DNA of 64,000 nt from Microvenator marinus (GTDB lineage Bacteria > Myxococcota_A > Bradymonadia > Bradymonadales > Bradymonadaceae), in the NCBI RefSeq assembly GCF_007993755.1, contig NZ_CP042467.1:2814001-2878000 (forward strand), given 5' to 3'. Numbering within the stretch: the stretch's first letter is position 1; each line of letters opens with the position of its first letter. The translations under genes and the position numbers were made by a program. The notes beneath the pieces are model-generated. The model was given only the letters and a program-made list of their open reading frames with translations, was not told where the DNA came from and made no database searches. This document shows, piece after piece, positions 1 through 64,000 of the stretch.

Positions 1-623
1 TATTCGCGCACGTGCCCACCCACGGACGCCACCTCGGCCACGCCATCCACCGCGAGTAGCGCGTAACGCACCGTCCAATCCTGAACGCTTCGGAGCTCGT
101 GCAGGTCCCAGCCGCCCACAAGTTTGGAATCCGGTCCAGGCGTGTGCCCCTCAAGCGTGTACCAAAACACCTGTCCAAGCGCCGTGGCATCGGGACCAAG
201 CATCGGATTGACTCCGCCTGGAAGCAGACCTTCACTCAAGGAATTGAGTTTTTCGAGCACGCGTGAGCGGGACCAGTAAAACTCGACGCCTTCCTCGAAG
301 ATCACATAGATGCTCGAGAAGCCGAACATCGAGTAGGAGCGCACGGTGCGAACGCCCGGAATGCCCAGGAGTGCCGTAGTGAGTGGGTAGGAAATCTGGT
401 CTTCAATGTCGCGTGGGCTGCGGCCCGGCCACTCGGTGAACACGATCTGCTGGTTTTCGCCGATATCCGGAATCGCATCTACGGGGACGGGATCTCGTGG
501 AAAGTCGGAATCCCACGCAAAGGGCATGGTGTAGAGCCCGCCAAACACGAGGAGGCCCATCAGAATCAGGACGATGAGCTTATTCTCGATGAAAAAGCCG
601 AGCGTGGTTTTCCAGGCGTTCAT
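1..623 (-). CDS. cusA: CusA/CzcA-type heavy-metal RND efflux pump (5' part)
   Basis: Inner-membrane proton-driven pump of a tripartite heavy-metal efflux system. Only the first 207 codons lie in the window; the gene continues past the left edge. The visible part has one N-terminal transmembrane helix (about residues 15-33, LIVLILMGLLVFGGL) and the start of the periplasmic porter domain with VDAIPDIGENQQ, PGRSPRDIEDQISYPL and WSRSRVLEKLNSL, a pattern of the heavy-metal (HME) branch of RND pumps. The ATG at 623 overlaps the adaptor stop codon in an ATGA, so translation is coupled. It is the third gene of a C-B-A ordered operon. The metal cannot be assigned from this piece; the metal-binding features of the adaptor next door favour Cu/Ag. 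Confidence 0.93.
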   Translation of the reverse strand, partial: MNAWKTTLGFFIENKLIVLILMGLLVFGGLYTMPFAWDSDFPRDPVPVDAIPDIGENQQIVFTEWPGRSPRDIEDQISYPLTTALLGIPGVRTVRSYSMFGFSSIYVIFEEGVEFYWSRSRVLEKLNSLSEGLLPGGVNPMLGPDATALGQVFWYTLEGHTPGPDSKLVGGWDLHELRSVQDWTVRYALLAVDGVAEVASVGGHVRE

Positions 624-2419
624 TTCGCCACCTGTTCCACGAGGTACGCTCCCGTGTTGACGGACTCCTCGATCTCCCCGCACATGCGCATCGTGGCGCC
701 AAAGTAGGCGTTATCGATCTTGCCTTCTTCCTGAATCCACGAGGCGCCACGGTTGTTGAAGGCCATCGGGCAATGGGCCAACGCGAGTGATTTTTCGGTG
801 GGATTCCCAAAGATTTTGAGAAGTCGTTCGATGGCTGCGCTCATCGGCTCAAACGGCGCGCGTGCGCCCTCGAGCGTAGTGGAGTTCCCGAGTGAACGCG
901 CGGAGTAGAGGAGTTCATCACGGACGGATTTCCACGCCGCCGCGAAAAGCTGACGGTCGGCATTCCCCATGCCGATGGCCTCAACGGCATTGAGCATCGT
1001 CTGGTTGGCGGCGATCGCATCGGAGTGGGAATCTTCAGCCAGCGCCTTTTGAATCTGGAGATAGGCGTCTACTACCGCGGCGAGCTGGGTCTTTTCGTCG
1101 GCGTTGATTTCGACCACGTCGTCGAGCGGGTTCTCTTGCGTATCGTCGGCATAGGACATCATGCTCAACCCCCCCCGGATCTGCAGATCCGCATCGAGCG
1201 CAAACGCACCGTGAATCACCACGCGCTCAGCCTCTTGAAGCCCGGCCACAACCGGGTAGACCGAGCCCATTTTGGGGCCCAGACGCACCTCACGGGAGGC
1301 GTAGGTAGGGACGTCCCGACCTGGCACCTCCACGTAAACGATGCTGCGGCGGCCGGTGAAAATTGGGGCCGTTTCGGGAATCACGAGAGGAGCCGCGCCA
1401 TCGCCGGAGCGCTCCACGGAGGCCTGAGCATACATGCCGGGCAGGAGTCGGCCGTCTGGGTTCTGGACTTCGACTCGGACCTTCGCCACACGGCGGCTCG
1501 CGTCGAGCACGGGATCGATGAATGCGATCTCGCCCTCATAAGCTTCCGGCAGACCATTGAACTCCAGTTTGACCCGTTGGCCGAGCTCCAGAAGTGCGAG
1601 GTCGGCCTCGTAGGCTTCGAGCTGGACCCAGACCGTGTTTAAGTTTGAAAGCTCGTAGAGCGGCTGTCCGGCACTGATATACGAGCCTTCCGCGGCGAGC
1701 CTCTCCACAACGGTACCCGCAAACGGGCTTCGAATCTGAATCTGCGTTCTAGGACTCGACTCGCCCTCCATCTTCTGAATCTCTGTGTCAGGGACGCCAA
1801 GTAACCTGAGCTTGGTGCGCGCCGCCTCGAGCGTGGTTTGCGCACCGCGCCGCGCCAGATCCGAAGCATCTTTGAGCCCCTCGACCTGCGCACGCGCCAC
1901 AACAAGCTCACGATGCGCGGCATAAACCTCCGGACTATAGAGCGTGGCAATCGTCTGGCCTCGCCGGATTTTCTGACCGGTCACTGTGACGTGGAGTTTG
2001 TCGATTCGACCGCCGATCCAGGCTGTGACCATGCGTTTGGACGACTCGTCTTCGTAAACCTGACCAAGTAGGCGAAGCCGCGAAGACTCGTCCAGAGCGC
2101 GCAGTACCGGGGCCGTGCGGATGCGAGCCATCTTGAGTGCGTGTTCGCTGAATTCAACCTCATTCGGAGCGAGCTCAGTTCCACCGGGCTTAAGCGGGAT
2201 GAGGTCCATGGCACAAATCGGGCAAAGACCCGGCTCGTTTTGTTTGACCTGTGGGTGCATCGAACAGGTCCACACCGTGCCATCTTCTTCAGCGTGGGCG
2301 TGCTCGTCGTGCTCTTCTTTCTCAGGGCTCGCGATGGAATAGCCGATGGCAAAAGCCAAAATCAGTCCAAGGACTACGGCCACTCGTTTGAGCCTGAATT
2401 TCTCGATCCATTGCTTCAT
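620..2419 (-). CDS. cusB: CusB-type RND periplasmic adaptor with heavy-metal-binding domain
   Basis: Membrane-fusion protein linking the RND pump to the outer-membrane channel. The 599 residues hold an N-terminal membrane anchor (14-30), a His/Glu-rich linker, a heavy-metal-binding domain at 49-76 (WTCSMHP ... LCPICAMDLIPL), the barrel-sandwich and coiled-coil core (about 100-430) and a C-terminal DUF3347-type domain (about 441-599) that ends with CPMAF and MRMCGEI, again Cys/Met rich. Such domains are known to bind Cu(I)/Ag(I) in CusB/CusF-like proteins; the metal is inferred here. ATGA overlaps tie it to the TolC-like gene upstream (2416-2419) and to the pump downstream (620-623). Confidence 0.93.
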   Translation of the reverse strand: MKQWIEKFRLKRVAVVLGLILAFAIGYSIASPEKEEHDEHAHAEEDGTVWTCSMHPQVKQNEPGLCPICAMDLIPLKPGGTELAPNEVEFSEHALKMARIRTAPVLRALDESSRLRLLGQVYEDESSKRMVTAWIGGRIDKLHVTVTGQKIRRGQTIATLYSPEVYAAHRELVVARAQVEGLKDASDLARRGAQTTLEAARTKLRLLGVPDTEIQKMEGESSPRTQIQIRSPFAGTVVERLAAEGSYISAGQPLYELSNLNTVWVQLEAYEADLALLELGQRVKLEFNGLPEAYEGEIAFIDPVLDASRRVAKVRVEVQNPDGRLLPGMYAQASVERSGDGAAPLVIPETAPIFTGRRSIVYVEVPGRDVPTYASREVRLGPKMGSVYPVVAGLQEAERVVIHGAFALDADLQIRGGLSMMSYADDTQENPLDDVVEINADEKTQLAAVVDAYLQIQKALAEDSHSDAIAANQTMLNAVEAIGMGNADRQLFAAAWKSVRDELLYSARSLGNSTTLEGARAPFEPMSAAIERLLKIFGNPTEKSLALAHCPMAFNNRGASWIQEEGKIDNAYFGATMRMCGEIEESVNTGAYLVEQVAK

Positions 2420-3600
2420 GGCTCATTTCCTTGATGTAGTTCGGGGGCCCATTCTTTGAGTTCAATCCACGCGGATTGGTGTCGGGCTTTGAGTTCAATC
2501 AGCTTGAGTTTGAGCTCTACGAGGTCTCTCTGGGCCAGCAACAAAGCGGTCACGCTGCCGTCTTGCTCGAAGTCGGCCACGCTTGATTCGAAGGCTGCTT
2601 CAGCCTGCGGCACAAGCTCAGAGTTGTAGAGTTCAATCTCTCGGGCACTTTCGTTGATTGCGACCAGCTTGGCATAAATCATACCGGAAGCCTTTTGGGT
2701 AAACACACGCTCTTCCGCGTCCGCGGCGACTCTTCGCGCCGTGGCCACATCTTCCGCGGCACGGTAGGTGCCGCGCCAAATTGGAATGGAGAAACCGACC
2801 ATCACCATATGAGGCATCTCCGTGTGTGGGCCGTGCTCGTATTCATATCCGACCGAAAAGTCTGGCATGCCTTGTGCCCCTGCGCTCTCCATCGCCTGCG
2901 CAATCTCGGCCTTTTGAGCGGCGATCTTTAGGAGTTCAGGATGCGAGGCGAGCTGCGCGGTGTAAGTTTTGGGATCTTGAACAGAACGGGGCGCGGGCAA
3001 GGTGTCAGGAGCTGAGTATCGCTTTGGATAATCATCGCCGAGAAGCGCGGCCATACGGGCCGAAACACCGTTTTCACGTGCGCCCAGGGCTTGGACTTCG
3101 TTTCTTAGCTTGGAGATTTGCAGCCCGATTTGATGCAGTGACGACGCCTTTGCCTGACCCACCTCCACACGCGCACTGACAGCCGAGAGCACTCCTTCCA
3201 GAATCTGAGTGAGCTCAGCGAGCCACTTTTTGCGCTCCTGAATCTCCCAGAGCTCAAGGGTCAAGAGCTCCACATCGCGTCTTAGTTCGCGGGCAAACAC
3301 ATCGGTTTGCGCACGCTCGACTTGAGCCCGGAGCCGCGCCTCTTCGGCCGGCCCAAGGACTTTTGTGGGCCACGGAATCATCTGCATGACCTCTACGCGA
3401 AACATTCCGGGCCAGTAGCCAAGCGTAACTTGCGGGTCGGGCCACCGAGTCATCGCGTCAGCTGAAACCTCAGCGACCTTTGCCCTAGACTCGATCAACC
3501 CAAGCTGTGGATGAGTCTCCAATGCACGGTCGACGTATTCTTCTTGTGCAAATGCCTCGTTCGCCACCAAAACCCCAAAGACTAATATCCAACGTCGCAC
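2416..3600 (-). CDS. cusC: TolC-family outer-membrane efflux channel of the metal efflux operon
   Basis: Outer-membrane channel of the tripartite efflux system. The 394-residue product has a signal peptide (MRRWILVFGVLVANEAFA, cut after AFA) and the two alpha-helical OEP repeats typical of TolC/CusC, with GYWPGMFRVEVMQMIPWP in the first half and SVGYEYEHGPHTEMPHMVMVGFSIPIW in two blocks in the second. The second block is Met/His rich, which suits a soft-metal channel. GTG start at 3600, with GAGG four bases upstream. It is the first gene of the operon and overlaps the adaptor gene by ATGA. Two palindromes lie 113-149 bp upstream of the start. Confidence 0.88.
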   Translation of the reverse strand: MRRWILVFGVLVANEAFAQEEYVDRALETHPQLGLIESRAKVAEVSADAMTRWPDPQVTLGYWPGMFRVEVMQMIPWPTKVLGPAEEARLRAQVERAQTDVFARELRRDVELLTLELWEIQERKKWLAELTQILEGVLSAVSARVEVGQAKASSLHQIGLQISKLRNEVQALGARENGVSARMAALLGDDYPKRYSAPDTLPAPRSVQDPKTYTAQLASHPELLKIAAQKAEIAQAMESAGAQGMPDFSVGYEYEHGPHTEMPHMVMVGFSIPIWRGTYRAAEDVATARRVAADAEERVFTQKASGMIYAKLVAINESAREIELYNSELVPQAEAAFESSVADFEQDGSVTALLLAQRDLVELKLKLIELKARHQSAWIELKEWAPELHQGNEP

Positions 3601-3712
3601 ATCGCCTCATCACAATTACCCGCACCATAGAATAGCAAGGCCTGTGCCGTAGGCCAGAAAAGGGCAAATTGTGTTGGTTATTGGACTTGAGGGAAGTGCA
3701 ACGAAGGCGGGG

Positions 3713-3728
3713 TGTGGAGCGTTCCACA
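3713..3728. promoter_or_regulatory. Operator-like palindrome 1 upstream of the cus operon
   Basis: Perfect inverted repeat TGTGGA-GCGT-TCCACA (6-4-6) in the 170-bp gap upstream of the efflux operon. It has the same form as the palindrome at 3734-3749; the two centres are 21 bp apart, two helical turns. No known regulator is matched with confidence: arm sequence and spacing do not fit LexA (CTGT-N8-ACAG) or the usual CueR/MerR, CusR or BlaI/CopY sites. A dimeric metal sensor binding in tandem is an inference. Confidence 0.6.
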
Positions 3729-3733
3729 GTTGC

Positions 3734-3749
3734 TGTAGACTATTCTACA
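3734..3749. promoter_or_regulatory. Operator-like palindrome 2 upstream of the cus operon
   Basis: Perfect inverted repeat TGTAGA-CTAT-TCTACA (6-4-6), five bases after palindrome 1. The joint consensus is TGTRGA-N4-TCYACA. The spacer bases differ between copies while the arms match, as expected for a protein-binding site rather than a chance duplication. A further short hairpin (GGCCT/AGGCC, 3639-3655) lies nearer the cusC start. Confidence 0.6.
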
Positions 3750-3771
3750 ACTCAGCTGGACTCCGTCGAGA

Positions 3772-4650
3772 TTATTCGACCAACCCTCTTTCTCTAAGAC
3801 AACTCATCTTCTCGTCACACACATTGAGCTCGGCACACTCGTTGTAGAGAGAGCGCGCCTCATCGGTGCTCACGTATGTCAACCAAGCTTCGCGTTGTTG
3901 AAGCGTTACCTGGTCTTCACGAGCACACCCTTCAACGGCCCGAACTTCTAATATGACTTCAGTACCGACTTCGTAGGCGTAAGGTAGACGAAACGCGTCC
4001 CACTCACGGATCTCTTCGCACTCGGTATGCTCTAAGGTGTCAAGGTATGACTCTCGACTCTTCTCGGAAACCGGACACGTTTCTGCGTCACACGGACCCT
4101 GAAACATTTTGGCGCACTGAACTTCACAATCCTCAAGCTCTCCATAACAGCTCGAGTGACGATCGCAGATTCGTTCGCAGGTTGTTAGACCCGCGGGCAC
4201 GCATTTGAGGTTGTCACTGCACTCAAAACCCTGAGCGCACGGTGCATCCGAGCAACTTTCCCAAGGCTGACGTGTCGAGCGGGGGGTATGCCTAACGCCA
4301 ACCGGATTTTCCAGAAACCTTGGCGGTCGAGTACTCACGCTATAGTCCACCTGGTTCTCTTCCAGCGCACTCAAGGAATCTCTCCAAACGTAGGAATCAC
4401 ACATCGCCCAGTACTCATCACAATCACCCCACTCCTCACAATTTGAGGCAAAGTCAGGATGTGGATGTCCGAGTACAAAAAAACACGTTGGTCCAATGAG
4501 CTCCATCATCTCCGGTTCTTCAGATTGAAAAGTCATGGGCCAATCCATGTGCCAGTCGAAGGTCGTCTCTTGAAACTCCCATTCATTGCTCTGCACGTTG
4601 TCCGAACAACCAACAACGAAGAGTATGCCGACCAAAGTTAAATATCTCAT
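3772..4650 (-). CDS. Cys-containing lipoprotein, function unknown
   Basis: Predicted lipoprotein of 292 residues with a short signal peptide and lipobox (FVVGC, Cys15). I do not recognise the family. The mature part contains many Cys residues in short knots, such as CSDAPCAQGFECSDNLKC (about 128-145) and CERICDRHSSCYGELEDCEVQC (about 158-180), a pattern common in the modular secreted lipoproteins of Myxococcota/Bradymonadia. It lies upstream of the cus operon on the same strand, but the 170-bp gap with palindromes suggests separate transcription. Confidence 0.65.
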   Translation of the reverse strand: MRYLTLVGILFVVGCSDNVQSNEWEFQETTFDWHMDWPMTFQSEEPEMMELIGPTCFFVLGHPHPDFASNCEEWGDCDEYWAMCDSYVWRDSLSALEENQVDYSVSTRPPRFLENPVGVRHTPRSTRQPWESCSDAPCAQGFECSDNLKCVPAGLTTCERICDRHSSCYGELEDCEVQCAKMFQGPCDAETCPVSEKSRESYLDTLEHTECEEIREWDAFRLPYAYEVGTEVILEVRAVEGCAREDQVTLQQREAWLTYVSTDEARSLYNECAELNVCDEKMSCLRERGLVE

Positions 4651-4720
4651 ACGATTACTTCCCCCCTCTAGTGTTTGCGGGTGGGTTAAGATTTCGAACA
4701 GTTCTTCAAGAGAGTAGCGT

Positions 4721-5017
4721 TTAGGACTCGAAGACCTCTTGAACAGATTCTGCGGTCACCAAGGCCTCGAGCCACTGCAGCAAACGGTGGCGATCATGGG
4801 TTCCTTCAAGAATCTGAATATGCTTTGGGTCAAGTGCAAGCCCTCGAGCCTCACAGACGTGAAGAATAGACTCTCGGAGCCCCTCTTCCTTGCCCTTCTC
4901 GATGCCCTTTTCGATGCCCTTCTCGATGCCTTTCTCGACACCTTCTTCGATGCCTTTCTCAAATGCCTCTGCTTTGAATTCTTCCCAAAATGTGCGTGTT
5001 CTCATGTCGAGCTCCAT
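4721..5017 (-). CDS. Short protein resembling the C-terminal part of Rpn/YhgA-type nucleases
   Basis: Product of up to 98 residues. After TFWEEFKAEAFEKG comes a run of EKG(I)-type four-residue repeats encoded by 12-bp tandem repeats (about 4885-4970), then a helical tail with CEARGLALDPKH and LLQWLEALVTAESVQEVF. This layout (charged Gly/Glu/Lys repeat, then an 'ARGL...I...LLxWL..A.T..S..EVF' tail) is what one sees at the C-terminus of Rpn-family recombination-promoting nuclease proteins; the catalytic PD-(D/E)XK part is missing. The ATG at 5005 has GGAG six bases upstream and is a better start than 5017. It is probably a remnant, as an Rpn-like N-terminal motif ends 70 bp upstream. Confidence 0.45.
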   Translation of the reverse strand: MELDMRTRTFWEEFKAEAFEKGIEEGVEKGIEKGIEKGIEKGKEEGLRESILHVCEARGLALDPKHIQILEGTHDRHRLLQWLEALVTAESVQEVFES

Positions 5018-5088
5018 AAAGTGTTGCCTGACTCTCTCAGTTACAACTTCAGTGCTCGTCCACAGTGAGGTTGACTAGTTTACGGCGA

Positions 5089-5424
5089 TCAACTCACAGC
5101 GAGGTCGAAGCTAAGCGACGCAGGCGATGCCACTGCATCGTCGAGGAGCGAAGCGAAGAGATCGTTGTGAGGGGGCGTCGTCGACTGCTCAAGATCACTG
5201 TGGACGAGCACTTGCATTGTATCAGAAATTTCGTCCATGTCCCGATGTGATAGCATTCCCGCTTCGTAGCTATCGATGCATTGATTCATCGTCGCCTTGT
5301 ATAGCGGTTCGGCGTAGTCCTTCCTCGCGTGTATCATTGAGCAGAATAGCCCCCACCAGGGGTTTTCAGTCAACTGCTCAGGTGTGAGCATCCTGGGCGT
5401 AGTTGAAGGCCCGATCACCCCCAT
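5089..5424 (-). CDS. Hypothetical protein ending in an Rpn-like N-terminal motif
   Basis: 111-residue product with a good ribosome site (AAGGAG, five bases before ATG 5424). Residues 1-75 are unrecognised. The last 30 residues contain PHNDLFASLLDDA, repeated exactly at the 25.5 kb locus with only synonymous changes, so this stretch is or was coding on this strand. The motif resembles the opening 'H..LF......' of Rpn-family nucleases (inference). The frame stops soon after, and a C-terminal-like piece of the same family sits just downstream (4721-5017), as expected if the middle of a gene had been deleted. Confidence 0.5.
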   Translation of the reverse strand: MGVIGPSTTPRMLTPEQLTENPWWGLFCSMIHARKDYAEPLYKATMNQCIDSYEAGMLSHRDMDEISDTMQVLVHSDLEQSTTPPHNDLFASLLDDAVASPASLSFDLAVS

Positions 5425-5437
5425 AGTGTCTCCTTAA

Positions 5438-5505
5438 AGAATCGCACCCGCAAAATTCCGGGCGTCTAATTTCTATTTTCGGACACTTTGGGAAAGCGTT
5501 GCGAA
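5438..5505 (-). promoter_or_regulatory. Conserved leader/promoter element, copy 1
   Basis: On the minus strand this stretch reads TTCGCAACGCTTTC...TGTCCGAAAATA, then a hairpin-like CCCG-GAATTTTG-CGGG and ATTCT, ending 14 bp before the start codon at 5424. A clear relative lies on the plus strand at 25029-25095: the first 32 bases match at 26 positions, and the hairpin is kept with different stem bases. It is probably the promoter and 5' leader of the downstream small gene. Confidence 0.45.
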
Positions 5506-5527
5506 TTTTGTTCAAAAAAGTTTGGAG

Positions 5528-6136
5528 CTAGGGATTGAATCCCAGAGACGAGACGTACCACGTCCAGAAGCCGGGCCAGGCGAGCGCGAACTCTGTGTAG
5601 GTCGTGGCAACGCCACCCAGGATGGCTACGGCGAAGGGGACTTTGTTGCGCTCATCGCGCTCAAGCTTTTCCTTGAGGAAGGCTTGTTTGTACACAAAGA
5701 CGCGGTACCAGCCGCGTAGATAGCGGCCCATTCGCTTGATCATTTCCCAGAGGTAGCCGTTGTACGCAGCCATTCCGAGCCCGAGGATGGCGCCGATCCA
5801 GATGCTGTAGAAGACCGTGACAACCAGGGCGTGCACACCGAGCGTGGCGCCAAGGCCCATGAGGAGTTTTGTATCGCCGCCACCGAGCCAGCCGAAGGGC
5901 AGCATGATGAGGCCAATGACAAACGCGGCGAGTAGCGCCATGAGGCCGTCCAGGGTGCCGTCGAAGCCCATCGTGACAGTGTGGAGGACTAGTCCAATTG
6001 CGGCGAAGGGGTACGTAATCTTGTTGTAGACTTTACGTTCACGCCAGTCCGTCACGGCGCAGATGATGAGCACCACGGCAACAGGAATGAAGAGGAGGAG
6101 CTGCTTCCAGAGCTCCATGGCCAGAATGTCGTGCAT
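5528..6136 (-). CDS. A24-family prepilin peptidase (TadV/CpaA type)
   Basis: Polytopic inner-membrane aspartic protease that cleaves prepilin or pseudopilin leader peptides. The 202-residue protein has about six transmembrane segments and lacks the N-terminal methylase domain of PilD, so it is of the short CpaA/TadV form. The two catalytic aspartates are visible in CAVTDWRERKVYN (about residue 29) and in GGGDTKLLMG (about 88). A likely substrate type, a Flp pilin, is encoded at 40514-40699. Start at 6136 overlaps the GNAT gene stop (ATGA); MELWKQ seven codons later is an alternative start. The tad secretion ATPase and platform genes are not in the window. Confidence 0.88.
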   Translation of the reverse strand: MHDILAMELWKQLLLFIPVAVVLIICAVTDWRERKVYNKITYPFAAIGLVLHTVTMGFDGTLDGLMALLAAFVIGLIMLPFGWLGGGDTKLLMGLGATLGVHALVVTVFYSIWIGAILGLGMAAYNGYLWEMIKRMGRYLRGWYRVFVYKQAFLKEKLERDERNKVPFAVAILGGVATTYTEFALAWPGFWTWYVSSLGFNP

Positions 6137-6936
6137 CAGACTTCTCTCAGCAAGAGCTCGCCTGAGCCCTCGAAGACTTCTCGGAGTTCGCGCCTGCCGT
6201 CTGGCAATTGGTCCATGATGATATTGCCATCTCCGCTCATCAAGCGGCCAGCGTCAGTGAAATGGTGCCAGCAAAACTTGAGGGCTTGGTCGTGAATATA
6301 GCCCAAGAGGTGGCCGCGCACCACGGTGCCTCCGCGGTAGGAGCCCTCGATGACGGACGCGAACTGCCTGAAAAAGAAAACGCTGCCGTGGGGCAAGGTG
6401 GCTTCAGGGGTGTCGTTCTGAATCAGCCGGAACGCGTAATTATCAAGCCCTCTGTGGCCCGTATTGTAGCGCCGCGCCATGGTTCTGGCGTAGGGCCCGG
6501 CGGTCTTAAAGAGTGGATGTTCGCGCACGATATCTGGCGTGTCGTCGGCTTCAATCGTCTGGAACCCAAAGCTCGAGAAGAGCCTTCGAGCGCTGCCGGA
6601 ATCCGTGTTGAGCCACATAGACTCGACGGGTTTTTGTTCCATGAGTTCACCCATCACGGTCGCGAGCAGACCTCCGCCGATTCCGCTGCCACGTGAGGGT
6701 TGCGCCACGGCGAGCGAGTGAATGATGACCTGCCTCGGGCCTCGAGTCCATCCCACACATGCGGCGATACCGCCGGCGCGCGTGCAGGCGAGCAGGTATT
6801 CGTGGGGTTGCCAGCCTGCGGACGACTCGGTCGTGACGGGTTCCAGCGCGCAAGCTTTAAGGAGCGGCGCCACAATTTTGGGGTCGTCTGTGCGCTCGAG
6901 TCTGTACCCAAGGCTCGTGATGTGGTCAGAGATCAT
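6136..6936 (-). CDS. GNAT acetyltransferase fused to an N-acetylglutamate-synthase-like C-terminal domain
   Basis: 266 residues in two parts. Residues about 10-130 form a GNAT fold: SLAVAQPSRGSGIGGGLL matches the acetyl-CoA-binding R/Q-x-x-G-x-G/A motif and LFSSFGFQ the C-terminal strand-helix. After a linker, residues about 160-266 (YNTGHRGLDNYAF ... LPDGRRELREVFEG ... LLLREV) resemble the small beta-barrel proteins often labelled 'n-acetylglutamate synthase' in Bacilli and Bacteroidetes, which is a weak family name rather than a shown activity. The substrate is unknown. It is coupled to the prepilin peptidase downstream, and lies 2 bp after the lipoprotein stop upstream. Confidence 0.65.
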   Translation of the reverse strand: MISDHITSLGYRLERTDDPKIVAPLLKACALEPVTTESSAGWQPHEYLLACTRAGGIAACVGWTRGPRQVIIHSLAVAQPSRGSGIGGGLLATVMGELMEQKPVESMWLNTDSGSARRLFSSFGFQTIEADDTPDIVREHPLFKTAGPYARTMARRYNTGHRGLDNYAFRLIQNDTPEATLPHGSVFFFRQFASVIEGSYRGGTVVRGHLLGYIHDQALKFCWHHFTDAGRLMSGDGNIIMDQLPDGRRELREVFEGSGELLLREV

Positions 6937-6938
6937 GC

Positions 6939-7895
6939 TTACTCCGGAGCAGGTGCCTCGCCGTAATCTTCCACTTTAGGACGCGCATCAGGTGAACACT
7001 TGGCATTCGCGCTCAGGTTCGAGACTCGCTCCTTGAGCGTGGCATCCTCAATTCCATCGGCCTTAAGCTGCCCGATATATTTGCAACGACTGTCAAAAAT
7101 CTCGCCCATGCGATCTACCAACTTCTGGCGCTCTGCGGGGCGTTCAGCGATCTGCTTTTCAAGCTCAGCGGTGTATTCCTGAACCGTCTCTTTATCGCCG
7201 TCTTTTTGAGCCTGCTCGATACTTGCGCGGTACCAATCGTCACGCGACCCGAGGTTTTCGGCGCTCGACTCAAGGCGTCCGTAGTAGTCGCCGTAATGCT
7301 CGATCACGGCCAGTAGAATCTTGGCGTGAGCTTCGGGCTTGTCCTTTGCCCACTCAAGGTTTTGGTCGACGATGGGTTGAGCGTCACCAAGACCGCCTGG
7401 ATTCTCGGTGTCCTTGCCGCGGACCATACCTCTGAGGCGCAGTGCGTTATTGACCCTGGAGACGCGGATCCACTCATTCTCAGGCATCGCTTTTTCCGCC
7501 TCAGCGAACATGGAGTCGGCTTTGGCCAAAGACTCGTCGGTGGCGCCTTTTGCCTCCATCTCTCGTTTAGCCACGTGGACCGGGTCGTAGACCACTTCGT
7601 TGAGGGTCCAAATGCTATGTTCTTTTGAGAGGTTTACGATCCAGAAATAGGGCCCGGTATTCGCCCTGGCGTGAAACTCGTCCACAAGCACGGGACCCTC
7701 GAGGGGCATGCGGCAGGCATCGGTCAAGATTTGGACCTTGCCGTCCACGGTCTCAACTTCAGCGAAATCATCCTGAGATGCCTTACACGCATCAATCTGA
7801 GGTTGAATCACCTTGAGGATTTTCTCTTCGTTACTCGTGCAGCCAATCAGGCCGACACACGCCATTACGCCCATCCATCGCGCGAGGTCTCTCAT
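6939..7895 (-). CDS. Lipoprotein, function unknown
   Basis: 318-residue predicted lipoprotein: signal peptide MRDLARWMGVMACVGLIGC with a lipobox at LIGC (Cys19). The mature part is rich in charged helices, with no motif I can name. The middle (HVAKREMEAKGATDESLAKADSMF in two runs, about 130-155) and the rest look like helical repeats. It is followed after 2 bp by the GNAT gene and lies 45 bp after another lipoprotein gene, so all four genes down to the prepilin peptidase probably share a transcript. Confidence 0.7.
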   Translation of the reverse strand: MRDLARWMGVMACVGLIGCTSNEEKILKVIQPQIDACKASQDDFAEVETVDGKVQILTDACRMPLEGPVLVDEFHARANTGPYFWIVNLSKEHSIWTLNEVVYDPVHVAKREMEAKGATDESLAKADSMFAEAEKAMPENEWIRVSRVNNALRLRGMVRGKDTENPGGLGDAQPIVDQNLEWAKDKPEAHAKILLAVIEHYGDYYGRLESSAENLGSRDDWYRASIEQAQKDGDKETVQEYTAELEKQIAERPAERQKLVDRMGEIFDSRCKYIGQLKADGIEDATLKERVSNLSANAKCSPDARPKVEDYGEAPAPE

Positions 7896-7940
7896 CTTAT
7901 CTCTCTCGTCAAAATTCTCGATAAATTCCGTGACACGATG

Positions 7941-8420
7941 TCATTCTTCGTCCGGTTCTGACAAGTCTCCACCTTCATTCTTTTCGGGAACTTCTGGGGC
8001 TGGCTCTATCTCTTGCTTGCGCTTTTTCCACTCGTCTTTCTTCATCGCATCACCGCGCCGCCACTGGGAGTCGAGCACGGCCCACTCTTCGATAAAGCGC
8101 TCCTTCTTGACCACCATACCTTCGTCGTACCACTCAATTTCGGTCTCGACCTCGGCACGAATTCCGTCGAGTTTCACTGACTTCACGTCGATTTGCACGA
8201 TCTTATACTCTTCACCGAGCTCTTCCTGACGGCCGAGAAACTCCTGGCGTTTTGATGGATGCACGTAGAGGCTCGCCTGCTCCCAGAGCCCCCATTTCAT
8301 CTTCATGTGGTAGTCGGCCAGAGTAGGCTTGAGGTCGGTGGTTTCCTTGGTGTCGAGGTGTTTTTGGCTGGGCGCACACGCCACGAGGAAAAGAGAGAGG
8401 AGTAAGAATAGAAATCGCAT
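7941..8420 (-). CDS. Small lipoprotein, function unknown
   Basis: 159-residue predicted lipoprotein starting MRFLFLLLSLFLVAC (lipobox LVAC, Cys15). I chose the ATG at 8420 over an upstream TTG (8477) because the signal peptide begins here. The body alternates strands with charged segments (YKIVQIDVKSVKLDGIRAEV, ETEIEWYDEGMVVKKERF), as in small periplasmic NTF2-like folds, and the C-terminus is acidic and Pro rich. No family is recognised. It is first of the unit that runs to the prepilin peptidase; it could also be read through from the thi operon 75 bp upstream. Confidence 0.68.
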   Translation of the reverse strand: MRFLFLLLSLFLVACAPSQKHLDTKETTDLKPTLADYHMKMKWGLWEQASLYVHPSKRQEFLGRQEELGEEYKIVQIDVKSVKLDGIRAEVETEIEWYDEGMVVKKERFIEEWAVLDSQWRRGDAMKKDEWKKRKQEIEPAPEVPEKNEGGDLSEPDEE

Positions 8421-8495
8421 AGTCTGCCCGCGTGGGTTGAATCTGCTGAATGTTAGGTGGTTCTCAGGATTAATCAAAAACGTTCTTGAAAGGCC

Positions 8496-9071
8496 CTAAG
8501 TCAGTGCCCTCGTCGACGCGACTCCCCACGCGCCAGCCTCCAAACAATCGTACTTGTTTTCGGAGGTGATGCCGCCGAGGGCGAACACCGGAATCGTCAA
8601 GGCGTGCGCCGCTGTCTTGAGCTGGTGGAGCCCCAACGGCGGCCCGTAGCCTGGCTTTGAAGCCGTAGGAAAGATCGGGCTCAAGGTCACGTAGTCGGCG
8701 CCATCTTCTTCGGCACGAATGGCCTCGGCTACGCTATGGCAGGACGCTCCTACAAAGCGCCATTCCATGAGCCGCCTTGCCGCCGAGACAGGCATACCGG
8801 TGGCCGGAAGGTGAACACCTGAGGCGTCGAGTGCGAGCGCGAGATCCGCTCGGTCGTTCACAATCAGCGATGCGTTGTAGGCGGCACAAAGAGCTGCAAC
8901 TTTAGCCCCTAACTCCCATTGCACCGCGGCCGGAAATTGTTTGGCCCTAAACTGCACGAGGCGAATACCGTCCGCCAGAGCCGCCGAAACACTCTCCAAA
9001 TAGGCGTCGGCATCATCGGGTTCAGTGGTGCCGGACACATTGGCCACCAAGTAGAGCTTATGCAGTTTCAT
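8496..9071 (-). CDS. thiE: Thiamine-phosphate synthase-like protein (ThiE/TenI family)
   Basis: TIM-barrel enzyme that joins HMP-pyrophosphate and the thiazole phosphate to give thiamine phosphate. Visible family motifs: VQFRAKQ (substrate phosphate and Lys), [41 protein letters not shown] and FALGGI. At 191 residues it is slightly short for ThiE. The FRAK (rather than YREK) and [12 protein letters not shown] segments also fit TenI-type relatives, so the activity is likely but not certain. ATG at 9071 overlaps the thiG stop (ATGA). It is the last gene of a thiS-thiG-thiE operon. Confidence 0.82.
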
Positions 9072-9841
9072 TTCTTTCGCTGAATTAGGCCCACCGTGGG
9101 CGACGAGGGGTTCGCGTAGAGGCGTTTGGGGATTCGGCCGGCTCTGTGGGCCGCCCATCCCGCATGCACCGCGTCTTTAAAAGCGCCGGCCATCAAGACA
9201 GGGTCACGAGCCTCTGAGATCGCGGTATTTAGCAGCACACCATCACAGCCGAGCTCCATGGCAAACGCCGCCTCGGAGGCCGTACCGATTCCCGCGTCTA
9301 CGAGCATCGGAACCTCCAACTCTTCTCGGATAATTCTGAAGTTGTATGGGTTTTGCACTCCCATACCGCTGCCAATCGGGGCGCCCAAAGGCATCACCGC
9401 CGCGCACCCTGCGTCCTGAAGCTTTCGAGCCAGAATCGGGTCGTCGTTGGTATAGGCCATGACCACAAAGCCGTCGCGCACGAGCTCTCGTGCGGCCTTC
9501 AGGAGCTCCTCACCGTCCGGCAATAGGGTCTTGTCGCTGCCAATCACCTCGAGCTTCAAGAGGTCGGTCTCGAGGGCTTCGCGGGCGAGCTGAGCGGTGA
9601 GGATGGCATCTCGTGCCGTGAAACAGCCGGCCGTATTGGGAAGAATCTGGAATTCCTCCAAGACCTCCAAAATCCCACCGTCCTTACTCGCCTGAATATC
9701 AAGCCGACGAATGGCCACGGTCACAAGCTCGCATCCTGCAGCCTTGAGCGCATCCAGCATCACCTGGTAGTTCGGATAGCCTGCAGTCCCGAGAATCAGT
9801 CGACTGGAAAAGCTATACGGTCCAATGTTCAATGGTTCCAT
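9068..9841 (-). CDS. thiG: Thiazole synthase
   Basis: Forms the thiazole phosphate ring of thiamine from deoxyxylulose phosphate, dehydroglycine/iminoglycine and the sulfur carried on ThiS thiocarboxylate. The 257 residues carry the expected markers: [13 protein letters not shown], the Schiff-base Lys region ([16 protein letters not shown]), [45 protein letters not shown] near the C-terminal phosphate site. ATG at 9841 ([11 protein letters not shown]) is right for the family. It lies 2 bp after thiS and overlaps thiE. Confidence 0.95.
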
Positions 9842-9843
9842 TC

Positions 9844-10059
9844 TCAGCCTCCCTGCGTGGCGCGAATGATCTCGATGTGTTGACCATTTGAGATAGGCGT
9901 ACTCGCCCACTGACTGCGAGGTACCACGCGATCATCAACGGCCACGGCCACACCCTTTTGGGAAGGAATGTCGAGGGCGACGAGGAGAGATTCCACATGT
10001 GGAGTTTCCAACTCCAGTGAATGAGCTTCCCCGTTTATGGTCAATGAGAGACGAGCCAC
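9844..10059 (-). CDS. thiS: Sulfur carrier protein ThiS
   Basis: Ubiquitin-like sulfur carrier, 71 residues, ending in the required Gly-Gly (ATQGG) that is adenylated and thiocarboxylated for thiazole synthesis. The start is a GTG at 10059 with a strong ribosome site AAGGAGG five bases upstream; starting at any upstream ATG would add a 60-residue non-conserved tail. Typical positions: LTINGE near the N-terminus and [15 protein letters not shown] in the middle. First gene of the thi operon, divergent from the DUF4105 gene. The 94-bp gap shows no TPP riboswitch core. A ThiF and ThiH/ThiO partner must be elsewhere. Confidence 0.9.
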
Positions 10060-10153
10060 ACAAGCCTCCTTAGGAAAATATGGGGATACACCAGACTGAA
10101 TAGAAGGAACACCCATAACTTTCCAATTCTGAGCGCGATGATAAAAGGAAAAG

Positions 10154-11143
10154 ATGACGAATAAACACTCAAAAACATGGCGCGCTCTCACACTCCTACT
10201 CACCCTACCCCTTGGGGCATTGGTTGGCCTGACGGTCACCTATACCGGGGCGCTCGGCGGGCCGCTCATACTGTGGCGTGCTGGGCTTGGGGCTCTACTC
10301 GGGTTGGTGATCGTGGCTGCGCCTTTCGTGTTTGGGCGAAAGCAGAGCGTGAGCCTCATCCTGAGTATTGCAGCGTCTGTGGGCTTCTTTTGGGCCACGC
10401 ACGAGCCATCAAACCAACGTCAGTGGTCACCGATCGCGAGCAAGACCGCCTACGCTGAGATCGAAGGCTCCAAAGTTCACCTCAAGAATGTGCGCAATTT
10501 CAGGCATCACGAAGACGGCACCGCTGAGCAGGCGTGGTACGACGCCACCTACGATGTCTCCGAGATTGAGCAAGGATACTTCGTGATGACCACCTTTGGG
10601 GGTATTGAAGGGCTAGCGCACGTGATGGTGAGCTTCAAGTTCAAGGGCGAGCGATATGTTGTGATGTCGGTCGAGATTCGACGTGAGGTGGGTGAGGAGT
10701 ACCACCCAGTAGGCGGGATGTTTAGGCAATTCGAGCTCTACTACGTAGTGGCCGATGAACGCGATGCGCTCGCGCTTAGAACCCACGTTCACAAAGACCC
10801 GACCTGGCTTATCCCCATGAATGCTGGCCCTGAAAAGACTGGGGAATTCTTCATGGACATGGTCCGCCGAGCTAACGAGCTTCACACCGAACCGCAATGG
10901 TATAACTCGATTACGAGCAGCTGCGCTTCGAACCTTGCTGACCACTACGAAGTCATCAACAATGTGAGCCTGCCTCCGGACTATCGGATTCTGCTTCCAG
11001 GTTTCTCTGGCGAGATTCTGGCTGAGCTCGACTTGCTTCCTGAAGGGATGAGCGTTGAGGATGCCATGGCCTCATTCCGGGTGGACGAGAAAGCCAGGGC
11101 CCTAGAGCTCGACGATCACTGGTCCACACGAATTAGAGACTAA
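10154..11143 (+). CDS. Membrane-anchored DUF4105-type protein
   Basis: 329 residues. Three hydrophobic segments at the N-terminus (about 11-30, 36-62, 68-85) are followed by an extracytoplasmic domain. AYAEIEGSKVHLKNVRNFR, an HVMVSFKF strand, TFGGIEG and the WYNSITSSCASNL segment fit the DUF4105 (Lnb N-terminal-like periplasmic) family, where Cys and His residues of a papain-like fold are conserved; here a Cys sits in the SSCASN segment and a His in EGLAHVMV. Function in the family is not settled. Start has AAAAGGAAAAG before ATG. It is convergent with the large lipoprotein gene (4-bp overlap at the 3' ends). Confidence 0.7.
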   Translation: MTNKHSKTWRALTLLLTLPLGALVGLTVTYTGALGGPLILWRAGLGALLGLVIVAAPFVFGRKQSVSLILSIAASVGFFWATHEPSNQRQWSPIASKTAYAEIEGSKVHLKNVRNFRHHEDGTAEQAWYDATYDVSEIEQGYFVMTTFGGIEGLAHVMVSFKFKGERYVVMSVEIRREVGEEYHPVGGMFRQFELYYVVADERDALALRTHVHKDPTWLIPMNAGPEKTGEFFMDMVRRANELHTEPQWYNSITSSCASNLADHYEVINNVSLPPDYRILLPGFSGEILAELDLLPEGMSVEDAMASFRVDEKARALELDDHWSTRIRD

Positions 11144-13734
11144 AAGACGTCGACTGCTGGCCGCTCGAGTGGCGGGTACGTGTTGATGGAATTGAAGAGC
11201 GTTTCGGTGGCGCAGATACTCTCGTCAAAGACCATCGAGAAAGAGACGTTGACGGGAAACGGGTTTTCGATATCTCCATGGTAGACCACGCCCTTTCCTG
11301 TCAGACGAGGTCTTCCGAAATACTGAAGTGCCTGGGTCTCAAGGAACCCACCGTTGGAGAACCAACCCGCGTCAAACTGTGACTCACCTCGAAGGTCCGC
11401 GGTAAAGTCAGCGTCAAGTCCTTCGCGCATGGTGGCGGTCTTCCAAAACCCTGGGGCGAAGCTCAAAATGTAGCGAGGGTCAGTGAGAATCTGGCTTAAG
11501 GACTCGCCCATCGACATGGTGACAATGGGCGCGACCGAATCTCCGCGTTCGACAAAGTCCCCGATACTGAAGTCTGTCAATCCCAACCCGTATTCTCGGC
11601 TGTGTGCGCCTTCTCGCGAGACCACGCTGAAATAGCACGTACATTGACCGTAACTGAAGGCAGTGGTGTCACTAAACTCTCCCACGGTCGCCGTGACACG
11701 CACGTCTCCAGAGCCTTCGGAGGGGGCCGTATACGTAGTCCCTTCAAGAGTTCCTTGCCCCTCCAAAGCAAGGAACTCAGGTTGCGCAGATAGTGGGCCG
11801 CTCTTGGCTACTTTGAGCTCAAGCGACTCACCGTTCGGCACACAAACTCCACGCGGACCAATCGAAACGTCCCCGGCCCGCACGATGATCAACTTGGAAC
11901 GCTCAGGTGGGTTCAGCGAAGGCGCCCTTAGACCACCTTCACTTCTAGATGACACCTCAATGATGTACGGAAATAGCGAGGCATCCGTAGGCGCCACGTG
12001 CTCTACCGTGCCGTTTTCTCCGCTAGTTTGGAGCACCGCAAAGCCGCGTAAAGTGCCGGCGGCAGTGCTCCAGTCGAGCGATGGATCCTCGGCGTTTCGC
12101 ACGCCGTAGTTGATGTCCACGGATTCGCCTGGCGAAAGCAGGATTTCCTCGGGCACATCGATCTCGATCTTATCGACTCCCATGAAGAGGATAAGTTGGT
12201 CGAGTTCTCGAAGCGGAAACTCTTCGATTTTTGGAACGAGTGTGACCGCATCCTCGCCGACTTTCGTGAACTGATAAACCAGGTCTTCCGCATCGTTATC
12301 GTAGGGTCGAACCACATTGGTGCGGCTCACCATCCGTACCCACTTTGGATCGTTGATGTCGATATCGGTCCAAGTGTACGGCCCAGCTTGAGGGTAGACC
12401 CCTTCCTTGTCATTCATCGTAGAGTATTCGCCAGCAAAGAATCCTGTGACGTTGGAGGTCACTCCTACGAACACAGAGATGAGGTGTTCGGAAGTCTTGG
12501 GTGGCAGGTTTCGGCCGAAGAACGTGATCGCCTTCTCTTGGCCCACAGCGCTGGTGACGTATTTTTCGAAGTACTTCCCACCAACGGCCGAGAGAAACTG
12601 CAGTGCGACTCTCAGCGCGCTTCCAGTCCAGCTCCATTGGTTTGACGTCGCATCCACCAGAATTGTCTTAGCGCTGGCGCTGATCGGAAGTCCGGTTGGA
12701 ATCCCGCTTTCATCTTCGATCACTCGGAGTGTAGTATCCACGCGAAGGTTTATGAGGCGCGCCGGGAGCAGGTCACAAAACGCCTGAAAGACTTCAACAA
12801 AAACGGTTCCCACCAATGCGTATCCGTTCGCGACTTGACCTACAAAACCGCCATGAAGTGCGATGAAGCCGGCCGCAAGGACGGAGTTGGCGTAACCGGT
12901 CTTTGACGCACCACAGTATTGTGTGCGCTCTTTTGCCCAATAGGCGAGATCCGTGGCGTTGCGGATCTGGGTCTTGAAGGCCGTCGCCGCGTTGATTGGA
13001 GCGTCGAAAGAAGCCACCGCTTCCTCGAGCCGCGCGGACTCAGCGATCACGGCGAGTCCGGCGTTGAAGTAGGCCAGTTCATCGGCGCTCAAGTTCTCGA
13101 TGCCTTCGATGAGGCCATCACCGGGTTTTCGCAAGTGATAGTTAGCCACAGCTAGAGGCTGCAACATGGCATCGACCTCGCCCGCGTCTTCTCCAGCTCC
13201 TATGGCTTCGAGGAGTTCACGGTTTCCACCGTGACGCACGGCCATCGCGTCGATGACCTTCCCGAGGTTCTCAGCCAGTTCCTTTGCTGTTCCAGCCGGC
13301 GCGGGATTGAGCGTGATTTCGATGTCATGGGTCGGGCAGCTAAATACAGTGCCATCAGCAAGAGTTCCAGCGAGCTGCAGTGTGTATTGACTCGTTCCAA
13401 TCCGCGGGGGAATGGGAACAAAAATCCCGTGACTTTCTTCCTCATCCTCCACGTCCATGATCGCCAGCGGATATGGAATGGAAAGCGCATCCGAATGAAA
13501 CCAGAGAACCCGATCTTCGGCCCTCGCGATCGCACTCGGTAGCGAAAAAAGAACTCCCTCGCCCGCCTCAAACTCGGCTTTTTCAAATGGAAACGAGTTA
13601 CAGTTTTGAGCCTCAAGTGGCGGCGGTCCGGCACCATCCGGATAAGGCGTAGCGGGCACCGGAGCAGGGGCATCCGAGGTTCCTGAGCCGCAAGCAGAGA
13701 AGAAAGAGACAAGGAAGAGGGCAACGTACTTCAA
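11140..13734 (-). CDS. Large lipoprotein, function unknown
   Basis: 864-residue predicted lipoprotein (MKYVALFLVSFFSACGSG, lipobox FSAC, Cys15) followed by a Pro/Ala-rich linker. Middle segments are helical and hydrophobic (about 285-330), and the region 540-700 looks like tandem beta-sandwich domains (SPGESVDINYGV, LSAQPEFLALEGQGTLEGTTY, GDVRVTATVGEFSDT), the last similar to Big/Ig-like repeats. No catalytic motif is recognised. The ATG overlaps the RCC1 lipoprotein stop (ATGA), so the two are probably made together. Confidence 0.65.
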   Translation of the reverse strand: MKYVALFLVSFFSACGSGTSDAPAPVPATPYPDGAGPPPLEAQNCNSFPFEKAEFEAGEGVLFSLPSAIARAEDRVLWFHSDALSIPYPLAIMDVEDEEESHGIFVPIPPRIGTSQYTLQLAGTLADGTVFSCPTHDIEITLNPAPAGTAKELAENLGKVIDAMAVRHGGNRELLEAIGAGEDAGEVDAMLQPLAVANYHLRKPGDGLIEGIENLSADELAYFNAGLAVIAESARLEEAVASFDAPINAATAFKTQIRNATDLAYWAKERTQYCGASKTGYANSVLAAGFIALHGGFVGQVANGYALVGTVFVEVFQAFCDLLPARLINLRVDTTLRVIEDESGIPTGLPISASAKTILVDATSNQWSWTGSALRVALQFLSAVGGKYFEKYVTSAVGQEKAITFFGRNLPPKTSEHLISVFVGVTSNVTGFFAGEYSTMNDKEGVYPQAGPYTWTDIDINDPKWVRMVSRTNVVRPYDNDAEDLVYQFTKVGEDAVTLVPKIEEFPLRELDQLILFMGVDKIEIDVPEEILLSPGESVDINYGVRNAEDPSLDWSTAAGTLRGFAVLQTSGENGTVEHVAPTDASLFPYIIEVSSRSEGGLRAPSLNPPERSKLIIVRAGDVSIGPRGVCVPNGESLELKVAKSGPLSAQPEFLALEGQGTLEGTTYTAPSEGSGDVRVTATVGEFSDTTAFSYGQCTCYFSVVSREGAHSREYGLGLTDFSIGDFVERGDSVAPIVTMSMGESLSQILTDPRYILSFAPGFWKTATMREGLDADFTADLRGESQFDAGWFSNGGFLETQALQYFGRPRLTGKGVVYHGDIENPFPVNVSFSMVFDESICATETLFNSINTYPPLERPAVDVF

Positions 13735-15017
13735 GGCTGCACCTCGACTACCACGGGAGCGGTCAGGCTGAAGCTCTTCAGGTTTCCAGATTCCGCGTCT
13801 GCTGGAGCCCGCACTCCGGCTTGCCAGCTGTCATTCGCCCCGAAACACGCGGTGCGAGAATCCTCCAACGTGGCACACATAAAGTCTTGACCACCGGCGA
13901 GTGAGGTTGGTGCTGCTGGATAACCCTCGATTTCGACGAAGGTGGCGGAGTCTTCGAAACTCCCCGTCAAACCATGATAGCCATAACCCGCACATGAGAG
14001 TTTATCGCCCGAAATCACGCACACCGACTCGCCGGTGACCGCCATATCCTGGACTGGCGTTGGCGCTGACACTTTGGTTGGAGGAATCTTTGCGAGGTCG
14101 GACTCGACCCCAAATCCACACACAGGTGAGCCCCAACAGTGTAGCTCGTCATTCTCAAGGAGAGCGCACGCGCACGCATTGGTGACGTCTAGCTTTCTGG
14201 CCGGTGCCGGCAGCGGTACCAGTTGAGGTTTCGTCGTGCAGTAACGAATCGCGAGCGCACCGCCCCCAGCACAATCCATGTGGTCAGGATTCATACGATC
14301 GTCGGGCACCCCGAGCAGACCAATGAAATTCGAGCCCCAACAATAGACCTCGCCCGACTCAGTAAGGACGCATGAGGCGTCACCTCCCAATTCGATCTGC
14401 GCAACCGTCGCGCCGTCGAACTCAAGATCGGCCGGTGCGGCGCCGTTTTCGATGTCGTCGATCAGCCCCCCAGCCCCGTATTTTGCCTGCCCCCAACATT
14501 TTAGATCGCCGTTATCGAATGAGGCACAGACGTGGGACGTACCAACTCCCACGTGCCCTACTCCTGAAGGAAACACTTCGACGGGGCTCTTTGAAACAGG
14601 CTTATCGAAGAATCCACCCAGGCTAATGAGTTCCGTTTCCACGCCTTCCACCCCGAGTTGCCCCTGGTCGTTCGGGCCCCAACAGTAGAGCGCCCCATCT
14701 TGTGTGACGGCACAGGCGGTCTCGACGAGTGCCACCTCTTTAAATTTAAGGGTACTCGCGATTGAGGCCGCGAGTTTAGGTTGACCCGCAATGCCCTCTT
14801 CGGTCGGACCACGTCCAAGGGTGCCGTAGAGGTCCCCGCCCCAACACAGTAGTTCTCCGTCAGTCTTGATTCCACACGTTGTGGAAAGACCAGCTGCCAC
14901 GGTGCTCGCACCGGTGAGCTCGGCCTTCTGGCTCGGCGTCTCTATCGGCTCGTCGTCCGAGGTATCCCCACCACATGCTACCATCAACAATGAGATTCCC
15001 ATCCAAAGGCGCATCAT
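13731..15017 (-). CDS. RCC1-repeat lipoprotein
   Basis: 428-residue lipoprotein (MMRLWMGISLLMVAC, lipobox LMVAC) with repeats of the RCC1 beta-propeller type: CGIKTDGELLCWGG, CAVTQDGALYCWGPN, CASFDNGDLKCWGQ, CVLTESGEVYCWGSN, CALLENDELHCWGS and CATLEDSRTACFGAN. About seven blades can be seen, each with a Cys-x(9,10)-Cys pair that may be disulfide linked outside the cytoplasm. Such secreted RCC1-like proteins are common in Myxococcota; their targets are mostly unknown. Coupled to the large lipoprotein downstream. Confidence 0.82.
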   Translation of the reverse strand: MMRLWMGISLLMVACGGDTSDDEPIETPSQKAELTGASTVAAGLSTTCGIKTDGELLCWGGDLYGTLGRGPTEEGIAGQPKLAASIASTLKFKEVALVETACAVTQDGALYCWGPNDQGQLGVEGVETELISLGGFFDKPVSKSPVEVFPSGVGHVGVGTSHVCASFDNGDLKCWGQAKYGAGGLIDDIENGAAPADLEFDGATVAQIELGGDASCVLTESGEVYCWGSNFIGLLGVPDDRMNPDHMDCAGGGALAIRYCTTKPQLVPLPAPARKLDVTNACACALLENDELHCWGSPVCGFGVESDLAKIPPTKVSAPTPVQDMAVTGESVCVISGDKLSCAGYGYHGLTGSFEDSATFVEIEGYPAAPTSLAGGQDFMCATLEDSRTACFGANDSWQAGVRAPADAESGNLKSFSLTAPVVVEVQP

Positions 15018-15083
15018 TTCTCTCCATTACGTAGAATTGACGCAGACTTTTTGCAGAATGTGATCTGGAGACAAATAGGTAAA

Positions 15084-16316
15084 TCATTGAGATTTCAGAC
15101 GCGCCACGAGCTCGTGGCGCGAATTCACATCAAACCGTCGATATAGGTCTGCGATCTGATTCTGCGCAGTCTTAATGCTGACGCCTCGATCCATCGCGAT
15201 TTGTTTTGGCGATTCACCGCTGAGAATCATGGTCAAGGTTTCCCGAAGCGCTTCTGGAAGGTCGTCGGGAATAGAGTCAGGCCGATCCACAGCCACGAGG
15301 ATCTCCAGATCTTGCAAATGCGCGGAGCCACTCTCTCCGTGAAGAAGCGTGCCGATACGGGCGATGAGTTCGCTATCGTCCAAGGCATGAAAGACCTGAC
15401 GGGCGCGTTGCAAGTGGTACGCGACCGTACTCTGGCTCAACCCGAGCTCATAGCCGATGAAGGTCTGGGAATGCCCCTGAAGCAGATACCAGACGATTTG
15501 AGCCTGTTTTTGAGAAAGCCCGGCGAATTTCTGCCCTTCAGGTGAATTAGCGAGGGCAATGACGAAACGGCGCCCGTCGGAATCAAAAACATCGACGAGG
15601 GACCACTGGCCTGCAACAAGGGCTTGCCAACGGCTTAAACGCTCATCATCAGGGACCGTTGCAAGTTTGAGTTGGTCTAGATTCAAAGCGGCTCGACGCA
15701 GTCGTTCTCGAGTTGTCGGCGTCTGAGCACTACCTCGAAGATCCAAAATCTTTGATTGTTCGGGATCAAACACCATCTCAGCGTTCTCGAGCGGGTCTGA
15801 ACCACTCAGAGTCACATGCAACCTTCGGATTGCCGCAAGGTGCGACGCGACCGCCAGCCAGCGACGACGAAAGGAAGCCTGGAGGGTGGTCGGAGCGTCC
15901 AGGAATGCTCCGAAGAAGAAACCCATTCCGGAAGCGTTCCCGGCGCAGATTGCCGCACAATCCACGATTCCGTTCTCTCGGAAGAGTTGCGCCACGTGGT
16001 TTGCCTCAAGCTCTTCTAAGCGCTTGGAAAGTGTGGAACACTGGATGGTGTCAAAGAGTCGAGCCGTCTCGGCTTTGTGATTTGAACCGAGTTCTTGAAT
16101 GACATCACCCACAAGACTCGAAGGCACCCCGTCGGGACTATGATGCGCGTGCGGAAGCGAAATCGCCCCATTCTCGAATTCGTAGACAAACCCAAAGCGT
16201 GCTTCGGCCGCAGGGAACAAAGCGCTCAAACCATCCACAACCTCGGACTGCCATTGGGAATGCGTGAGGTCTAGATCGTAAGCGCGTTGTAAGAACTCAA
16301 AAGGTTTTGTCTGCAC
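15084..16316 (-). CDS. LuxR-type regulator with two HTH domains
   Basis: 410-residue probable transcription factor. Residues 1-250 form an unrecognised, GAF/PAS-like sensor part (EARFGFVYEFENGAISLPH, CAAICAGNASGMGFFFGAF). Two LuxR-type helix-turn-helix domains follow: 266-320 (LSQKQAQIVWYLLQG ... IGYELGLSQSTVAYHL) and 352-408 (LPEALRETLTMILSGESP ... DRGVSIKTAQNQIADLYRRF). Tandem LuxR HTHs in one chain are unusual. No phospho-acceptor receiver is present. It lies downstream of, and separated by a terminator from, the collagen-like lipoprotein operon. Confidence 0.8.
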   Translation of the reverse strand: MQTKPFEFLQRAYDLDLTHSQWQSEVVDGLSALFPAAEARFGFVYEFENGAISLPHAHHSPDGVPSSLVGDVIQELGSNHKAETARLFDTIQCSTLSKRLEELEANHVAQLFRENGIVDCAAICAGNASGMGFFFGAFLDAPTTLQASFRRRWLAVASHLAAIRRLHVTLSGSDPLENAEMVFDPEQSKILDLRGSAQTPTTRERLRRAALNLDQLKLATVPDDERLSRWQALVAGQWSLVDVFDSDGRRFVIALANSPEGQKFAGLSQKQAQIVWYLLQGHSQTFIGYELGLSQSTVAYHLQRARQVFHALDDSELIARIGTLLHGESGSAHLQDLEILVAVDRPDSIPDDLPEALRETLTMILSGESPKQIAMDRGVSIKTAQNQIADLYRRFDVNSRHELVARLKSQ

Positions 16317-16339
16317 CTATTTTTCCAAGCGTAGCCAAT

Positions 16340-16367
16340 AAAAAAAGCCGACCCGATTGGGCCGGCT
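16340..16367 (-). terminator. Rho-independent terminator after the collagen-like operon
   Basis: On the minus strand a hairpin AGCCG-C-CCC / GGG-A-CGGCT (one mismatch, 4-nt ATTC-type loop) is followed by seven U residues. It sits 27 bp past the stop of the gene ending at 16394 and insulates the regulator gene that begins at 16316. Confidence 0.85.
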
Positions 16368-16393
16368 ACATAACTGACTCAACTTAGGAGTAC

Positions 16394-17983
16394 TTAGTTA
16401 CAGACAAGATTCAGTTCAGCGGTGTTAAAGGTCCCGTCATCGCCAGTACCGAGATCCTCGATAGTGACGGTCCATGTACCGGTTCCATCTTCGCTTCCGA
16501 AAGTATTGAGGAGGTCCCCCGACGTTGAAAAGAGTGCCTCTGTTGAGTAGTCGGAGAACTCGCCGATTATCTCATCGATTGAAGAGCCGCCAACTCGATT
16601 CCAAAGAACATACTCCGTCCCAAGTGGGGAAATCAGGGTGATGATCATGTCACTTCGCCAAGAATGCACGATATCAACGGTAAGCTCGACTTGCTCAACG
16701 CTTGCACACGCGGCGACAGCAAATTCTACCTCGACCGGATCAGTGTTGGTATGCGTGATGGTGGTAGTACCAGTTGCAACACCAGCCACGGTGACGTTCG
16801 GAGTCTGACGTGGCGGCGGTGGGACAGAAAGGGTCTGCGCGTTGTCAAAACCGACTCCGGCCGGGCTAAACTCAGCCATGATAAGCTTCAGGTTTGCGTC
16901 ATCATCAAAGTAGGGCGCAATAATCGTGGTCCAACCGTTGCTTAGAAATGTTGTGCTCAAAGTGCCCACAAAATCGTCTACTTGGTCAGCATTGGTATCA
17001 ATTCCAAAAGGAATACTGTTGCTTGACTGAACTTCGATCGGAGCGGAAACGGTTCCTGCTGCCAACCCTGTGAAGAGCGCCACGGCAGGATCAGCCGTGT
17101 TGTCGTAAATATCGACTGCTCCAACGCCGTTTGCTCCATGGAACGCATAGAGACGAGTCGTCAAGTCGGTGGTATCAGCCTGATCGATCTCTACAACTGT
17201 GAAAGTGGCTCCTGCATTGTCGTGAGCGATCACGACGTACGACTTCTGATAGTCAAGCACGAGATTCAAAGTTTGGACGAACGTGTCGTCCTCGAGAAGG
17301 ATATCAACGTCGAGCGTAGGCGAGTTAACAACTTCGAGATCGGTTACATCTTCAAACTCGATCGAATCGAAATCGGGAAGTGCATCCACAGTTCCAGTAG
17401 GAGCAACCTTCACGGTACCCGTATTCGGAAGAATGTGCACAACTGCAACGCGAGCTTCGAACTCCACGAGGTTTGCAGAGAAGTCGAAGATATCGGTGGT
17501 GCAACCATCGGTCGCTACGACGATGAAGTCGGCTGTGAACTCGGCATCTCCTGAGAATTCAAACTCGTTGAACGCACCTGTTGCTGCTGGCTCTTCGCCG
17601 TCAAGCGTGATGAATTCAAAATCGACGCCTTCGGTCAGAGCGGTTCCACCTGCTTCTACCTCGATAGTAAAAGGTACCGGAGCACCGATGAAGTTACGCT
17701 CTTCGATACCCGTTACTCCAGTGATTTCGATACGCTCAACACCGGCACATGCGGCATCGCTTCCGGCTGCACCGTCGCTTCCGTCTGCACCTGCGGGACC
17801 TTGAGGACCTTGAGGACCAGCAGGGCCGGCTGGGCCTTGATCACCTGCGGGACCTTCGCCACCTGCGGGACCTTGTTCGCCGGCTGGGCCTTCTGGGCCA
17901 GCAGGACCGGTTGCGCCGTCTTCACCGCAACCGGTGAATGCAAATGCACCCAAGAGGAGCGCCAAAAAGATTTTCGTATTCAT
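16394..17983 (-). CDS. Collagen-like lipoprotein with DUF4397 and proprotein-convertase P-like domain
   Basis: 529-residue lipoprotein (lipobox FTGC, Cys19). Residues 23-76 are 18 unbroken Gly-X-Y triplets, rich in GPA/GPQ, a bacterial collagen-like stalk. Next comes an acidic region, then a DUF4397-like part (about 170-380: ARVAVVHILPNTG, YVVIAHDNAGA, AVDIYDN) and a C-terminal beta-sandwich of about 130 residues with VDIVHSWRSDMIITLISP and GTGTWTVTIEDLGTGDDGT, the hallmarks of the P/Homo-B domain. Likely displayed on the outer membrane; the ligand is unknown. Good ribosome site (CGGAG). Second of two co-oriented genes, 18 bp after its paralogue. Confidence 0.85.
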   Translation of the reverse strand: MNTKIFLALLLGAFAFTGCGEDGATGPAGPEGPAGEQGPAGGEGPAGDQGPAGPAGPQGPQGPAGADGSDGAAGSDAACAGVERIEITGVTGIEERNFIGAPVPFTIEVEAGGTALTEGVDFEFITLDGEEPAATGAFNEFEFSGDAEFTADFIVVATDGCTTDIFDFSANLVEFEARVAVVHILPNTGTVKVAPTGTVDALPDFDSIEFEDVTDLEVVNSPTLDVDILLEDDTFVQTLNLVLDYQKSYVVIAHDNAGATFTVVEIDQADTTDLTTRLYAFHGANGVGAVDIYDNTADPAVALFTGLAAGTVSAPIEVQSSNSIPFGIDTNADQVDDFVGTLSTTFLSNGWTTIIAPYFDDDANLKLIMAEFSPAGVGFDNAQTLSVPPPPRQTPNVTVAGVATGTTTITHTNTDPVEVEFAVAACASVEQVELTVDIVHSWRSDMIITLISPLGTEYVLWNRVGGSSIDEIIGEFSDYSTEALFSTSGDLLNTFGSEDGTGTWTVTIEDLGTGDDGTFNTAELNLVCN

Positions 17984-18001
17984 AAGTATATCTCCGTTAG
18001 A

Positions 18002-18913
18002 TTATTCGCAAAAAAGTTCAAGCGACGCTGAGTTGAATACACCATCGTCAAAGTCAGTGAAGTCATCCTCAATTACAAGCGTCCAGGTTCCGTCCCCGGT
18101 TATACCTGAAAACGTTGTCTCAAGATCGGGGATCAAGAAGTAGTCTTCACTCGTGAGCGCTTCGAGGTGCGAGAAATACCCAACAACGTCGTCTGTCGAG
18201 TCAAACGCTGAGTCGGCAAGGAGCAGTTCTTCTGCACTTGGAGCGGTAAGAGTAAAGATGAGGTCGCCACGAAAGACGTGGGTGACATCCACGTTGAGCC
18301 CTACAAACTCTACAACCGAGCACCCAGTCACATCAAAGGTTACAGTGACGATCGGTGTGTCACCGTCGATTGTGGTCACGTCTGGCGTTCCCACTACGGT
18401 GACATCTGGAGTTGGAGGTGTTACTTCGACGTCGAAGGTATAGTTTGCGGTTCTGCAACCATCATCCGCGATGACCGAGTAAGACTGAATTCCAACGACA
18501 CTGGTGTCGATGAGGTATTCACCGACGTTGGTTCCTTCCTCTGGGTCAGTTCCGACCCAGATGATATCCGCATCCACTGGGCCATCATCGTTGGTCACGT
18601 TCAGCGTGAATACAGCATCTGCAGCGCCGAACTCCACGGTGTTCCCATTTGCTTCCACAATGAGTGCCGATGCGCCGTCGCATTCACCTTCGACACCGGG
18701 CTCACCGGTCTCACCGTCTTGACCAGGTTCACCGGCCGGTCCTTGAGGACCTTGAGGGCCTTCGTCACCCGCGGGACCTGTTGGTCCAGCTGGGCCATCG
18801 GGTCCGGCCTCACCGACCGGTCCTTGAGGACCTTCGGGTCCTGGCCCACCATCTTCACCACCACAAGCACCAACCATGGCACTGAGGAGGCATATCATGA
18901 GCGTTTTCTTCAT
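18002..18913 (-). CDS. Collagen-like lipoprotein with P-like domain
   Basis: 303-residue lipoprotein starting at the ATG at 18913, which has AAGGAG five bases upstream; the upstream ATG (18970) would bury the signal peptide. Lipobox VGAC (Cys17). Residues 22-75 are 18 Gly-X-Y triplets, the same number as in the downstream paralogue. A small Ig-like region (about 80-165) precedes a P/Homo-B-like C-terminal domain ([38 protein letters not shown]). First gene of the pair; it lacks the DUF4397 part found in its partner. Confidence 0.84.
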
Positions 18914-19099
18914 GCTCTCTCCTTTGGATAAGAGGTTTAATTTGCTTACAAGCGGCTGCAACGTAATCATAGGTCATACACGATGCAACTCAATTCGATC
19001 CGATTCAGCGCGATTGGACGAAAGCGCCTGAATTTTCATTGTGCAAATGGCCGGGTCCAAGTATTTCTTTAGAAGACGACGGCTCAAATCGGACACAAT

Positions 19100-19969
19100 A
19101 TGTTGAAGTACTTATTGCTCGCGCTATTCGTAATCGGGACAGGGTGTGAATCCCCGGCTGCCACTGCTACGCTCACACTGAACGTGGCCGAGCTTGGCCC
19201 GCGGGACGTGTCCAATGGACAACTTACCGCCTTAGTCCAACTCAGCGGTACGTGTTCCCAAGGCCCCTGTGACCCGAATCCTTGTACTGCTGATAGCAAA
19301 ACTCGTTGTCTTGCTCAAGGCACTGTTTTTAGGTGTGATTGTCCGGCCGGCACAAGTTTGAACTCTGAGGGCGAATGTGTTGCAGACGATCGCTGCACAC
19401 CAACCTTCTGCGGCGGAAACGGCCTTTGCGAAACAGTTGAGGAAGTTCCGACTTGCGCGTGCAGTGTCGGCCATACCGGCACCAATTGTGAGACCTGTGA
19501 CGAAACCGCAGGCTTCTACAGCGATGGCTTTGGCGGGTGTACCGATGTGTTTGACGTATGCCGCTCGGGTCAAGGTGGCGAAGAGTGGGCGCAGATGATG
19601 CTCGAGGCCGAGGAGTCGCTTGGGCGCGCACCGACTGAAATCGAGCTCGTGAGTGCACAAGTTCGGGTTGCCGAAGGCAGCGCCTCGGGTGCGCGCTCAT
19701 GGGCCTACCTTTGGACGGACCGCCTGCACCTGATTCTGGAGCCGGAGAACGAGCCCTTTGTTGAGGCCGGAAGCGTGAAAATCCCGGCTGAGTCGGCGGG
19801 CCTTCGGGCACTCGATTTTGACGTCACGGTAGAGCGACCAACGTTTACAACCGAGCCCAAGTATTTTGAGGGCAACTACTCGGTTGGGCTCACGGGGCCA
19901 ACCGAACGCCGAGGAAGCGAGCCGTTCAATCTTGACGCTGAGATCGTGCTCGAGTTCGAAGTCTACTGA
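19100..19969 (+). CDS. EGF-like Cys-rich lipoprotein
   Basis: 289-residue lipoprotein (MLKYLLLALFVIGTGC, Cys16). Two EGF-like modules are visible: CDPNPCTADSKTRC...CDCPAG (about 57-85) and CTPTFCGGNGLCETVEEVPTC-x-C (about 98-120), the second followed by CSVGHTGTNCETC. The C-terminal 130 residues are a beta-rich domain without a name (VAEGSASGARSWAYLWTDRL). Probably an outer-membrane surface protein with a binding role. Its stop overlaps the CPBP protease start by one base, so the genes are coupled. Confidence 0.72.
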   Translation: MLKYLLLALFVIGTGCESPAATATLTLNVAELGPRDVSNGQLTALVQLSGTCSQGPCDPNPCTADSKTRCLAQGTVFRCDCPAGTSLNSEGECVADDRCTPTFCGGNGLCETVEEVPTCACSVGHTGTNCETCDETAGFYSDGFGGCTDVFDVCRSGQGGEEWAQMMLEAEESLGRAPTEIELVSAQVRVAEGSASGARSWAYLWTDRLHLILEPENEPFVEAGSVKIPAESAGLRALDFDVTVERPTFTTEPKYFEGNYSVGLTGPTERRGSEPFNLDAEIVLEFEVY

Positions 19970-20751
19970 TGTCTAAGGGCCTCGGCATTGGTGTGGCGGT
20001 CTTCCTGACCACACTCCTCGCGAACATCATCATCGGCACCACGTTTGCCGCATTCCTTCCTCAGCAAGTCGCGCTGATTTTCACCCAGATTGGGGCTGTT
20101 TTCCTGCTCGCGTTCACGCTCAACAAGGTCTGGGATCAAGAGCAGGTGCCACATCAACCCCTCGGTGCCGGCTCCTACCTGGTCACAATTATTGCCCTTT
20201 TTGCGGTCGCGATCTTCGCAAACCTCTTCATGGCGGCACTGGCCGAGCTGGTACCCGCACTGCAGGCGAGCAAAGCAGAGTACGAGAAGATGGTCCGAGG
20301 GCTCTTGAGGAGCGAGGACTTCTGGCTCAACGTTTCGGCCGCCTTTGCCGTGGCCCTGGTGGCCCCTGTCTGTGAGGAATGGCTCTTCCGAGGCGCTTTG
20401 CTACGGGCACAGCTCAAAGCAGGCATGGGGGTAAGTGCGGCCATCCTGGCCAACGGATTTCTCTTTTCTGCGCTCCATCTTAACCCGATCGGGCTGATTC
20501 CACTCTGGCTCGTGGGCTCGGTGCTAGCGTGGGCCACGGTCCGAACGGGCTCGCTCTGGGTAGCCATCATCGGTCATGCAGCCCTCAACACCCTCAATGG
20601 CGTGATCTTCCCGTGGTTGATTTGGGACAACGCGGTTGAGACGACTCCTGAATTGAGTCACTTGTTGGTTGCACTTTCGGTCTTTGCGCTACTAGTCTTC
20701 GGACTCATCTTTTTTGCGAATCGTATCTACCCACGGAGACATTATGAGTGA
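19969..20751 (+). CDS. CPBP-family intramembrane metalloprotease
   Basis: 260-residue polytopic membrane protein of the CPBP/CAAX-prenyl-protease-like (ABI) family. The three active-site motifs are present: EEWLFRG (about residue 137), FSALHLNP (about 163) and HAALNTLNG (about 204). Bacterial members are glutamate metalloproteases, often tied to bacteriocin self-immunity or membrane protein turnover; here the substrate is unknown. It is translationally coupled to the lipoprotein upstream and overlaps the acyl-CoA-binding protein gene downstream by 8 bp. Confidence 0.9.
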   Translation: MSKGLGIGVAVFLTTLLANIIIGTTFAAFLPQQVALIFTQIGAVFLLAFTLNKVWDQEQVPHQPLGAGSYLVTIIALFAVAIFANLFMAALAELVPALQASKAEYEKMVRGLLRSEDFWLNVSAAFAVALVAPVCEEWLFRGALLRAQLKAGMGVSAAILANGFLFSALHLNPIGLIPLWLVGSVLAWATVRTGSLWVAIIGHAALNTLNGVIFPWLIWDNAVETTPELSHLLVALSVFALLVFGLIFFANRIYPRRHYE

Positions 20752-20998
20752 TCTTGAAGCTCGATTTGAAGCAGCCTCTGAATCTGTCAAACAACTCTCG
20801 AAGCAACCAAGCAATGATGTCTTGTTGCAGCTCTACTCGCTCTTTAAGCAGGGCCGGCATGGCGACGTCACGGGTAGCCGCCCAGGGTTCACAAACCCCG
20901 TCGGGCGCGCGAAGTACGACGCGTGGGCAAAGCTCAAAGGCGTTGGCCGAGACGACGCGATGCAGCGATACATCGATCTCGTAGACTCCCTGACTTAA
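20744..20998 (+). CDS. Acyl-CoA-binding protein
   Basis: 84-residue ACBP. The four-helix family motifs are clear: FEAASESVKQL, LLQLYSLFKQGRHGDV, RPGFTNPVGRAKYDAWAKLKG and a helical end with RYIDLVDSL. It binds medium to long acyl-CoA esters in the cytoplasm and buffers or delivers them. The ATG at 20744 matches the family N-terminus and gives an 8-bp overlap with the protease gene. ACBPs are mainly eukaryotic and patchy in bacteria. A second acyl-CoA protein, a LuxC-like reductase, is encoded at 60211-61257. Confidence 0.92.
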   Translation: MSDLEARFEAASESVKQLSKQPSNDVLLQLYSLFKQGRHGDVTGSRPGFTNPVGRAKYDAWAKLKGVGRDDAMQRYIDLVDSLT

Positions 20999-21049
20999 AG
21001 AGGGCGTTTTGATTCTGACTCTTGGTCGAAGTTCTTGTACACTTGAGTC

Positions 21050-24000
21050 ATGAAATCTTTCAAATTCCCTTCTCCTCTTCTACTTTTTGCGTTGTTGGTG
21101 GCGTGTTCCACGGACGAGTGTTCGTGCGAAGGCTGGGAGACGCGCGGCTACCCGGCGAGTCGGCTTGAACAGACGGTGCCGTCGGCTGGGCAGGTGCGAC
21201 TGACGCCCTCGGGCATCGACTTTGTGGACCAGCAAGTTCCGTATTTGCTCGACCAGTTCTTAGTCGACGGTCTGAACTTCTGCATTCCTCCAGACACGTC
21301 TGGAAACCCCGATATCTGCGTGGACAGTACGTGTTCGAGCGGCCAGCCTGGCTGTCAGGTTGGACTCATTTTGGAAGACCGCGAGATTCGTACCGTCCCC
21401 AATAACCGCCTTGAGATCGAGCTCACGATCAGCATCAACCAGCGCCTGAATTTCGACTACAGCACCTTCATCGGCACCGTAAACTGCTACGTCCAAGTCT
21501 TTAAAGACGGAGCGTCCGAGTCTACTCGTGCGGATATCGTGGGCACTGTGCCGATCACGCTCGGAATTGACGGCGCATCGGCCACCAAAGAGCTAACCAT
21601 TGATATTGGGGATGTGGACGTCAATTTGGACGACGTAGACTTCAAGATTCACGGCCGCGGAAACGTAGGCGATACGATCGCTTGCGAGGGCGCGAGCCTT
21701 GTACGTGGACTCTTTCGGAGCACCATCGAAAATCAGATTAAGGGCATCCTGAACGACACGGTGGGCGGCATAGCCGACGAACAAACCTGCACGCGTTGCG
21801 GCGGGGAGTTCGGTGCGTGTGCGGCCGGAAGCTGTCAGGATGGGATTTGCAGATACCCCTCAAGTGCCTGTGTCCCGCGACCCCTCGGGGTTGAAGGAAG
21901 GCTTGGACTTGGCGGATTGCTCGGAGACTTCACGGCTGCCCCAGCAGCGTCCGTGGACGTCATCGCAAAGGCTGGCGACCACGCCCAGGTGAATACGGGC
22001 GTAAGTGTTGGGATGCGTCTTGGCGCGGACCCAGTGGCCATCAACCAATGTATTCCTGCCGACCCAACCAGGCGGCCGTCTAACAATGCCGTGCCCGTTT
22101 CGCCGGTCATCAACGCGGATCGCACCCCCGACGACCGTCCGTTTCACCTCGGAATCGGCATCCATCAAAGCGCAGTTGAGCAGATCCTCTGGTCAACTTG
22201 GGCCAGTGGTGTCGCGTGTTTGGACGTTTCTACCGACGACGTTGACCAGTTGAATACCTCGACTTTTGCTCTGCCAGCCCCTTCGGTACGCGACCTCATC
22301 ACGCCTCAGTCCACGGCCCAGATGGCGATTGTGCCGCAAAAGGCTCCACGCGTGGTTTTCGGCGAGAACACCGTGACCGAGTCGGGAGGCACCTATGAGG
22401 TCAACCAGCCGCTTATCGAGCTCATCTGGGAGGATTTGGACATTCATATCTTCGGCTGGGCTCAAGAGCGCATGCTGCGCCTCTTTACGCTGCGCGTGGA
22501 CTTCAGGCTCCCGGTCGCGTTGGTCCCTGATGGGCAAGGAAATATTCTGCCCGTGATGCCGGCCCTTGAAACTGGACTCACCAATATTCGAGTTCAGCGC
22601 ACCGAACTACTCACCGAAGACCCTCAGCGCATCATCGACCTTGTGCCACTCCTTATTGGTTTTGCGGGGCCTCAACTCGCCGGTGCAATTCCGGAGGCCG
22701 TTGCTGTGCCTGAGTTTCTGGGCTTTCGCCTGGACCTTGAACAACGCGATATCATCGGCGCCGACAAGAACGAGTTCCTGGCCATTTTTGCAAGGCTTGA
22801 GCGCACCACCCAAAACCAAACCGTGGGCGTGCAAGCCTTTGTCCGGGGCCATGAGCTCGACTTGAGCCGGCGCACGCCCTCAGGGTTGATTCGACCCACA
22901 CTCGTGGTTGATGCCGGGGCGTTGGCGCCTGGGCTTGGGACCGAGAGTTCGCCGGAATTCGAGTATCAATACCGGGTGGACGGCGGCTTCTGGAGCATGT
23001 TCGAGAGAGGGCCTGAACTTCGGATTTCCGATCCCCTTTTGATGGCTCAGGGGCGCCACAAAGTGGACATTCGGGCGCGACTCAAAGGTGAGGTCGCGGC
23101 GGTTTCCAAGGTTGTGACGTTGGATGTTGATATCGATATCGAGCCTCCAACCATCGAGACAAACACGAGCTCGGCAGGGGTGAAAATCTCCGCAGAAGAC
23201 ATCAACCCCACCGAGGTGCGATGGCGCGGCCCGGATGGCCAATGGAGCCCGTGGAGCGCGAAGACCGAGATTGATGTCCAAAAACTTCCCCGAGGCCCGC
23301 GAGTCGTGGTTGAGGTGGAAGCTCGTGACGCGTTTGGCCTTCGCTCGTACCAAGAGGTGGAAGTAGACACGAGCTCGACGCCGGTGAAGTCCGGCTGTGC
23401 CGTGGGCGGAGCGGGCTTGGGCCCCCTCTGGCTCATCGGATTTGCATTATTCTTTGGCCGGCGAAGGCGCTTTGCTGCCCTCATCGCCGCCCTTTTTCTG
23501 GGCACCGTGGGATGCAAAGGTGAGATTTCGACCAACGCCACGCAACGCTGTTTTGGGCCGGAATGTCAGGTGGAACAAGCCTGCGAAGTTGACTCAGATT
23601 GCGCCGGCATCTGCCCCGAAAACACCGGCGGTATCTGCGAGAACGGCTCCTGCCAATGTGTGCTCGCCTGTGCCGGAGGCTGCGGCGACGGAGAATTTTG
23701 CTGTCTTGGCACCGGCGCGTGTGTGGACGAAATGCCGGTATGCGAACAAGCCTGTGACGCGGGCTATGAGGCGCGAGTCGTGGGCACTCCGAACCGCATG
23801 ACCTGTGCAATCGACGGGGGTGGGTGTGAGTGTGTGGCCCTTCCGCCAATCCCGATCGGCGTACACGGCCCGTACCTCTCCATGGACTCCAACGACAGCC
23901 TGACGGTTCTCGCCACCTACAACCATACCTACAAGGACCTAATGGTGGGGCGAGTTAACGCGGACAACACCATCACCTGGTCCTTTGTGGACGGCGTGCC

Positions 24001-24952
24001 TGAGACCGGTGCCATCGAGGGCGACCCTGAGGGCTGGCGCGGTGGCACCAAAGCTGCCGGAGACGCGGTGGGCACGCATACCGCTATCGCGATAGATGCC
24101 GCGGGAGGGCTGCACGTGGTGTACCGAGACGAGACCAATGAGGTTCTGAAATACGCCAAGGGCTTGCCTGTGGGCGATGCGTGGGACTGGCAGTTCGAGG
24201 TGCTCGAAGAAGCTGGCGACCCGAGATGGCCTTCAATCGTTGTAGAAGCAGACACGGTCCACGTGATCTATTCGCGGGAAGGCGCTATGAGCGAGCTCGT
24301 TCATCGGTCATTTGCGGTGAGCGCAGGGGCCGCAGGGGCCGCAGGGGCGAGCGAGACGGTCGTAGACAGCGCCGAGCCCACCGAGCCGACCAAGGACTAC
24401 CCGGCGCGAATGGGCGCCTACACCTCGCTCTCGCGGATTCCTGGCGGAGGCGTCTTTGCAGTGTGGTGGAACGGAGCCACAAGACGTGTCGGACGCGCGG
24501 AGTTCAGTGGGCAGTGGTCGGAGCCAGAATATCTGGCTGCAGGCAGTGGTCCTTACGCTTCGGGCCAGGTGGACGCTCAGGGCGCGCACCATATCGTCTT
24601 TCAACAGAGCTCGGGGCTTCGATACTCCAAGTTTGGAGACACTACCGAGACGTTGCGTGTGCATGACGGTCTTCGGGACTCGGGCGAGTATTTCACCGGA
24701 ACTATCGGCGAGTCGGCGCGCATTGTTTTGAACGGCGCGCAGGTCATTGTCGCATTTCAGGATGCGTTCGATCGAGCCATCTGGTTTGCGGAGATTCAAG
24801 GTGAGGCCTTCCAGGCATCGAAGGTCCCGCTCACTGCCACCGAGGCGCACGGGCTCTTCACAGTGCTTAGCCATAACGGTCAGTTGGCTGCGCATTTCGT
24901 GGTGGATCGCACCAAGGAGCCGTGGGGGTTCGTAAGAGTCGATTCTCGTTGA
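21050..24952 (+). CDS. 1300-residue exported protein joining a CTERM-tagged protein to a lipoprotein
   Basis: Single uninterrupted frame that reads like two exported proteins in series. Part 1 (1-807) begins with a lipoprotein-like signal (FALLVAC, Cys19), contains beta-rich domains and ends in a MYXO-CTERM-like tag: GC (782-783), a hydrophobic stretch GLGPLWLIGFALFFG and RRRR (804-807). Part 2 follows at once with a second signal-like stretch FAALIAALFLGTVGC (lipobox Cys822), a Cys-rich region (about 835-930) and a propeller-like C-terminal domain. An in-frame TTG at 23417 has GGAG five bases upstream and could start part 2 alone. True fusion, internal start or a sequencing error removing a stop are all possible. 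No function is recognised. Confidence 0.75.
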   Translation: MKSFKFPSPLLLFALLVACSTDECSCEGWETRGYPASRLEQTVPSAGQVRLTPSGIDFVDQQVPYLLDQFLVDGLNFCIPPDTSGNPDICVDSTCSSGQPGCQVGLILEDREIRTVPNNRLEIELTISINQRLNFDYSTFIGTVNCYVQVFKDGASESTRADIVGTVPITLGIDGASATKELTIDIGDVDVNLDDVDFKIHGRGNVGDTIACEGASLVRGLFRSTIENQIKGILNDTVGGIADEQTCTRCGGEFGACAAGSCQDGICRYPSSACVPRPLGVEGRLGLGGLLGDFTAAPAASVDVIAKAGDHAQVNTGVSVGMRLGADPVAINQCIPADPTRRPSNNAVPVSPVINADRTPDDRPFHLGIGIHQSAVEQILWSTWASGVACLDVSTDDVDQLNTSTFALPAPSVRDLITPQSTAQMAIVPQKAPRVVFGENTVTESGGTYEVNQPLIELIWEDLDIHIFGWAQERMLRLFTLRVDFRLPVALVPDGQGNILPVMPALETGLTNIRVQRTELLTEDPQRIIDLVPLLIGFAGPQLAGAIPEAVAVPEFLGFRLDLEQRDIIGADKNEFLAIFARLERTTQNQTVGVQAFVRGHELDLSRRTPSGLIRPTLVVDAGALAPGLGTESSPEFEYQYRVDGGFWSMFERGPELRISDPLLMAQGRHKVDIRARLKGEVAAVSKVVTLDVDIDIEPPTIETNTSSAGVKISAEDINPTEVRWRGPDGQWSPWSAKTEIDVQKLPRGPRVVVEVEARDAFGLRSYQEVEVDTSSTPVKSGCAVGGAGLGPLWLIGFALFFGRRRRFAALIAALFLGTVGCKGEISTNATQRCFGPECQVEQACEVDSDCAGICPENTGGICENGSCQCVLACAGGCGDGEFCCLGTGACVDEMPVCEQACDAGYEARVVGTPNRMTCAIDGGGCECVALPPIPIGVHGPYLSMDSNDSLTVLATYNHTYKDLMVGRVNADNTITWSFVDGVPETGAIEGDPEGWRGGTKAAGDAVGTHTAIAIDAAGGLHVVYRDETNEVLKYAKGLPVGDAWDWQFEVLEEAGDPRWPSIVVEADTVHVIYSREGAMSELVHRSFAVSAGAAGAAGASETVVDSAEPTEPTKDYPARMGAYTSLSRIPGGGVFAVWWNGATRRVGRAEFSGQWSEPEYLAAGSGPYASGQVDAQGAHHIVFQQSSGLRYSKFGDTTETLRVHDGLRDSGEYFTGTIGESARIVLNGAQVIVAFQDAFDRAIWFAEIQGEAFQASKVPLTATEAHGLFTVLSHNGQLAAHFVVDRTKEPWGFVRVDSR

Positions 24953-25028
24953 ACTCTCCTCGTGAATCGGCTTAAGACAGCCTTCACACATCAGGTCGGG
25001 GGTCGTAGATGCAAAAAGTTCAAATTTT

Positions 25029-25095
25029 TTCGCAACACTTTCGAATTTTGTCCGAAAATAAGAATACGGGCCCAAATTTTGGGATCCGTCATTCT
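25029..25095 (+). promoter_or_regulatory. Conserved leader/promoter element, copy 2
   Basis: Reads TTCGCAACACTTTC...TGTCCGAAAATA, then CCCAAATTTTGGG and ATTCT. It aligns along its whole 67 bp with the minus strand of 5438-5505. The hairpin arms differ in sequence but still pair in both copies (CCCG/CGGG there, CCCAAA/TTTGGG here), and AATTTTG is kept in the centre. A possible start codon follows 30 bp later at 25125. Confidence 0.45.
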
Positions 25096-25124
25096 GATTA
25101 ACCAACCCTAAGTAGGGGGACAAA

Positions 25125-25310
25125 ATGATAAAGCTAACGCCTAAAATGGCGAAGCCGCACGAGGCGTGGTGCCTCAACATTGCACTGCAGGTGTGCGGCG
25201 AGGTCAGAAAGCACGAATCCTTTCGCCAACACAGGACGCCATATGCCGAACCCGGTGACCCATTGGGGACCATTGGCAGGTCTATTGTGCAGACGAGACG
25301 TACTGGTTGA
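25125..25310 (+). CDS. Possible small hypothetical protein after the duplicated leader
   Basis: 61-codon frame whose ATG follows AGGGGG with a five-base gap and lies in the same place relative to the leader as the start at 5424 does to its own copy. The product (MIKLTPKMAKPHEAWCLN...) has no recognised family and is unlike the 5.4 kb protein. A second frame (25180-25494) overlaps it and continues with VILSHRTPERVLKE, so the original gene may be frameshifted. It is listed because of the leader; it may not be a working gene. Confidence 0.25.
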   Translation: MIKLTPKMAKPHEAWCLNIALQVCGEVRKHESFRQHRTPYAEPGDPLGTIGRSIVQTRRTG

Positions 25311-25341
25311 GCATTTTTCAAACTCTGTGAGTTTGTCCGAT

Positions 25342-25626
25342 TTAGGATCCTGTCGCGAAAAAATCGGCTACGCGTCGTACCGGTACTTCACAACACGGAT
25401 AAAGAATCGGACAGAGCTCCACCCATCCATGGTGATCTTGTCTCACCGCACGCCCGAACGCGTGCTCAAGGAGCCCAATATGTTTGAGCCTTAGCACCCG
25501 TCTGCAGTGGTTGTGGCTGGCTGACGGCGAGCAACTCGCCACGAGGTCGTAGCCGCGCGACGCAGGCGATGCCGGAGCATCGTCGAGGAGTGAGGCGAAG
25601 AGATCGTTGTGAGGGGCCGGCGTCAA
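25342..25626 (-). pseudogene. Fragment with the Rpn-like N-terminal motif
   Basis: Minus-strand frame starting near 25626 with TPAPHNDLFASLLDDAPASPAS. The PHNDLFASLLDDA core is identical to that in the protein at 5089-5424, and its three base differences (GCT/GCC, TCG/TCA, GCA/GCT) are all synonymous, which shows past coding selection on this strand. The homology starts upstream with VHSD-EQ and fades after about 40 codons. The rest of the frame (to 25342) has no support. Likely the 5' scrap of an Rpn-like nuclease gene. Confidence 0.4.
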
Positions 25627-26088
25627 CTGTTCAGAATCACTGTGGACGGGTGCTGCACCTCACATAGAGGAATCTGGAGGTGGGGATCGGTGGAATGCGG
25701 CCCTATCTTCATCGTCGCCACCACGGCTCTCGAAGATAGACCTGAGTTTGAGTGGATGAAGATGACCACTCGCCTACCTCAAACTCCAGGCGAGTTAGAC
25801 AAGGCGGCGAGATTGATAAGTGAAAACATAAACGATAAAATAAAACCCGAAGATTTGGAGAAGACCATGTTTGATTTCATGTATGTAGATGGGGTGAACG
25901 TTCTGACGTACGCCGAAGAGCAGAAGAAGGCCGCCGAAGAGCAGAAGAAGGCCGCCGAAGAGCAGAAGAAGGCCGCCGAAGAGCAGAAGAGGTTTGCTGA
26001 AGAGGTTTCTCGTGAGCTTCAAGAGGCTAGACGGGAAATCGAGGCACTGAAGGCTGAGCTAAAGGGCACCGTCAAATCCGACGAATAG
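25609..26088 (+). CDS. Coiled-coil protein or C-terminal gene remnant
   Basis: Open frame of 159 codons from a GTG at 25609; the ATG at 25756 (MKMTTRLPQTPGELDKAA) is an alternative start. Residues about 60-100 are a mixed helical stretch (LISENINDKIKPEDLEKTMF), followed by perfect seven-residue coiled-coil repeats EEQKKAA and a helical tail (SRELQEARREIEALKAELKG). Ribosome sites are weak. Residues 30-55 (GPIFIVATTALEDRPEFEW) read like the inside of a larger protein, so this may be the 3' end of a gene that lost its front half. No family is recognised. Confidence 0.4.
   Translation: MRGRRQLFRITVDGCCTSHRGIWRWGSVECGPIFIVATTALEDRPEFEWMKMTTRLPQTPGELDKAARLISENINDKIKPEDLEKTMFDFMYVDGVNVLTYAEEQKKAAEEQKKAAEEQKKAAEEQKRFAEEVSRELQEARREIEALKAELKGTVKSDE
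25912..25991 (+). repeat. 21-bp perfect tandem repeats inside a coding region
   Basis: The 21-mer GCCGAAGAGCAGAAGAAGGC(C) occurs three times in a row without a base change and continues into a partial fourth copy. It encodes EEQKKAA heptads. The lack of silent differences points to recent slippage or copy-number change. Confidence 0.8.
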
Positions 26089-26097
26089 CGTCTCAAC

Positions 26098-27429
26098 TTA
26101 CCCGAGATTCGCCAACGGGCGCGTGCCGTCGTCACCAAACTCCATCACATCCACGCCCATGGCTTGGATCATAGCAATGAAGAGGTTTGCCATTGGGTCA
26201 TCGTTGTAGCGTACGTGACGGCCTGGGTTGAACTGTCCATTGGCCTTACCTGCCACAAGCACGGGCATATCGTTGTGGTTGTGCCGGTTGCCGTCTGAAA
26301 TCTCGCTTGAGAAGAACACGGCACAAGAATCGAGCAATGGGTTGCCTTCCACATCGTTGGTGGTCTTTAGCTTGTCCAAGAGATACGCAAATTGCGTGAC
26401 TTCCCAACGGTCAATAGTGCGCAACGCGCTATAATTGGATTCGAGGCTCTGGTGGTGCGAGTAGTTGTGGTGGCCGTCGCTCACACCCAGGAAGTCGTAA
26501 ACGCGCCCGCTACCCGCATTGGAGAGCATAAAGGTCTGCACTCGCGTTAGGTCACATTGGAACGCGAGCACCATCAAGTCAGCCATGACTTGGGCCTTCT
26601 CAGTCACGTTGTAGCTCGTGCCTGGACGCGGAGGGATTCCGCAGAGGGTGTTCTCGTCCATGCCCGAGATACGGACTTCGAGCGCGCGCACCGAGTCCAT
26701 ATACTCGTCGATCTTGGCGCGGTCCGTGGTGCCTAGCATCGCGCGCAGCTTGTTGGCCTCTTCGAGTGCGTAGTCGAGCACGCTCTTATCGAACGCGCGC
26801 CTCTTGCGCGCCTCTTCCACACTGGCGTTCGGGTCAAAACCCGCGAAGATTCGGTCGAAGACCTGTCTTGGATCCACCGTTTTCGGCACCGGTGTCTGAG
26901 GACCTGACCACGAGATATTGCGTGCATAGGCGCAGCTGTAGCCGGAGTCACAGTTGCCAGTTGAACCACCGCCGTCCATGCCAAGCTCGAGCGAAGGAAA
27001 GCGGGTTTGGTCGCCGATGGCCTGGGCCACGTATTGGTCCATCGAGACGCCGTTCTGGATATCGGAGCCCTCGGTCTTTCGCACGTGGGTGGCGGTGATG
27101 AACGAGCCCGTTCCGGCGGCGTGGTCGCCAGGTCCGTCTGGGCGCGCCGGCCGATTCTCAAGACCTGTGAGGACAAGAAGATCATCCTTAACGCTCGCAA
27201 GCGGCTGCAGTGTGGGTGTCAACTCCCACGCCGCGCCTTCAGCAGCTGGCGTCCATGTCTGCATGTGAATGCCGTTCGGGATGTAATAGGCCAAAAGACG
27301 AGTTGGGCGTGCATCCTGTGCGAATGCGGAGCGCCCAAACGGGGTCATGGCTTCCAGCAAAGGCAAAGCCAGCGTTGCGCCTGCCCCACCCAAAAATGCT
27401 CTTCGACTCAATTGAATCCGTTTCATCAT
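26098..27429 (-). CDS. DUF1552 protein with Tat-like signal
   Basis: 443-residue exported protein of the DUF1552 family. The N-terminus has a twin-arginine-type signal (SRRAFLGGAGATLALPLLEA, cut near AFA). Family segments include LLAYYIPNGIHMQTWTP, ASVKDDLLVLTGL, DHAAGTGSFITATHVRKTEG, CAYARNISWSGPQTPVPK and VFFSSEISDGNRHNHNDMPVL. The fold is alkaline-phosphatase/sulfatase-like (DUF1501-related), but the activity is not known. In Planctomycetes and Myxococcota it is found paired with DUF1592 proteins, as here (6 bp downstream of that gene). Confidence 0.9.
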   Translation of the reverse strand: MMKRIQLSRRAFLGGAGATLALPLLEAMTPFGRSAFAQDARPTRLLAYYIPNGIHMQTWTPAAEGAAWELTPTLQPLASVKDDLLVLTGLENRPARPDGPGDHAAGTGSFITATHVRKTEGSDIQNGVSMDQYVAQAIGDQTRFPSLELGMDGGGSTGNCDSGYSCAYARNISWSGPQTPVPKTVDPRQVFDRIFAGFDPNASVEEARKRRAFDKSVLDYALEEANKLRAMLGTTDRAKIDEYMDSVRALEVRISGMDENTLCGIPPRPGTSYNVTEKAQVMADLMVLAFQCDLTRVQTFMLSNAGSGRVYDFLGVSDGHHNYSHHQSLESNYSALRTIDRWEVTQFAYLLDKLKTTNDVEGNPLLDSCAVFFSSEISDGNRHNHNDMPVLVAGKANGQFNPGRHVRYNDDPMANLFIAMIQAMGVDVMEFGDDGTRPLANLG

Positions 27430-27435
27430 CTACTC

Positions 27436-29514
27436 CTAAAACTCGCCGCCACGACGCATGCGGAACGCATCGCTCAAGACTACTTCGGTGATAAGGTCTT
27501 TGAACCCAAGATCTGGTTTGGTCGCGATCGCCTCGATTTGAGGCTTGTCGCTTGTTTTCATGCCTCGACCGAGGGCGAATGTAAGTGTCTTTTCGGTGGC
27601 ACACTCGCTGAGCTTGTGTGAGCCAGCGAGGATGTCAGCCAATTCAGCAGGACCGTTGAACGCGATATCTGGCGGCAAGACGCCTGACGCATCGATAGGT
27701 TTTCCTTGTTCGGTATCGCGCCATGCGCCGATGCCGTCATAGTGCTCGAGGCCAAATCCAATCGGGTCCATGATTCGGTGACACGACGCGCAGACAGGGT
27801 CTTCGGAGTGCATCTCGAAGAGTTCGCGCACGGTCTTGCCTTCTCGGTCCTCGGGCGATTGCGCGATATTCTCCACATTGGGTGGCGGAGGAAGCGGCTC
27901 GTCACACCAGAGGTTGGCCAAAATCCATTCGCCTCGCCGAACTGGTGACGACATGGTCGGGTGAGAGCGCGCGGTCAATAGGCCTGCGTGGCTGATGAGG
28001 CCTCGGCGAGAATCGTCGCCGTATGGACGTTTCACGAGCTCCGCCGTAAGGCCGGTTGCATCCATGCCATAATGCGCGGCGAGCCGGGCATTTACGAAGG
28101 TGTAGTCAGCGGTGATGAGGGTTTCCAGAGGCGCATTTGAAGCGATCAAATCCTTCACAAAGAGTCGAGTTTCCTGGCGCATCGACTGACGCAACTCTTC
28201 GTCGAACTCGGGGAATGTCTCGGCATCGGGCTGTGCCTCGAGCACGGCGTCGATGTAGAGCCATTGAGTCAGGAAGGTATCGATAAGCGCATCTGCCTTG
28301 GGGTCTTCGAGCATGCGTAGAACTTGAGCGCGAAGAACCTCATCATCCTGGAGTTGGCCGGCCTCGGCGAGGTCTAGGAGGGTGTCATCAGGCATCGAGC
28401 TCCAGATGAAGTAGCTAAGGCGCGAGGCGAGCTCCCAATCACTCAGGGTGTGGGGTTCTGCGCTTTCCTGAGCGGTATCAAACTCCGGTCTGAAGAGGAA
28501 GTTTGGAGACATCAACATGGCCTGCAGCGCGAGTCTAATTCCGCGCTCAAACCCTTCGCCTTCGGCTGCGGCAACGTCCTGGAATTGAACGAGCCGGTCG
28601 ACCTCTTCTTGCGTGAGCGTGCGGCGCCAAGCCTTTCGGCCAAAGCCCGAGATAATCTCAGCGGCACAGGCTTGCGGATTTTCGCCGGGCACGCAGGTCA
28701 TGATTTGATCACGTGCAGCGGAGCCACCGGTTCCAATCGCATCGATCGGACCTTCGAGTTCGATATAGTCTACGTAGAGATTTCGGTCGGCACCGGACGG
28801 CTCATCGTAGTAATCGTTTGTAAACTCGGCGCTAAGTACCTGACCACCCTCGGGGACCTGAGTTTCGAACTCGAAGACTCCTGGGTTGGTGGAGGTGTTG
28901 GTGACGTCAAACGATTGGGTTTGTGAGCCGATGGATAGGACCATATTCGCAGGGTCGGGCCCACCCTGTGTTTGATAGGCGCGGGCACGGACAAGGTAGC
29001 GGCCAGCGGCGGGCACGGTCACGACTTGCGAGATGGTTCCGTTGGACCAAAGGTTCCAGTACTCATCTCGGGCCGCTCCCACAGAGCCGCCTGCCACCTC
29101 AGCTTCAACGCGTTGGGTCGACGACGCCGGTGCGCCCGTGTCGAGTGCTCGTTCCACGATTTCAGCGCTCGCCTCCATGTATTGCTCGAGGTGGATCAAG
29201 GAGAGGCTCAAAACGTCTGAGTTGTTGTTGAAGCCGTACCCGTAGTCGTCTTCTGGGAAATTGTCTGCGGGACGGGTGGTATCACCAAAAAGGTCTCGAA
29301 TCGTGTTGTTGTACTCAGCACGATTTAGTCTTCGGATGGTCACGCGACCCGGGTCGATTTCTCCGGCACCGGGGGTTTCGGTCCCAGGGTTATTGGGGTC
29401 ATTCGGCCATGCGGTGCCGGGTTCTCCCTCGGGAGTCCGCATGTTCAATTCACCAACGTCACACCCTGAACCCACAACGACAGCGAGTAAAATGCCCAAA
29501 CTAGTTTTGATCAT
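27436..29514 (-). CDS. DUF1587/DUF1592/DUF1588/DUF1585 multidomain lipoprotein with c-type heme motif
   Basis: 692-residue lipoprotein from the ATG at 29514 (AAGGA upstream; lipobox VGSGC). After a linker come DUF1587 (ITIRRLNRAEYNNTIRDLFG-like region, about 55-75), an inserted beta-sandwich resembling a carbohydrate-binding module (about 135-265: GTISQVVTVPAAGRYLVRARA), DUF1592 (WELASRLSYFIWSSMPDDTLL), DUF1588 with CASCHRIMDPIGFGLEHYD, whose CxxCH can bind heme c covalently, and DUF1585 at the end. These planctomycete-type proteins are thought to act in periplasmic redox or polymer use (inference from co-occurrence). Operon with the DUF1552 gene. Confidence 0.88.
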   Translation of the reverse strand: MIKTSLGILLAVVVGSGCDVGELNMRTPEGEPGTAWPNDPNNPGTETPGAGEIDPGRVTIRRLNRAEYNNTIRDLFGDTTRPADNFPEDDYGYGFNNNSDVLSLSLIHLEQYMEASAEIVERALDTGAPASSTQRVEAEVAGGSVGAARDEYWNLWSNGTISQVVTVPAAGRYLVRARAYQTQGGPDPANMVLSIGSQTQSFDVTNTSTNPGVFEFETQVPEGGQVLSAEFTNDYYDEPSGADRNLYVDYIELEGPIDAIGTGGSAARDQIMTCVPGENPQACAAEIISGFGRKAWRRTLTQEEVDRLVQFQDVAAAEGEGFERGIRLALQAMLMSPNFLFRPEFDTAQESAEPHTLSDWELASRLSYFIWSSMPDDTLLDLAEAGQLQDDEVLRAQVLRMLEDPKADALIDTFLTQWLYIDAVLEAQPDAETFPEFDEELRQSMRQETRLFVKDLIASNAPLETLITADYTFVNARLAAHYGMDATGLTAELVKRPYGDDSRRGLISHAGLLTARSHPTMSSPVRRGEWILANLWCDEPLPPPPNVENIAQSPEDREGKTVRELFEMHSEDPVCASCHRIMDPIGFGLEHYDGIGAWRDTEQGKPIDASGVLPPDIAFNGPAELADILAGSHKLSECATEKTLTFALGRGMKTSDKPQIEAIATKPDLGFKDLITEVVLSDAFRMRRGGEF

Positions 29515-29729
29515 CGTTCTGATCCTTGGTTCTCGTTCCTTCAACGATATTTCAGCTGCAATTAACGATCCATCCGTGGCCAACTCAACGCTGCGCCCGA
29601 TGTAGGTTGAAGTATTCAGATTACGCATACCTGAGCACATCGTAATGCGTCGTATTTCGGGTACTTTGGACCGTGGCACAGAAACCACGATCTGAGGCAA
29701 AGACGTCGCAGAATGCAGCGATGGATCCA

Positions 29730-31088
29730 CTAATCCTGTTGGATTCGCAGTCGCTTGACCTTTTCTACAAGCGTGGTGCGATTTAGGCCGAGCAGCCTTG
29801 CTGCCGCCGCTTTATTGCCATCAGCCTTTTGCAGTGCTTGTTTAACCAACGACGTTTCAAGCCGCTCCAAAGTATCGGCCATATCCATGCCCTCTGAAGG
29901 CACGTAGAGCCCGAGCTGAGGTGGTGGCGGATTGTCGCCGTGGAATTGAGCGGGAAGGTCTTCGAGCTCGATTTGGCCCACGCGCTTTAGGATCGAGAGG
30001 CGCTGCATGAGGTTCTGCAACTCGCGCACGTTCCCGGGCCAGTTGTAGGCCTTCATGGCGCTCAAGGCCGTCTTTGAGAAGCCCTGTAGATGGGTCTTAT
30101 TGAGGCGATTTTGCTCTTGTGTCAGGTGCTCCGCGATCACCGGAATATCGTCCGGCCGCTCTCGCAAAGGAGGCACATGCATGGGGAGCACCGAGAGGCG
30201 GTAGTAGAGGTCTTCGCGGAAATTTCCGGCTTTGACTTCGTTCTCAAGGTTACGGTTGGTTGCGGCGATGACTCGGAAGTCCACCGAGACCGGTTCGGTA
30301 GCTCCAACGGGCAAAACTTTGCCATCTTGGAGCACGCGAAGGAGCTTTACTTGCAGTTGCAACGGAAGCTCGCCGATTTCGTCCAATAAAATCGTACCCT
30401 TGTCGGCTGCCGCAAATTGGCCTGCGTGGTCTTGGTGAGCACCGGTGAAGGCCCCCTTGATGTAGCCGAAAAGTTCGGACTCTAAGAGGGTGTCCGGGAT
30501 GGCACCACAATTGACCGCGATGAACGGGCCCTGGGCCCTCGAGCTCATGTTGTGAATGGTACGCGCGAAGAGTTCCTTCCCGGTTCCCGACTCGCCTGTA
30601 ATCAGCACGGGGGCTGGCGCTGTGGCGATAGGTGGAAGCATTTCGAGCAACGAGTTTAGGGTCGAGCGCTCGCTTCGCACAAAGAGGTCTCTGGGGTCTC
30701 CGTGGAACGGCGCACTACCCTTGGGAACCGCGTCGGTGACGGCGGCCATGAGCCGGTCCACGTCATCCTCGGAGTTTAACTCGACCACGGAATGCGCGCC
30801 AAGCCGCATGGCATCTACGGTTGTGGCCACATCGCCGGTACGCACAACGCCCACTACTGGGAGGGTTGGTGCCACACCAAAAGAGGTCAGAACGTCGCGC
30901 ACTCGCGAGCTTTCTCCGTCCGCCACGATACAGCAGGAAAACTTTTCGGATTTGAGCTTGGTGATTGCCTCGTGAACCTCGGTTTCAAGGACCACGCCCC
31001 AGCCTCCCGACTTGAGCGATGCACAAACATCGTCGTACAAGAAGGGATCATCAACGACTAATAAGATATTCTGTGTTGCTCGCGACAT
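29730..31088 (-). CDS. NtrC-family sigma-54 activator with degenerate receiver
   Basis: 452-residue enhancer-binding protein. Residues 1-120 form a receiver-like fold (LLVVDDPF, CCIVADGES, GDVATTVDAMRLGAHSVVEL) in which the conserved Lys of the last strand is replaced, so normal phospho-signalling is doubtful. The AAA+ domain has Walker A GESGTGKE, the sigma-54 contact loop GAFTGA, Walker B LLDEIGEL and the R-finger region RVIAATNR. A Fis-type HTH ends the protein (GNKAAAARLLGLNRTTL). The ATG at 31088 gives the right N-terminus. It follows the two glycosyltransferase genes by 31 bp. Target promoters are unknown; one clear sigma-54 promoter is found at 40735-40749. Confidence 0.9.
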   Translation of the reverse strand: MSRATQNILLVVDDPFLYDDVCASLKSGGWGVVLETEVHEAITKLKSEKFSCCIVADGESSRVRDVLTSFGVAPTLPVVGVVRTGDVATTVDAMRLGAHSVVELNSEDDVDRLMAAVTDAVPKGSAPFHGDPRDLFVRSERSTLNSLLEMLPPIATAPAPVLITGESGTGKELFARTIHNMSSRAQGPFIAVNCGAIPDTLLESELFGYIKGAFTGAHQDHAGQFAAADKGTILLDEIGELPLQLQVKLLRVLQDGKVLPVGATEPVSVDFRVIAATNRNLENEVKAGNFREDLYYRLSVLPMHVPPLRERPDDIPVIAEHLTQEQNRLNKTHLQGFSKTALSAMKAYNWPGNVRELQNLMQRLSILKRVGQIELEDLPAQFHGDNPPPPQLGLYVPSEGMDMADTLERLETSLVKQALQKADGNKAAAARLLGLNRTTLVEKVKRLRIQQD

Positions 31089-31119
31089 ATCTGGAATCTC
31101 GCACGGTGCTTGCGAATCG

Positions 31120-32235
31120 TCAACCAAATGTCTTATAGACTTTTAAGGTTTCTTCCGCGGCGCGTGTCCACGTCATGGCCGCCGCGTGCGCCTTACCTTT
31201 TTGAATCATCTTTTGGTGGAGGGTATCGTCCTTGAAGACTGACTCAATTGCCTGAGCTATGGCTTCGATGTCGAGCGGGTCAAAGCTCAAAGCCGCTTCC
31301 CCACCCACGGTTTTCATGGGCTCGATATTGGAGAGAATGACGGGAACGCCGAGCGCCATAGCCTCCAAAGGCGGCAGGCCGAAGCCTTCGACCAGCGACG
31401 GAAACGCGAATAGGTGGGCGTGACCAACGATACGCCGCAGGTCTTCGTCTCCCAGAAATCCCACCAGAACCACATCGTCTTTAAGGCCTAGCTCTTCGAT
31501 CAGGGGCATCAACGCTTTGTTGTCACCGACGAGGCAGAGCTTGGACTTGCCAAGCTTAGGCCGCACGCGGGCCCAGGCGCGGATCAGGCGATGCAGGTTC
31601 TTGTAGGGCTTAGAATTTCCGACCGCCACAATGTAGCGGGTCTGGTCTCGGGTGAGATGTTCCACGATCGGATCAACCGGGGGCACCGGATCGAAGAAAT
31701 GCGTCTCCACCCCGTGCATGATCACGGTGGTTGGCGAGCTGTGGTAGCGGCGTGCACGCTCGGCCGTAAAGTCGGATACGGAGATTACGTGGTCGGCCCG
31801 TTTGAGAGTTGCCGGAATCGCGCGCTTGGCGAATTGCTCGATCGCACGGGCTTTCAACCACGTAGGCTGTGAGGCATCCGGATGCTCGATCCACACCAGA
31901 TCGTGGAGTGTCACCACAACTTTAAGTGAGTCTGGGAGACGCCTGGGCGAGACATGAAAGAGGTTATGATAGATATCTGGAGGGCCGAATTTTCGGAACG
32001 CTTCGCCGAGGGCCTTGTGCCCAAAGAGCACGTTTCGCGTGTTATCGATGGGGATATCGACAAAAACCTCCTTGATTCCAGGCACTTCTAAAGGCGTTTG
32101 GTTCGAGGCATGCCGAATCACACATAGTTCACCATCTGGCATGAGGCGTGCCAGCTCAGGGATCAAGGCCTTTGCGTAGCGCGCCACACCTGCGGGTTTG
32201 TCGGTGATATTTCGAGCGTCTAGAAGGAGTCTCAT
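31120..32235 (-). CDS. GT4-family glycosyltransferase
   Basis: 371-residue GT-B glycosyltransferase. N-terminal acceptor domain: LLLDARNITDKPAGVARYA, HNLFHVSPRRLP, LHDLVWI. C-terminal nucleotide-sugar domain: YIVAVGNSKPYKNLHRLIRAW, LVGFLGDEDLRRI and FPSLVEGFGLPPLEAMALGVPVI with the E-x7-E motif of the retaining GT4 family. It most likely adds a sugar to a lipid-linked or polymer precursor at the cytoplasmic membrane. ATGA overlap with the second GT4 gene upstream, to which it is similar throughout, suggests duplication and joint action. Confidence 0.9.
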   Translation of the reverse strand: MRLLLDARNITDKPAGVARYAKALIPELARLMPDGELCVIRHASNQTPLEVPGIKEVFVDIPIDNTRNVLFGHKALGEAFRKFGPPDIYHNLFHVSPRRLPDSLKVVVTLHDLVWIEHPDASQPTWLKARAIEQFAKRAIPATLKRADHVISVSDFTAERARRYHSSPTTVIMHGVETHFFDPVPPVDPIVEHLTRDQTRYIVAVGNSKPYKNLHRLIRAWARVRPKLGKSKLCLVGDNKALMPLIEELGLKDDVVLVGFLGDEDLRRIVGHAHLFAFPSLVEGFGLPPLEAMALGVPVILSNIEPMKTVGGEAALSFDPLDIEAIAQAIESVFKDDTLHQKMIQKGKAHAAAMTWTRAAEETLKVYKTFG

Positions 32236-33374
32236 TCGGACCTCATCCTCTGATAAACAGCCTGCGCCTGTTCCGCACATCTTTGCCACGAAAACTCGCC
32301 GGCTCTCTTGATGGCTCGCTCTGAGAGGAGTTGATGGTGCGCCTTGTCATCCCAAAGGTGGCGAAGTCCGGCCGCGATGGACGACACTTCTTTTGGATTG
32401 ACGAGCTCGGCCGCACCGCCCGCAACTTCTGCCATGGCGCCATAGTTCGACGTAACCACCGGGGTTCCACAGGCCATCGCCTCGAGCGACGGAAGCCCAA
32501 ACCCCTCGTAAAGCGAGGGAAATAGAAAGATATGCGCCATTGAGTAGAGCGCACGAAGCGTGTCGATACCGATGTGTTCGAGCTGAATAATGCGCCCCTG
32601 CATGCCTGGGCGCGCCTTGATCTCCGCGAGCTCGTCGTCCGTGCGGTTAAGCCTTCGAACCACCACACACTTCATCTCGGGCACGTCCTCAAAGGCTTGA
32701 GCAAAGGCCTCGAGCGCCCGTTTATGATTCTTGTACGGCGTTCCCTGACCCACGATGAGCACAAAGGGATCGAGCGGGTCAAAGTGCTTTTCCAAATGGG
32801 GAATCGCGACTTTTGGATCGAGAGGCTGAAAATAAGGGTCGACGGCATTATACGTGACGCTCACGCGACCTTGAAGATGCGGAAAATACTCTTCAATTTC
32901 CATGCGTGAAGCGTGCGAAACGGTCATCACCTGATCGGCCTCGTGGGCGGATTTAGGAATGAGCGTCTTGTAAAACGTGCCCGTGACGAGTTTTCTCCAC
33001 CAGATACTCGTGCAGTAGTTCACATCGAGGAGCCACATGATGTCGTGGAGCGTAAAGACCTTCTTGGCGCGCAGCCCCGCGGGCAAAATATTGAACGGTG
33101 AGTGAAAAATCTCTCCGGCCTCAAATTTGAGCGAGCGGCCCAGAACGTGCCGAGTTCTGAGTGAATTCGGTTCGGCACCAAAGGTCTTGAATTCGAGGCG
33201 TTCTTGATGTGGGCTACTTGAGAAGCCGGCGTCGGGCTTTCTCGGGTCGGTCACCAGTCGGAGTCTGAGGTTCGGATCGGCCTCGAGGAGCTCCCGTATC
33301 AGGTTCTCGGTATAACGTCCGATGCCGCTTGTTTCGGGGCCAATATAACGCGCGTCGATGGTGATTTTGGACAT
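32232..33374 (-). CDS. GT4-family glycosyltransferase
   Basis: 380-residue GT4 enzyme starting at ATG 33374. Motifs: ITIDARYIGPETSGIGRY, IFHSPFNILPAG, TLHDIMWLLD, LIVGQGTPYKNHKRALEAF and FPSLYEGFGLPSLEAMACGTPVV (E-x7-E). It resembles mannosyl/rhamnosyl transferases of exopolysaccharide or O-antigen clusters, but donor and acceptor cannot be read from the sequence. First gene of the GT4-GT4-NtrC unit, divergent from the small exported protein gene at 33510. Confidence 0.9.
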   Translation of the reverse strand: MSKITIDARYIGPETSGIGRYTENLIRELLEADPNLRLRLVTDPRKPDAGFSSSPHQERLEFKTFGAEPNSLRTRHVLGRSLKFEAGEIFHSPFNILPAGLRAKKVFTLHDIMWLLDVNYCTSIWWRKLVTGTFYKTLIPKSAHEADQVMTVSHASRMEIEEYFPHLQGRVSVTYNAVDPYFQPLDPKVAIPHLEKHFDPLDPFVLIVGQGTPYKNHKRALEAFAQAFEDVPEMKCVVVRRLNRTDDELAEIKARPGMQGRIIQLEHIGIDTLRALYSMAHIFLFPSLYEGFGLPSLEAMACGTPVVTSNYGAMAEVAGGAAELVNPKEVSSIAAGLRHLWDDKAHHQLLSERAIKRAGEFSWQRCAEQAQAVYQRMRSE

Positions 33375-33509
33375 GGTTTGAGCCAGGTACCTTGGGCGCG
33401 CGGAACATGCCATTATTCGACTTGGTGTACAAGCGCACAGAGATTTGACAAATGCCGGAGAGAGACCGAGACTTGTGCGCGACTTTGACGAAACAAGAGA
33501 GGAGAGACA

Positions 33510-34055
33510 ATGAAGGCAAAACTTCTTATTGGAATGAGCGCAGTTGCTTTTGGATTTGGTTGTGGCGACGACAGCCTGAGTGAAGAGGATTCACAAAAGG
33601 GATTTGCGGCCACGCAATCGGTATTGGCGCAAGGTGGCGCTCAGGCTCAGGCGCAAGCTGGTGGCTTGGTGAGCGTAGACTTTACATTCAACTGCCTAGA
33701 AGGCGGCACGGCTCAGTTTGTGGGTGAGTTCGACGAAACCTCGGACAGCGAGGGCACGTTCAACTACACCGTGACCTTCTCGAGCTGTGTGTCTCAGGGC
33801 GTGACCCTGACCGGCGACGTGGCTTATGAGTTCAACTACGCATCAACCGACACGTCCGGCAGCTTCTCCTATACCTACGTGGGAAGCATTGGCTTTGCAG
33901 GCGACGTCAACGGCGAGTGCGATATCGATATGAGCGCGTCGTTTAGTGCCGAGGAGAACGGCAGCACTGGCTCTGTGAACTACAGCTACAGCGGCACACT
34001 TTGCGGCAACGACGCCGGGTTTATGAACTCCGGCAGCGTCAACATCACACTCTAA
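33510..34055 (+). CDS. Small Gly/Ser-rich lipoprotein-like protein
   Basis: 181-residue exported protein (MKAKLLIGMSAVAFGFGC, lipobox-like FGFGC, Cys18) with an A/G/Q-rich linker (about 43-52) and a beta-rich mature domain of short alternating strands (FNYTVTFSSC, YEFNYAST, FSYTYVGSIGF, VNYSYSGTLC). Four Cys residues could form two disulfides. No family is recognised. Good ribosome site (AGGAG, five bases before ATG). The next gene starts 15 bp downstream. Confidence 0.7.
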   Translation: MKAKLLIGMSAVAFGFGCGDDSLSEEDSQKGFAATQSVLAQGGAQAQAQAGGLVSVDFTFNCLEGGTAQFVGEFDETSDSEGTFNYTVTFSSCVSQGVTLTGDVAYEFNYASTDTSGSFSYTYVGSIGFAGDVNGECDIDMSASFSAEENGSTGSVNYSYSGTLCGNDAGFMNSGSVNITL

Positions 34056-34070
34056 GCCCCCTCAGATTCA

Positions 34071-34814
34071 ATGAATTTTTTGATTCGAATGGCAATCGTG
34101 GCCCTTCTAGGGTCGAGCTGCGCGAACTCTGCGCCGGTACAAACACCTGAGGAAACGCCTCAGGTGGAGGAAGAGCCCACCAACGCGGCCTCGGCGTTCC
34201 TCGAAGAGTTTCGAGCAGAAATCGAGGCTCGCCGAACACCTAAGCTGCCCCGGCTGGGCGAGGATATGAGCACTGAGGCGGTGGATAAGAGACTCCAAGA
34301 GATGGTGGATCTCGATCAGTACGCGCGAAATTCCTTCAACGGCGCCATGAGCCTTGGTCTTGAGCCCGCGGAAGAAGAGCGGGTCTTCAACGAGATTGGA
34401 ATGACCACGATGTCCATCGACGAAGACCACACCAAGGAGCTCCAGACCTTCGTGCGTGCTCATGGTTGGATTACGAAGTCCGCGTACGGTGATGTGGCCA
34501 GTCATAATGCGTGGATCCTCGCTCAGCATGCAGACATGAACCGTGAGTTCCAGCGGTATGTCTTGGACCTCATGGGGCCGCTCGTAGATGCAGGCGAAGT
34601 GAATTCTCGGAATTATGCCTACCTCTGGGACCGCGTTGCGGTGGGGACACAGACGCCACAACGGTTTGGTACTCAGGGACAATGCGTTGGTCCGGGGGAA
34701 TGGGAGCCCGCGGAAATGGAAGATCCTGCGGGTGTGGATAAACGAAGGGCCGAGGTCGGACTTGAGCCGATGGAAGAGTACAAGGCGAAGTTTAAGGAGA
34801 TGTGCGGGGTTTGA
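34071..34814 (+). CDS. DUF6624-type lipoprotein
   Basis: 247-residue lipoprotein (VALLGSSC, Cys17), with a Pro/Glu-rich linker and then a DUF6624-like domain: MSIDEDHTKELQTFVRAHGW, SHNAWILAQHADMNREFQRY, DAGEVNSRNYAYLWDRVAVG, PQRFGTQGQC and EDPAGVDKRRAEVGLEPMEEY. These His/Asp/Arg blocks are the conserved ones of the family, found in many bacterial phyla with unknown role. A possible terminator follows before gltX. Confidence 0.78.
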   Translation: MNFLIRMAIVALLGSSCANSAPVQTPEETPQVEEEPTNAASAFLEEFRAEIEARRTPKLPRLGEDMSTEAVDKRLQEMVDLDQYARNSFNGAMSLGLEPAEEERVFNEIGMTTMSIDEDHTKELQTFVRAHGWITKSAYGDVASHNAWILAQHADMNREFQRYVLDLMGPLVDAGEVNSRNYAYLWDRVAVGTQTPQRFGTQGQCVGPGEWEPAEMEDPAGVDKRRAEVGLEPMEEYKAKFKEMCGV

Positions 34815-34817
34815 CAG

Positions 34818-34868
34818 CGGGAATGGGACAAGGCACAAGAGCCAACGTGATTTTGTTCCCGTTTTTTT
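34818..34868 (+). terminator. Possible Rho-independent terminator before gltX
   Basis: CGGGAA (34818-34823) pairs with TTCCCG (34856-34861), directly followed by seven T residues; a small GGC/GCC stem lies in the 32-nt loop. The loop is long, so the call is tentative. Confidence 0.4.
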
Positions 34869-34880
34869 GAGTTTTAAACC

Positions 34881-36362
34881 ATGACCATCGTCACACGCAT
34901 TGCCCCCTCGCCCACCGGTGATCCGCACGTCGGCACCGCCTATATTGCGCTCTTCAACTACGCGTTTGCGAAGAAGAATGGCGGGAAGTTTATCCTCCGA
35001 ATCGAGGACACCGACCAGGTGCGCAGCACACGAGAGTCCGAGGACATGATTCTGAAGGCTCTGCGTTGGGTTGGGCTTGAGTGGGATGAAGGTCCAGATG
35101 TGGGCGGACCGAATGGTCCATACCGTCAGAGCGAGCGCTCCGCGATTTATGCGGAACACAGCGCAGAGCTCATCAAGAAGGGCCATGCGTTTCGCTGCTT
35201 TTGCACGGCCGAGCGGCTGGCCGAGCTTCGTGAGAAACAACGCGAAGAAGGCACGTTCCAGGGCTATGACGGCCATTGTGAGGGACTGAGTAACGAAGAA
35301 TCCGAGCGGCGTGCCGCCGACGAGTCGTTCGTGGTCCGGATGAAGGTGCCACGCGAAGGCGTCTGCGTGGTCAAAGACCATTTCCGCGGTGACATCGAGT
35401 TTGAGTGGTCCACGGTGGATGCGCAGGTTTTGATGAAATCGGACGGACTTCCGACCTACCATATGGCCAATGTGGTGGATGACCATTTGATGGGCGTGAC
35501 CCACGTGATGCGTGGCGAAGAGTGGCTTTCCTCGGCGCCAAAACACCTGCTTCTTTACGAGTATTTCGGTTGGGAGCCGCCGACTCTGATGCACCTTCCG
35601 CTTTTGCGAAATCCGGACAAGAGCAAGCTCAGTAAGCGCAAAAACCCCACGAGCATCATGTACTACGAGCGCATGGGCTTTTTGCCAGAGGCGCTTTTGA
35701 ATTATCTTGGAATGATGGCATGGACCATGCCGGACGGTGAGGAGAAGTTCGCTCTAGAGCAGATGATCGAGAACTTCGATGTGGACCGTGTTTCGCTGGG
35801 CGGGCCGGTGTTCGATATCGAGAAACTGACCTGGCTCAACGGGCGCTATATTCGTGAGGACCACGATCCGGCGGCGCTTGCGGAGCGCCTCAAGACGTGG
35901 ATGTTCGAGGAAGAAGACAAGGCGACGCGCATCCTGGACATGGTTCAGAAGCGCATTGAAAAGCTCTCTGATCTGGCGCCGATGGTGGTACATTTCTTTG
36001 CCGGCGACCTGACCTTGGATACCGAGGAGTTGGTAGCCAAAGATGATCAAGACGAGCTTTTGAGGCGCATGCAGCTTACGCTTTGGCGCCTCGAGGCGCA
36101 GCGAGACTGGTCTACCGAGGCCATTCAAGAGCTCTTGAAGGACACGGCTGAAAAATTGGACGTGAAGCTTCGCGATTACCTTCGCCCGTTCTTTGTGGCT
36201 ATCTCAGGCTCAAAGGTCTCGACGCCACTTTTTGATACGATGTCGGTGCTCGGGCCTGATATCTCGCGCGCACGAATTCGCAAGGCGATCGACCACCTCG
36301 GTGGTGTGAGCAAAAAGAAGACAAAAGTGATAGAGAAGGAATTCCAAGAGTTGTTTGGATAG
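34881..36362 (+). CDS. gltX: Glutamate--tRNA ligase
   Basis: Class I aminoacyl-tRNA synthetase that charges tRNA-Glu. 493 residues. The HIGH-type motif is [13 protein letters not shown] (about 8-20), the zinc-knuckle-like segment is CFCTAERL (about 110), and KMSKS appears as KLSKRKNP (about 250). [11 protein letters not shown] and [13 protein letters not shown] are also typical. Length and layout are those of a discriminating or non-discriminating GluRS; these cannot be told apart by eye. The next gene starts 3 bp after the stop. Confidence 0.97.
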
Positions 36363-36365
36363 ACC

Positions 36366-37490
36366 ATGAAGAAGTGGCTGGTGTTGATGATGCTAGGGGG
36401 AATGGGATGTGAGGCCGCGCTTCCGGAGCCCACACCTCTGCGTTATTTTGCCGCCGTTCAGCTCTCGGCGCCGAGCGCCACGGACTTGCCCGACCCTGGG
36501 CCGAACATCACCCAAACCGAGCTGGATACTTTCGAGCCCATCGTCGAGGGGTTTCAGAAGAATCACGAACTTCTGCTGGGGCAAAGTGATGTTCGCGAAC
36601 AGCTCGATCGCATCGAGAATGTGTATATCGCAACGGGTCGCTACCTTGAGCTCGTGGGCATCTACCAGCGCGATGTAGCTGAGAAAGGCGCAAAGTCTCA
36701 CGCAGCGGCACGCCTGGGCTGGGCGTACATTCGTCTGGGACAGGAGAAGCCTGCCAAAGAGCTTGTAGCACTCTTAAAAACCGAAGAATCCGAGCGGGCC
36801 ATGGCGTTCTTCTTAGAAGGTGCTGGCCATCTTCAATGGGATGCTGGAAGCGAGGAGTCCAATCAGGGGCTTTATCGCTCTTGGTCACGCGCACTGGAGC
36901 TGAACCCGAACTTCAAAGGCTTTGAGGGGATAAGCGCGGCCCAGATGCGCGCTCAGCTCGAACGCCTTAAGCCTCAGCTTGGGGAGCCCGTAGACGCATT
37001 GGCTCTGGCACAGGAGCGCGTTCAGGGCGTAACTGCAGCGGCGCTGGCTGCAACTGCAGTGAAACCAACGGAAATTGAGCCTGAGGTGCCTGCGGTTGAG
37101 CCTGAAGTGCCTGCGGCAGAGCCGGACGACCCCGAGCGCCAATACCGAATCACGGTGGCCCGCGCCGAGCTCGCGCTCAACGAAGCGAAGTATCAAGAGG
37201 CCGAAGAGCTCTTCATTCAGGCAAAAGCTTTGGTGCCGAGCGGTTTTGCTGCTGAGTTTGGCCATTTGCGTGCGGGTTGGGGCCAAGAGGGCGCGCGTCC
37301 ACGCATTCGCCCAAGGTTCGAAGAGTTGGCTAAACGAGACGATTTGACCGGCAGGCAGGCCTACGATTTGGGGATCTTCCTGCTCAACGTGGTGCAAGAC
37401 AAGGCTTTGGCGGCGGGCGTATTGAACCGCGTCAAGACCCTCGACCCGGAACTCGCGGGGCGAGTGAATATCGACAAAATCCTGCAATGA
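36366..37490 (+). CDS. TPR-like lipoprotein
   Basis: 374-residue lipoprotein (MKKWLVLMMLGGMGC, Cys15). Helical repeats like TPRs are visible at about 100-150 (AARLGWAYIRLGQEKPAKELV) and 260-300 (RAELALNEAKYQEAEELFIQAKALVP), joined by a Pro/Glu linker with tandem EVPAVEPEVPAAEP (about 238-252). Probably a periplasmic or outer-membrane scaffold. It lies between gltX and folK, with an ATGA overlap to folK, so it is cotranscribed with housekeeping genes; a functional tie is not evident. Confidence 0.72.
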   Translation: MKKWLVLMMLGGMGCEAALPEPTPLRYFAAVQLSAPSATDLPDPGPNITQTELDTFEPIVEGFQKNHELLLGQSDVREQLDRIENVYIATGRYLELVGIYQRDVAEKGAKSHAAARLGWAYIRLGQEKPAKELVALLKTEESERAMAFFLEGAGHLQWDAGSEESNQGLYRSWSRALELNPNFKGFEGISAAQMRAQLERLKPQLGEPVDALALAQERVQGVTAAALAATAVKPTEIEPEVPAVEPEVPAAEPDDPERQYRITVARAELALNEAKYQEAEELFIQAKALVPSGFAAEFGHLRAGWGQEGARPRIRPRFEELAKRDDLTGRQAYDLGIFLLNVVQDKALAAGVLNRVKTLDPELAGRVNIDKILQ

Positions 37491-37963
37491 AACACAACGT
37501 CTATATCGGGTTGGGATCGAACCTCGGAGACCGTCTGGGCTTTATCTCGGATGCCGTGCGCCGGCTTGAGGCGAGCGGTTTTGAGTTGGTGAGGCTGAGT
37601 AAGATCATCGAAACGCCGGCGGCCTATGTGACGGACCAACCCGACTTCTTGAATGCGTGTGCGTTCATGCGCACCGAGCTCGATGCCATTGAATCCCTGG
37701 CCACCCTCCTCGGGGTTGAGCTCGCCATGGGACGGGTTCGTACCGAGGACAAAGGACCACGGAACATAGACCTGGACCTCCTCTACTGGAACGATGCGAT
37801 TCTTGAGACGGAGAATCTGACACTGCCGCACCCATCCATTTTGGAGCGCGATTTTGTTCTTATTCCGCTTCAGGACGTGGCGGGAGATGCCTTTGAGGGG
37901 CTTCTAGAGCTCTCCAGACGTCAGCAGGCGTCTCGGCAAAGCCCCGCGCCGCTGCCTACTTGA
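37487..37963 (+). CDS. folK: HPPK, 6-hydroxymethyl-dihydropterin pyrophosphokinase
   Basis: Transfers pyrophosphate from ATP to 6-hydroxymethyl-7,8-dihydropterin in folate synthesis. 158 residues with VYIGLGSNLGDR, ETPAAYVTDQPDFLNAC, ELAMGRVRTEDKGPRNIDLDLL (Mg-binding D-x-D) and LPHPSILERDFVLIPL, all family signatures. It overlaps the preceding lipoprotein gene by ATGA, and its 3' end overlaps the convergent lipoprotein gene by 43 bp. Confidence 0.95.
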   Translation: MKHNVYIGLGSNLGDRLGFISDAVRRLEASGFELVRLSKIIETPAAYVTDQPDFLNACAFMRTELDAIESLATLLGVELAMGRVRTEDKGPRNIDLDLLYWNDAILETENLTLPHPSILERDFVLIPLQDVAGDAFEGLLELSRRQQASRQSPAPLPT

Positions 37964-38889
37964 ATAGGCACGCAGAACTCGTCAGATTCACATCCAGCTG
38001 CTGTGAGCGGGTCACACATCTGGCGGCAGAAATTCGCCGAACAGAGATAGCCAGGGGCGCACGTATCGGTGGTTCCGGCGCATGAGTCGCCGAGTGGAAT
38101 GGTTGCGTTCGCATCGCTCACGCACGCGCTTTCAAAGCGAATACACCGATTGTTCCCGGGATTGCAGAGCTCGCCCACCTCACAATCGTCTTGATCCGTA
38201 CAGGAAATGCCAATTCGGGGCGTGTATGAACACATCAGCCCAGCCTGGCAACCGGTCTGGAAAACGGGATCACATGGGCCGGCGAGTGGTTTATCGGCGC
38301 TCGGGCAAACGTTTCCAGCCTTTGAGCATCCGTTCTTGTAGCGGATATGGGTTTGGTCAAGGCATTCGAGTTCACAGGCGCCCGACTCACAGATTGCTGA
38401 CGCTCCGATCCCGCCAGGGCACGCGGCACACGACTCTCCGCATTGTGCTGGGCTTTGCTCGACGCATACGTCATTGCAAAAGACCTGGTCGGATGGGCAT
38501 ACGCAGATACCGGCTTCGCAAGCCTGACCTCCCGGACAGGGGGCATTCACGCTGCAAGGTCCACATTCACCGGTAACCGTGTTGCATACTTCGGTGGCCG
38601 CACAGCCTGTGTCCACGCAGGATTGGGGCATGTCCGGCGGAATATCTGGCATGTCCGGGGGTGTGTCGGGACCTGAGTCTGGGGACATGTCCGGTGTAGG
38701 CATGTCTTGCACGGGCATGTCTTGCACGGGCATGTCTTGGACGGGCATGTCCGGTGTGGGCATGTCTTGCGTAGGCATGTCTTGCGCCATGTCTCCTGCA
38801 AGGTAGGTGATATCGGAGATATCTTCGTGCAGAGAACATCCGGTCATGGCTAGGGCGAGGATGTACGGTGTGAACTTGTACATGTACAA
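37921..38889 (-). CDS. Cys-rich lipoprotein with DMP-repeat linker
   Basis: 322-residue lipoprotein (ILALAMTGC, Cys18). After the signal a low-complexity linker of five-residue (x)QDMP/TPDMP repeats (about 33-88) gives a flexible acidic-Met-Pro stalk. The rest is Cys rich with Dickkopf/keratin-like knots: CVDTGCAATEVCNTVTGEC, CSVNAPCPGGQACEAGIC, CTDQDDCEVGELCNPGNNRC and CDPLTAAGCESDEFC. A surface-displayed binding or structural protein is a guess. Its 3' end overlaps folK on the other strand. Confidence 0.75.
   Translation of the reverse strand: MYMYKFTPYILALAMTGCSLHEDISDITYLAGDMAQDMPTQDMPTPDMPVQDMPVQDMPVQDMPTPDMSPDSGPDTPPDMPDIPPDMPQSCVDTGCAATEVCNTVTGECGPCSVNAPCPGGQACEAGICVCPSDQVFCNDVCVEQSPAQCGESCAACPGGIGASAICESGACELECLDQTHIRYKNGCSKAGNVCPSADKPLAGPCDPVFQTGCQAGLMCSYTPRIGISCTDQDDCEVGELCNPGNNRCIRFESACVSDANATIPLGDSCAGTTDTCAPGYLCSANFCRQMCDPLTAAGCESDEFCVPIQVGSGAGLCRDAC
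38680..38793 (-). repeat. 15-bp imperfect tandem repeats encoding DMP units
   Basis: About seven 15-bp units of the form (G/A)GGCATGTC(T/C)(T)G... in tandem, encoding QDMP(V/T) and PDMP(T/V). Some neighbours are identical (three copies with the central GCACGGGCATGTCTT), so copy number may vary. It is not a CRISPR: there are no spacers. Confidence 0.75.
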
Positions 38890-39018
38890 GCGAGCTCCGT
38901 TCGCTTGGGATGGATTTGGGAGAAACTGTCTAGACCGTGATCGTACTAGGAAAGCGGAGCGGGTTCAATCACGTAAAGAGGGAGCATCCAACGCGGACAG
39001 AGCCCGCGTTGACATGGG

Positions 39019-40476
39019 TTACCAGGCGCAGTGGACGTGACCGCTGTGGCCGCGGTTTCCAGGTCCGAGGACCTCCGTAGCGCCGAGGTCGCGGCAGGCG
39101 CGCATGAACTGGCGCGCAAGCGTGGTGTTACCACGAACGGAGCGGCCATTGATGATGTCCACGTCAAACGCAACGCCGCGGTAGTGGCGTGAGCGCCGGC
39201 TATGTGAACCACCTGCAATCGAGGTGACTCGGAAGCTGTAGCCGTAGACTTGGCGCAAGATGACCATGGCCTGAAGCATACGAGCATCAAGGCGGGTTCG
39301 ACCACAAGGCGCGTTGCCGTAGCAGGACTGGCGCGCGAGCTGGTTGTTTGCAGAGGCGTTGATGTTGGAGCGTGAATCGGCACCGTCGTTTCGACCAGAC
39401 ACTTGAACATTGTAGAGGTCAATGCTTCCAGCGTGGTGTTGAATTCGTTTGGCCAACAACCTTTCGCTAACGACTGCGCCACTTCTCGGGTTTGGCAGCC
39501 CGTCGTTTCGGTCCATCACCACCAGCGTGATTTCGTGGTTGTCCAGCTCCATCCCGCTGTTATCAAAACCCGACGCCTTAATCACGTGCTCGCCCAAGTT
39601 ATTAAAGGTGTAAGTGAGCGGAAAGTCGTCTGCGGCGGTCGACTGTCCAAGGGTGAAGTTCCCGTCTGCGGTATAGGAGACCGTGGTGATGTCCTCAGAG
39701 CCTGTATCCACGCGGAAGGTCACGCCTGGGCCGCGAACCCATTGTTCGTGGGTGTGCGAGTTGATTCTGAGGTCGCCGGGTCCAGAGTCCTCACCGTCTA
39801 CGGTGTAGGTGTAGATGGACGACTGAGCGCCTGCCGAGCCGCCTACGTTAGCTGAGAAGGTCTCGTAATGGCCGTCATGACGGACTTCAAATGTGGCGTT
39901 AGCTGCCGCGACACCGTCGTAGTTGACTGCCCAAAACTCGTAAGTGCCCTGCGTTGGCAAGCCAACCCAGAGAACTGCTTCACTAAACGGTCCGTTCTCG
40001 CCGTCGCAACGGTCGGCGATACACCCGTCTTTCTGGAATTCGCCACCGTCGTCTGAATTACGGTTGCGATAGTAGATCTCTTCACCCGATGGGGTGCGCA
40101 CGTGGAGGTCGAGGTCTGTCTGACCGGTCCACACAAGCGCGATTCTCATTTCACCTGCATTGACGCAGAAGCCGGCCTCACAAGCCAACCCGACTCCGCA
40201 AGCAGCGGTGTCTGAGCACGCTTGCCCGGCTGCCAGCGACCCGTTTCCGGTGGCGGTGGAATGTGTGCTGGGTAGGTCTGAATCTGGGTCGGCTGGATCT
40301 TGACCGCTGTCTGCGGGGCGGTCGTCGTCGGAGCCTGGGTTATCAAGAAGTCCTTGTGGGCCGCTGCCACCCGAAGGCGAGTCTTGGAGGCCAGCACTGC
40401 CATCTTCCGGGCAACCAGATCCTTGGAGCACGAGAGCAAAGATGAGGAGTGAGGCGGCTTTGACAAGGTTTTTCAT
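39019..40476 (-). CDS. Lipoprotein with YfaP-like domain and C-terminal LAS/M15-like peptidase domain
   Basis: 485-residue lipoprotein (lipobox QGSGC, Cys22), Asp/Pro-rich linker, a Cys knot (CSDTAACGVGLACEAGFC, about 87-104), a YfaP/DUF2135-like beta domain (ALVWTGQTDLDLHVRTPSGE, about 113-215) and a C-terminal domain (about 340-485). The latter has GGSHSRRSRHYRGVAFDV and GHSGHVHCAW, giving the H...H/D...H-x-H set of LAS (M15/D-Ala-D-Ala carboxypeptidase-like) zinc peptidases. Peptidoglycan cleavage at the surface or against prey is an inference. The Flp pilin gene lies upstream but has its own stop and start spacing. Confidence 0.75.
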   Translation of the reverse strand: MKNLVKAASLLIFALVLQGSGCPEDGSAGLQDSPSGGSGPQGLLDNPGSDDDRPADSGQDPADPDSDLPSTHSTATGNGSLAAGQACSDTAACGVGLACEAGFCVNAGEMRIALVWTGQTDLDLHVRTPSGEEIYYRNRNSDDGGEFQKDGCIADRCDGENGPFSEAVLWVGLPTQGTYEFWAVNYDGVAAANATFEVRHDGHYETFSANVGGSAGAQSSIYTYTVDGEDSGPGDLRINSHTHEQWVRGPGVTFRVDTGSEDITTVSYTADGNFTLGQSTAADDFPLTYTFNNLGEHVIKASGFDNSGMELDNHEITLVVMDRNDGLPNPRSGAVVSERLLAKRIQHHAGSIDLYNVQVSGRNDGADSRSNINASANNQLARQSCYGNAPCGRTRLDARMLQAMVILRQVYGYSFRVTSIAGGSHSRRSRHYRGVAFDVDIINGRSVRGNTTLARQFMRACRDLGATEVLGPGNRGHSGHVHCAW

Positions 40477-40513
40477 GATCTTGATTCCTTAAAAGAACAA
40501 CAGGAGCGAAGGA

Positions 40514-40699
40514 TTAGAAACGGACTTCCTTCATGATCAATTCGTCGGCGGCTTGGTATTTCTCAGAAAGAGTATTACCGAACACCTTCACGATGCCAAT
40601 CACGAAACACGCGATGAGGATCAGAAGTACGATGTACTCGGTTGAGGTGGCGCCGTCTTCGTTGTTGTGAAAGGTTTCGAGGATGTTTCGTGCGTTCAT
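40514..40699 (-). CDS. flp: Flp-type (type IVb) pilin
   Basis: 61-residue Flp/Fap pilin. A short basic leader with HNNEDGATSTEYIVLLILIA holds the Gly-type cleavage site (ED-G, cleaved before ATSTEY) and Glu at the fifth mature position, followed by the hydrophobic assembly helix. The start is ATG at 40699 with GGAG seven bases upstream. Tad-type pili mediate adhesion and, in some predators, prey contact. The matching prepilin peptidase is at 5528-6136; other tad genes are not in the window. Expression is probably under sigma-54 (promoter at 40735-40749). Confidence 0.9.
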   Translation of the reverse strand: MNARNILETFHNNEDGATSTEYIVLLILIACFVIGIVKVFGNTLSEKYQAADELIMKEVRF

Positions 40700-40733
40700 G
40701 TTGCTACTCCGTGCTTCAGACACCCTCCTATAG

Positions 40734-40749
40734 AGCAATTGGTGTGCCA
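40734..40749 (-). promoter_or_regulatory. Sigma-54 promoter of the Flp pilin gene
   Basis: On the minus strand: TGGCACACCAATTGCT, a full match to the -24/-12 consensus TGGCACRNNNNTTGCW. The predicted start of transcription is near 40723, about 24 bases before the pilin ATG, with the GGAG ribosome site in between. An inverted repeat CTACA-N10-TGTAG (40757-40776) lies just upstream and may be an activator site. Confidence 0.85.
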
Positions 40750-40884
40750 CGTTATCCTACATCCCCTTACGTGTAGTCTTTACAACGGTTTTCTTGATTT
40801 TGGGTGGGTCACCAACAAAAACCAAAGGTGTGACACGGTGGCACAAATGGGGTCTGGATCCATGGGGTGTGGTGTTCCCGGACC

Positions 40885-41676
40885 CTACTGCTTCCCAGCG
40901 GGTCGGTAGCCGCAGAGGTCGAGGAGTACACGGTCAAATCCGGCCGAGCGAATCTCACGGACCAGGGCGGCTCGGGTCTCAGGCTCAAGCGCTCTCGTCC
41001 AATCTTCAGGGCTGAGCTCAATTCGCCCAACGCCCTTATGGTCGCGCACTCGCGAGTGAACAAACCCATAACTATGCAGGGAGTCCTCAGCGAGTTCGAT
41101 TCGACGAAGGCGCTCAAAGGTGACTTCCGTGCCGTGCGGAATTCTGGACGAAAGGCAGGCCGCGGCGGGCTTATCCCAAACGCTTAGACCCAGCTCGCGC
41201 GCCATAGCGCGCACATCCGCCTTATGGACGCCGTGTTTGAGGAGCGGCTGATAGATTCCGCGGGCGGCCATGGCTTCAAGCCCAGGTCTATCGTCCCCGG
41301 TGTCGTCGGCGTTAGTCCCAGACGCGAGCACCTCGGCGCCGACCTTATCCGCAATCTGCCTCAAGTGGTCAAAACGCATGGACTGGCAGAAAAAACAGCG
41401 CGAAGGGGTGTTCTCACGGAACCTATCATCGTCGAGCTCGCTAAAAGCCATGAGTTCGTGAGCGATTCCGATCTCACGAGCGAGCTCCTTAGCCTCCTCG
41501 AGTTCACGCCCGGCGAGCGTCTCGGACACAGCCGTAACGGCGAGGGCTTTGGGGCCAAGGGCACGGGCGGCAAGAGCCGCAACGACCGCCGAATCCACAC
41601 CACCCGAAAACGCGACCACCACCTTCTCGAGGCCACGCATCTCGTCCACAATCGCATCGATCTTTTGCGCAATCAT
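40885..41676 (-). CDS. larE: LarE-type ATP-dependent sacrificial sulfur transferase
   Basis: 263-residue PP-loop enzyme. FSGGVDS (23-29) is the ATP pyrophosphatase loop; CFFC (94-97) and DKPAAACLSSRIPHGTEVT (168-186) follow, with Cys174 at the place of the Cys whose sulfur LarE gives up when building the nickel-pincer nucleotide of lactate racemase-type enzymes. LarB, LarC and LarA are not in the window, so the acceptor here is open. The ATG at 41676 overlaps the stop of a 71-residue protein gene (ATGA). Confidence 0.9.
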   Translation of the reverse strand: MIAQKIDAIVDEMRGLEKVVVAFSGGVDSAVVAALAARALGPKALAVTAVSETLAGRELEEAKELAREIGIAHELMAFSELDDDRFRENTPSRCFFCQSMRFDHLRQIADKVGAEVLASGTNADDTGDDRPGLEAMAARGIYQPLLKHGVHKADVRAMARELGLSVWDKPAAACLSSRIPHGTEVTFERLRRIELAEDSLHSYGFVHSRVRDHKGVGRIELSPEDWTRALEPETRAALVREIRSAGFDRVLLDLCGYRPAGKQ

Positions 41677-41888
41677 AGGCCTTCCAAATCCATCGCTACC
41701 CATCGAAAACCGAGCGTTTTGAGTTCTCGGCCCAGGGTTTCTAGCACTGACGTTGAGGGCTGCTCGGAGACGCTCAAGACAAGCACTCGCTCCAGAAGCT
41801 CCACGTTAGTGGGCACCACATTTTGCCCCGCACAACACGCCAAGACCTGTGTGTTGAGCTCGGGAGTTAACTTTTCAATCGCGTTCAC
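41673..41888 (-). CDS. 71-residue protein coupled to larE, function unknown
   Basis: Small gene with GTG start at 41888, overlapping the IgGFc-like lipoprotein stop by 14 bp and larE by ATGA. The packing on both sides argues that it is real. The product has LACCAGQNVVP near the N-terminus (a Cys pair) and ends FRWVAMDLEGL, with alternating helix-strand character like a small alpha/beta domain. No family is recognised. A role with LarE (sulfur or pyridine nucleotide handling) is only suggested by the coupling. Confidence 0.6.
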   Translation of the reverse strand: MNAIEKLTPELNTQVLACCAGQNVVPTNVELLERVLVLSVSEQPSTSVLETLGRELKTLGFRWVAMDLEGL

Positions 41889-43842
41889 TGATAGCCTCGA
41901 GGTTGAGTCCGCCTGGGTACGCGTACGAGACGTGACAGGCGTAGCCGTAGCTCGTTACACCAAAGGGGGCGTCGCCGTCCAATCGGTGGAAGCCGTCGGT
42001 GACCGGTATCACAGTGGTTTCAAACGTGCCGTTTCCGACCGGGGTGAACTTGGAGCGCTCAATCGGGGTTCCGTCATAGCGGACCTCTCGGCCAGCTGGC
42101 ACCACCACGTTGATATAGTCCTCGGTGTAGTTTTGCGGCGTCAGGATGAGATAGTCGCGCCTGAATTGGTCTACAGGGACGGCGAGGGCCATCGCCGGAT
42201 CGCCAATGCCCGTGGGGTTTTGCGCGTCGATTCCGGTGTTGCAGATTCGAGGAATCCCAAACCAATTGGACCCCACCATGTACTGCGCAAGTGAGACGGG
42301 TTTGCTCGCGCCGAGTACAAAGGAGGTGGTGGATTCAAATTGCCGCCACTCGCCCGCGTTGAGCCGCTGTCCGTGAATGCCCTCGATGACAGGCTGTGTT
42401 TGGATTTGAGTGTTGTCCTCAGCCGCCACGATGCGCCAGACGTCCGGCTCGGGGAAGTCGCCGGCCGCGCGTGGTTTGAACTTGGACCCCACATAATTCT
42501 GCCCCCATGCGCTCACGGGGAAGAGTACGCTCTCGATATGGTCGCAACGGTTGACCCCTTGCACCACGTTGGCGCATTGGTGGCCACCAAAGACAGTGAT
42601 GGGCTGTTCGGCGAGGATATGGGTACCGGTCAGATCCGGACATGGAAGGACATTTTGCGGCGGCCCTTCGGAATCTTGCAAGCACCCGCTTTCCCTTGCC
42701 GCATCGTACTCAACGCCAGAAGACGTGAGATTCAGCGACTGCCCGGGGAGGAGTTCGATGGTACGTTCCGTGCCGGGCTCCATGGCCGGAATATCTGGAC
42801 CAGCGAGCACCTGCGCGCTAGGTCTGATGGTGATGCGATTCGGCTGGCCGCTGGAATTGATGACCGTCAGAAAGCCTCTTAGGCCAGGCCCCTGCCTGTA
42901 AGGCCACGACATGCCCCAGTACTCGTTGCCGAGCGCATTGGTTGGCAAGAGCAAGGTGCCGTCATTCGAATAAACATCCACATTATTCAGCGGATTGAAC
43001 TGGTAGGCGATGATCGGGATATTTGCGGTGACCCGAATGGCCTTGTCGGTCAAAACGCGTGTACCCGAGTGGTCATAGCCCACGGGAATCGAGTAAATTG
43101 CGGCCTCGCCGGGGCGAATGGTCTGCTGGAAAGGTTGGCCGTTCGCGTCAGTGGTTAGGCGGGTTTCGGACTCGCCAAGCCATAGCTCCACATTCGCATC
43201 GAGCTCCGGGTTGATATTGGAGACCACGATTGCGTGGGGTTGGCTGAGCGCGTCATCGTAGTTGTCGAGGTCGGCGGACCAATACTCGCAGCCGATATAG
43301 CTCGAGATCTTCTTGTTCAGCTCGCAGAGTTCTTCGCAGACGCCGTTGAAGCATTCGGTGCCGAGGGGACAGCTTCCACCGGGCACACGGACCCCGGCCT
43401 CGTTGCAGACCTCGAGTTCGCGGGTGCCGATGCATCGGGTCTCGCCGACTTCGCATTGCGGCGTTCCGCAGGCTCCGTCTTCGCAGAGGGCATTGCCCGG
43501 GCAGACGTTCTCCACAATGGCCGTACCCGAGGTGTTGCAATAGCGAATCAGCCCCGTATCGGTGCAGCCGTCAAAGGCTCCGGGGGTGCAAATCTCCGGC
43601 ATACATTGGCCGTTTTCCTCATTACACCTAAGTTCAGCGTCACACGTCTCGTCTCGCCACGCGCTCCCGTCAGCCGCACAAACCTGCGAGACGAGGAGGT
43701 CCTTGCAGACTCGGGCGCCAGGCTCGCAGAACGTGGACTGGTCGGCAGTATTGGCCATATCCAGCGGGGCCGCGGGGCCCGGGTTCGAATCCGAGCAGGC
43801 GCCAAAGACGAAAATGGCGATGATTAGTAGATAAATGCGCAA
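41875..43842 (-). CDS. IgGFc-binding-like Cys-rich lipoprotein
   Basis: About 655 residues. A TTG start at 43842 is preceded by AAGGAGG with a four-base gap; an in-frame GTG at 43863 would place that site inside the gene. Lipobox FVFGAC. N-terminal third has Cys modules (CKDLLVSQVCAADGSAWRDETC, CTPGAFDGCTDTGLIRYC, CEVGETRCIGTRELEVC); the rest is the IgGFc-binding-type domain found in Myxococcota surface proteins (VVSNINPELDANVELWLG, PIIAYQFNPLNN, GGHQCANV-like VFGGHQCANVVQG, GYACHVSYAYPGG). Probably surface bound with an adhesive role. First gene of the larE unit. Confidence 0.82.
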   Translation of the reverse strand: MRIYLLIIAIFVFGACSDSNPGPAAPLDMANTADQSTFCEPGARVCKDLLVSQVCAADGSAWRDETCDAELRCNEENGQCMPEICTPGAFDGCTDTGLIRYCNTSGTAIVENVCPGNALCEDGACGTPQCEVGETRCIGTRELEVCNEAGVRVPGGSCPLGTECFNGVCEELCELNKKISSYIGCEYWSADLDNYDDALSQPHAIVVSNINPELDANVELWLGESETRLTTDANGQPFQQTIRPGEAAIYSIPVGYDHSGTRVLTDKAIRVTANIPIIAYQFNPLNNVDVYSNDGTLLLPTNALGNEYWGMSWPYRQGPGLRGFLTVINSSGQPNRITIRPSAQVLAGPDIPAMEPGTERTIELLPGQSLNLTSSGVEYDAARESGCLQDSEGPPQNVLPCPDLTGTHILAEQPITVFGGHQCANVVQGVNRCDHIESVLFPVSAWGQNYVGSKFKPRAAGDFPEPDVWRIVAAEDNTQIQTQPVIEGIHGQRLNAGEWRQFESTTSFVLGASKPVSLAQYMVGSNWFGIPRICNTGIDAQNPTGIGDPAMALAVPVDQFRRDYLILTPQNYTEDYINVVVPAGREVRYDGTPIERSKFTPVGNGTFETTVIPVTDGFHRLDGDAPFGVTSYGYACHVSYAYPGGLNLEAISERD

Positions 43843-43923
43843 CGGTCCTCCTTCAACAGGCACCTACCTTAGCGATCCCGATCTTTGCTTGCAACGAAAC
43901 GCGCTCGAACGTAAGAGAAAGCC

Positions 43924-44415
43924 ATGTCTCAACTCGCCATTTATCCAGGAAGCTTCGATCCCCTCACAAACGGCCACGTATCGATTGTGGAGCGTGGGCT
44001 CGAGGTCTTCGATCGCATCATCGTCGCTGTGGCCCACAACGTGCGGAAATCTTCCGCGCTATTTACCGTTGAGGAGCGCGTCGAGTTCATCCGTCAATCG
44101 TTTCCGGAAGATCGGGTCGAGATCGACACGTTTACGCAGACGCTGCTTGTGGATTACGCGCGCCAGCGCGGCTGCAAAGTGATTCTGCGCGGGCTTCGTG
44201 CGGTGAGCGATTTTGAGTACGAACTGCAGCTCGCCAACATGAACCGTAGGCTTGCGCCCGATATCGAGACCGTCTTTATGATGACCGAAGAGGCGCATTT
44301 TTACGTCAGCTCAAGCCTGATCAAAGAGGTCGCTCTCTTTGGTGGTGATGTCACCGGAATGGTCCCGCCTCATGTGGCCAAGAGACTCCACGATAAATTC
44401 CTAGAACGAGGTTAG
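43924..44415 (+). CDS. coaD: Phosphopantetheine adenylyltransferase
   Basis: Fourth step of coenzyme A synthesis: 4'-phosphopantetheine plus ATP gives dephospho-CoA. 163 residues, the normal length. Motifs: [19 protein letters not shown] (nucleotidyltransferase T/HxGH), [21 protein letters not shown], and [17 protein letters not shown] (ISSS-type loop). The next gene starts 2 bp after the stop, so it leads a coaD-aminotransferase-ROK operon. Confidence 0.97.
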
Positions 44416-44417
44416 CC

Positions 44418-45596
44418 TTGAAACTCGCCAGTCGCCTATCCCGCGTGCAACCATCCCCCACCCTTGCGATCAGCGCGAAAGCCCAAGCCATGAAGGCCGA
44501 GGGCATCGACGTGATCTCATTTAGCGCCGGCGAGCCGGACTTCCCTACGCCGATGCCGGTCCGCGAGGGCGCAAAGGCAGCGCTCGATGCGGGCAAGACG
44601 GGCTATATCGCTTCTGACGGCCTGCCCGCCTTGAAAGAGGCCATCGCCAAGGATTACGCGCGACGTGGCCGCGAGGTTTCGGTGTCGAATGTGATTGTGA
44701 GCACGGGCGGAAAACAGGCGCTCTTTAACGCTGTTTTTGCGCTTTTTGAGCCCGGCGACAAGGTGATCATCCCGGCACCGTACTGGGTGAGCTATCCGGC
44801 ACAGGTCCTCTTGGCAGGGGCGGATCCCATAACGCCGCTGGCTGGAATCGAGACGGATTTCAAACTTACCGCGGCGCAATTGCGCGACGAGCTCAAAGAC
44901 CCGGCGATTCGTGGGCTGATTCTCTGCTCGCCATCGAACCCCACGGGGTCTGTGTATTCGGCAGCCGAGCTCAAGGCGCTTGGCGACGTGCTGAAGGACT
45001 TCCCGGACGTCACGATTTTCTTCGACGCGATCTACGACCGGCTGGTCTTCGACGAGGAAATTTCGGCGGATTTTGTGCAGGTCAATCCCGAGCTTGAGGA
45101 CCGGACCGTGACCTTCAACGGTTTTTCAAAGGCCTACGCGATGACCGGCTGGCGCCTTGGTTATTCCATCGCGCCAGCGGCGGTCACCAAAGCCATGTCC
45201 AAGTTGCAAAGTCAGTCGACTTCCAACGCGACGACTTTCGCGCAGTTTGGAGCCCTGGACGCGTTGAAACTTCCCGACCACGTCATTGCGGGCATGTGCG
45301 ATATCTTCAAACGCCGACGAACCTTGATCTGCGACGCTTTGAACGCGATTGAGGGTGTGAGCTGCCCAGTTCCTGGCGGTGCGTTCTACGTCTTCCCAGA
45401 CTTTTCTAGCTTCTGCGGTGAGGGAAAACGATTCGCAGATGACTTGGCGCTCGCGGCATATTTACTGGACGAGGCGAAGGTCGCTCTGGTTCCTGGGAGC
45501 GCATTCGGGGCGCCCGGACACTTGAGACTTTCTTACGCGACTTCGGACGAGATCATCAAAGAAGGCGTGGACCGAATCGCGAAGGCACTCGCGTGA
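44418..45596 (+). CDS. Aspartate aminotransferase-like class I PLP enzyme
   Basis: 392-residue fold-type I aminotransferase of the AspC Ib subgroup. ISFSAGEPDFPTPMPV at the N-terminus, SPSNPTGSVY, DAIYDRLVFD, and FNGFSKAYAMTGWRLGY with the PLP Lys (Lys238), then the substrate Arg in GHLRLSYATS. It moves amino groups between aspartate (or related acids) and 2-oxoglutarate; exact substrates need assay. Starts with TTG at 44418, 2 bp after coaD; the ROK gene begins inside its stop codon. Confidence 0.92.
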   Translation: MKLASRLSRVQPSPTLAISAKAQAMKAEGIDVISFSAGEPDFPTPMPVREGAKAALDAGKTGYIASDGLPALKEAIAKDYARRGREVSVSNVIVSTGGKQALFNAVFALFEPGDKVIIPAPYWVSYPAQVLLAGADPITPLAGIETDFKLTAAQLRDELKDPAIRGLILCSPSNPTGSVYSAAELKALGDVLKDFPDVTIFFDAIYDRLVFDEEISADFVQVNPELEDRTVTFNGFSKAYAMTGWRLGYSIAPAAVTKAMSKLQSQSTSNATTFAQFGALDALKLPDHVIAGMCDIFKRRRTLICDALNAIEGVSCPVPGGAFYVFPDFSSFCGEGKRFADDLALAAYLLDEAKVALVPGSAFGAPGHLRLSYATSDEIIKEGVDRIAKALA

Positions 45597-46507
45597 GAGT
45601 CGGCGTTGATGTGGGCGGTACCCATCTGAGGGTGGAGGCGTTCGACGACGACTGGAAAAGCGTTGAACGGCTCAAGATCCGTGTGCGCGACGACATGTCA
45701 CCTGCGGGTGTTGCGGGGCAGATCAAGTCGGCTCTTGAAGGCTTCTCAGGCATCGAAAGTCTGGGCGTGGGGCTCGCCGGCCAGATGAGCGCCGACGGGA
45801 GCATGGTCTACAATGCGCCGAATCTCGGATGGAGAAACGTGGCCTTCAAGGCGGAGTTGAGCACGTTGCTCGGACTTGGTTCTGACCGGCTCGCCGTTGT
45901 GAATGATTTGAACGCCGTTCTCTGGGGCGAGTACGTGGCAGGTGCGGCGAAAGGTGCGACCGATGTGCTCGCGGCGTGGGTTGGTAGCGGTGTGGGCGGC
46001 GCTATCATTGCGGATGGAAGGCTCGTGATCGGCGCTGGCGGCAAGGCTGGCGAGTTGGGGCACGTCAAGGTGGTCGTCGGTGGAAGGCGCTGCGGATGCG
46101 GCCAAGACGGATGTGTGGAGGCCTACGCAGGCGGTGTACACCTTGAGAAGCAAGTCTACGCGCTGGCGGCCGAGCACGGTCTGCCGGGGTTTGAAGACCC
46201 GAACGCCATTGACCTCGCGTTGGTAGATTCCCAATACCGAGACGTGGCGGTCTGGACCGAACTCTGGGAGAAAAACACGAGCTATTTGGCCCTGGCTATC
46301 GCGAATGCGTTGACCGTGCTGAATCCGAGCCTTCTCTTGCTTGGAGGCGGAGTTCTCGAGAATTTAGAGAATTTTAGAGACCTAACCTTGCGCAAGGTAG
46401 TGCCGCTGGTGCTGGATGCGGCACGCGAAGACTTGAGAATCGCATTTGGAGAATTAGGGGATGGTGCCGGCACGCTTGGTGCCGCGGCCCTTAGTCTACA
46501 ACCTTAA
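45593..46507 (+). CDS. ROK-family sugar kinase (glucokinase-like)
   Basis: 304-residue ROK protein without an HTH, so an enzyme rather than a repressor. VGVDVGGTHLR (phosphate loop), AVVNDLNAVLWGEY (catalytic Asp), GSGVGGAIIADGRL, ELGHVKV and GGRRCGCGQDGCVEAYAGG (zinc site CxCGxxGC and E-x-x-x-G) are all present. It probably phosphorylates glucose or N-acetylated hexoses. GTG start overlapping the aminotransferase stop (GTGA). Its end overlaps the convergent M74 endopeptidase gene by 17 bp. Confidence 0.9.
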   Translation: MRVGVDVGGTHLRVEAFDDDWKSVERLKIRVRDDMSPAGVAGQIKSALEGFSGIESLGVGLAGQMSADGSMVYNAPNLGWRNVAFKAELSTLLGLGSDRLAVVNDLNAVLWGEYVAGAAKGATDVLAAWVGSGVGGAIIADGRLVIGAGGKAGELGHVKVVVGGRRCGCGQDGCVEAYAGGVHLEKQVYALAAEHGLPGFEDPNAIDLALVDSQYRDVAVWTELWEKNTSYLALAIANALTVLNPSLLLLGGGVLENLENFRDLTLRKVVPLVLDAAREDLRIAFGELGDGAGTLGAAALSLQP

Positions 46508-47210
46508 AATCCACATGGTAGTGGTTGTCGTGGCGGACCCAGGCGGCCTTTTCCATCCAAGGCAGTCGCTTAAGCTTCTTGCCGTCCTTCGCCTTAAAAA
46601 CTTCGTCATGCAGGGGTGGCTCGAGGATGACTTTCTCGATCTTGAGCCCATGCTCTTTGGCTGCCTTGTCCAAAGCATGTAAGTGAGCGACCAGAGCATC
46701 AAAGTCAATCACCCAGTCGTTGAGTTTTCCGGAGTCCGAGAAGACAAGGTTGTATCCCCATTTGTTCCACGGCCACGTTGGAAGCGGTGTGGAGACGCCG
46801 TTGTCCCGAATGGGAATCATGAAATCCACGGAAAGCCCGTTTTGGTGCGTCTTGTGTGGCTCAAAGGGCCCACCGGTACACCACCCTGTTTCGCCGTAGA
46901 CGAACCGCCATTCTGGGTTGACCTGAAAGACCTCTGAATAAGAGTCCACAATGGTATCGCGGACGGCATGGTGAACGCAGGTTCGGCCGATGAGTGAGCC
47001 GAGCCTTGAGTAAGTCTGGAAGTTTGGGCCTGAGCTTGGCAGCCGTTTGCCGTTGACGAGCCCGCCGTTGCTGACTTTGCCGGCGCTGACGCTCGGCTCA
47101 TCGTCTTCAAAGACCTCGATCCAATAGTCATTGCCGACCCAAACAATCAAGGTGAAGACAGCTGAGAGAAATCCAAAAAAACCGATATTTTCGCTCCATT
47201 TTCTGGGCAT
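46491..47210 (-). CDS. Penicillin-insensitive murein endopeptidase-like protein (M74)
   Basis: 239 residues with one N-terminal membrane-spanning segment (about 9-26), so a periplasmic anchored enzyme. MepA-like motifs: GPFEPHKTHQNGLSVDFMIP with the zinc His and Asp, WNKWGYNLVF, and the final HDNHYHVDFKV with the H-x-H. Such enzymes cleave D-Ala-mDAP cross-links in peptidoglycan and are not blocked by beta-lactams. Last gene of a six-gene operon (24 bp after the sugar dehydrogenase). Confidence 0.87.
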   Translation of the reverse strand: MPRKWSENIGFFGFLSAVFTLIVWVGNDYWIEVFEDDEPSVSAGKVSNGGLVNGKRLPSSGPNFQTYSRLGSLIGRTCVHHAVRDTIVDSYSEVFQVNPEWRFVYGETGWCTGGPFEPHKTHQNGLSVDFMIPIRDNGVSTPLPTWPWNKWGYNLVFSDSGKLNDWVIDFDALVAHLHALDKAAKEHGLKIEKVILEPPLHDEVFKAKDGKKLKRLPWMEKAAWVRHDNHYHVDFKVVD

Positions 47211-47234
47211 TTACTTCCTTAACATACCCTGCGT

Positions 47235-48368
47235 CTACTTGGGGGCAAAAGTATAGATATCCCCAGAAGTATAGTCGAGGAACCCAAGTTCACCATCAGC
47301 CGCCTCAACAAATGTCGAAATAGCCTTGCCGGAGTCCATCAACAACTTCCGCTCCTTGGTCTTTGGGTCAAAGCTCCAGATTTTTCCGGATACAAAATCC
47401 CCGAAGATATAGTGCCCCTGAATTCCGGGAATCTTTGAGCCACGATAGACATACCCGCCCGTCACAGACTGCCCCTCCGAGTGCGGGTACTCGGTGACCG
47501 GAGGCTCCATGCCTTCGCGATCACAATCGTTCTTGGGGTTGTAGCAATGCGTGCCTTCCAGAACACGCCAACCGTAGTTCTTGCCGAGTTCCACAATGTT
47601 GACTTCCTCCCATGCATTCTGACCCACGTCGGCCGACCAGAGGTCGCCGGTTTTTCGGTCAAAGCTGAACTTCCACGGATTCCTAAGGCCCCAGGCAAAG
47701 ATCTCGGAGCGACCACCGCCTTTCACAAACGGATTATCGGCGGGCACCGTGTAAGGGAGCTTGTCTACGTTAATCCTCGCGATTGTGCCTAAAATCGTCT
47801 CGGCTCTCTGGCTATGGTCTTGCGGGTCGCCCGCGGCACCACCATCGCCAATCCCGATATAGAGTCGGCCATCAGGACCAAACGCAATATGGCCGCCATT
47901 ATGATTTCCATAAGGCTGCTCGAACTCCATCACGCTTACTTCGGTCTCAGGGTCAAAGGTCTTGCCAAAATCCTTGGATTCAAACCGCGCGATCCGAGTG
48001 ATCAAGTCGTCGTCTTTTTGATAGGTGTAGTTGACGAATGCGAATCCGTTATCATGAAACTTAGGATGAAATGCAAGACCTAGAAGGCCGCGCTCTCCGC
48101 CCGATTTCACTGACTTTCTGATATCCATCACAACTTGCGCTTTTGGCTCTTTTTCATCGCCATGAAAACGTACAATTCTACCCTGCTGTTCCACCACCCA
48201 CCATACGTTTTTCATGGTCGAATGCGGCCGCAGAGGTTGGGTCATTTGCACAGGCATCTTGAGGTCCACGCTCGGATAGACCTTAACGGCTTTGACCTGG
48301 TTATCTTGGGCCCAAGCTGCGGAACTCATGACCAAGAAGATGGCGATTAAGACGGAGAATTTCTTCAT
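47235..48368 (-). CDS. PQQ-dependent sugar dehydrogenase-like protein
   Basis: 377-residue secreted six-bladed propeller of the soluble glucose/sorbosone dehydrogenase (Yli/Gdh-B) family. Signal peptide MKKFSVLIAIFLVMSSAAWA. Family blocks: GGERGLLGLAFHPKF (PQQ/His base), NHNGGHIAFGPDGRLYIGIGDGG, GTIARINVD, SADVGQNAWEEVNIV and SVTGGYVYRG. It oxidises aldose sugars in the periplasm if the cofactor is supplied; PQQ synthesis genes are not in the window. ATGA overlap with the TPR gene upstream. Confidence 0.92.
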   Translation of the reverse strand: MKKFSVLIAIFLVMSSAAWAQDNQVKAVKVYPSVDLKMPVQMTQPLRPHSTMKNVWWVVEQQGRIVRFHGDEKEPKAQVVMDIRKSVKSGGERGLLGLAFHPKFHDNGFAFVNYTYQKDDDLITRIARFESKDFGKTFDPETEVSVMEFEQPYGNHNGGHIAFGPDGRLYIGIGDGGAAGDPQDHSQRAETILGTIARINVDKLPYTVPADNPFVKGGGRSEIFAWGLRNPWKFSFDRKTGDLWSADVGQNAWEEVNIVELGKNYGWRVLEGTHCYNPKNDCDREGMEPPVTEYPHSEGQSVTGGYVYRGSKIPGIQGHYIFGDFVSGKIWSFDPKTKERKLLMDSGKAISTFVEAADGELGFLDYTSGDIYTFAPK

Positions 48369-50239
48369 AGGATGTCCACTTCGTTGGTCTTATGTTCGGC
48401 AGGATCGCGGCCCACGCTCATGACTGTAGGTTCTTCGTCAACCATTACACTCAGCGTCGCTGTGGCGCCCGGAGCCAGCTCGTCCACCGAGGCACTGCCG
48501 AGCGTTTTGAGGCGTCCGCGCTTGTCTTTGGCCGAGACCCGAGCTTCCACGGCGTTCAACGTTTCTTCAGACGTATTGAACACCGTGCCCTGACACACCG
48601 TTCTGGTGTTGCTCGGAAAACATGATGTGGTCAGCAGCACGGCGCCTTGGTGCTCAAGGCGCTTGAGGCCTTGTTGTGCCCACTCCAGTCGGACCTGGCG
48701 CGCCAAATCCGATTTTCTTCCGATCGTGTGGTCGATGAATTTTTGCAGATACACCTTCCCGAGCTTCAAATCGCCGCGCCTTAGCTCCAGGTCTGCCACA
48801 TAAAAAGATGCATCAACCAACAACGGGTTACACGTGGCTGCCGCTCGGTAGTGTTCGAGCGCGTCCCCCATCCGACGCTCCATGGCCGCCATACGTGCGC
48901 TCGCTGCCCAAGCGGCACATCTTCCCGGCTCTGCCGCCAAGATCGTCTCCAGAGTCTCCCTGGCGAGCTGTGGGCGCTTATAGGCGAGGTTCAAGGAGAC
49001 CATTAGAAGCTTCTGGGCCGAGTCGAGCGAATCGAGTTTGTCGATTAGGCTCTGTGCAGCGTTGAGTTGCCCTGCTTCGATCAAGCCCTGAATCATGGCT
49101 GTGTAGGCTCGGTTCGTGTCCGCCTCCGCCGCAGTCTCGTGGCTCAGCGCATGCACGTAAATTTCGTTGGAGACGTTGAGATCTACCAGAGAGAACACTC
49201 CAGCGACCGCCGCAAGTTCCTCCCAAGAGGATGCACTTTTGACCAACGCGTTGATAGTCTTTGTGGCGGCCTTGACGTCCCCAACCGCCGTCTGAACGGC
49301 TGCCTTGAGGCCTTCTTCGAGGAATGAAAGTTCTCGAAGCGATCGGTCTTTAAGCAGCTTCTTGGCAGGGTCTGCGTTCTGGTCGAGGGCAAAGAGCAAC
49401 GCCATCAGAAGGACCTTAGACTTGGAGCCCGAGGGATCTTGCGCAATTTTGGAGAGTCCGGATTTTAGCTGCCCATTGAAGGTATCTCGCAACGCGTCCT
49501 TGACCACCCCGTCTTCAAGCTTGGACATCACCAAGTCACGATTGAAGTGGGACGTTACAAAGGTCGAATCGGCGTATTCTTCCAGCGACTCGAGGCTTCC
49601 GGGAATCAGCGTCCATTTGTAATCGGGCCGCGTTCGCTCTCGTTCGAGAACCCAGAGCTTAGAAGACGGATGCCAAAACGCGCGGACTTTAACCTGCGGA
49701 CAGGTCGCTAAATCCCGAGATGCCGAGTGCTCACCACGTGCGACCTGGTCGTGAACGACGTAGAGCTTGGCCTCGTCCGGGCGCATGAGCACGACGCGCT
49801 GGTGGACTTCGCAACGAGACTCCTCGCTAAATGTGGTTCTCTCGGTCAGGGCCAAGAGGGATTTCTGGTCGGGACTAAGCCACGACTCCTGGGCTTGCAT
49901 CAAGCCCGCGGTCTCAAGGAACTTATCGAGTTGACCGGCCTCTTTTGCGCCCTCCCAAACCGGGTGCTTAGGCCCACTGAGCTCGCCACGCCGGTAGGTG
50001 AGGAGTTGGCTGCCGTCTTTCGCACGGTAGGTCGAAGTCGTCTCAAAATAGAATTCCTGCGCGACATCATCCACCATGAGCTGGCCGAGATGTTCACGTT
50101 CCACCACGATTTCATTGCCGGTGGCGGTCCAGCCGAGGACTTTCGACTTCTGAGCAGAAGTCATTGCCGCGGCCGGCGTACCGAGCCCAAAGACCAGAAG
50201 CCCCAAACCCAACAACACAAAAGATTTCATCGGTTTCAT
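48365..50239 (-). CDS. Secreted TPR-type protein, function unknown
   Basis: 624 residues with a signal peptide (FVLLGLGLLVFGLGTPAAA, cut after AAA). Residues 25-260 are an unrecognised domain; 270-520 are helical repeats with TPR-like spacing (AAWAASARMAAMERRMGDALEHYRAAATCNP, VADLELRRGDLKLGKVYL in pieces); 545-610 form an FxLYD-like beta domain (CQGTVFNTSEETLNAVEARV, LAPGATATLSVMVD) with a Cys pair. It may be a periplasmic scaffold. Coupled by ATGA to both neighbours. Confidence 0.7.
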   Translation of the reverse strand: MKPMKSFVLLGLGLLVFGLGTPAAAMTSAQKSKVLGWTATGNEIVVEREHLGQLMVDDVAQEFYFETTSTYRAKDGSQLLTYRRGELSGPKHPVWEGAKEAGQLDKFLETAGLMQAQESWLSPDQKSLLALTERTTFSEESRCEVHQRVVLMRPDEAKLYVVHDQVARGEHSASRDLATCPQVKVRAFWHPSSKLWVLERERTRPDYKWTLIPGSLESLEEYADSTFVTSHFNRDLVMSKLEDGVVKDALRDTFNGQLKSGLSKIAQDPSGSKSKVLLMALLFALDQNADPAKKLLKDRSLRELSFLEEGLKAAVQTAVGDVKAATKTINALVKSASSWEELAAVAGVFSLVDLNVSNEIYVHALSHETAAEADTNRAYTAMIQGLIEAGQLNAAQSLIDKLDSLDSAQKLLMVSLNLAYKRPQLARETLETILAAEPGRCAAWAASARMAAMERRMGDALEHYRAAATCNPLLVDASFYVADLELRRGDLKLGKVYLQKFIDHTIGRKSDLARQVRLEWAQQGLKRLEHQGAVLLTTSCFPSNTRTVCQGTVFNTSEETLNAVEARVSAKDKRGRLKTLGSASVDELAPGATATLSVMVDEEPTVMSVGRDPAEHKTNEVDIL

Positions 50240-50619
50240 TCCAGTTCAAAGACCTCAAATCGTACGTTTTCACGCGAAAGCCGTGTGGCATCTGTGAGCC
50301 TGCCGGACACCCGAGCGATCTCAAGGGATCTAGATGTCATGCGATTTTGCAGCTCCGAGACCGTGTTCAACGGCCCCGTGAGAAAAACACGCTTCCAGCC
50401 GCCGTAGAGAAATACCTCGTAGTCGGGGCACTCACAGCGCGCGGGGTTGTAGCGAATTTTGGTCTCGACCACGCCAATATCCTCGGATGCCTCAGCCGCA
50501 GCAACCACGCCGTTTTCAACGCCCATCCTCGCCACCTGGTCGGCTGGTATCTCAGGCGCGCTCGAGCACGCGCAGCTCCCCAACACGAGGAGGAAGAGAA
50601 TCAGTTTTGAGCTTGGCAT
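50236..50619 (-). CDS. Small lipoprotein, function unknown
   Basis: 127-residue lipoprotein (MPSSKLILFLLVLGSCAC; two adjacent lipobox-type Cys, Cys16 and Cys18). The mature part has CECPDYEVFLYGGWKRVFL and a helical end with LSRENVRFEVFELE. No family is recognised. It overlaps the tRNA methyltransferase gene by 19 bp upstream and the TPR gene by ATGA downstream, so it belongs to the operon and may partner the TPR protein. Confidence 0.65.
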   Translation of the reverse strand: MPSSKLILFLLVLGSCACSSAPEIPADQVARMGVENGVVAAAEASEDIGVVETKIRYNPARCECPDYEVFLYGGWKRVFLTGPLNTVSELQNRMTSRSLEIARVSGRLTDATRLSRENVRFEVFELE

Positions 50620-51338
50620 TGCAACTCCAAACGGGCTTGAACTTCGGGCGAAAACTCGTGGTTTTCATGAACAACAAGCGCAGGCATTACCACGAGCTCG
50701 CCTTGGAAATCACGGCGAAGTACAACTTCGGCAAGATAAGCGTCGTCATGCGCCCGCGCGTGGACCATCCTCAAAGACTCTGGACCGAGATCCGAAACGG
50801 CGCAGACCCCAAAGAACTCCGCGAGCTTTGAGGGCGGCGCAATAGCTTTGATGCGGCCACGCGGCTTTAGCAACCAGCGCGAAACCTCAAGAAATTCCGG
50901 AATTCCACCGTGAAGGGTTTGATGAGCCTCGCGCCGCTCCTGATTAGGACTTAGCCGTCCGGAGCCCGGCGCGAAAAACGGCGGGTTAAAGACCACCAAA
51001 TCCATAGTCTGAGCGAGGTCCTTTCGGGTGTCGCGAAGGGCGCGAATATCAGCTTGAATGCACGTGATTTGCGCCGCGAACTGGTTGGTGCTCACGTTTT
51101 CTTCGAGGAGCTCAAAAAGGCCGTCTTGGCGCTCAATCGCAAGGATTTCGGCATTGGGAAATTGTGTGGCGATGGCGAGGCTAACCGCACCTTGACCCGC
51201 GCCGAGCTCGGCCACACGCGGCCCAACGATCTCGGCGAGATCCGTGGCGAGGAGCACGGCATCTATGCCAAACCGGTACCCCTTCTTATGTTGTAAGATG
51301 GTGAGATTCGCGAGCGTGTCTTGAGTTCGCTCGGACAC
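50601..51338 (-). CDS. TrmN6/YfiC-type tRNA1(Val) adenine-N6 methyltransferase
   Basis: 245-residue class I SAM methyltransferase. YRFGIDAVLLA and VAELGAGQGAVSLAIA form the SAM site (motif I ExGxGxG), IQADIRAL follows, and VVFNPPFFAPGSGR is the N-P-P-F catalytic motif for adenine N6. Its close family acts on A37 of tRNA1-Val in E. coli; the target here is inferred. GTG start at 51338, 2 bp after the DUF4920 lipoprotein. Confidence 0.85.
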   Translation of the reverse strand: MSERTQDTLANLTILQHKKGYRFGIDAVLLATDLAEIVGPRVAELGAGQGAVSLAIATQFPNAEILAIERQDGLFELLEENVSTNQFAAQITCIQADIRALRDTRKDLAQTMDLVVFNPPFFAPGSGRLSPNQERREAHQTLHGGIPEFLEVSRWLLKPRGRIKAIAPPSKLAEFFGVCAVSDLGPESLRMVHARAHDDAYLAEVVLRRDFQGELVVMPALVVHENHEFSPEVQARLELQCQAQN

Positions 51339-51340
51339 CC

Positions 51341-51964
51341 TTAGCCCTTGGGCATGGTGACTTCTACGGCGGTTGCCGTGAATTCATAGACCTTGGTCGC
51401 ACCGACCTTGGCTACCTCTTCGGGGGATTTGCCCTCGTCCTCAGCGTAGTGCTTTGCTTCGTCCGCTGGCATTTCGCGTGCGGTCAACTCACCTTCCACG
51501 ATGACCCTTGAACCCGCAGCGTTTCGTGGAACGAAGAAGCCATAGTCTTTCATGCGCACACGGATGGGCTTGTCGATACCTTCACCGGCGAGCGTGAACC
51601 AGCAGCCTTTCTTGGCGCAAACCTGCTCCATGGTGGCGTCGATCTTAAAAGGGCCAGGATGCTCAGCTGCTTTTTCGACGGCAGCGGCGAGCGTCAAAGG
51701 CTCTTCGATGATCGTGAACCGAGAGCCGTAGAGTTTGGTCTCGCCAGCGCCTAGATCTTCGGGAAGCTCAAGCTTGCCCTGTTGTGACGCCGCTCCCGGC
51801 TCTGGAGAATCAGCGGCCTCTGGCGGGGTTTCTTCAACCTTAGGCGCGTCCGCTGGTGCTTCTGCAGGCGCATCAGCTGGGGCGCTCTCAGGTTGAGCAT
51901 CTTTCTTTTCACAGGCCACGAGGCTAAGTCCGAGGACAGCCGCTACAATATAGGATTTCAACAT
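51341..51964 (-). CDS. DUF4920-type lipoprotein
   Basis: 207-residue lipoprotein (GLSLVAC, Cys18) with an Ala/Pro/Glu-rich linker (about 22-62) and a DUF4920-like beta-barrel domain: GSRFTIIEEPLTLAAAVE, MEQVCAKKGCWFTLAGEG, RVRMKDYGFFVPRNAAGSRV. The KGCW/KDYGFFVP blocks are the family signature; OB-fold-like periplasmic proteins of this type have no settled role, and the conserved Cys pair has been suspected of metal or redox binding. First gene of the six-gene operon. Confidence 0.85.
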   Translation of the reverse strand: MLKSYIVAAVLGLSLVACEKKDAQPESAPADAPAEAPADAPKVEETPPEAADSPEPGAASQQGKLELPEDLGAGETKLYGSRFTIIEEPLTLAAAVEKAAEHPGPFKIDATMEQVCAKKGCWFTLAGEGIDKPIRVRMKDYGFFVPRNAAGSRVIVEGELTAREMPADEAKHYAEDEGKSPEEVAKVGATKVYEFTATAVEVTMPKG

Positions 51965-52049
51965 ACCATCACCTCTTGCCGCGAAAATTGGACCATCCCT
52001 GAGCGGCTCGATATTTCAAAATGTTTCCTAGCGCCACAAACTCAGCGCG

Positions 52050-54392
52050 TCAATTCGCGCGCGAGCACGTCGAGATGCGCTTGGTTCCGCCTTGTGGTCG
52101 CTGGACCACCACGTCATTGGCGCACTCCGTGAGTTCGTTGCCTGCCACACCGCCCGAGCAATCTTCGTTGCCGTCGCAGATTCGCGTACAGGCGAGCTCG
52201 GTGGTGGCGCAACGCTTATCAGCGTCGGCGCAAATTGGGTCGTCCACGGGGCACTCACAGGACTCGTCTTGGGCACACTGGGCGTCCGAGTTGCACTGAG
52301 TGTTGTTGTAAGCAAAGGACGTCAAGCAGAGGCCTGAGATGCACTCACCCCCGTTGGCGCACGTATCACCTAGGTCTTTGGTGCCGATCGGCGCCTCGCA
52401 GATCAGGTCCACATCGTTCGCGATGGTGTCTGGGCTGATGGTGCAGACGTTTCCGTTGGAGCAGTCGGTGTTGTCGGTGCAGACGTCCACACAGAAGCCG
52501 AGCTGGGTCACGGTACCCATGGAGGAGTAGCCAAAGGTGGTGCAGCCCTGACCTGAGGCGCAATCGGTGTCATCGTTACAAATCACGGAGCAGTAGGTTC
52601 CCTGAAGGCAGATATTCTCACGGCACTGAGAATTGGTGGTACATGGGTCGCCAAGCTGGCCCGCGGCTGCGTTATTTGGCAACTCGCAGAAGGTCTCGTA
52701 AGTGTTCGAGGCGTTGAGCCGGATATCACTGCAGACCCTGACGCCATCTGTACATGAGGACGAGTCCGAGCAGCCTTGATCAGCGAGCGTTTCACAGATT
52801 TGGAAATCCCCGCTGAGGCCGCCTTTGACCACCGTTCTGTCTTGGCAAAGCTGGTTGTTTCCGCACTGATTGGCGTCTGTACAGACGTCGGAGCAGAATC
52901 CGTTGGTACAAAGAAGGCTTGCACAATCGTTGTCTTGGGTACACGCCGTGCCGCTCGCGAGTCCACCGGTGACAGGCACGCATACCGCTTCAAGCCCGTC
53001 ATTTGAGGTATTCTCGATGATGGAGCAACGCTGCCCCGAAGGACATGAGGTGTTGGAGGTACAAGGCGTTGGAGCCACGGGGACACACATGGACACGGCC
53101 TCTTGGCCTCCCTGGAAGTCGACATCGACGCTTCCACAGATATAACCGGCCGTTGGGCAGTCTGCGTTGGTCTGACAGGGGTTCGTGCAGACGTCTCGGA
53201 AACGCGTCTCGAGGCAGTAGTTGGCACCGCAGGTTGCGTTGGAGGTACAGACCTGACCCAGATTTCCGCCGCCCGCGTTGGGTGCACGGCAAAAGAGGTC
53301 TACGCCGGCGTTTGAGGCGCGTACGAAGCAGGTCTCGGAGGCGCGGCACGCATCGCGGTTTTCACATTCTACGGGTGGAACACAAACCGAAGCGTTGGCG
53401 GTCCCCGCGCTCACCTCGATGGACGAGAGTTGGCAGGAGAAGTCTGGGGCGCTGGCGCAATCGCCTCCGGCCTGACATGGAGCGGCGCAGAGGCCGTTGA
53501 GGCACAAGTTTTGGGCGCAATCCGAGTCGGCGGCGCACGTGTCTCCGGTCTCGCCACCACCTGAATTCGGGGCGCCGCATGAGAAGGTTATGGCGGTGCT
53601 GGTCTTGGTCGCGATGCAGCGGCCTGTGGGGCATTGCGAGTCGGAGAGACACTCGTCTTCGGGGCGTGGCACGCAGATCGCGACTTCGTTTGCGGCGCCA
53701 CCTTCGGAGATGTCGGTGGTTCGGCAGAGGTAGGAGCCGTCGGTGGCGCAATCGTTGGGGCGCTCACATGGCTTGGTGCAGGCTCCGTCCACGCAGAGGT
53801 TGCTTCGGCATTCTGAATCCATGCTGCACGACTCGCCGAGGTCTAGATCGCCAACGGGAGCACGGCAAAGCAATGGGTCGACCGCATCGGTTCGGTCTAC
53901 CACACAGACCGTGTTATTGGCGCAGTTTGAGTCACTAAGGCAGGGGTTTGGTTCTGGGATGCAGACGTCGAGGTCAAAGGTCCCGCCTGAGGTCAACGGA
54001 ATCTGTGAAGTCTCACACACAAACCCTGTTGGGCAGGTTCCGCAAGGGTCGGCACAGATGCCGTTGAGGCAGATTCCAGACTGGCATTCGGCGCCTGTTG
54101 AGCATACGTCACCGGTGGTCCCCGGTCCTGAAGTTCCACATTCGCCAAGCCCGGTTTCGAGGTCGTAGACGCAGACTTCTGGTGCTTCACACTCTTGATG
54201 CGTGGTGCAACTCTGCGCCGTCATATCCACCGGCATATCGGCTTGATTGGTGTTGTTCGGAGGCTCAACGGTATTGTTGTTGGTCCCTGTGTTGGTGTTG
54301 TTTGGCGGAAAGATTACCGAGGACGCTGGGTCATCCGTACATCCACCCACAAGAACAAGAGCAACAAATCCATACAGAAAGTGACGATACAT
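52050..54392 (-). CDS. Large Cys-rich lipoprotein with seven tandem Dickkopf-like modules
   Basis: 780-residue lipoprotein (ALVLVGGC, Cys18), Asn/Thr-rich linker (about 28-52), then about seven modules of about 95 residues. Each opens with G-x-x-C-x5-C-x4-C-x2-G-x-C, for example GDVCSTGAECQSGICLNGIC, GESCSMDSECRSNLCVDGAC, GDTCAADSDCAQNLCLNGLC and GTACTQDNDCASLLCTNGFC, followed by more Cys knots and a strand ending CVP. Dozens of disulfides are likely after export. Function unknown; it looks like a surface stalk or binding array. Confidence 0.8.
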   Translation of the reverse strand: MYRHFLYGFVALVLVGGCTDDPASSVIFPPNNTNTGTNNNTVEPPNNTNQADMPVDMTAQSCTTHQECEAPEVCVYDLETGLGECGTSGPGTTGDVCSTGAECQSGICLNGICADPCGTCPTGFVCETSQIPLTSGGTFDLDVCIPEPNPCLSDSNCANNTVCVVDRTDAVDPLLCRAPVGDLDLGESCSMDSECRSNLCVDGACTKPCERPNDCATDGSYLCRTTDISEGGAANEVAICVPRPEDECLSDSQCPTGRCIATKTSTAITFSCGAPNSGGGETGDTCAADSDCAQNLCLNGLCAAPCQAGGDCASAPDFSCQLSSIEVSAGTANASVCVPPVECENRDACRASETCFVRASNAGVDLFCRAPNAGGGNLGQVCTSNATCGANYCLETRFRDVCTNPCQTNADCPTAGYICGSVDVDFQGGQEAVSMCVPVAPTPCTSNTSCPSGQRCSIIENTSNDGLEAVCVPVTGGLASGTACTQDNDCASLLCTNGFCSDVCTDANQCGNNQLCQDRTVVKGGLSGDFQICETLADQGCSDSSSCTDGVRVCSDIRLNASNTYETFCELPNNAAAGQLGDPCTTNSQCRENICLQGTYCSVICNDDTDCASGQGCTTFGYSSMGTVTQLGFCVDVCTDNTDCSNGNVCTISPDTIANDVDLICEAPIGTKDLGDTCANGGECISGLCLTSFAYNNTQCNSDAQCAQDESCECPVDDPICADADKRCATTELACTRICDGNEDCSGGVAGNELTECANDVVVQRPQGGTKRISTCSRAN

Positions 54393-54473
54393 AAAGCTAC
54401 CTCGCTGGGCTAATGCCGCGCATCATAACGACATGTTCAATTATCGCAAGCACAGCGGTAGAGGCGGCTTTTT

Positions 54474-56060
54474 CTACTCGGGGAACCCGCGTTGAAGGGT
54501 GTCTACTGGGATCACCTGACGCGCAGCCCAGTCGATATCTGCTACGTGCCAGAAGTCCTGGTCACCCATGAGCTTGCGAGGAGCTTCGTGAACGAGCACG
54601 CCACCGATATAGACTCGGATGGTGGAGTAACTTGAGCCATAGCCATGGTGAGCGAAGTAGTGGACGCCCACGCTATACCGAACGTTCTGAGGATTATCGA
54701 GGTTGATATTCTCCGGCCCCCAACCACTCACGTCGTCAATGTCGAGGCTTGGGTCATCGTCCCAGCCCGTCTGGGTTCCGTCAGGCCGAACCTCGCGCGG
54801 CGTAGCCCAGTCTGGGTTGAGGTTTCTCCAAAAACAGTCGTAGGGCGTCTGATCCCATTGCCCGTTGGGATGAACCAGGTGGACGTCCATATCGGCACCC
54901 GATGAATCCTGTTGATTCGGGTCGTTCGGGGTATCCCAGACCAGTTGAATGTGGATGTCTTGGTCGGCAGTTGCGCGAACCCTGAGACGCGCTGTTTGAC
55001 AGGAGGGCACGCCGAATTCCGAAACCACTCTCAGGTCCACCATGTACTCACCGGCGAGGTCCAACCAAAGCCGTACGTTTTCCGAGCCGAGGTTCGGCTC
55101 GAGTCGCGCCGCACTATCCTGCGGCCGGCCTACCAAAGACCACTCATAAGTCACGGACTGACCTTCGGGATCGTAAGAATCTCCGGCACTCAGTTCAATA
55201 TTATCCAGCGGGAGTGCATCGATCACGTTGATTGGGTTTGCTGTGACCGTTTGTCCCTGTGGGTTGGACCCCGTGATGATGGCCACCGGGCACTCGCGGT
55301 CTTTTCCGTAACCACGAAGCTCGACGACTTTGCGCTCCTCGAAATAGTCGTTGGAGGACACGATCAACTGCCCTTCGTAGGCGCCTGAGCGCGTAGGTAC
55401 AAAGGTGAGGGAAATCTCAACAAATTCACCGGGCTCTAAGGAGGTTTCGTCTCGAGACAGCGGCGCCTCAAAGCCTTCTCCCACCAGGTCTTCGAGCATG
55501 AAGGTGGTGGTCGCGTTCGATGAGCAGTTCGATATCTTGAGATCGCGCGACGAAGTCTCGTTCAGAAAGGGGTCTACGGTCCCAAAGTCCACGGCTTGCG
55601 GCTCGATCGCGAGACACGGGAAACGCTGGTTCGCGAAAATCTCCACCTTCCATCGCGGATTTTCGGGGTCATTTGAGAAAATGACGAGCTCACCATTTCG
55701 CGGCTCTTCATCGAGTGCACGGTAGTTCACTCGAATCATGACAGACTCACCGACGGGAACGGATAGTTCTTCATCCAATCCCCGCACTTCGAATTCTGCT
55801 GTGCTTTCGTACCCAGAGATGATGAGGACTTCCTTACCGACGTTGCGGATCTCGAGAGGAATACTGCTCGACTCGCCGGCATCCATATCGCCGAAATTCA
55901 GGCGTGTTTCCGAGAGAATTTGAGGCTGGAAGTTCGTTGAATAATTGCCAAATGAGTTCGGTTTGAAAACATCCACAGGTGTGGACTGCTCTGGTTCCGG
56001 GCAACCTACAACGATGGCGCTCATGGTAAGTAAGAGCGAAAGCAAGATGGATTGTCGCAT
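54474..56060 (-). CDS. Lipoprotein with ASH/choice-of-anchor, PKD-like and YfaP-like domains
   Basis: 528-residue lipoprotein (LTMSAIVVGC, Cys20). Two ASH-type (choice-of-anchor D/MSP-like) Ig domains at about 50-150 (LNFGDMDAGESSSIPLEIRN) and 155-260 (VDFGTVDPFLNETSSRDLKISN), a PKD-like domain at about 275-380 (LSAGDSYDPEGQSVTYEWSL) and a C-terminal YfaP/DUF2135-like domain (about 385-510: DMDVHLVHPNGQW, VRYSVGVHYFAHHGYG). It is an all-beta extracytoplasmic protein, probably structural or adhesive. Likely a single-gene unit. Confidence 0.8.
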   Translation of the reverse strand: MRQSILLSLLLTMSAIVVGCPEPEQSTPVDVFKPNSFGNYSTNFQPQILSETRLNFGDMDAGESSSIPLEIRNVGKEVLIISGYESTAEFEVRGLDEELSVPVGESVMIRVNYRALDEEPRNGELVIFSNDPENPRWKVEIFANQRFPCLAIEPQAVDFGTVDPFLNETSSRDLKISNCSSNATTTFMLEDLVGEGFEAPLSRDETSLEPGEFVEISLTFVPTRSGAYEGQLIVSSNDYFEERKVVELRGYGKDRECPVAIITGSNPQGQTVTANPINVIDALPLDNIELSAGDSYDPEGQSVTYEWSLVGRPQDSAARLEPNLGSENVRLWLDLAGEYMVDLRVVSEFGVPSCQTARLRVRATADQDIHIQLVWDTPNDPNQQDSSGADMDVHLVHPNGQWDQTPYDCFWRNLNPDWATPREVRPDGTQTGWDDDPSLDIDDVSGWGPENINLDNPQNVRYSVGVHYFAHHGYGSSYSTIRVYIGGVLVHEAPRKLMGDQDFWHVADIDWAARQVIPVDTLQRGFPE

Positions 56061-56245
56061 TCAGGTCCTCTCAGGTTCGGCGCAAAGATGGAGTTTAGCG
56101 TATCTGGAGCAAAAACTCACATATTTGATCAACTAACCTTTAGGAAGCACGAGTTATGCCAATCGTGCGCACGGCTTCGACCGCGTGGAATGGGCGTTGC
56201 AGAACGATCGATCCTCGAATTTCTGAAAAGCTGGGGGGACTTCGA

Positions 56246-57211
56246 TCAGCAGAAATCTGAGACTCGGAGCACCTTGTGTGCTCGATGCAGGATAGAGTCG
56301 TCCACGCCCATGGCGCGCATAGTCTCGAAATTCTTCTGAAGCGGGTTATCGAGCGCGTTCAGGTCGCGCACGGCCTTTAGGCCAAGCTTTGGCGCGAAGA
56401 CCACGGGCGAGATGGGTACGGGAAAATCACTACCGTAGATCACGCGTGAGCGGGCGAGCTCGCTTGCGAGCACTTTGGAGAGGTACTGGAAGCGCGAGAT
56501 CGAAGCCATGGCCGAGATATCGCCGTAGAGATTCGGGAATTCGGAGAGCATATCGTGCCAGTCTCCAAAATCCTCCTCGAAGAAATGAGCCGTGCCCGCG
56601 CCCGCACAATGCGCGGCGATCACGCGCACACCCAACTCGAGCGGCAGCCTGAGGCGCCCTGGCTTTCCCCAGAGTTGGTTGACCGGCGGGATGGTGTGTT
56701 CAAACGAAGTGTGAGTCAGGAGCGGCACCCCCAGGGCGGCCATCTTCTCGTAAAACGGCGCAAAGTCAGGGTTTGCCGGGTCGAAGTCCTGACTATTGGG
56801 TAGCCATTTGATTGCCACTGAGCCTGCCTCAACAACGCGTTCGAGCTCGTCGATCGCATCTCGACGCATGGGGTTTACACTGCAAATAGGGAGCAGCTGT
56901 TCGGACTCACGAGCGACGTCAAGTACGTAATCGTTTGAGACGTATACATGAGTTCTGGCTTCATCGATTTTGCCCTTGGCGTCGTAGATCGCGTCGAGCC
57001 CCAAGAGGCACGCCGCATCCACATCCGATCCGTGGACCCACTCAACCAGCCGTGAGCGATAGGCAGAATCGAGTTTATCGCGTGAAATCCCGCGCAGGCC
57101 GAGCAAGCGAGACAAGCCGTAGAATACGACGCCACTGCTCATTCGTTTGCTCACAAACGAGCCCTTGGCGCCGTTGACACCGATCAGATGGACGTGTGCG
57201 TCGATTATCAT
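56246..57211 (-). CDS. Amidohydrolase_2-family metal-dependent hydrolase
   Basis: 321-residue TIM-barrel protein. IIDAHVHLIG holds the first metal pair (H-x-H), AIKWLPNSQ the barrel strand, PLLTHTSFEH and VIAAHCAGAGTAH further His ligands, and VIYGSDFPVPISP the catalytic Asp. Relatives include decarboxylases and lactone or amide hydrolases; the substrate is unknown. ATG at 57211 overlaps the stop of the FHA-ABC transporter gene (ATGA), making it the last gene of a five-gene operon. Confidence 0.85.
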   Translation of the reverse strand: MIIDAHVHLIGVNGAKGSFVSKRMSSGVVFYGLSRLLGLRGISRDKLDSAYRSRLVEWVHGSDVDAACLLGLDAIYDAKGKIDEARTHVYVSNDYVLDVARESEQLLPICSVNPMRRDAIDELERVVEAGSVAIKWLPNSQDFDPANPDFAPFYEKMAALGVPLLTHTSFEHTIPPVNQLWGKPGRLRLPLELGVRVIAAHCAGAGTAHFFEEDFGDWHDMLSEFPNLYGDISAMASISRFQYLSKVLASELARSRVIYGSDFPVPISPVVFAPKLGLKAVRDLNALDNPLQKNFETMRAMGVDDSILHRAHKVLRVSDFC

Positions 57212-60162
57212 CGTTCTCTAATTTTTAGGACAAGGACCACACCAAAGAGCGTCAAGAGCGCGAGACCGGCGAGCACCGCAAAGTCGATGCGCAGACGGGT
57301 CTCAGTATCGCCGAAGAACCGGTCGATCGGGTTCGGTGGAGGAGGAGGCGCAGGCAGGCCGGGCGCGATGGGTTTCGGGTAGTCCGACGCGCTCATTTCG
57401 TAGGCGTCGGAGAGGTGTTCGGTCTGGAGGAATCCTTCAAACGCCCAGCGGCTCACTGTGGAGTGCGCAAGCACCTTCGTGGCCAAGTTCATTTCGGCCA
57501 CGGGCATGATCGCGCCGCCCAAAATAACCTGGGGAATCAGCAAGAGCGGTACCAGGGCCATGGCCGCCTCGGTGGTACGAACGATGGCCGAGAGAAAGAG
57601 CCCCATCCCAACCCCAACCATCGCGGCGCACCAGAGCAGGCCGAGGTGGTAGATGGGGTTACCCCAGAAATCGAGCGCGAAATACGTCAGGAGCAGGAGC
57701 GTCGCGCATTGGAAAAGGCAGAGAAGCCCCAAAACAGTGAACTTGCTCAGCACGTAGGCCAGGACCGAGAGATTGACCATTCGCTCGCGGCGGTAGATGG
57801 CTTGTTCGCCTACAATCTCGCGCGCCGCATTCGAGCAGCCGAACCAAATCGCCGAGATCACCAGCAGGAACAACGCATAGGGCGTAAACTGGAGGCGACT
57901 CATTACGCCTTCTACCTCCGCCACGAAGACCATATTGAGCAATATTGCGATGATCGGCGCCTGCACGAGCAGAATGAACATGCCGAGCCGGTCTTTGACT
58001 TTTACTGCGAGGTATCTACGGCAGAGCGTAAACCACTGGCGCACGGAGAACTTGGGTTTCTTTCGCGTGCCCGAACCTGTCACCGCAACACCGGCGCGGT
58101 TCTTCTTTCGATCTTCGACATATTCCGCGTGATACCGGCTCTGCCTGAACCTCGCCGCGAAAGTCTCCATGGGCTCACCCGCGCGCGAAGCCTCCACAAT
58201 GGGGCGCATACAATTGCCCGGATCACCAAGTATCGTCTCGGCCTCCGGCGTGCCCGGCCGAACTTCCGGGTTAAAATAGAAGAGCGAATCGGGAAACGCT
58301 GGCCCGTAATAAACTTGTTCGCCTTCTGCGAGGTAGAGCACGTTATCGAGGAGCCGGTAGGCCTGTGGAGACGGCTGGTGCACGGTCAACAAGATGGTTC
58401 GACCACCGTCGGCGAGCTTTCTGAGAAGTCGCAAGACATTGAGCGCATCTTCGCTCGCAAGACCGCTTGTAGGCTCGTCCAAACACAAAAGGCTAGGCTC
58501 GGTCAGGAGCTCCAGGGCGAGGTTGACGCGCTTTCTTTGACCGCCGGATATGCCCTTTTGTTCGGGCGTTCCGATGCGCAGATTTCGAGTCTGTTCGATC
58601 TCCAAATCCATGAGGACTTGCATGATTCGGCGCTCGATTTCTTCATCGCTCGTATCGGGAGGCAACCTTAGCTTAGCCGTGTAATAGAGCGCCTCGTAGA
58701 CCGTGAGTTGATGATGGATGATATCGTCTTGAGGTACGTAACCTATGGCGCCGCGAAAACGATCGTAGTTGAGCGAAAGGTCGTCTCCGTTAATAAGCGT
58801 GCGGCCGTACGTGGGTTTCAGATAGCCGATAAGGCTCATCAAGAGGGTGGTCTTTCCGGAGCCAGAAGGCCCCAAAAGCCCCATGAACTCGGTGGGATAG
58901 ACCGTAAACGAGATCCCATCGAGGATCCTCGCGACGGATTTACCGCTCTTGAACTCGACACGCACGTTCTCGGCCTGGAGGAGAATATCGCCCTTGTATG
59001 AGCGCTGAATCGCGCCGCGCGCCATGTCGAGGCGAACCGCATACGAGCCAAAACTCACGGTGTTTTCAGGGTCGATTTTGGCACGCTTGATCTTTTTTCC
59101 GTCGACGAACGTGCCGTTTGCGGAGTCGAGGTCCTCGAGCCAGAGCTCTCCGTGCGCACGAATCAGGCGCGCGTGGTGCCTCGAGATCTGAGGTGCGTCG
59201 ATGACGATATCGTTGTCCTGTCCACGCCCTATGGTGATGACGTCCTTGTCGGTCGGGAGCGGCATTTGGCCTGCGTCCGACGACGAGAGATTCGGGTCCA
59301 TAAAGTCCCGAATTCGATTCACCGGAAATCGATAGCTGCCGAGGAAGAGCACGTCGTCGTCTTGGACGAGCGCCGATTTGACCAGGTTTGTTCGGTCGTT
59401 GACCGCAACGCCGTTCGCCGAATCTAGGTCTTCGACTCTCCAGCCATTTCCGGCCCAGGTGATCCGCACGTGATGACGCGAAATCTGAGGGGCATCGAGG
59501 ATGATATCGCAATCAGGTTCTCGCCCGATGGTGATGGGGCGGATCAGGCCTCCGCTGACTGCGATGGCCTGAGTAGGTCTGTGGTCATTGTCTGGCAAGA
59601 GGCGCTGCGTCACATCTTGATTGAGCGTAAATTTGTAGGACCCGAGTCCGATCTCATCGCCCGGATTCACCCATGCTCGGCTAACGCGGTGGCCGTTTAC
59701 GGTGGTTCCGTTGGTGGACCCCAAATCTTCCAGAACGTAGCGTTTCTCGACGAGTGCAATGCGCGCGTGAAACCCAGAGACCATCGGGCGCGGGATTACG
59801 AGATCGTTTTCCGCGTCGTACCCAATTCTCAGGCAAGGTGCGTCGATGGAAATCTCAGGCGCCTCGCGCGGTGCGGGCATGGCGAACGCGTCGGTGCCAT
59901 TCTTAGGGACCTTTTTGAGTTCTGAATGCGTGTTTTGGGCCGGTCTCTTTTGGGAAGGATCGCGCTCAAGGTCAGCCGGAGGAGCGCCCAGTGCGGGACC
60001 CGGCTTTAGCGCCGGCATCGAGAGACTTTGCGTGGAGATTTCGGGACGTGTCATCTCAGCGCGAGGCGCGCTCAACATCGGTGGCAAAACGAGGCCACAG
60101 CCCTGACATAACGTTTCGTTATCAGGATTCTGAAATCCGCAATTAGGACACGATAGAGACAT
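57208..60162 (-). CDS. Triple-FHA ABCG-like ABC transporter
   Basis: 984 residues. An N-terminal zinc ribbon (CPNC ... CQGC) and linker lead to three FHA domains at about 105-180, 206-282 and 306-380 (the last two both with APQISRHHxR), which bind phosphothreonine peptides. The ABC ATPase (about 396-635) has Walker A GPSGSGKT, signature ISGGQRKR, Walker B/D-loop LLCLDEPTSGLAS and H-loop TVHQPS. The C-terminal six-helix ABC-2/ABCG membrane half contains VQAPIIA, IWFGC, YRRERMVNLSV and ALVPLLLIPQVIL. Order ATPase-then-membrane is ABCG-like, so it should dimerise. Control by a Ser/Thr kinase is inferred; no kinase gene is in the window. The ATG at 60162 starts at the zinc ribbon. Confidence 0.93.
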   Translation of the reverse strand: MSLSCPNCGFQNPDNETLCQGCGLVLPPMLSAPRAEMTRPEISTQSLSMPALKPGPALGAPPADLERDPSQKRPAQNTHSELKKVPKNGTDAFAMPAPREAPEISIDAPCLRIGYDAENDLVIPRPMVSGFHARIALVEKRYVLEDLGSTNGTTVNGHRVSRAWVNPGDEIGLGSYKFTLNQDVTQRLLPDNDHRPTQAIAVSGGLIRPITIGREPDCDIILDAPQISRHHVRITWAGNGWRVEDLDSANGVAVNDRTNLVKSALVQDDDVLFLGSYRFPVNRIRDFMDPNLSSSDAGQMPLPTDKDVITIGRGQDNDIVIDAPQISRHHARLIRAHGELWLEDLDSANGTFVDGKKIKRAKIDPENTVSFGSYAVRLDMARGAIQRSYKGDILLQAENVRVEFKSGKSVARILDGISFTVYPTEFMGLLGPSGSGKTTLLMSLIGYLKPTYGRTLINGDDLSLNYDRFRGAIGYVPQDDIIHHQLTVYEALYYTAKLRLPPDTSDEEIERRIMQVLMDLEIEQTRNLRIGTPEQKGISGGQRKRVNLALELLTEPSLLCLDEPTSGLASEDALNVLRLLRKLADGGRTILLTVHQPSPQAYRLLDNVLYLAEGEQVYYGPAFPDSLFYFNPEVRPGTPEAETILGDPGNCMRPIVEASRAGEPMETFAARFRQSRYHAEYVEDRKKNRAGVAVTGSGTRKKPKFSVRQWFTLCRRYLAVKVKDRLGMFILLVQAPIIAILLNMVFVAEVEGVMSRLQFTPYALFLLVISAIWFGCSNAAREIVGEQAIYRRERMVNLSVLAYVLSKFTVLGLLCLFQCATLLLLTYFALDFWGNPIYHLGLLWCAAMVGVGMGLFLSAIVRTTEAAMALVPLLLIPQVILGGAIMPVAEMNLATKVLAHSTVSRWAFEGFLQTEHLSDAYEMSASDYPKPIAPGLPAPPPPPNPIDRFFGDTETRLRIDFAVLAGLALLTLFGVVLVLKIRER

Positions 60163-60210
60163 GGCGGTCTTATACGACACGTTTGTCTAAGTCGCGAGCA
60201 ACAAGTGAGG

Positions 60211-61257
60211 TTAGAGTGTATAGACGATTGAATTTGGTAGGCCATCGTGAGGCCAATCGGCCGGTGGCGTCTGGAGCTCGCCGGGTCCACAAACCCTCGT
60301 GAACCCAGACGCTAAGATTTGGGCGGCCCATTCCTTCTCATCGCTTGCCAAAAGCGCTACGCCCTGGCGATTTCGAGACGCGAGCTCCACTTTTGAAAGT
60401 GCCTCATCCAGAGTTCCCGCAACGTAGATTCCGACACTTTGAAGCCCAGGCGCATCGCCCCGAAAACTCCCGCTAGAAATGGTGGTCCACCCGATCCCGG
60501 CACCCCAAACTCGGCCCTTTAACTCAGCTACACCCTTTGCCTGCGCGCGCTTTGCGGCGCTGGATGCATCAATCTGGACAGCTCCAAACTCCTTCTCCAC
60601 GTCCGCGATTTTCTCGGCGAGCACCCCTGCAAAAGTTTGAGCCCCAGCCACCGACCCCACCCAGAAGAGAGCTCGTACCGAGAAGCATCCTTGTTGGCGC
60701 CAGAGCACAACGTCTTGGGCAATTTTTTGAGCCGCATCATGCGCATCCAAGATTGCCGCTTCTTCAAGAATCACCACGCTCACACGATGTCCGTAGCCCA
60801 CAACACGAGTGCTTGGGGACACCAAATTCTTTACGTCTTCGATGGTTTCATCCGAGCCACTGACGACCAGAATATCGGCTTCTTTCCAGAGGTTTTCCGG
60901 TGAGTTGGCCGTGAATTGTGCAACGCAACACGGTGCGTGTGCACATGCAAAACGCGTAAAGTTCTGAAGGCGACTTGAGCCTTTAATGACCTGAGTTTCA
61001 ACGCCTGCGGCGGCTGCGTAGAGCACGGGCGTGATACCCGCCCCCGGAAGAGCTGGCCAGATATGGGCGACCTGTTTTGCTACGGCTTCGGGCCGCTCGC
61101 GCTCAACCTCGGCGAAAATCGCATCCACATCCCAAGTCTTGGCGTGGCGTGAGAATCCTGCATCCACCATCGGGCGCGGCCATCCATCGGCCACGACCGC
61201 GGCGCGTGCTTCCTCGCTCAGGAGCTTCTCCACCCAGTTCTTAAGGGCATCTCGCAT
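60211..61257 (-). CDS. LuxC-type acyl-CoA reductase
   Basis: 348-residue member of the LuxC family (PF05893), which reduces acyl-CoA or acyl-enzyme to fatty aldehyde with NADPH. The nucleophile lies in DVVLWRQQGCFSVRALFWVG (Cys191), and the C-terminal family block reads GFTRVCGPGELQTPPADWPHDG. VVGYGHRVSVVIL and SGSDETIEDVKN also fit. It is shorter than light-organ LuxC (about 480). LuxE, LuxD and luciferase are absent, so it is not bioluminescence. ATGA overlap with the permease gene upstream; 48 bp separate it from the transporter gene downstream. Confidence 0.87.
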   Translation of the reverse strand: MRDALKNWVEKLLSEEARAAVVADGWPRPMVDAGFSRHAKTWDVDAIFAEVERERPEAVAKQVAHIWPALPGAGITPVLYAAAAGVETQVIKGSSRLQNFTRFACAHAPCCVAQFTANSPENLWKEADILVVSGSDETIEDVKNLVSPSTRVVGYGHRVSVVILEEAAILDAHDAAQKIAQDVVLWRQQGCFSVRALFWVGSVAGAQTFAGVLAEKIADVEKEFGAVQIDASSAAKRAQAKGVAELKGRVWGAGIGWTTISSGSFRGDAPGLQSVGIYVAGTLDEALSKVELASRNRQGVALLASDEKEWAAQILASGFTRVCGPGELQTPPADWPHDGLPNSIVYTL

Positions 61258-62009
61258 CAGTAACGTTGACGGCGCAAAATGAACCAGGCGCCAAAGAGGA
61301 AGAGCACCGAAAAGGCCGCGAGCGGCATGAGTTTCCCAACCGCGGTGAGTTCGGATCCGCCGCTATCTGCGAACTCGAGCATACTTTCGTAACCCCATCG
61401 GGAAGGCATCAGATTGAAGACCCAGCGGCTAGCGCCTTCAAAATTGTCTTTGTCGATGGAAAACTCACTGAAGAGAATCTGAGGCAGAATCACCAAAGGC
61501 ACTAGGCCCACCGCATAATCGCTGCGGCGAACGCTCGACGAGATAAGAAGCCCAAGGCATGTGCCACAAAGCGCTGAAAAGAGCAGATTTATGATCGACC
61601 AACCCACCGGCACGCGCGTGTCCACAAATTTGTGGATGATCACCGCGTAGATTACGACCTGAACCACGTTGAGCAGGGCCAGAACCCTCGCCTTGGAATA
61701 GAGATAGGATGCGACGTTCAGGTTGAACATGCGCTCGCGCAAAAAGAGGGCGCGCTCCTTGACCACTTCTCGGCACGAATCCATACAGCCGAGCCAGATC
61801 ACGGATAGCGTCATCACGAAGTATAATGCGGGCGTACCGCTCTCCACATTCCCCCAAACCATGACGGCAAGCGCGGCCAAAATCGGGGCCTGCGAGAGCA
61901 AAAGCAGCGTGTTCTTCCAGTCAGCGAGCACGGTTTCGAGGTATCGATCGGCGAGCACTGCGCCTTGGAACCAGTCGATAAACCCCTTCTTTTCTTTCGC
62001 GTCGCTCAT
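61257..62009 (-). CDS. ABC-2-type membrane protein, paralogue of the FHA-transporter membrane half
   Basis: 250-residue protein with six predicted membrane helices and no ATPase. Its sequence follows the membrane half of the neighbouring FHA transporter: SQAPILA, IWLGC, CREVV, FLRERMFNLNV, YLYSK, GLVPLVILPQILF and SRWGYES each line up with VQAPIIA, IWFGC, AREIV, YRRERMVNLSV, YVLSK, ALVPLLLIPQVIL and SRWAFEG. A heterodimer of this subunit with the FHA-ABC half is the simplest reading. Coupled by ATGA to the acyl-CoA reductase gene; 9 bp after the membrane protein gene. Confidence 0.85.
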   Translation of the reverse strand: MSDAKEKKGFIDWFQGAVLADRYLETVLADWKNTLLLLSQAPILAALAVMVWGNVESGTPALYFVMTLSVIWLGCMDSCREVVKERALFLRERMFNLNVASYLYSKARVLALLNVVQVVIYAVIIHKFVDTRVPVGWSIINLLFSALCGTCLGLLISSSVRRSDYAVGLVPLVILPQILFSEFSIDKDNFEGASRWVFNLMPSRWGYESMLEFADSGGSELTAVGKLMPLAAFSVLFLFGAWFILRRQRY

Positions 62010-62018
62010 TGATTCGCC

Positions 62019-62909
62019 TCAAGGACTGCTGAAGAGTCTGCCACCACGACGCCTGAGTTCCAACTCTTTTTCAAAAGCAGCACGTCTCGCGGCTTCTTTC
62101 TTGGCGTGTTCTTCGGCATCTTTCTTCGCAGCGTCATCCATCGCCTTGTTAAAATCGAAGGACTCACGGTCTTCGGTTTTGACCCACTGACCATCCTCTT
62201 GAAGCCAGAGAATATGTTCGCCATTGATATCGTATTTGGCGCGCCCCGCGGCGATTTCCTCCTCGATGTCGATTTCTTTGGCGTTCGCAAGAGCGCTCAA
62301 CAACTCTCCCATCTCATCGCCGATCAACTTTTGTTCGGAGTAGAATTCAGGCTCTTGGGCCTCGAAATCATAGGTCTCTCGGACCATGGTGGAGGTGTTG
62401 TAGAAGGAAGTCCGCAGATCCGTGAGGTGGTACTGATAATGTGAACTAGGAGCCTCCACGCTTATTGCGCCAAGTGGAAGCCCAACCAAGGCCACCAGGG
62501 CAGACGCGATGCTGAAACTGTATTTATGGGATCTCGTGGTCCAGCGAGCAATAGCCCAAACGACCGCCATCGCACCTATGATGGTCAACCAGGGGATGAA
62601 ATAGATGGGATTCATATGAAGTTCGAATTGAATCCAGGTGACGAGCATCGGCACGAACCATGCCGCCATGCCAAGCAGGAAGGACTTGAGCGGGAAATCC
62701 GCCAATTCTTCTAAGAGTCCAGCGTCCCCACGGCGTTTGATCACCAGGGTTTGTAGAATTGCAGCTAGCAAGATCACGAGAACCCCGAAGCCGAACATCG
62801 GTAGATTCTCAAGCTCGACACCCTCAATTGCATCTTGAATGGTGTTTCGAGCACCTAAGAAGACCAGGAAGGCCCCGATCAGATACGTAAACAAGTAGAC
62901 TACGCCCAT
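62019..62909 (-). CDS. Membrane protein of the FHA-transporter operon, function unknown
   Basis: 296 residues with about five membrane segments in the first 160 residues (for example VVYLFTYLIGAFLVFLGA, MFGFGVLVILLAAILQTLV, FLLGMAAWFVPMLVTWI, LTIIGAMAVVWAIA, FSIASALVALVGLPLGA), then a soluble part (165-255) with HILWLQEDGQWVKTEDRESF and a charged C-terminal coiled coil (AAKKDAEEHAKKEAARRAAF). No family is recognised. First gene of the five-gene operon, divergent from the adenosine deaminase gene. Confidence 0.72.
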   Translation of the reverse strand: MGVVYLFTYLIGAFLVFLGARNTIQDAIEGVELENLPMFGFGVLVILLAAILQTLVIKRRGDAGLLEELADFPLKSFLLGMAAWFVPMLVTWIQFELHMNPIYFIPWLTIIGAMAVVWAIARWTTRSHKYSFSIASALVALVGLPLGAISVEAPSSHYQYHLTDLRTSFYNTSTMVRETYDFEAQEPEFYSEQKLIGDEMGELLSALANAKEIDIEEEIAAGRAKYDINGEHILWLQEDGQWVKTEDRESFDFNKAMDDAAKKDAEEHAKKEAARRAAFEKELELRRRGGRLFSSP

Positions 62910-63014
62910 AACACCTCAATCATGTGGGGTGACAATACAGCCCGAATATGAAGTTGACTAGTCGATGTGGGTCGCCCGTGCTAGAGAGCGCTGAGCTAAA
63001 AATGAGGTCTTGTC

Positions 63015-64000
63015 ATGAAAGTCACACGCGAATTTATTGAGAAGATGCCCAAGACGGATCTTCACGTCCATCTCGATGGGAGTCTTCGTTTATCTACGAT
63101 TTTGGATCTGGCGCAGCAGCAAGGTGTGGCGCTGCCGGAAAACCCTAAGGATGAGAAGGCGCTCGCGAAGGTGATTCGCATGGGCGCAATCTGCGAAGAT
63201 CTTCGCGACTATCTCAAGGCGTTCGATATCACGCTGAGCGTGCTTCAGACTGAGGAGTCGCTCTACCGCGCGGCCTTTGAGCTTGCCGAGGACGCTGCGA
63301 AGGAGAACGTGCGTTATATGGAGGTTCGTTATTCGCCCCTCCTTCATACGCGCAACGGGCTGAGCTTCCCGGTGATTGTGGAGGCTGTGGCTGAGGGTTT
63401 GCGCGAAGCGAAGCGTAAATACGGCATCATGACCGGCCAGATCATCTGCGGGATTCGGCATATCACGCCGGAGTCCTCGTTGCGTCTGGCTGAGCTTTGC
63501 GTGGCGTTCAAGCACCGCGGTGTGGTGGGGTTTGACCTCGCCGGCGCCGAGGCTGATAACCCTCCAAAGGATCATCAGGCGGCCTTCGATCTGATCCGAA
63601 ACAATAACGTCAACCTCACGATTCATGCCGGAGAGGCCTACGGCCCCGAGAGCATCCACCAGGCGATTCATATGTGCGGCGCCCACCGAATCGGGCACGG
63701 CACGCGCCTTCGCGAGGACGGCGATCTTCTGAACTTCGTCAACGATCACCGCATTCCTCTTGAGGTTTGTGTGACGTCCAACGTGCAGACTCGGGCGTGC
63801 GATAGTTTTGAATCGCATCCTCTTCCGTTCTACATGTCGTACGGGATCCGCTGCACGATCAATACGGATAACCGGCTCGTGACGGATACGACGATGACCG
63901 AGGAGTTCTGGCGTTGCGTTCAGCACTACAACCTTGGCGTTGGCGACTTGCGAAAGCTCATGATCGACGGCTTTAAATCGAGCTTTATGCCGTACCGAAA
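63015..64000 (+). CDS. add: Adenosine deaminase (3' end outside the window)
   Basis: Zinc hydrolase converting adenosine to inosine in purine salvage. 328 residues are visible before the right edge. PKTDLHVHLDGSLR carries the first zinc His pair, EVRYSPLLH and VGFDLAGAE (substrate and Glu), LTIHAGEAYGPESIH (zinc His and catalytic Glu), HRIGHGTRL (general-base His) and INTDNR (the SD/TDD metal Asp position). Start ATG at 63015; no strong ribosome site. The gene is divergent from the FHA-transporter operon. Confidence 0.95.
   Translation, partial: MKVTREFIEKMPKTDLHVHLDGSLRLSTILDLAQQQGVALPENPKDEKALAKVIRMGAICEDLRDYLKAFDITLSVLQTEESLYRAAFELAEDAAKENVRYMEVRYSPLLHTRNGLSFPVIVEAVAEGLREAKRKYGIMTGQIICGIRHITPESSLRLAELCVAFKHRGVVGFDLAGAEADNPPKDHQAAFDLIRNNNVNLTIHAGEAYGPESIHQAIHMCGAHRIGHGTRLREDGDLLNFVNDHRIPLEVCVTSNVQTRACDSFESHPLPFYMSYGIRCTINTDNRLVTDTTMTEEFWRCVQHYNLGVGDLRKLMIDGFKSSFMPYR

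Follow-up and report, generated by a model that had tools for sequence, protein, structure and literature searches.

The two palindromes at positions 3713 to 3749 of the window, as we call the whole 64-kb stretch of DNA analyzed, are in all probability (about 0.86) paired upstream activating sites of a regulatory system composed of a DUF4118-type histidine kinase and an NtrC-family response regulator, which would activate the adjacent efflux operon from a sigma-54 promoter in response to metal. In the circuit proposed here, excess metal would be sensed by the kinase, which would phosphorylate its partner. Dimers of the phosphorylated regulator would bind both sites cooperatively on one face of the DNA, about 100 bp upstream of the transcription start, and then oligomerize and loop to sigma-54 RNA polymerase at 3650-3634, where the AAA+ ATPase of the regulator would open the promoter of the OEP-CusB-CusA-lipoprotein operon. 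Like site pairs would activate an HMBD-like lipoprotein gene in a copper island and, by autoregulation, the kinase/regulator operon itself. The sites, the promoter-like element, their spacing, the specificity of the tandem, its conservation and its co-occurrence with the regulator are read directly from the DNA. An orphan palindrome pair is thereby turned into a testable circuit with a regulator, a DNA site, a promoter class and target genes.

Both perfect 6-4-6 palindromes claimed by the first-pass annotation are present with 0 mismatches. The proximal one, TGTGGA-GCGT-TCCACA, occupies 3713..3728 and the distal one, TGTAGA-CTAT-TCTACA, 3734..3749; no strand is assigned to either, and as candidate enhancer sites they have predicted centers at about -96 and -118. 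Their starts are 21 bp apart, so the four half-sites recur every 10 to 11 bp. Single palindromes of this kind are not rare in the window, which holds 26 of them versus a shuffle mean of 19.0 (standard deviation, 4.6), but the like pair is rare. It is the sole pair in the window that lies no more than 40 bp apart with arms agreeing at no fewer than 5 of 6 positions; a comparable like-armed pair appeared in none of 200 dinucleotide shuffles. The spacers, described earlier as unlike, do differ between the two sites but are not free in the wider family, in which ATAT, CTAT or ATAG is often found. A nonregulatory origin, as terminator hairpins of the lipoprotein gene upstream (stop codon, 3772) or as chance palindromes, would agree with the position of the sites directly downstream of the stop codon of a same-strand gene and with the abundance of 6-4-6 palindromes. 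However, no terminator-like site was called at the palindromes, on which ground an intrinsic terminator was rejected, and together with the shuffling result the association with metal-handling genes genome-wide and across lineages makes this origin extremely improbable.

The operon starts with the gene for an outer-membrane efflux protein (OEP, CusC-like; 2416..3600, minus strand, GTG start), which is accompanied on the same strand by a periplasmic adaptor of the CusB/HlyD type with heavy-metal-binding (HMBD) and DUF3347 domains (620..2419) and by the start of a CusA-like RND pump gene (3..683), whose full length (G000:C1:2810904-2814683) runs beyond the window. After the CusA-type gene, outside the window, comes a lipoprotein gene whose product had no match in Pfam and was read by eye as HMBD-like from WYCDMG...CGMML. 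Methionines are retained in the CusA alignment at positions M573/M623/M672, which we take to be the numbering of the CusA Met triad. The OEP, the HMBD adaptor and a CusA-type pump with the Met triad, which together define a CusCBA Cu/Ag RND pump, were thus all found. The CusA methionines, the HMBD adaptor and the presence of a CopB, together with a copper-resistance-type multicopper oxidase, in the cluster of one relative (G001) point to copper or silver; Cu(I) is the most likely sensed metal, with Ag(I) as a second possibility. The OEP search in relatives returned mostly proteins with 19 to 30% identity, and promoters were therefore compared by gene type rather than by strict orthology. Elsewhere in the window, a 98-aa open reading frame (4721-5017, minus strand) contains tandem EKGI repeats and has no Pfam match.

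A predicted sigma-54 promoter, ACGGCACAGGCCTTGCT (3634..3650, minus strand), is placed between the palindromes and the OEP start. Its box, ACGGCAC-N5-TTGCT, has a GG-N10-GC core near TGGCACN5TTGCW and 2 mismatches to YTGGCACRNNNNTTGCW, both at the 5' end, which counts against it. Only five boxes with at most 2 mismatches occur on the two strands of the 64-kb window. With the predicted start near 3623, the leader ahead of the GTG (3600) would be short; GAGG precedes this codon. One rpoN gene was detected in the genome (PF04552, E 8.4e-66). The palindromes are most likely upstream enhancers of this sigma-54 promoter, a role that was absent from the first-pass annotation, whose interpretation is in this sense partly supported.

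The Microvenator marinus genome, a single contig (C1) of 5.85 Mb, was scanned for the motif and for its tandem arrangement. The single motif at no more than one mismatch was not enriched, with 39 sites versus 42 for the reversed control; perfect sites numbered three, two in the window and one at 3,171,206 in another metal-type locus. The annotation had named random frequency genome-wide as grounds for refutation, and since the single motif with one mismatch occurs at control frequency, it is formally rejected by this test, whereas the tandem is not. The 37-bp tandem (spacing of 21 bp, at most 3 mismatches in 24) was searched in 26 genomes of the order with a control alongside, giving three matches, all in M. 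marinus, with none in the control and none at the exact spacing in the other 25 genomes. The exact tandem with 3 to 7 bp between the sites occurred, among the same 26 genomes, only in the window. This confinement is attributed to degenerate partners or other spacings in the relatives.

The first tandem (3713-3749 of the window) precedes the OEP-CusB-CusA operon. The second, at 3,171,206 and with a degenerate second site, precedes an HMBD-like lipoprotein gene (L003 988-1341), and the third (3,155,436-3,155,472) precedes a WGR-type open reading frame (named by eye), a histidine kinase and an NtrC-type response regulator, indicating that in this genome the tandems mark only two metal-handling operons and one kinase/regulator operon. 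The lipoprotein at the second tandem is paralogous to the product of the final gene in the window operon (57% identity over residues 26-117), and the region of its gene also encodes an ECF sigma factor and a MerT-like protein, as well as two ATPases of the metal type. Downstream of each of the three tandems, on the strand of the gene, is a sigma-54 box, with 52 to 73 bp from the center of the proximal site to the -24 G; the box of the L003 gene, TTGGCACGGTTGGTGCA, stands at the equivalent position. A composite of an activating site, 45 to 75 bp and GGCA-N7-TGC was found in the genome only before the window operon and the L003 gene. In 377 genomes of the phylum it gave 6 matches in 5 genomes and 1 match for the control, with the gap and the core having been set after four of the six matches had been seen. 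Outside the order, the composite matched in G032 before an NtrC-type regulator gene and in G296 without an evident link.

The ECF sigma factor gene near the second tandem (L016:9754-10299, minus strand; 3,165,753-3,166,298 of the genome) adjoins a metal-type ATPase. Its product has a CxC motif and a Cys-rich C-terminus, which we take to resemble features of CorE, and a CorE-like gene in the copper island suggests dual copper control by ECF and sigma-54 factors as in Myxococcus.

The distal palindrome is also overlapped by a sigma-70-like promoter (-10 TAGAAT at 3747-3742; 1 found, 0.3 expected), as would be expected if a dimeric metal-responsive repressor of the BlaI/CopY, CsoR, ArsR or TetR type masked the -10 element and were released by metal. 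The genome encodes three BlaI/CopY-family proteins, and one relative has such a protein in its copper cluster (L081). None of the three genes is near a tandem site, however, and repression agrees poorly with the sigma-54 boxes at similar distances in most loci and with the third tandem standing before an NtrC-type regulator operon; we regard it as very unlikely. As the annotation had stated for the consensus, no classical metal-sensor operator was recognized. The BlaI/CopY operator core is of the TACANNTGTA type, and here TGTA/TACA lie outside and TCYACA-N5-TGTRGA in the middle, so that the halves are inside out relative to that consensus. CsoR and CRP/FNR operators were set aside purely by reasoning from half-site shape.

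The kinase and regulator genes downstream of the third tandem (G000:C1 ~3,150,400-3,152,800) lie about 333 kb from the window operon, and the response regulator (L116 5371-6747) is the candidate trans-acting factor. The earlier remark that no regulator gene lies beside the operon is therefore correct locally, but a candidate is encoded at a distance, and the motif is not orphan because the paired site also precedes this kinase/regulator operon. Co-occurrence and the tandem before its own operon suggest that the regulator binds the palindromes; copper as the signal, activation as the mode of control, and autoregulation are likewise inferred. A small lipoprotein-like open reading frame with a YHS-like motif, YFCCKGC (L116:10508-10936, plus strand), is divergent from the WGR-kinase-regulator operon at the same enhancer pair.

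The orthologous regulator of the relative G007 consists, by Pfam, of REC, AAA+ and Fis-type HTH domains; the M. marinus regulator is 54% identical to it and contains the GAFTGA motif. Receiver and AAA+ motifs are retained in nine aligned regulators. GAFTGA is replaced by GAVTGA in G025 and by GSFTGA in the Desulfuromonadales and Geobacteraceae regulators. A signature at the end of the HTH, RHxLxYRx[EQ]K, was found in 11 of 11 orthologues and in five distant ones, and in none of 19 other NtrC-type regulators of the order. Among the best NtrC-type response regulators of the order that are not orthologues, several (L096, L098, L099, L100, L102, L105, L108, L114 and L115) have GAFTDA where GAFTGA would be expected and may therefore not activate sigma-54. 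The G007 kinase has DUF4118, HisKA and HATPase domains and no HAMP match in Pfam. The M. marinus kinase is 45% identical to it, and P76-H77-A78-F79-F80 and H83 are invariant in the aligned kinases. The NtrC-type regulator preceded by the composite in G032 is encoded in another family of bacteria, is 48% identical to the M. marinus regulator and carries the HTH signature; a perfect TGTAGAATATTCTACA (L212 1589-1604) stands 52 bp before its gene, with a sigma-54-like box present.

The sites could instead be sigma-54 enhancers of another regulator, either a second kinase/regulator paralogue (L117, ~2,233,700; G000:C1:2233790) or another NtrC-family protein, with a signal other than copper, such as envelope stress or zinc. 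The genome has 63 regulator matches, the DNA specificity of the paralogue may overlap owing to its identical HTH signature, and in the consulted part of PMC7657598 ZraSR appears as a metal-linked sigma-54 system able to serve envelope stress. Of the two paralogues, however, only the operon at 3.15 Mb has the tandem, which is absent near the second, and in relatives the genes targeted are of the metal ATPase, efflux and HMBD-like kinds, making this assignment very unlikely.

Control by the DUF4118 kinase and its NtrC-type partner is also consistent with the loci of relatives, in which gene names were assigned by eye unless a family call is given. Regulators at least 50% identical to that of G007 numbered 11 in 10 of the 26 genomes, with the next best at 45%, and the kinase/regulator orthologues adjoin copper-type genes and paired sites of like geometry. 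In G007, the kinase/regulator genes are separated from a cus operon by two perfect sites at a distance of 24 bp, and in G023 from an OEP gene by a pair of sites. The G001 sites stand before a metal ATPase gene and before a Cys-rich gene/cus operon. In G009, one pair separates an ATPase gene from a divergent HMBD-like gene, both of which have a sigma-54 box of their own (3 mismatches), and a second pair precedes the kinase/regulator genes. Weaker pairs precede HMBD-like genes in G021 and G025, and the regulator locus of G025 has a weak pair only. No tandem was found near the regulator orthologues of G003 (17 kb), the second M. marinus paralogue (14 kb), or G018 and G002 (contigs of 4 to 5 kb). 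Exact TGTAGANNNNTCTACA sites occur six times in the order, once (L127) without a metal gene or promoter.

Site spacing was 20 to 24 bp in 10 of the 11 promoters tabulated and 31 bp in the other, consistent with the earlier proposal of cooperative, in-phase sites for a dimeric regulator before a metal-efflux operon. Counted from predicted starts, the proximal site was centered at -82 to -84 in six promoters, at -96 in two, and at -74, -76 and -104 in the others.

CusRS/CusCFBA of Escherichia coli is a familiar case of a CusCBA-type Cu/Ag RND pump governed by a two-component system, and similar control is proposed here; unlike CusR, which is OmpR-type and acts at a sigma-70 promoter, the candidate regulator is NtrC-type and would act with sigma-54. 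The NifA enhancer is TGT-N10-ACA. TGTRGA-N4-TCYACA has this shape, and its position about 100 bp upstream of the -24/-12 element resembles NifA/NtrC-type enhancers, but the inner RGA/TCY is fixed and the HTH is distinct from that of other NtrC-type regulators.

By analogy, the nearest precedent is CorSR of Myxococcus xanthus (PMC3707914), a likeness that rests on architecture. According to the consulted part of that paper, the CorSR response regulator combines REC, sigma-54-interaction and Fis-HTH domains, its promoters are putative sigma-54 promoters, its own genes belong to the curA copper operon, and the ECF sigma factor CorE acts in parallel. In architecture the proposed system fits this pattern, with the regulator domain set, predicted sigma-54 boxes, its own operon among the predicted targets and a CorE-like gene in the copper island. 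CorS is reported to have HAMP and a periplasmic sensor, whereas the present kinase is of the DUF4118 type with no HAMP match; curA comprises a multicopper oxidase and an ATPase, whereas the target here is an RND efflux operon; and no enhancer site was found described in that part of PMC3707914, in contrast to the defined paired enhancer proposed here. Enterobacterial ZraSR/ZraP, as outlined in the consulted parts of PMC7657598 and PMC4987338, is also similar in having an NtrC-type regulator, sigma-54 promoters, and a link to metal, and in controlling, besides a periplasmic metal-binding protein, the genes of the system itself from divergent promoters. It differs in serving zinc and envelope stress and in having no RND pump, and its enhancer is listed as "not known" in a Salmonella table in that material. 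The G007 orthologue scored 373 bits against the NCBIfam ZraR equivalog, for which the cut-off is 760, and the ZraS model was also below its cut-off.

The literal site strings were found in no paper of the literature searched, nor was a description of the site, and the search for DUF4118, copper and histidine kinase returned unrelated work only. The consulted parts of PMC4641369, PMC2864759, PMC12316311 and PMC7460792 describe no such site. The mechanism class is known; within it, the proposed DUF4118-kinase/NtrC copper-type circuit with its own DNA code appears new and is well supported by the sequence comparisons.

Beyond the order, 80 named loci were gathered through kinase alignment alone. 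A site with no more than one mismatch was found near metal-efflux genes in three of the eight best kinase loci, in metagenome-assembled genomes of Eisenbacteria (L129), Desulfuromonadales (L133, site twice) and Geobacteraceae (L136), each near kinase/regulator genes and near genes assigned by eye to the OEP, CusA and/or HMBD types. In the other 72 loci such a site was found in four, none of them with a sigma-54 box. Tandems with at most 4 summed mismatches are present in the loci of G000, G007, G001, G009, G023, L133 and L136 and absent from 980,020 bases of the 72 background loci, where one occurred at 5 mismatches.

Read jointly, these observations tentatively suggest, at somewhat less than even odds, a copper circuit extending across several phyla, with DUF4118 kinases, NtrC-type regulators bearing RHxLxYRx[EQ]K and one enhancer code. 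The kinases, with conserved histidines (PHAFF...H) in their membrane segment and apparently no large periplasmic domain, would detect Cu(I) within or at the membrane, the code would consist of pairs of TGTAGA-N4-TCTACA spaced by about two turns of the helix, and the targets would be Cus pumps, Cu ATPases and HMBD-like lipoproteins transcribed from sigma-54 promoters. If the circuit proposed for the window operon is right, a single DNA signature could serve to assign copper operons of Myxococcota, Desulfuromonadales and others that have no adjacent regulator gene, and DUF4118, a sensor domain of unknown function in these kinases, would gain a likely ligand. A proper -12 GC is missing at the L133 and L083 promoters. 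In L133, at ~5530 and ~365, TTGGCAT/GTGGCAT is followed by TGA where the -12 TGC would stand, which may represent a variant sigma-54 box.

Follow-up and report, generated by a model that had tools for sequence, protein, structure and literature searches.

The open reading frame at 21050-24952 (+) of the window, the 64,000 nucleotide stretch of Microvenator marinus DNA analysed here, runs for 1300 codons without a stop and probably encodes the precursor of two lipoproteins, which would be exported as one chain and cut on both sides of a discarded hairpin to give two separately anchored products. The 1300 amino acid protein, which as a whole is recognized by neither Pfam nor NCBIfam, begins with a lipoprotein signal peptide and the lipobox LLVAC (21050-21106; Cys19), a feature absent from an earlier note on this DNA. 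The predicted first product (P1) extends from Cys19 to approximately Cys783 (21104-23398). An internal MYXO-CTERM-like tag (23393-23470) is formed by residues 782-807, GCAVGGAGLGPLWLIGFALFFGRRRR, comprising Gly782-Cys783 (Cys783 at 23396-23398), a hydrophobic helix (789-803) and four arginines (RRRR, 804-807). Residues 808-822, FAALIAALFLGTVGC, follow immediately and, together with the same four arginines, which are common to the end of the tag and the second signal, constitute an internal lipoprotein signal peptide, RRRR-FAALIAALFLGTVG-C (23459-23515), with the lipobox Cys822 at 23513-23515. The predicted second product (P2) extends from Cys822 to the end of the frame (23513-24949). The tag at residues 782-807 and the lipobox Cys822 had been pointed out in the earlier note; both are confirmed in the sequence, and their conservation places them beyond chance.

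The tag has the sequence features of MYXO-CTERM, namely a motif with an invariant Cys and a hydrophobic helix followed by an Arg-rich stretch, but 493 residues follow it, so that it does not occupy the extreme C-terminal position. The internal signal likewise comprises a basic region, a hydrophobic core and a lipobox Cys, and differs from a type II signal peptide in its location alone. The tag is C-terminal only for the P1 proteins of relatives in which the two parts are separate genes, where the lipobox signal of P2 is likewise N-terminal. The tag of the window protein itself fell below the thresholds of the curated MYXO-CTERM models and was left unscored, which was counted against cleavage at two sites. 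Tags of three relatives exceed the cut-offs of these models (TIGR03901/TIGR03382), scoring 24.5 bits in L028 (cut-off 20), and 19.6 and 16.5 bits in L036 and L047, respectively (cut-off 15.85).

In an alignment of 29 sequences, in which the relatives share 26-51% identity with the window protein, Cys783 and Cys822 are invariant, Arg805 and Cys19 are nearly invariant (Cys19 being at least 90% conserved in alignment A1), and the hairpin residues other than the two cysteines are mostly variable. Both the tag Cys and the lipobox are present in all of the fused family members examined (67/67), phylum-wide; the hairpin of one of the relatives, L057, was located by eye, the automatic finder having chosen a wrong position. 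The residue preceding the lipobox Cys is Gly or Ala in 45 of the 48 scored relatives, while in the other three the script had taken a Cys within the helix as the lipobox Cys. A paralogue with the same joint is encoded in the same genome (G000:C1:2774227-2778390; a frame of length 1409). The protein is present, mostly as one frame, in 44 of the 57 genomes comprising that of the window and its near relatives, and a profile run over 140 genomes of the phylum identified it in other classes as well, where the fused frames keep the hairpin. A scan for related loci with the single protein gave no match; an alignment-based search returned five, two of which belong to the Lujinxingiaceae of the order Bradymonadales.

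The earlier note asked whether the orthologues are one gene or two, and both arrangements are found. In split relatives that still have the tag, the break between the genes lies at the Arg-rich loop and P2 begins with Met followed by the lipobox, such that the segment equivalent to the internal signal peptide begins a gene of its own. The P1 stop and P2 start codons overlap as ATGA directly after the arginines in L055, L063 and L064, and as TGATG in L167, while in L041 a TGA is followed by an ATG after a short gap of approximately 20 bases. In the nine loci of family f11 (L179-L187), P1 lacks both the end domains and the tag, and P2 is a lipoprotein gene of its own, apparently starting at the P1 stop, mostly as ATGA. 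Since this family lives without a tag, P1 need not be tagged in every case, and this was counted against the two-cut model. A tree of P2 (81 rows) requires at least five changes between the fused and split states, and short branches join a fused (L065) and a split (L041) member as sisters. If the hairpin is cut at both ends, a stop codon between the neighbouring genes would be dispensable, which would explain these repeated switches.

We suggest that the N-terminal lipoprotein signal exports the whole chain and, judging from the sequence, that the tag helix would halt in the inner membrane, leaving its arginines on the cytoplasmic side. The same arginines would form the basic start of the second lipoprotein signal, the helix of which would return to the periplasmic side, giving a hairpin. 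A myxosortase, in this genome MrtP, would cut at the Cys783 tag in the manner in which MrtX cleaves terminal MYXO-CTERM tags in M. xanthus and E. coli (PMC11980579), while Lgt and LspA would lipidate and cut the chain at Cys822. The hairpin of approximately 38 residues would thereby be discarded and both parts set free. P1 would carry a lipid at its N-terminus, perhaps with another at Cys783, and P2 would be a propeller lipoprotein, for which the type II system probably provides the route to the surface. Of the readings put forward in the earlier note, the comparative evidence supports that of a natural fusion from which a tagged protein and a lipoprotein are separated after export, with cleavage as its predicted step.

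Of the proteins invoked in this account, MrtP (NF040674; 357 bits, cut-off 250), which is one of six CPBP matches, LspA (98 bits, cut-off 73.95) and the type II secretin GspD are encoded in this genome. A myxosortase core above the cut-off is present in 51 of the 53 genomes in which the family matches strongly, versus 57 of the 87 others (Fisher p ~9e-6 over 140 genomes, uncorrected for descent). The family is present in two genomes with no recognized myxosortase (G002 and G063, both incomplete assemblies), which was counted against cleavage at two sites, as was the requirement for a re-entrant hairpin if LspA is to cut a signal that is not N-terminal; no documented case of LspA acting on an internal signal peptide was found in the literature searched. 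A gene for an Rce1-like (CPBP) membrane protease lies upstream in the window (19969-20751, +) and was considered as a dedicated myxosortase. None of the myxosortase models matches its product above the cut-off, nor was the gene found as a conserved neighbour in the relative loci searched, and for these reasons it was left out of the explanation. Two further CPBP proteins in the same genome (L121:1444-2289, -; L123:997-1767, +) have the archaeomyxosortase MrtA as their best NCBIfam match, with 79 and 100 bits, respectively, where the cut-off is 200. Elsewhere in the window, a predicted lipoprotein with collagen-like GPxGPx repeats (18002-18970, -) and a short protein with repeated EEQKKAA units (25609-26088, +) are encoded.

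Release of the two parts by only one cut, whereby either the myxosortase frees P1 and the remainder of the hairpin anchors P2, or LspA releases P2 while the helix stays on P1, is considered unlikely. One enzyme alone would suffice to part the halves, and a fraction of the tagged proteins, perhaps uncleaved, is still found at the surface in mrtX mutants (PMC11980579), yet Cys783 and Cys822 are equally conserved. The sequence also makes a credible helical hairpin, the cytoplasmic loop of which is positive, and may as such remain uncut as a permanent two-helix anchor holding both halves at the inner membrane. This arrangement is quite improbable, as an anchor alone requires neither of the cysteines that are invariant in the family, P2 is a separate lipoprotein in the split relatives and the f11 loci lack any hairpin.

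A third alternative is that of overlapping genes in the same frame, with P2 produced by internal initiation, with or without the full-length product, from the TTG at 23417-23419 (+) or another codon. The earlier note had proposed a second gene starting at this TTG, and the GGAG that it described five bases upstream is indeed present (23408-23411); the overlapping starts in the split relatives also lie at the same place. In a protein started at 23417, however, the lipoprotein signal would be preceded by an additional hydrophobic stretch and the RRRR. For 66 fused genes, the segment lying 13-32 codons upstream of the lipobox was compared with control windows from within the same genes. Neither start codons (0.667 versus 0.636 in the controls) nor start codons with a Shine-Dalgarno-like site (0.121 versus 0.131) are enriched, while ATG alone is somewhat more common (0.333 versus 0.224), an excess which may merely reflect Met in hydrophobic stretches. 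Since start codons are as frequent as in the controls, these counts indicate that internal initiation is not a feature shared across the fused family, although individual genes may use it; the TTG was judged not to be a start, and production of P2 in this way is highly improbable. Finally, the loss of a stop codon between two genes by sequencing error or recent mutation, also raised in the earlier note, can be dismissed for practical purposes, as split relatives do exist but the fusion is common to the paralogue and to relatives in many families across the phylum, in independent assemblies, which refutes a recent event.

No Pfam family was found for P1, the model of which is of low confidence, shows β domains towards its end and was too weak for a structure search. 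P2 comprises a Cys-rich segment followed by a predicted β-propeller from approximately residue 933. An AlphaFold model of P2 built with six sequences (pTM 0.68; mean pLDDT 70) resembles, over model residues 112-479, PLL-type lectins and GH145-like propellers, with a Z-score of up to 26.0 for the best structural match (295 residues; rmsd 2.9) and 12-14% identity to the best matches, while no sequence match to solved structures was found. The model suggests that P2 is a β-propeller, with perhaps a putative role in sugar binding.

The joint is also found outside this family. The tags of this genome were counted by profile search and 40 tag regions were read, of which approximately 38 are ordinary terminal tags and two, besides this family, are internal (L115 and L116). 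The first of these, a frame of 5146 codons (G000:C1:2396000-2415900, -), contains a MYXO-CTERM tag, then a lipobox in frame, and continues into a second protein that is large and Cys-rich, with CNGxDDDCDG-type repeats; G004 and G029 have frames of comparable size that also include such a joint. The second (L116:8041-9756, +) is a frame of 572 codons in which the tag precedes a type I-like signal (AHA-ES), after which comes a second part resembling a barrel. A phylum-wide search with a profile of the hairpin returned further full-length joints in other proteins, and among those read, ten have a tag and then a lipobox in frame (L228, L230, L231, L233, L235, L236, L237, L240, L243 and L197, of which L197 is the frame of 5146 codons already described), with a long second part in most. 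A further candidate, L209, was rejected as a fusion, its tag being terminal. In this genome, a gene with a terminal tag is closely followed by a lipoprotein gene at three loci (L083, L100 and L110), plausibly representing the state prior to fusion.

As this in-frame joint is found repeatedly across the phylum, its bacteria probably make some of their exported proteins as protease-cut pairs. The balance of evidence tips slightly towards a broader reading, in which the hairpin of MYXO-CTERM tag and signal peptide is a general polyprotein joint in the Myxococcota that has arisen many times in unrelated families. With myxosortase and signal peptidases cutting on either side of the joint, there would be no bar to the fusion of a gene for a tagged protein with the exported gene behind it, and a single frame would yield equal amounts of two surface proteins. 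To our knowledge, exported polyproteins are rare in bacteria. The joint suggests a way in which proteases may make a stop codon dispensable, and annotation of such genes as single proteins would mislead. Whether the MYXO-CTERM Cys is lipidated, and by which enzyme, is a question raised in PMC11980579, for which the hairpin, if cut as predicted, would provide a natural two-cut substrate.

Several known systems share elements of this arrangement. NCBIfam family NF033207 is named 'midcut-by-XrtH protein', a name implying that an exosortase, an enzyme different from myxosortase, cuts these proteins in the middle; among 29 family members it matched only one, weakly (E 0.042), and no paper on it was found in the literature searched. 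FbcH of Bradyrhizobium, a cytochrome b-c1 precursor, is cut at an internal signal peptide, as is predicted for the window protein, but it has neither a sorting tag nor a lipobox; searches of the literature for internal signal peptides or lipoboxes, fbcH and lipo-invert returned nothing useful. An ArtA-processed protein of Haloferax, the tripartite tag of which is not C-terminal, and work on LPXTG cleavage are both cited for the function of mid-protein tags (PMC11980579, references 46 and 45, respectively) and, as far as that citing paper describes them, share a sorting tag away from the C-terminus, although the enzymes differ and no second lipoprotein signal is mentioned there. The MYXO-CTERM/myxosortase system (TIGR03901, TIGR03382; MrtX, MrtC, MrtP) has the Cys motif, hydrophobic helix and Arg-rich end in common with the window protein, in which, by contrast, an internal tag leads in frame into a further signal peptide and a second protein. 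The internal MYXO-CTERM of MXAN_5598 in Myxococcus xanthus has been called atypical, and perhaps a gene fusion, and the protein proposed to be processed (PMC11980579). This protein resembles the window protein in having an internal MYXO-CTERM within one frame and a proposed cut, but continues into an outer-membrane barrel with OmpA domains, whereas the second part of the window protein is a lipoprotein belonging to a phylum-wide family. L116 is the closer parallel to MXAN_5598. An internal MYXO-CTERM is already published in MXAN_5598, and the family that joins tag to lipobox is a variant of that kind.
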